From positions 1 to 14,807 of the forward strand of contig JAFQUA010000030.1 of the NCBI GenBank assembly GCA_017408725.1: a stretch of DNA of 14,807 nucleotides, given 5' to 3'. Below, piece after piece: positions 1-14,807 of the stretch. Each line of letters opens with the position of its first letter. Position 1 is the stretch's first letter. The notes under the pieces are model-generated. The model ran no database searches. It saw only the letters and a list, made by a program, of their open reading frames with translations, and was not told where the DNA came from. The position numbers and the translations under genes are program-made. Source of the DNA: Oscillospiraceae bacterium (GTDB lineage Bacteria; Bacillota_A; Clostridia; Oscillospirales; Oscillospiraceae).

Positions 1-156
1 CAAATTTTTCGTACCCCCTTGACTTTTTAACCGAAAATTCATACTACTTAACTGTAAGTGTTTTATATGTGACATCATGTAATGCAAATTATGGTGGTGT
101 ACACATTTTATTTGTGAAGGAGGAATTACAGAAATCTACAAAAAGGAGGAAATCGT

Positions 157-369
157 ATGGATGGCAATAAGACCAAAAGTTTATTTTATTCTGCAGAAGA
201 AGTGATAGATATGCTGGGTCTGGGCAAAACCAAAGGGTATGCTTATCTGGACAAGGTTATGGCTGTAGGGAAACCTTTTGCTGTGATTCGTGTTGACAAG
301 TTGTACAGAGTACCTAAAGAGTCGTTTGATTCTTGGATCAGGCAACTGAATCAACCTGTACAAAACTGA
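157..369 (+). CDS. Small excisionase-like HTH DNA-binding protein
   Basis: This 70-residue protein has the layout of the excisionase/HTH_17 group. The segment around residues 10-35 (FYSAEEVIDMLGLGKTKGYAY) reads as a MerR-type winged helix-turn-helix, followed by a short wing and the RVPKESFDSWI ending typical of Xis-like proteins. The ATG is preceded by AAAAAGGAGG at good spacing. A second AGGAGG about 25 nt further upstream has no start codon near it. Such proteins either direct excision by a tyrosine recombinase or act as small transcription factors. No integrase lies within the 156 bases upstream or anywhere downstream, so a role in excision is unproven. The gene stands alone, with 135 bases of non-coding DNA after it. 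The fold call is fairly safe; the function is not. Confidence 0.75.
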   Translation: MDGNKTKSLFYSAEEVIDMLGLGKTKGYAYLDKVMAVGKPFAVIRVDKLYRVPKESFDSWIRQLNQPVQN

Positions 370-434
370 TTACAATGACTAAACCGCAAGTAAAACAAGT
401 GAACGCGATATTGCAATCTTTCTTTGGCGTTTTT

Positions 435-492
435 CTGTAATTAGGTAGAAAAATTCACAATTGCTTGGTAATATATGCATCAGTAATTACAG
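435..492 (+). repeat. Inverted repeat in the leader of the HAD gene
   Basis: CTGTAATTA (435-443) is matched by its exact reverse complement TAATTACAG (484-492), 40 nt apart. The right arm ends inside the AGGAGG ribosome binding site (491-496) of the gene that starts at 505. It could be a long-stem leader structure that occludes the ribosome, or a pair of protein half-sites, or chance in AT-rich DNA. The rest of 370-504 holds no convincing gene; a 21-codon ORF at 375-440 lacks a ribosome binding site. Confidence 0.35.
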
Positions 493-504
493 GAGGATTT
501 CGTA

Positions 505-1212
505 ATGCCCATTACAACTATCCTATTTGATCTGGATGGCACGTTGCTGCCAATGGATCAGGATGTTTTTATCAAGAAATATTTTGGTATGCTGGCGCAG
601 AAGCTGGCACCTTTTGGTTATGATCCGGAAAAGCTGATCCAGGCAGTATGGGCAGGCACGAAGGCTATGGTGATGAATGACGGCAAGGTTACCAATAAAG
701 ATGCTTTCTGGATCGCATGCGATACTACCCTTGGCTGTGCAGCAAGTAAGGATGCCGACATACATATGGACTTCTACCGGAACGAGTTTAACCAGGTGCA
801 GGAAGTTTGTGGCTTTGAGCCGATGGCAGCGCAGATCATACACTCGCTGAAAGACAGAGGATACCGCGTTGCGCTTGCTACAAACCCGCTGTTCCCGGCA
901 ATTGCCACACAGAACCGTATCCGCTGGGCGGGTTTACGACCGGAGGATTTTGAACTGTACACCACCTACGAAAACTCCCGCTACTGTAAACCCAATCTGG
1001 ACTACTACCGGGATATTCTGACCCAGCTGAATGTTAGTGCAGAAGAGTGCCTGATGGTCGGTAATGATGTGGGCGAGGATATGGTTACTGCCAACCTTGG
1101 TATGAAAGTCTTTCTGCTGACCGATTGTCTGATCAACCGAACCGGTGCGGACATTTCCCAGTATCCCCACGGCAGTTTTGCTGAATTGGCTGCATTTATT
1201 GAGATGATCTGA
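505..1212 (+). CDS. HAD-superfamily hydrolase (phosphoglycolate-phosphatase-like)
   Basis: This 235-residue protein carries all four HAD motifs. Motif I is FDLDGT, with the nucleophile D9 and acid/base D11. Motif II is the ATNP stretch after a beta strand. Motif III is the lysine of YCKPNLDYY, and motif IV is MVGNDVGEDM. A helical cap of about 70-80 residues sits between motifs I and II, as in subfamily I phosphatases such as phosphoglycolate phosphatase. It should dephosphorylate a small cytosolic metabolite, but the substrate cannot be read from sequence. The start is set by AGGAGG at 491-496. The gene appears monocistronic, ending at a strong hairpin before the convergent DUF308 gene. Confidence 0.9.
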   Translation: MPITTILFDLDGTLLPMDQDVFIKKYFGMLAQKLAPFGYDPEKLIQAVWAGTKAMVMNDGKVTNKDAFWIACDTTLGCAASKDADIHMDFYRNEFNQVQEVCGFEPMAAQIIHSLKDRGYRVALATNPLFPAIATQNRIRWAGLRPEDFELYTTYENSRYCKPNLDYYRDILTQLNVSAEECLMVGNDVGEDMVTANLGMKVFLLTDCLINRTGADISQYPHGSFAELAAFIEMI

Positions 1213-1228
1213 ATTTACCTAACATAGC

Positions 1229-1262
1229 GAATGCCCCTGCGTTATTGGACGCAGGGGCATTC
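1229..1262. terminator. Bidirectional hairpin between convergent genes
   Basis: GAATGCCCCTGCG (1229-1241) pairs perfectly with CGCAGGGGCATTC (1250-1262), giving a 13-bp GC-rich stem and an 8-nt loop. It sits between the ends of the HAD gene (plus) and the DUF308 gene (minus) and probably serves both. Neither side has a long U-tract, so efficiency is uncertain. Confidence 0.75.
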
Positions 1263-1287
1263 TGTATAGAAAGAGAGGAAAGGGGGA

Positions 1288-1821
1288 TTACTTCTTGCCG
1301 AAAATATATGTCAGAATATCCACGACCGCTTCCACAATCAAGGACACCGCAATGAAGGTCCACAGGATCGCCGTGGTGGAGAAGGGATTGCACAAAATCA
1401 AGATGGCAAAAGTAAGTGTCAGCACCGCACCGATCAAAGCAACGAACCAGTATTTCTGCTTCTGCCGGAGCATATCAAATGCCCACTGGATCTTACGAAT
1501 ACCGGTCATCAGTGTGACAACACCGTAAATAACTGTCAAAACCGGGAAGGTCGCGAAGAACCATTCGGATTTGAAGGCGCAGAACAGACCTGTAATCAGA
1601 AAGATCAGGCCTTTGACAAGGCTGCCTTGCTCGGCTGCTTCCTCCGGATCTTCCTTGAAATAGCGGATCGTATGCCGAAGGCCATTCAGCGCAAGGATAA
1701 TGCCCAGTGTGATAATAATGCCGGATGTAAAGCCGATAGGGTTGATGAGCAGCAGAATGCCCACAAGCAGTTCCGCAATGCACATCAAGAGATTGCCGGT
1801 GCTGCGTTTGAATTGTGACAT
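1288..1821 (-). CDS. DUF308/HdeD-like integral membrane protein
   Basis: This 177-residue protein is almost entirely hydrophobic. About six membrane segments come in pairs (for example LLMCIAELLVGILLLINP near the N-terminus and IGAVLTLTFAILILCNP near residue 130), separated by a charged loop around residues 57-66 (EDPEEAAEQG). The repeated pattern of a hydrophobic helix pair ending in NP is characteristic of the DUF308 family, whose best-known member HdeD is linked to acid resistance in E. coli. Biochemical function is unknown. AGGAGG lies 8 nt before the ATG on the minus strand. It diverges from the glycolipid operon at 1993, and its promoter carries the same operator as that operon, which suggests a membrane-homeostasis role (inference). 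Confidence 0.85.
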   Translation of the reverse strand: MSQFKRSTGNLLMCIAELLVGILLLINPIGFTSGIIITLGIILALNGLRHTIRYFKEDPEEAAEQGSLVKGLIFLITGLFCAFKSEWFFATFPVLTVIYGVVTLMTGIRKIQWAFDMLRQKQKYWFVALIGAVLTLTFAILILCNPFSTTAILWTFIAVSLIVEAVVDILTYIFGKK

Positions 1822-1851
1822 GGAATGTACCTCCTATAAATGGATATTTGA

Positions 1852-1880
1852 ATTGTAGAAACAAATCGGTCAAAAGTCAT
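1852..1880 (-). promoter_or_regulatory. Predicted promoter of the DUF308 gene
   Basis: On the minus strand the -10 box is TACAAT (1857-1852) and the weak -35 is ATGACT (1880-1875), with a 17-nt spacer. The -35 abuts the proximal half-site of the dyad at 1880-1905: TGTCCA ends exactly 23 nt before the -10. The ATG follows about 25 nt after the expected start of transcription. Confidence 0.55.
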
Positions 1881-1905
1881 TGGACAACCTCCCGTAACTG
1901 TCCAA
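1880..1905. promoter_or_regulatory. Operator A: perfect GGACA-N12-TGTCC dyad
   Basis: TTGGACA (1880-1886) and TGTCCAA (1899-1905) form a perfect 7-bp inverted repeat with a 12-nt spacer. It lies just upstream of the DUF308 promoter on the minus strand and upstream of operator B and the glycolipid promoter on the plus strand. The same dyad, with the same spacer length and the same TGTCCAAAAATG right flank, recurs at 5385-5416. From memory, the DhaS operator of Lactococcus lactis also has GGACA and TGTCC separated by 12 nt. Confidence 0.75.
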
Positions 1906-1910
1906 AAATG

Positions 1911-1933
1911 CGACACCTCACAGTAAGTGTCCG
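1911..1933. promoter_or_regulatory. Operator B: imperfect copy before the glycolipid operon
   Basis: CGACA (1911-1915) and TGTCCG (1928-1933) are separated by 12 nt. The left half matches the GGACA consensus at four of five bases and the right half is exact. The right half touches the -35 of the promoter at 1934-1962, and its end is 23 nt from the -10, the same distance as at operators A (minus strand) and D. Confidence 0.6.
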
Positions 1934-1962
1934 TTGTTTGTAGTGTGGTGCCCTTTTATACT
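1934..1962 (+). promoter_or_regulatory. Predicted promoter of the glycolipid operon
   Basis: TTGTTT (-35, 1934-1939) and TATACT (-10, 1957-1962) are separated by 17 nt. Transcription would start near 1969, giving a leader of about 24 nt that holds the AGGAGGTG ribosome binding site of the gene at 1993. Confidence 0.65.
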
Positions 1963-1992
1963 GAAGCCAACCTATTTTGAGGAGGTGCGCAT

Positions 1993-3006
1993 ATGGGCGA
2001 TGCTTTTTCCAGGATACTGATCCAAACCACCGTGCGGAAGGCAATTCGGGATATTCGGGAGACTCCCCAGCGAAGCACAAGAAATTTGATCGATATGGCG
2101 CTGCATTTTTCTAACGGCCGGTTCCAGCAGGAATTTTTCCAGATGGCGCAGAAGATGCTCTCCGACGAGCGCAGCGCTTACTATACCCTTTTGCAGGATC
2201 TTGCAACCCATGTAGACGAGGAAAAGCTGCTGACCTTCGGCATGAATGTTGGCTATAACAGTGCCACCTTTGGTGCCAAGCGGATTCGTCAACTGGAGGA
2301 AACCGACGGCTATAACATCCCCTGGACACTGTGCCTGGAGCTGAACCGTGCAAGCTTTGCCGGGCAGGAGGAGCGCTATCATACACTGATCGAGGCTGGA
2401 GAAGAGATGGGTATCTTTACATGGATGCTGTTTTCTCATTCCTGCGCTGCAGACTGCATAGAACTTGCAGTCCGCCATCCAAACAGCGCTTTTGTTCTTT
2501 TCTGCGACCATGGAGAGATCAACTGGCCCCTTATAGACTGTGCATCCGATTTGAACAATTTGATGTTAGCCGTCCCTATGGACGAAAATGCAGAACTCAC
2601 CTGCGATCTGTTACGGGAAGCAGGTATCTTATACAGCGTTTACACCTTCTATGGAGAGGACGACTTGAAGCGCATCCAAAGCGGAGACCTGTTTTGTGAT
2701 ATGGAACAGCTGCACCCGGTATTTTCTGCGTTTATCCCCAAACCGGGTTGTCCGCAGAGTGTACAAATGCTTGCTTATGAAGCAATCCACGCAGCCCGGA
2801 TGGCGCAGACCCATGCAACCATGCTTTGGGAGCTGCAAAGAGATTGTATGGTTGTTGACAGAATCATTTCCGGTGATGGCTGCTGGGCAGGCTTTGATGC
2901 AGAGGGTATGTTCCACGGTATTGACGAAAACGGAAAAAAACAGACTTTCACCGTTACAGATCCTTCTCTGGAAGCCTTGTTCAAGCAGGCATTTCCAAAA
3001 GAATAA
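1993..3006 (+). CDS. Degenerate radical-SAM-like protein, likely pseudoenzyme
   Basis: This 337-residue protein is the first gene of the glycolipid operon, with an AGGAGGTG site before its ATG. It does not match a named enzyme, but its pattern follows the clostridial radical-SAM group from memory: a helical N-terminus (about 1-100), then YNIPWTLCLELN (about 107-118, normally IPW followed by the cluster loop), then LIEAGEEMGIFTWML (132-146, normally ending in GGEPL), then HPNSAFVLFCDHGEI (162-176, normally with TNG). The CxxxCxxC loop is missing, as if deleted, and SHSC replaces GGEP. It therefore should not bind the usual 4Fe-4S cluster. It may be a scaffold or regulatory partner of the two following genes. 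The family link is inferred by eye; a different TIM-barrel origin is possible. It ends 19 nt before the next gene. Confidence 0.6.
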   Translation: MGDAFSRILIQTTVRKAIRDIRETPQRSTRNLIDMALHFSNGRFQQEFFQMAQKMLSDERSAYYTLLQDLATHVDEEKLLTFGMNVGYNSATFGAKRIRQLEETDGYNIPWTLCLELNRASFAGQEERYHTLIEAGEEMGIFTWMLFSHSCAADCIELAVRHPNSAFVLFCDHGEINWPLIDCASDLNNLMLAVPMDENAELTCDLLREAGILYSVYTFYGEDDLKRIQSGDLFCDMEQLHPVFSAFIPKPGCPQSVQMLAYEAIHAARMAQTHATMLWELQRDCMVVDRIISGDGCWAGFDAEGMFHGIDENGKKQTFTVTDPSLEALFKQAFPKE

Positions 3007-3025
3007 AAAGCGTGGGGGTTGGGTC

Positions 3026-3517
3026 ATGAAAGGATTGCTAAACTGCGGAATCTACTTTGCGCTCACCGGAGTGCTGGGTTTTCTGGCAGGCAGAGCAGCA
3101 CCGAAGCATTGGTTTCGCTATGACCGTTTCCCGTACAGAAGCTTTGATTTTGAACAGGGCGGCAAGCTGTATGATAAGCTGAGGATCAAAAAATGGCTCA
3201 CCAAAGTGCCGGATATGAGCCGCATTTTCCCCGGCATGCCTGCCAAAAAGATCACCGGAAAACCAACGCAGGAAAGCTTAGGCGTGATGCTGCGGGAGAC
3301 CTGCGTGGCAGAGTGCACCCATGGGATATTGAATGTGACCGGGCTTGGCTGCTTTCTAATTTGGGACAGCGACTGGTGCATCATACTTTATGGAGCCTAT
3401 GTGATTCTGGGAAATCTACCCTATATGATCATTCAGCGGCACACCCGTCCAAGATTGGTGCGGATTCTGCACCGATGTGAATCCAAGCAGAAAGAGGAAC
3501 CCAAATGCGTTTGCTGA
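3026..3517 (+). CDS. CrtO-like glycosyl-carotenoid/glycolipid acyltransferase family protein
   Basis: This 163-residue membrane protein starts at the ATG preceded by GTGGGGGTTGGG, a weak ribosome binding site, 19 nt after the previous gene; the open frame extends further upstream but overlaps that gene. It has an N-terminal membrane segment (about 4-22), then WFRYDRFPYRSFDFEQGG and KLYDKLRIKKW (29-57), then VPDMSRIFPGMPAK, and two more membrane segments (about 95-135) before GNLPYMIIQRHTRPR. The RFP...GxxYxKLxIKKW pattern is the signature I associate with the CrtO family (glycosyl-4,4'-diaponeurosporenoate acyltransferase of staphyloxanthin synthesis). No carotenoid genes are present, so the acceptor is more likely a glycolipid made by the next gene, which it overlaps by 13 nt (inference). 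Confidence 0.7.
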   Translation: MKGLLNCGIYFALTGVLGFLAGRAAPKHWFRYDRFPYRSFDFEQGGKLYDKLRIKKWLTKVPDMSRIFPGMPAKKITGKPTQESLGVMLRETCVAECTHGILNVTGLGCFLIWDSDWCIILYGAYVILGNLPYMIIQRHTRPRLVRILHRCESKQKEEPKCVC

Positions 3518-4611
3518 TACTCAGCTGTAATACCGGCCAGGGGCATAACTCCTGCGCCAACGCGGTGAAATCCTATTTTGAGCAGCAGGGTGACACCTGC
3601 GACATTGCCGATGCACTCGGTTTTATTTCCGAAAAAGCATCCAAATTTATTTCTGGTTGGCACAGCAGACTTTACCGCCATGCGCCAACGGTATTTGATA
3701 AAGGCTATAAATATATCGAAAAGCATACCGGTTTGATTGCTGAGGATTCTGCTGCATACAATTTGCTGACCTCCGGTGCGGAAGAATTGCGTACCTTTAT
3801 TCAGGCGGGTAACTACGATGCTGTGCTATGCGTCCACATTTTTGCCGGTTTGCTCATTTCCAAGATGATGACACAGTATCTACTGCCTATCCGTACCGGC
3901 CTGTTGGCAACGGACTATACCTGCAGCCCCGGATTTGGAAGCTGCAATATGGATCATTATTTCATTCCGGATGAATCCCTGCGTGGTGGATTTGTTACAG
4001 CCGGAGTGCCGGGGAATCGCATCATCGCTTCTGGTATCCCGGTACGCGCAGAGTTTTTGGAAAGGCGGAGAAAAACCTGGGCAAAGAAACAACTTGGAGT
4101 TTGCACTGCGCATAACCACATTCTTATGATGTGCGGCAGCATGGGGTGCGGACCGATGGAAGAGGTTGCAGCACTTTTGGCTGAAAGTATGGATGCAAAC
4201 ACAGAACTGAGCATCATTTGCGGCACCAACGAAAAGCTGCAAAAGAGCCTGCGTAAGGCCCTGCGATCCTATTCCACTGTGCATATCCATGGATTTGTGA
4301 AAGAGATCCCATTGATGATGGATAGCGCGGATCTGTTTCTTACCAAGCCTGGTGGTATCAGCGTGTCGGAAGCGGCTGTGAAACGGTTACCCATGGTGTT
4401 GATCGATGCGGTGTCCGGCTGCGAATCCGGCAATCAGAAGTTCTTTTTGGAGAAGGGTGCAGCAAAAACAGCGGATACCCCGGAAGCGCTGGCCGCTTTG
4501 TGCGTGGAGCTTCTGAAGGATAAACCCCGGCTTTCCCAAATGGCAGAAAACTACGGTGGTTTATCTCGGCGGGACGCGTCTGCTGTGATCTATCAATATA
4601 TAACCCAATGA
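3505..4611 (+). CDS. MGDG-synthase/UgtP-like processive glycolipid glycosyltransferase
   Basis: This 368-residue GT-B enzyme belongs to the GT28 family of MGDG synthases and UgtP-type diacylglycerol glucosyltransferases. The N-terminus MRLLILSCNTGQGHN (1-14) carries the GxGH motif that opens the acceptor-binding domain. HIFAGLLISK (about 111-120) and ATDY (135-138) follow. The C-terminal donor domain has CGSMGCG (210-216) and the KPGGISVSEA stretch (281-290), where the nucleotide sugar binds, then NQKFFLEKGAA. It should transfer sugar from a UDP-sugar to diacylglycerol at the inner face of the membrane; which sugar is not readable. Length fits the family (about 370-400). The start overlaps the preceding CrtO-like gene by 13 nt, implying translational coupling. 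It is the last gene of its operon. Confidence 0.9.
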   Translation: MRLLILSCNTGQGHNSCANAVKSYFEQQGDTCDIADALGFISEKASKFISGWHSRLYRHAPTVFDKGYKYIEKHTGLIAEDSAAYNLLTSGAEELRTFIQAGNYDAVLCVHIFAGLLISKMMTQYLLPIRTGLLATDYTCSPGFGSCNMDHYFIPDESLRGGFVTAGVPGNRIIASGIPVRAEFLERRRKTWAKKQLGVCTAHNHILMMCGSMGCGPMEEVAALLAESMDANTELSIICGTNEKLQKSLRKALRSYSTVHIHGFVKEIPLMMDSADLFLTKPGGISVSEAAVKRLPMVLIDAVSGCESGNQKFFLEKGAAKTADTPEALAALCVELLKDKPRLSQMAENYGGLSRRDASAVIYQYITQ

Positions 4612-4614
4612 GTA

Positions 4615-4643
4615 AGGCGGCAGATCTTTAAGAACCGCCGCCT
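4615..4643. terminator. Convergent hairpin between glycosyltransferase and tetR
   Basis: AGGCGGC (4615-4621) pairs with GCCGCCT (4637-4643), a 7-bp GC-rich stem with a 15-nt loop. It lies 3 nt after the stop of the glycosyltransferase gene and 4 nt before the end of the minus-strand regulator gene. A short T-run (CCTTTTTC) follows on the plus strand. Confidence 0.55.
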
Positions 4644-4647
4644 ATGC

Positions 4648-5196
4648 TTATTCCTTTTTCATATCCTCGTAGATCGTGATCGTTGCGCGCTCTACCACAT
4701 TGCGGATGATGGATACAAACTGCTCTGCCGGAATACAGTCCTTGTCCAAAAGCCATCGGAGTATGGCGCACACGATTCCGTCAGCAAAGAAGTTCGCGCC
4801 GATTTGGTGAACATCTCCCGGGCCAACCAAATCTTCCATTCTGTTCTGCAGCAGAGGGAGCAGGAATTCCCGGAAATGCTCTGGCAGAGAGTTCTGACCC
4901 TGAACCTGAAATACTTTGTAGTAATAGCTTCTGTTGTCGTACAGATAGTGACAGATCCGTTCGACTACATCCCACCGGTCATTGGGATGACGGTCACGAA
5001 GAAGTGTGATTACTTCCGTGTCGAAGATCCAGTTGGCAAGGTCGTACTTGTCTTTGAAATGATAATAGAAGCTTTTGCGGTTCATATCGCATATTTCACA
5101 AATATCCGCAACACTGATCTTTTTGAAAGAGGTATCCTCCAGCAGCTTCTTCAGTGCCGAAGCCAATGCTTTTTTTGTAATATTGGAATCTGCCAT
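4648..5196 (-). CDS. TetR-family transcriptional regulator, DhaS-like
   Basis: This is a 182-residue TetR regulator. The N-terminal DNA-binding domain has ISVADICEICDMNRKSFYYH (about 27-46), the helix-turn-helix with the NRKSFYYHF recognition helix, followed by KDKYDLANWIF, as in the DhaS subgroup. The C-terminal region (about 60-180) is a helical ligand/dimer domain resembling TetR_C_8. I start it at the ATG preceded by TAAGGAGG with 9-nt spacing, because a longer upstream frame would run into the terminator hairpin. DhaS of L. lactis is an unusual TetR protein that activates transcription. The GGACA-N12-TGTCC dyads at four sites nearby match its operator as I remember it, making this gene the prime candidate regulator of both flanking operons. 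Its leader holds a probable Mn2+ riboswitch. No kinase-like partner (DhaQ) is present. Confidence 0.88.
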   Translation of the reverse strand: MADSNITKKALASALKKLLEDTSFKKISVADICEICDMNRKSFYYHFKDKYDLANWIFDTEVITLLRDRHPNDRWDVVERICHYLYDNRSYYYKVFQVQGQNSLPEHFREFLLPLLQNRMEDLVGPGDVHQIGANFFADGIVCAILRWLLDKDCIPAEQFVSIIRNVVERATITIYEDMKKE

Positions 5197-5217
5197 AGAA
5201 ACACGCCTCCTTAAAAT

Positions 5218-5260
5218 AAAAAAGACGAAACTCACCTGCCGATCGCAGATAAGTCTCGTC
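5218..5260 (-). terminator. Intrinsic terminator in the tetR leader (riboswitch expression platform)
   Basis: On the minus strand GACGAGACTTATCTG (5260-5246) pairs along its whole length with CAGGTGAGTTTCGTC (5238-5224), using three G-U wobbles and a 7-nt loop. TTTTTT (5223-5218) follows. The wobbles form only in the minus-strand RNA; on the plus strand they become mismatches, which fixes the orientation. It lies 22 nt before the tetR start. The 5' arm overlaps the 3' side of the aptamer, so folding of one excludes the other. Confidence 0.85.
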
Positions 5261-5333
5261 AATTAAGGTGATACCAGGAATTCTCCAGTATGTTGATATC
5301 CCGCACAAAAGTGCCGACTACTCCCTTATTTGG
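5248..5333 (-). promoter_or_regulatory. yybP-ykoY-type (Mn2+-sensing) riboswitch aptamer
   Basis: The minus-strand RNA shows the conserved parts of this family in order. P1 is ATAAG (5329-5325) with CTTAT (5253-5249). GGGAGTAG (5325-5318) is the first conserved junction strand. A short hairpin GCAC-TTTT-GTGC (5314-5303) follows. GATA (5300-5297) pairs with TATC (5273-5270) and flanks TCAACATAC (5296-5288), the conserved metal-site loop. GACGAGAC (5260-5253) closes the core. The 3' strand of P1 is shared with the 5' arm of the terminator, so ligand binding should block termination, the ON logic known for Mn2+ riboswitches of this type. I could not run a covariance model; the motif order and the overlap make the call strong. 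Confidence 0.8.
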
Positions 5334-5337
5334 CTTT

Positions 5338-5366
5338 ATTATACAGGAAAAAAACAGGGATTTCTA
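5338..5366 (-). promoter_or_regulatory. Predicted promoter of tetR
   Basis: A perfect TATAAT -10 box lies at 5343-5338 on the minus strand. The -35 position (5366-5361, TAGAAA at a 17-nt spacer) is poor. Transcription would start near 5331, at the first bases of riboswitch P1. Operator C lies 18 nt upstream of the -35 position. Confidence 0.55.
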
Positions 5367-5384
5367 TGAATGAACTGTAAATTC

Positions 5385-5416
5385 TTTTTGGACAAAATGG
5401 GGAAAATGTCCAAAAA
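5385..5416. promoter_or_regulatory. Operator C: perfect GGACA-N12-TGTCC dyad between tetR and the ATPase operon
   Basis: TTTTTGGACA (5385-5394) and TGTCCAAAAA (5407-5416) form a perfect 10-bp inverted repeat with a 12-nt spacer. Its core is identical to operator A. Its half-site is 45 nt from the tetR -10 on the minus strand, about two helical turns further than the 23 nt seen at the other three promoters. It may serve autoregulation or cooperative binding with operator D. Confidence 0.75.
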
Positions 5417-5447
5417 TGTAACAGTTTTTCTTCTGCGAGGAAAAGTG

Positions 5448-5469
5448 GGACAATCCTCCAAAGTGTCCG
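5448..5469. promoter_or_regulatory. Operator D: GGACA-N11-TGTCC dyad at the ATPase promoter
   Basis: GGACA (5448-5452) and TGTCCG (5464-5469) are separated by 11 nt, one fewer than the other sites. The TGTCCG half-site abuts the -35 position and lies exactly 23 nt before the -10, matching operator B at the glycolipid operon. Confidence 0.6.
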
Positions 5470-5498
5470 ATGAATTTCTGATTCAGCGCCCATATAAT
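5470..5498 (+). promoter_or_regulatory. Predicted promoter of the ATPase/phospholipid operon
   Basis: TATAAT (-10, 5493-5498) stands 17 nt after ATGAAT (5470-5475), a poor -35. A consensus -10 with a weak -35 next to an operator half-site is typical of an activated promoter. Transcription would begin near 5505, after the ATG at 5503, which therefore cannot be the start of the ATPase. Confidence 0.65.
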
Positions 5499-5529
5499 CT
5501 TCATGATAGCACTAAAAATAGGAGTGAAT

Positions 5530-8151
5530 ATGATGCTGTTCCATGACAAAACCTCGGATGCCGCTTTGCGAGAGTTGGAAAGTTCGCTGTCAGGCCTTAC
5601 TTCAGAGCAAATAAGCAAGAACCTCAGTGTACACGGCCCAAACAAACTGAAAGAAAAACCCAAGAAGACCAATCTGCAGCGGTTCTTTGACCAGTTCAAG
5701 GATGCTATGATCCTGATCCTGCTGGTGGCTGCTGCCATATCCTTTGTGATTGCCTGCGTAGAGGGGGAACCAAAGGAATTCTTCGAGCCGATTCTGATCC
5801 TGCTGATCGTCGTGCTGAATGCCGTTATGGGTGTGATGCAGGAGAGCAAGGCGGAAAAGGCGCTGGATGCGCTGAAATCCATGTCCGCACCCCATGCCCG
5901 TGTGATCCGGAACGGAAAAGAAGAGGTCATTGATGCAGTAGACCTGGTTCCCGGCGATATCATCCGTCTGGAGGCTGGTGACTTTGTGCCTGCGGATGCA
6001 AGGCTGTTGCAGAGCGTCAGTTTGAAGAGTGAGGAATCTGCCTTGACGGGCGAGTCTGTACCCTCTGAAAAGGATGCAGATACAGTGGTTGACGAGAAAG
6101 CACCGCTGGGTGACCGCACCAATATGGTCTTTTCCGGCTGCTCCATTACCTACGGCACTGCAATCGCTGTGGTCACTGCCACCGGTATGGATACCGAAAT
6201 GGGCAAGATCGCAAACCTGCTGGACAGCGAAGAGGAGGGACAGACTCCCTTACAGAAGAAGCTGGCACAGCTGGGCAAATATTTAGGTGTGCTTGCTATC
6301 GCTGCCTGCGCTGTTATTTTCGTGGTGGGTATGGCAAACGGCATTCCCGCCATGGAAATCTTTATGACTGCCGTTTCTCTGGCTGTTTCCGCAATTCCCG
6401 AAGGCCTGCCTGCTATCGTGACCATCGTTTTGAGCATCGGTGTGCAGCGGATGGTGAAGAAGAATGCCATTATTCGCCGCCTGCCTGCGGTGGAAACGCT
6501 GGGCGGTGCCTCTGTCATCTGCTCTGATAAGACCGGTACTCTAACCCAGAACCGCATGACCCTGGTGAAGGCATATATCGACACCTGGGAAGAAGCAGAA
6601 AATATCTCCAATCAAAACTCTGCCGCTGTGAAGCAGCTACTGACCTACGGCACCTTGTGCTGTGATGGCAGCGTGGTGTTTGATGGCGCAGAGGAAAAGC
6701 ACATCGGTGACCCCACTGAAACGGCTATCGTTTTGGCTGCCCATAAGAACGGCATGCCGAAGGACGAACTCAATAAACAGTACCCCAGATTGGCGGAGAT
6801 CCCCTTTGATTCCGACCGGAAGCTGATGACCACCGTGAACCGGATCGACGGCAAGAACATCGTCATCGTCAAGGGTGCTTTCGATGTAATGGCTGCAAAA
6901 TGTGTTGCCGGTGATCTGGCTGCCGCAACACGGATGAATCAGCAAATGAGTGAGAATGCTCTGCGTGTCCTTGCCATCGGCTATAAGGAAATCGACAAAA
7001 TTCCTGCAAATCCCGCCCCGGAGGAATTGGAGTGCGGTTTGACCTTTATGGGTCTTGTGGGTATGATCGATCCACCCAGACCGGAAGCAAAGGAAGCTGT
7101 CGCAGTCTGCCGCAGAGCAGGTATCAAACCTGTAATGATCACCGGCGACCATGTGGTGACCGCCTCTGCCATTGCCAAGGAGCTGGGCATTCTGCTTCCC
7201 GGTGACAAGGCAATCACCGGTAGCGAACTGGATGCTATGTCGGATTCCGAACTGGATGCCCAGGTGGAGAATATCTCCGTTTATGCCCGTGTATCCCCGG
7301 AGAACAAGATCCGCATTGTCAAGGCATGGCAGCGCAAGGGCCAGGTGGTTTCTATGACCGGCGACGGTGTCAATGACGCGCCTGCGCTGAAGGCTGCCGA
7401 TATCGGCTGTGCCATGGGTATCACCGGAACGGATGTTGCCAAGGGTGCTGCGGATATGACCCTGACGGATGATAACTTTGCTACCATCGTGGATGCCGTC
7501 CGGGAGGGCCGAGGCATCTACGCCAACATCAAAAAGGTGGTTGGCTTCCTGTTGGGTACCAATATCGGTGAAGTGATTACCGTGTTTGTGGCTATGCTGC
7601 TGTGGCATGAATCGCCGCTGCTTTCCATGCAGCTTCTGTGGATCAATCTGGTTACAGACTCTTTGCCTGCCATCGCCTTGGGCATGGAGCCGGTAGAAAA
7701 GGATGTTATGGACCGCAAGCCCAAGCCCAAGGATGAAGGCCTGTTTGCCCACGGCTACGGTGTGCAGACGGTGCTGCAGGGCTGTATGTTCGGCGCTCTG
7801 TCCTTAATTGCTTACTATATTGGCAAGACCCAGACTGGCTGCGTTGAGGGTGGTCAGACGCTGGCATTTATGGTACTGGCACTTTCTCAGATCGTGCAGG
7901 CCTTCAATATGCGCTCTGAGCATTCTCTGTTCAAGATCGGCTTCTTTACCAACAGCACACTAAATAAGGCTGCGCTGATTTCCGTTGCGCTGGTGGCGCT
8001 TGTGATGTTCACACCGCTGAGTACACTGTTTGGTTTGATCTCCCTGTCCGGAACACAGTATTTGATCGGTCTTGGACTGATCTTGGTTCCCTTGGTAGTC
8101 ATGGAAATCGTAAAGGCTTGCGGCCTTATCAAGTCCCATCATCGTAAATAA
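5530..8151 (+). CDS. P2A-type cation-transporting ATPase (Ca2+/Mn2+ class)
   Basis: This 873-residue P-type ATPase pumps a cation, most likely Ca2+ and/or Mn2+, across the membrane at the cost of ATP. Motifs in order: TGES (173-176) of the actuator domain, PEGLP (290-294) in M4, the phosphorylation site DKTGTLT with D333, TGDHVVTASAIA in the nucleotide/P domain, TGDGVNDAP (610-618), and the M6 stretch NLVTDSLPAIALG with N706 and D710. These M4 and M6 motifs are those of the SERCA/PMR1-like P2A class; there are no N-terminal metal-binding domains as in heavy-metal pumps. I start it at the ATG after AGGAG, since the longer frame begins before the predicted transcript. It heads the operon and is divergent from the riboswitch-controlled regulator. 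Mn2+ export by related YoaB-type pumps under yybP-ykoY control makes Mn2+ attractive, but Ca2+ cannot be excluded. Confidence 0.93.
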   Translation: MMLFHDKTSDAALRELESSLSGLTSEQISKNLSVHGPNKLKEKPKKTNLQRFFDQFKDAMILILLVAAAISFVIACVEGEPKEFFEPILILLIVVLNAVMGVMQESKAEKALDALKSMSAPHARVIRNGKEEVIDAVDLVPGDIIRLEAGDFVPADARLLQSVSLKSEESALTGESVPSEKDADTVVDEKAPLGDRTNMVFSGCSITYGTAIAVVTATGMDTEMGKIANLLDSEEEGQTPLQKKLAQLGKYLGVLAIAACAVIFVVGMANGIPAMEIFMTAVSLAVSAIPEGLPAIVTIVLSIGVQRMVKKNAIIRRLPAVETLGGASVICSDKTGTLTQNRMTLVKAYIDTWEEAENISNQNSAAVKQLLTYGTLCCDGSVVFDGAEEKHIGDPTETAIVLAAHKNGMPKDELNKQYPRLAEIPFDSDRKLMTTVNRIDGKNIVIVKGAFDVMAAKCVAGDLAAATRMNQQMSENALRVLAIGYKEIDKIPANPAPEELECGLTFMGLVGMIDPPRPEAKEAVAVCRRAGIKPVMITGDHVVTASAIAKELGILLPGDKAITGSELDAMSDSELDAQVENISVYARVSPENKIRIVKAWQRKGQVVSMTGDGVNDAPALKAADIGCAMGITGTDVAKGAADMTLTDDNFATIVDAVREGRGIYANIKKVVGFLLGTNIGEVITVFVAMLLWHESPLLSMQLLWINLVTDSLPAIALGMEPVEKDVMDRKPKPKDEGLFAHGYGVQTVLQGCMFGALSLIAYYIGKTQTGCVEGGQTLAFMVLALSQIVQAFNMRSEHSLFKIGFFTNSTLNKAALISVALVALVMFTPLSTLFGLISLSGTQYLIGLGLILVPLVVMEIVKACGLIKSHHRK

Positions 8152-8173
8152 TTATTACTGTAAGGAAAGAACA

Positions 8174-9976
8174 ATGGCAGAAGAGAAAAGCAAGCGAAGA
8201 ATCGTGATCATTCCGGCCTATGAGCCGCCAGACACCTTTTTTACATATGCACGTAAGGTGATCCAAAGGGCAGATCGACTGATCGTTGTCAATGACGGCA
8301 GCGATGTGCGTTTTCAGCCGATATTCCGCGCCATCGAAAGCCTTCCCCGCACAACGGTCCTTTCCTATGAAGAAAACCGGGGAAAGGGATATGCGCTGAA
8401 GCAGGCGTTTTCCTATTGCGCAGAGCACTTTGCGGAGGAGGATATCATCGTAACGGCAGATTGTGACGGTCAGCATTCGCTTGGGGATGTAAAAGCCGTC
8501 TGCGATGCTGCGGCACGGTACCCGGAAAGCTATGTGCTGGGCGTCCGGGATTTTGACTATCCCAATGTGCCGCCCAGAAGCAAAGCCGGTAACACACAAA
8601 TGCTGCGCCTGTTTCGCTTGCTATATGCGCTGGAAATCACAGACAGCCAAACGGGCCTTCGTGCCTGTACCGTAAAAACAGCGCAGGCCTTTTTGAAGGT
8701 CAGCGGCAACCGCTTTGAATATGAGACCGGCACGCTGATCTTTGCCAAACGCAACCATATCCCCATCCGGGAAGTCAGCATTCAGACCATCTATCCGGAA
8801 AACAAGGAAGATCATGTATCCCATTTCAAGACATTCCGGGATAGCTGCCGGGTAGTGGGGATCATGCTGCGTTACCTGCTGGGCAGTATGATATCCGGTC
8901 TGCTGGCGACAGCCACAGATCTTTGCGTGTTCTCCCTTTTGACCTATGTGGTGTTTCCGAAAATCGCACCTATTTACACCATGATCGCAACGGTTTTGGG
9001 CAGGATCGCATCCTCCGTGATCAATTTTTGGTTTAACTGCAAGTATGTATTCCACGGAAAACCCAAGCGGTCACTGGGCCGGTTTTACATCGTGTGGGCG
9101 GGACAGGTAATTTGCTCCTATGGCAATATCTATCTGTTCGGCCATGTGCTGGGCGGTCATCTGACGCTGATGAAGCTGATCGGCGACTGCGTTTTGGCGC
9201 TCCTTGCTTATCGGCTGCAATGCAGCTGGGTTTATGAAGAACCGAAAGAGGAAGGCTTCTACGGCAGCTTTGCCCGATTTGGCAGATGGCTGCTGCGTAC
9301 CTTTTCTCCTCGATATAAAACCGATCTTACGAAACCGAGTGAGCCGGTGGTATATGTCTGTCGGCACTTAAATATGCACGGCCCTTTTACGACCCTGAAA
9401 TGGCTGCCGTTTCATGTCCATCCCATGATCCTGCATGTGTACTTTGATAAGGAAAAGACTGTGAAGCACATGACGGAATATACCTTTTCCGCCCGCTATG
9501 GAAAGAAACCCAAGAAGTTCAGCCTTGCTGCCCATGTGATGAGCTGGGTATCGCCGCCGATGATGGCGTCTTTGCAGGGTATCCCAGTGTACAGAAGCGG
9601 CATCGGATCTATTTCTACCCTTAAAACGGGTCTTAAGTACCTTCTGAAGGGCGAATGCCTGATCGTATACCCGGATATTGATTACACCGGCAATTACGGA
9701 AAACCAAGTGAGATCTACGATGGCTTTTTGATGCTTGGAGATATGTATCTCAAGAAAACCGGTAAGGCACTGACCTTTGTGCCGCTGGTGATCGACGATG
9801 AACACCGGCACATCGTAGAGGGGAAAGCCGTATGCGTCAGCAATTTCCGCAAAGAGTGCGCCGGTGCAGCGGACTATCTGAAAAGGGCCATCAACAAAGA
9901 GGAGATCAGCTGTGATCACGATATCGTTTATTCTGTTGCTGCTGGTCAGCAGCCTGTTTGTAAACCCAAAGGGTGA
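8174..9976 (+). CDS. Three-domain fusion: GT2 glycosyltransferase, GtrA, acyltransferase-like
   Basis: This 600-residue protein joins three parts. Residues 8-230 are a GT2 glycosyltransferase of the dolichyl-phosphate-mannose-synthase type: IIPAYEPP, NDGS (40-43), NRGKG (68-72), DCDGQH (96-101, metal/UDP-sugar binding) and SQTGLR (158-163). Residues 233-354 are a four-helix GtrA domain, with INFWFNCKYVF and a final YRLQCSWVY, which usually carries a polyprenyl-linked sugar across the membrane. Residues 365-575 resemble a PlsC-type acyltransferase: CRHLNMHGP (396-404), GIPVYR (469-474), LKGECLIVYP (491-500). The catalytic HxxxxD reads HLNMHG, lacking the Asp, and EGTR is replaced by DIDYTG, so this part is probably inactive or altered. 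It lies 22 nt after the ATPase gene and overlaps plsC by 65 nt. Together the parts suggest glycolipid or lipid-linked sugar work at the membrane. Confidence 0.85.
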   Translation: MAEEKSKRRIVIIPAYEPPDTFFTYARKVIQRADRLIVVNDGSDVRFQPIFRAIESLPRTTVLSYEENRGKGYALKQAFSYCAEHFAEEDIIVTADCDGQHSLGDVKAVCDAAARYPESYVLGVRDFDYPNVPPRSKAGNTQMLRLFRLLYALEITDSQTGLRACTVKTAQAFLKVSGNRFEYETGTLIFAKRNHIPIREVSIQTIYPENKEDHVSHFKTFRDSCRVVGIMLRYLLGSMISGLLATATDLCVFSLLTYVVFPKIAPIYTMIATVLGRIASSVINFWFNCKYVFHGKPKRSLGRFYIVWAGQVICSYGNIYLFGHVLGGHLTLMKLIGDCVLALLAYRLQCSWVYEEPKEEGFYGSFARFGRWLLRTFSPRYKTDLTKPSEPVVYVCRHLNMHGPFTTLKWLPFHVHPMILHVYFDKEKTVKHMTEYTFSARYGKKPKKFSLAAHVMSWVSPPMMASLQGIPVYRSGIGSISTLKTGLKYLLKGECLIVYPDIDYTGNYGKPSEIYDGFLMLGDMYLKKTGKALTFVPLVIDDEHRHIVEGKAVCVSNFRKECAGAADYLKRAINKEEISCDHDIVYSVAAGQQPVCKPKG

Positions 9977-10610
9977 ATACACGCAAAACAGCCGCTTCTA
10001 CCGTTGGCTGCTTCATACTGCCAGCGGCGCAGCGATCAAGTTGTTGGGTATCCGTGTCCATGTGACCGGGATGGAGAAAGTTCCTTCTGACACCCGCTTC
10101 CTGCTGGTCAGCAACCACCGATCCAATTACGATCCCATCCTCACATGGCAGGTATTCAAGAACTATGATCTTGCCTTTGTGTCCAAGCCGGAGAATTTCA
10201 AAATTCCCATGTTCGGACGAATTATCCGCAAATGCTGCTTCCTGCCAATTGACCGGGAAGATCCCAGAAAAGCGATCGTGACCATCAATAAGGCAGCAGA
10301 CCTCATAAAAGCGGACACGGTTTCGGTCGGCATCTATCCCGAAGGCACTCGGCACCGGGGCGAAGAAATGCTTCCCTTTCAAAATGGTGTGTTCAAGATC
10401 GCCAAGAAATCGGATGTCCCCGTTGTGATCGTATCTGTTTCGGGAACGGACCAAATCTGCCATCGGCTGTTCCGGGGCGTGGATGTTCAGCTTCGTGTGC
10501 TGGATGTGATCCCGGCAGAAACCGTGGCAGAAGCAAAGACAGCGGAATTGGGCGATACAGTACGGACGATCATCTCTCATGATCTTGGGAGGATTACCCA
10601 TGCTACTTAA
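9912..10610 (+). CDS. plsC: 1-acyl-sn-glycerol-3-phosphate acyltransferase (PlsC-like)
   Basis: This 232-residue enzyme acylates lysophosphatidic acid to phosphatidic acid, the hub of phospholipid synthesis. It has an N-terminal membrane anchor (about 2-17), the catalytic NHRSNYDP (68-75) with H69 and D74, the IPMFGRIIRK acceptor region (about 98-107), YPEGTR (142-147) and VPVVIVSV (169-176). All catalytic residues are intact, unlike those of the acyltransferase-like domain in the gene before it. The start is GTG, supported by AAAGAGGAG 7 nt upstream, inside the end of the preceding gene; the 65-nt overlap implies coupled translation. The next gene overlaps its end by 11 nt. Confidence 0.9.
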   Translation: MITISFILLLLVSSLFVNPKGEYTQNSRFYRWLLHTASGAAIKLLGIRVHVTGMEKVPSDTRFLLVSNHRSNYDPILTWQVFKNYDLAFVSKPENFKIPMFGRIIRKCCFLPIDREDPRKAIVTINKAADLIKADTVSVGIYPEGTRHRGEEMLPFQNGVFKIAKKSDVPVVIVSVSGTDQICHRLFRGVDVQLRVLDVIPAETVAEAKTAELGDTVRTIISHDLGRITHAT

Positions 10611-12129
10611 ACAAAAATGGTTTCGCGTATTATTCCGCAGACGGATGCTGATTGCGTTCATTATCGTTCTGCAGGCGGCTTTTTTTGTTTATGCCATTGC
10701 CAGCGGCAGCATGGTATCCCGAAATCTTGGACGGCTTCTAACTCTGCTCAGCATTTTGGCGGTACTGTCTATTGTTTCCACACGGAGCAAGGGCGCTTAC
10801 AAAACTCTGTGGGTATTTCTGATCCTGTCCTTTCCCATCTTTGGCGGTCTTCTGTATCTGATGGTGAATTTCCAGGGCACCACCAAACGAATGCAGAAAG
10901 ATCTGCAAAAGGCAAAGGAAAAGGCAGCACCTCTTTACAGCCTGCCGGGAAATGGCTATGACGAAGCAAGGTCTTCTATGCGTGACCACTTTCCGCAGGT
11001 GCGTTATTTGCAAGACTTTGCGAAGTTCCCGGTGTATACCGGTACAAAAACCAAATATTTACCCCTTGGAGAAGCCATGCTGGAGGAATTGCTGCTTCAG
11101 CTGGAGAAGGCGGAGCATTACATCTTCCTGGAGTTTTTTATCATCCAGGAAGGAAAAATGTGGAACAGCATTCTGGAGGTTTTAAAGCGGAAAGCCGCTG
11201 AAGGGGTGCAGGTGCGGGTCATTTACGATGACCTTGGCTGCTTCTTTCTGCTTCCCAAGGATTACCCCAAGCAGCTGGAACAAATGGGCATCGAGTGCGC
11301 GATCTTCAATCCCTTCCGTCCGGTACTGACCGTCAAGCAGAACAACCGTGACCACCGGAAAATCGCCGTCATCGATGGTAAAGTTGCCTTTACCGGCGGC
11401 ATCAACCTGGCTGACGAATATATTAACGCCTATGAAAAGCACGGTCACTGGAAAGACACGGCGGTGGTGCTGGAGGGCAAGGCGGCCTGGAGCTTTACCC
11501 TGATGTTTCTAGAAATGTGGCAGGTCTGCAAAGGCTGTGACGAAGACTTCAGCGCTTACTATTTGCCAATGCAGGAAGAAACCGACGGCTTTGTGTTGCC
11601 ATATTGCGACAGCCCCATGGATACCGACAATGTGGGAGAGCATGTGTATTTGCAGATTCTGAACGAGGCAAAGAACTATGTTTATATCAACACCCCTTAC
11701 CTGATCATCGATGACAGCATGGTGTCCGCCCTGTGTCTGGCAGCCAAACGGGGTGTGGATGTGCGGATCGTTACCCCTCATATTTGGGATAAGCGGTTGG
11801 TGCATATGACTACCCGGTCTTACTACCGTGAGCTGATCCGTGCCGGTGTCAAGGTTTATGAATACTCCAAGGGGTTTATCCACGCAAAAAGCTTTGTGTC
11901 CGATGACTGTATCGCTACCGTCGGTACAACCAATCTGGACTTTCGCAGCTTGTATCTGCATTTTGAGTGCGGCACCTGGTTTTATGGAAGCGATGCGGTC
12001 ATGCAAACCAAGGAGGACTTCCTTGAAACGCTTACCGTATGCCAACCGATTTTGGAAGCTGATTGCAAAGCAAATCCCTTTGTAAAGCTGATTCAAGATA
12101 TCCTGCGGCTGTTTGCTCCGCTGATGTGA
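10600..12129 (+). CDS. cls: Cardiolipin synthase (phospholipase D type)
   Basis: This 509-residue cardiolipin synthase condenses two phosphatidylglycerols. Two N-terminal membrane segments (about 15-35 and 45-90, the PLDc_N region ending FGGLLYLMVNF) precede two phospholipase D domains. Their HKD motifs are DHRKIAVIDG (H252, K254) and IHAKSFVSDD (H428, K430), both complete, and each is followed by the usual GG/GTTN stretch (FTGGINLADE; VGTTNLDFRS). Length matches bacterial Cls. I start at the ATG 7 nt after GGGAGG; an ATG seven codons upstream lacks a good site. It overlaps plsC by 11 nt and is followed 31 nt later by the lipid kinase. Confidence 0.93.
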   Translation: MLLKQKWFRVLFRRRMLIAFIIVLQAAFFVYAIASGSMVSRNLGRLLTLLSILAVLSIVSTRSKGAYKTLWVFLILSFPIFGGLLYLMVNFQGTTKRMQKDLQKAKEKAAPLYSLPGNGYDEARSSMRDHFPQVRYLQDFAKFPVYTGTKTKYLPLGEAMLEELLLQLEKAEHYIFLEFFIIQEGKMWNSILEVLKRKAAEGVQVRVIYDDLGCFFLLPKDYPKQLEQMGIECAIFNPFRPVLTVKQNNRDHRKIAVIDGKVAFTGGINLADEYINAYEKHGHWKDTAVVLEGKAAWSFTLMFLEMWQVCKGCDEDFSAYYLPMQEETDGFVLPYCDSPMDTDNVGEHVYLQILNEAKNYVYINTPYLIIDDSMVSALCLAAKRGVDVRIVTPHIWDKRLVHMTTRSYYRELIRAGVKVYEYSKGFIHAKSFVSDDCIATVGTTNLDFRSLYLHFECGTWFYGSDAVMQTKEDFLETLTVCQPILEADCKANPFVKLIQDILRLFAPLM

Positions 12130-12160
12130 TCCGATAGATAGAGAAAGAAGGTACATTTCC

Positions 12161-13036
12161 ATGACGACCTACATTCTGTATAACCCCCTTGCCGGTTCCG
12201 GTGACTGTAAAAAAGATGCCCAGGCACTGGAGGTTTTGTACGACAATACAAAGTTGATCGATGTGACGCAGATTATAAACTATCCTGTGTTTTTAGGCGG
12301 CCTGGAGGCTGACGACGATATTATCCTCTGTGGCGGCGACGGGACACTGAACCGCTTTGCCAATGCCATCCGGGATATTCCGTTAAAGAACAACATTTAT
12401 TATTATGCCAGCGGCAGCGGCAATGACTTTGTTCGGGATTTGGGAAAGGAAAAGGGCGCGCAGCCCACATTCCGTATCAATAAGTATTTGAAGAATCTTC
12501 CCACCGTTACGGTCAATGGGGAGGAGCGTGTTTTCCTTAACGGTGTGGGTTACGGAATCGATGGCTATTGCTGTGAGGTGGGCGATCAGCTTCGGGAAAC
12601 TTCTGATAAACCGGTGAATTACACATCCATCGCCATTAAAGGCTTGCTGTTCCATTATAAGCCCACAAACGCAACGGTAACAGTAGACGGTCACACCCAT
12701 ACATACGAAAAGGTTTGGATCGCGCCGACCATACACGGAAGGTATTATGGCGGCGGTATGATCCCTACACCCGGTCAGCAGCGGCTGGGAAAGAAAAACA
12801 CCCTGAGCCTTATGATCTTCCACGGGTCCGGAAAGCTGCGCACTCTGTGCATCTTTCCTTCGATTTTTAAGGGAGAACACATAAAGCATAAAAATGTAGT
12901 GGAGATCATAACCGGCAAGGATATCACGGTAGAGTTTGACCGGCTTGCGCCCTTGCAGATCGACGGCGAAACCATTTTGAATGTAGCAAAATACCACGCA
13001 GTTGCTTACGATGGGAATAAGCGCAAAGGAGGGTGA
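12161..13036 (+). CDS. Diacylglycerol kinase-like lipid kinase (DagK/YegS family)
   Basis: This 291-residue protein has the DAGK catalytic fold: YNPLAGSGD (7-15) near the start, CGGDGTLNRFANAI (57-70) for ATP binding, SGSGNDFVRD (84-93) in place of the usual GTxNDFAR, and a C-terminal beta domain with VWIAPTIHGRYYGGGMIPTP and the closing LQIDGE. It should phosphorylate diacylglycerol to phosphatidic acid or act on a related lipid. In this operon it would recycle diacylglycerol, which arises in lipid turnover, into PlsC's product, phosphatidic acid. The start follows GAAAGAAGG. The next gene starts 2 nt after its stop. Confidence 0.88.
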   Translation: MTTYILYNPLAGSGDCKKDAQALEVLYDNTKLIDVTQIINYPVFLGGLEADDDIILCGGDGTLNRFANAIRDIPLKNNIYYYASGSGNDFVRDLGKEKGAQPTFRINKYLKNLPTVTVNGEERVFLNGVGYGIDGYCCEVGDQLRETSDKPVNYTSIAIKGLLFHYKPTNATVTVDGHTHTYEKVWIAPTIHGRYYGGGMIPTPGQQRLGKKNTLSLMIFHGSGKLRTLCIFPSIFKGEHIKHKNVVEIITGKDITVEFDRLAPLQIDGETILNVAKYHAVAYDGNKRKGG

Positions 13037-13038
13037 CT

Positions 13039-14034
13039 ATGAAGAAAAGCACAAGGAATCTGCTGATCGGTGCCGGTGTTGCCACAACTATTACTGCGAT
13101 GGGTGCTGCGGCATATACAGTTTCCAAAAGCTTGTTAGAATTCGCCTTGGACCGGGAGGCGCCCAAGATCTTCAGGAAGGGCAAAAAGAAGCTATCGGGT
13201 TATGATGAAGCGTATGACCGGCTCATGACCGAAGTGGATGCGGCTGCCCAAAAACTGGAAGACTGCGGTTGCACAACAGTAGAGATCATCGGTCATGATG
13301 GAATCAAACTGGTGGGTCATTGGTACGAAAATCCCAATGCCCGGCGCATTGTAGTTGCCATGCATGGCTGGCGCAGCTCCTGGAACCAGGACTTTGGAAT
13401 GATCGCAGATTTTCTGCACGATAACGGCTGCAGTGTGCTGTACGCGGAGCAGCGTGGACAGAATAGCAGCGGCGGAGAGCATATGACTTTCGGTCTTTTG
13501 GAACGCTATGACTGTCTGAATTGGATCAACTGGGTCAATGAAAACACCCAGGTAGAACTGCCTGTCTATCTGGCAGGTATCTCCATGGGTGCCACAACGG
13601 TATTGATGGCCACAGGCTTGGAGCTTCCGAGCAATGTCCGTGGTGTTGTTGCTGACTGTGGCTTTACCTCTCCTTATGCGATTTGGAAGTATGTGACCGA
13701 AGAAAACCTGCACCTAAGCTATAAGCTTCACGGCAATTTGGTGGAGCGGCTGTGCCAGCGGAAAATTCGCATGGGTGCAAAGGAGTATTCTACCATGGAT
13801 GCCATGCAAGGCTGTCAGATTCCTGTGCTGTTCATCCACGGAGCGGATGATACCTTTGTCCCAGTGACAATGACCTACGAAAACTACCGGGCATGCACAG
13901 CACCCAAACAGTTGCTCATTGTCCCCGGCGCTCAGCACGGCCTGAGCTACTATGTAGAGCAGGAGAAATATGAAAAAGCAGTCAATGAGTTTTGGGAAAC
14001 CTATGATATTTGTTCCAGCGGCTGGGCTGGGTGA
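13039..14034 (+). CDS. Membrane-anchored alpha/beta hydrolase
   Basis: This 331-residue serine hydrolase has an N-terminal hydrophobic stretch (about 8-27, without a clear cleavage site) that probably anchors it with the catalytic domain outside. The catalytic part shows VAMHGWRSSW (oxyanion region, 107-116), YAEQRGQNSSGG, the nucleophile elbow AGISMGA (179-185, S182), HGADDTFVP with D271 and GAQHGLSYY with H300. It resembles the YqkD group of Bacillus. The substrate is unknown; given the operon, a lipid ester is reasonable (inference). The ATG is taken over the GTG 6 nt earlier because GGAGGG sits at the correct distance. It is the last gene of the operon. Confidence 0.88.
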   Translation: MKKSTRNLLIGAGVATTITAMGAAAYTVSKSLLEFALDREAPKIFRKGKKKLSGYDEAYDRLMTEVDAAAQKLEDCGCTTVEIIGHDGIKLVGHWYENPNARRIVVAMHGWRSSWNQDFGMIADFLHDNGCSVLYAEQRGQNSSGGEHMTFGLLERYDCLNWINWVNENTQVELPVYLAGISMGATTVLMATGLELPSNVRGVVADCGFTSPYAIWKYVTEENLHLSYKLHGNLVERLCQRKIRMGAKEYSTMDAMQGCQIPVLFIHGADDTFVPVTMTYENYRACTAPKQLLIVPGAQHGLSYYVEQEKYEKAVNEFWETYDICSSGWAG

Positions 14035-14041
14035 TATGCTG

Positions 14042-14069
14042 ACAGACCGCCTGATATCAGGCGGTCTGT
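14042..14069. terminator. Palindromic terminator of the ATPase/phospholipid operon
   Basis: ACAGACCGCCTGAT is followed directly by its reverse complement ATCAGGCGGTCTGT, so the 28 nt are a perfect palindrome. In RNA this gives a 12-bp stem with a 4-nt loop, 7 nt after the stop codon, followed by GCTATTTTAG, a modest U-tract. Confidence 0.8.
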
Positions 14070-14142
14070 GCTATTTTAGAGTAAATTTACAGTTTGTATT
14101 TATTTTGCCAGTCACTGCATGGTAAAATAATAGCAGAAGGAA

Positions 14143-14161
14143 AATAGTATAATGTACTATT
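14143..14161 (+). promoter_or_regulatory. Predicted promoter -10 inside a dyad, before the MBL gene
   Basis: A perfect TATAAT (14148-14153) lies inside an inverted repeat AATAGTA (14143-14149) / TACTATT (14155-14161). The -35 region is poor. The symmetry over the -10 may be a repressor site or simply AT-rich chance. None of the GGACA/TGTCC operators is present here. Confidence 0.45.
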
Positions 14162-14177
14162 GTAAGGGGGTTACGCT

Positions 14178-14807
14178 ATGAAGATCCAATTTATCGGTGC
14201 GACCCATGAGGTGACGGGTAGCTGTACATTGCTGGAGGTGTGTGGTAAGAAGTATTTGGTGGACTGCGGTATGGAGCAGGGCATTGATGTATTTGAAAAT
14301 GTTCCAATCCCTGTACCTGCAAACACGATTGAGGCCGTGTTTCTGACCCATGCGCATATTGACCATTCCGGTATGCTGCCCAAACTCTATAAGGATGGTT
14401 TCCGAGGCTCAATCTACGCAACGACCACTACCTGCGACCTGTGTAACATTATGCTGCGGGATTCTGCCCACATTCAGGAATCGGAAGCGGAGTGGCAGAA
14501 CCGGAAAGCACAGCGTGCCGGTGATGATCTGGTCACACCTGTCTATACTATGGCAGATGCGGTGGGTGCGATTTCCCGGTTCCGGCCTTGCGAATACGAT
14601 CAGGTGATTCAGGCGGAGGAAGGAATCGTTGTCCGATTCTCGGATATCGGACACCGGCTGGGCTCTGCCTGCATTGAGTTGTGGCTGACTGAGGACGGGG
14701 TTACAAAGAAAATCGTATTCAGCGGTGATGTGGGCAATATCGATCAGCCGCTGATCAAAGATCCACTTCCTGTGGAGGAAACGGACTATCTTGTTTTGGA
14801 ATCCACC
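14178..14807 (+). CDS. Beta-CASP metallo-beta-lactamase RNase-like protein (5' part only)
   Basis: The first 210 codons are present and the frame is open at the window edge. The metallo-beta-lactamase signature is complete so far: TGSCTLLEV, VDCGMEQG, FLTHAHIDHSG (56-65, with H58, H60, D62, H63), DIGHRLGSA (156-164, H159) and FSGDVG (181-186, D184). The opening FIGATHEVTGSC and the ELWL-TEDG-KKIVFSGDVGN pattern are those of the YSH1-like beta-CASP group, so it is likely a zinc-dependent RNA nuclease. The beta-CASP cap lies beyond the edge and cannot be checked. AAGGGGG precedes the ATG. It stands apart from the lipid operon, behind its own promoter. Confidence 0.88.
   Translation, partial: MKIQFIGATHEVTGSCTLLEVCGKKYLVDCGMEQGIDVFENVPIPVPANTIEAVFLTHAHIDHSGMLPKLYKDGFRGSIYATTTTCDLCNIMLRDSAHIQESEAEWQNRKAQRAGDDLVTPVYTMADAVGAISRFRPCEYDQVIQAEEGIVVRFSDIGHRLGSACIELWLTEDGVTKKIVFSGDVGNIDQPLIKDPLPVEETDYLVLEST

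Follow-up and report, generated by a model that had tools for sequence, protein, structure and literature searches.

A Mn2+-type riboswitch leader before a lone DhaS-like TetR gene and its predicted relay to cation ATPase and lipid operons

Introduction

Metal riboswitches are usually regarded as local valves on transporter genes. Members of the yybP-ykoY family that precede mntP or P-type ATPase genes (L. lactis yoaB, S. pneumoniae mgtA, C. difficile CD2503) have in common an L1/L3 core, an invariant adenosine, mutual exclusion of P1 and a terminator, and ON logic. The L3 adenosine contacts Mn2+ in crystal structures (PMC6754395), and a three-way form of the riboswitch has been described (PMC9495176). 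The L. lactis Mn2+ riboswitch is called an ON-switch in PMC9190785; section 18 of the review PMC11477304 calls Mn2+ riboswitches OFF switches.

RNA sensors placed above regulators are also known. PocR is under a cobalamin antisense riboswitch (PMC9943018) and cmrRST under a c-di-GMP-II riboswitch (PMC11477304); in both, the RNA sets the amount of a regulator that acts on other operons, and tfoY is likewise a riboswitch-governed regulator. These systems differ from the locus described here in ligand and regulator family, and in none of them does a metal riboswitch control a TetR gene. Nor was a Mn2+ riboswitch before a TetR gene found in the consulted portions of the open-licence literature searched (including PMC6754395, PMC3766115, PMC7266159, PMC11477304, PMC9495176, and PMC9943018). 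The parts are known and the arrangement is new. On the protein side, the closest described systems are DhaS (L. lactis, PDB 2iu5), the activator of the dihydroxyacetone kinase operon, and SPV_0647, a TetR regulator of membrane composition in S. pneumoniae with a DhaS-like predicted fold and lipid-linked targets (PMC12647141).

We analyzed a 14,807-nt stretch of an Oscillospiraceae contig (the window), in which a Mn2+-type leader precedes a TetR gene alone, as an initial annotation of the same DNA had claimed. We propose that a Mn2+-sensing ON riboswitch heads the tetR transcript. At high Mn2+, docking of L1 and L3 would stabilize P1 and deprive the terminator of its 5' arm; with termination prevented, polymerase would read into tetR and TetR would be made. 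This relative of the activator DhaS would then bind GGACA-N12-TGTCC upstream of its own promoter, of a divergent P2A ATPase gene, and of a gene beginning at position 1993 (gene 1993), and activate those operons: the ATPase with the lipid genes behind it, and gene 1993 with the glycolipid genes behind it. Mn2+ control would thus spread to several operons through a protein, in an arrangement derived from a riboswitch-mntP-tetR operon by loss of mntP. We give this whole reading a probability of roughly 60%; it draws on the computed aptamer and terminator, their conservation, the erosion of mntP, and the association of the operator with tetR. A metal riboswitch here appears to govern a transcription factor that has a conserved operator of its own; the metal signal would thereby be broadened and tied to membrane lipids.

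Results

The tetR leader

The yybP-ykoY motifs and closing P1 (ATAAG/CUUAU) that the annotation had read on the minus strand were located in order, before a single gene, that of the regulator (Table 1). The leader starts at about 5331, directly behind the TATAAT box at 5343-5338; the promoter-like site is one of three pattern matches in the region against 2.1 expected, weak alone but placed directly at the leader start. The tetR start is the ATG at 5196, preceded by AAGGAGG and separated by 50 nt from the aptamer model's end; a longer listed open reading frame begins at a TTG inside the leader. Also as claimed, there is a terminator that takes its 5' arm from the aptamer. Its arm is the aptamer's 3' half (GACGAGACUUAU), so that closed P1 and the terminator are mutually exclusive, as they are in Mn2+ riboswitches of the ON type; in the yybP-ykoY family P1 competes with either a terminator or an anti-SD helix. 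Unlike the described systems, this leader has no P4 arm, and the gene downstream encodes a transcription factor rather than a transporter. The scan of 4550-5560 gave two terminator-like sites, neither of which is the convergent terminator said to end tetR: on the 3' side of tetR an opposite-strand gene ends at 4611, and the scan showed no terminator between.

Table 1. Features of the window, with position, strand, and the basis of each assignment
Feature	Position	Strand	Basis
Operator-like palindrome before gene 1993	1882..1903		pattern search
One-mismatch site CGACA-N12-TGTCC, 29 nt on, adjoining TTGTTT-17-TATACT	1911..1932		read from sequence
Gene 1993, predicted target; its 337-aa product matches neither Pfam nor NCBIfam	1993..3006	plus	domain searches
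CrtO-like and MGDG-synthase-like genes behind gene 1993, same strand	3032..4611	plus	domain searches
TetR_C_8 (DhaS-like) regulator, 182 aa	4648..5196	minus	domain, profile, and fold searches
Intrinsic terminator, 16 pairs + TTTTTT, 5' arm containing the aptamer's 3' strand	5224..5260	minus	folding and terminator scan
Mn2+-type (yybP-ykoY) aptamer: P1, L1, P2, P3.1, L3, P3.2; no P4	5247..5331	minus	covariance models and relatives' leaders
Aptamer 3' strand, GACGAGAC	5260-5253	minus	read from sequence
L3, CAACATACT	5295-5287	minus	read from sequence
L1, GGGAGTAG	5325-5318	minus	also written GGGAGUAG in the RNA core test
tetR promoter-like site TAGAAA-17-TATAAT	5338..5366	minus	pattern match only
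Operator-like palindrome GGACA-N12-TGTCC in the tetR-ATPase intergenic region, 80 nt ahead of the leader start	5390..5411		pattern search
Operator-like palindrome GGACA-N11-TGTCC, adjoining the ATPase -35	5448..5468		pattern search
Likely ATPase promoter ATGAAT-17-TATAAT, weak -35	5470..5498	plus	by eye and compared with relatives
P2A-type cation ATPase, predicted target	5530..8151	plus	profile/domain searches
Glycosyltransferase, acyltransferase, PLD-type, diacylglycerol-kinase-type, and hydrolase genes behind ATPase, same strand (putative operon)	8174..14034	plus	domain searches

The annotation had proposed a search with the Rfam model RF00080, which gave 20.3 bits (E 0.04), under the curated gathering score of 45. 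Leaders directly before mntP in three related genomes (G011, G013, and G004) also score only 27.7, 26.5, and 25.4 bits, so this threshold does not separate members here; RF00080 exceeded its cut-off in none of the 18 genomes searched. Because RF00080 is too blunt a search tool, we built a covariance model, R1, from 19 relatives' leaders upstream of tetR, with the window excluded. R1 scores the window leader at 90.2 bits (E 1.3e-27, although the tool warns that its E-values are rough). The fold of 5345-5209 is more stable than all 200 shuffles (z -4.75); on this and the R1 score we dropped the idea of a chance fold. In the R1 alignment 95.7% of cells are paired and 9 of 26 pairs have changed on both sides (4.3 in shuffles, with 1 of 500 as high), against pairing in 31-48% of cells for slid structures; these controls flatter the structure, which was derived from one of the 19 leaders and judged on an alignment of related rows. 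With that structure, the P1-P2-P3 fold is kept by paired changes in relatives, as family membership entails.

Searched against 295 genomes of the order, R1 found 129 matches at E <= 1e-6 in 111 genomes. The best 30 loci were fetched: 17 lie before mntP, 11 before P-type ATPases, one before tetR, and one before an mntP-like fragment with a response regulator. A model made from leaders of tetR-containing operons thus picks out mntP and ATPase leaders, so that R1 recognizes the exporter riboswitch. On these features, rather than on its RF00080 score, we file the leader as a divergent yybP-ykoY member, of the Mn2+ riboswitch kind. Two further candidates were dropped: a second riboswitch on the ATPase, as the window holds just one R1 match, and an sR44 match at 6546-6498 (22.3 of 45 bits).

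The TetR protein and its predicted targets

PF00440 and PF14278 match the regulator above their cut-offs and it has a TetR fold, which places it in TetR_C_8, the fold that it has in common with DhaS. Against the DhaS model TIGR02366 it reaches 117.9 bits, below the equivalog cut-off of 129, and we therefore call it DhaS-like rather than DhaS; unlike the DhaS system, the window is also without dha genes. Its nearest solved relatives are DHSK_reg and DhaS. 4MK6 heads its fold-match table, as it does the table of related folds for SPV_0647; unlike the window protein, SPV_0647 has no riboswitch or metal link in the consulted portion of PMC12647141. The DNA-binding part contains a CxxC pair (C33 invariant, C36 in at least 90% of 48 sequences), a possible redox or metal site.

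The P2A ATPase lies on the strand opposite tetR, as the annotation had placed it, and is divergent from it. It scores best against Ca2+-ATPase models, with the top two below their cut-offs. In relatives, patatin, VTT-domain, and DegV proteins are encoded near the predicted targets. No such ATPase was found in genomes G001, G007, and G008, where the visible target is a 1993-type gene, with an exact operator-like site in L031 and degenerate sites only in L005 and L025.

The model of the gene 1993 product is confident (pLDDT 91.5) and forms a partial barrel with weak radical-SAM-like fold matches (TM 0.42-0.46); a radical SAM gene often lies divergent to the 1993-type gene in relatives. Divergent from gene 1993 in the window is a gene for a DUF308 membrane protein (1288-1821), so the palindrome between them could serve this gene too. 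DUF308 genes also occur near tetR in several relatives.

The operator-like palindrome

GGACA-N11/12-TGTCC occurs three times in the window against 0.09 expected (spacers of 10-14 searched), a number that none of 200 shuffles reached. We extended the search to the best 80 of 507 confirmed tetR loci, whose proteins are 47-56% identical to that of the window. At 31 of the 80 loci the 500 bp upstream of tetR contain an exact N12 site, 22 times the rate elsewhere. When spacers of 4-24 were scanned, only 12 stood out, with 38 sites within 900 bp upstream and 40 elsewhere (at most 2 and 6 for any other spacer), and seven scrambled palindromes gave no sites upstream of tetR in these 80 loci. The position is also regular. 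Among 26 leaders (25 relatives plus the window), 20 are preceded by an exact site at a distance of 69-80 nt from the leader start, and of 77-80 nt in 19 of them including the window; the remaining six have no exact operator before the leader. Exact sites precede 1993-type genes in 30 of 60 promoter regions examined.

ATPases divergent from tetR have an exact site in 14 of 17 cases, against 1 of 27 for orthologues with no tetR seen in cis; the exception, L167, is near a contig end, and its genome has tetR at the start of another contig. This contrast and the upstream enrichment tie the palindrome to this TetR, which we infer to be its binder. We take the DhaS operator to have the same 22-nt GGACA...TGTCC form. 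The annotation's guess that the metal signal is relayed to several operons gains support from such palindromes before tetR, the ATPase, and gene 1993.

In more distant relatives this tie fails: the stretches fetched for L164, L267, L276, and L110 showed no exact operator. The first three of these are among the four order-wide tetR loci that have the leader. A genome-wide search gave at least 83 sites against at least 18 in a backward control, as sums over 20 genomes among the matches listed; these sites were not placed in promoters, and we name no further targets from them. Seventeen mntP loci elsewhere held one exact operator (L232), inside the mntP gene. In 1993-type promoters of L001-L080, a TTGTTACCTTTT element recurs just before the operator that abuts the -35.

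Direct and relayed control of the ATPase

Thirty orthologues of the ATPase (71-79% identity, the best of 295 genomes) were sorted by what lies upstream. Six have an R1 leader (five directly, one through mntP), four have the operator, 20 have neither, and none has both. The six leader-ATPase genomes (including G330 and G356) are not among the 25 with tetR in the order-wide sample; the counts are small and neither absence is significant alone. The distribution fits an ATPase that may be coupled to the Mn2+ switch in one of two ways, directly or via TetR, and the five orthologues that the riboswitch controls directly suggest the same physiology. More tentatively, at somewhat less than even odds, the whole regulon of P2A cation ATPase and glycolipid/phospholipid genes would be under a Mn2+ riboswitch via one TetR activator, with the same ATPase wired over evolution to a Mn2+ switch by RNA directly or by an RNA-controlled protein, after repeated deletion of the intervening exporter gene.

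At L078:7360-8224, an R1 leader (40 bits) precedes an open reading frame whose beginning resembles a P2A ATPase and whose remainder is a CDP-alcohol phosphatidyltransferase. It looks as though an ATPase had been deleted and the lipid gene had taken over the riboswitch.

If the relay is real, activation is probably its sign. The sites lie upstream of the -35 and off the promoter core, and the ATPase has a weak -35 (ATGAAT). Before ATPases and 1993-type genes they often come in 29- or 58-nt steps, the last adjoining the -35. With an ON riboswitch, activation would also make the circuit agree with the form in which the riboswitch drives the ATPase directly. Most TetR proteins are repressors, and the same sites are within reach of the promoters too; high Mn2+ might then raise TetR, and with it the repression of the ATPase and lipid operons or of the tetR transcript. 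We consider this opposite sign unlikely, though the best placed of the alternatives: the tandem sites upstream of the -35 argue against it, the nearest characterized relative, DhaS, is an activator by its PDB title, and Mn2+-driven repression would oppose the forms with direct riboswitch control of the same ATPase.

Conservation of the leader and loss of mntP

Whether relatives keep the riboswitch-tetR pairing, a check that the annotation had called for, was answered positively. An R1 leader lies 5' of tetR in 25 of the 80 loci, 19 of which supplied the leaders for R1. L005, L010, L016, and L020 are nearly identical copies, and L018, at 15 bits, was left out of the count. Between leader and tetR, mntP is intact in seven, in pieces in three (L029, L060, and L070), and undetectable in 15; a search of the intervening stretches in L009 and L053 found no mntP remnants. 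When 81 TetR proteins are placed on a tree, the 7 rows of the mntP-bearing form are scattered and take 7 changes. The leader-only label has 14 rows and needs 10 changes, of which well-supported branches force 9; L009 and L053 are labelled otherwise on this tree, after an older grouping by distance. We read this as an old leader-mntP-tetR operon that would have lost mntP repeatedly; transfer or regain would be the other account of the distribution. Relatives with the exporter intact, eroded, and gone offer a readable history of an RNA sensor becoming the head of a protein regulon.

A similar arrangement was seen at L134:600-1587, where an R1 leader (87.8 bits) is followed first by an mntP-like fragment and next by a response regulator of the OmpR type. 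This may be another instance in which a regulator has been left downstream of a Mn2+ riboswitch.

The leader could instead be a relic of the lost mntP that still switches tetR with little consequence, the TetR answering its own ligand, such as a lipid. The leader is absent at 55 of the 80 tetR loci, and a core loop is lost in 2 of the 25 leaders (L1 in L015, L3 in L042) and the leader is decayed in L018 as well, so many lineages manage without it. All 15 examined genomes in which the operon's mntP is lost or eroded have an mntP at another site; an R1 leader lies nearby in five of them and a weak partial match in one more. In S. pneumoniae, a DhaS-like TetR protein has a role in membrane composition (PMC12647141). 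Across the order the pairing is rarer, in 4 of 25 genomes with tetR (G004, G280, G371, and G403) and at 4 of 129 R1 matches.

Against a relic stands the pattern of conservation. Among nine leaders of leader-only lineages the aptamer is 68% alike and the sequence that follows it 21% (averaged over 36 pairs; L034 and L025 are irregular). The terminator is kept too, its fold sharing the aptamer's 3' strand in 23 of 26 leaders (25 relatives plus the window; read by eye), and on the TetR tree the leader persists in many separate lineages. We judge an inconsequential leader slightly less likely again than a repressing TetR, and prefer the Mn2+ relay to both. The tetR leader is the sole R1 match at E <= 1e-5 in 12 of the 22 genomes that have one; of these 12 genomes, G014 also contains a weaker leader, at 22.6 bits, in front of an ATPase (L084), and G010 and G454 have a damaged core.

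Ligand of the leader

That the leader senses another cation such as Ca2+, with TetR serving Ca2+ export, is improbable: a Streptococcus family member also binds Ca2+ and controls a cation ATPase (PMC9495176), the residues behind the invariant adenosine vary among relatives, and the window ATPase scores best against the Ca2+-ATPase models noted above, but the window L3 (CAACAUACU) matches the Xanthomonas Mn2+ aptamer letter for letter around the adenosine that contacts Mn2+ there (PMC6754395). Mn2+ is the presumed ligand. The Mn2+-contacting adenosine is in place in the window, within the CAACAU of L3 and together with the L1 core; L1 is kept in 25 of 26 leaders, as is CAACA.
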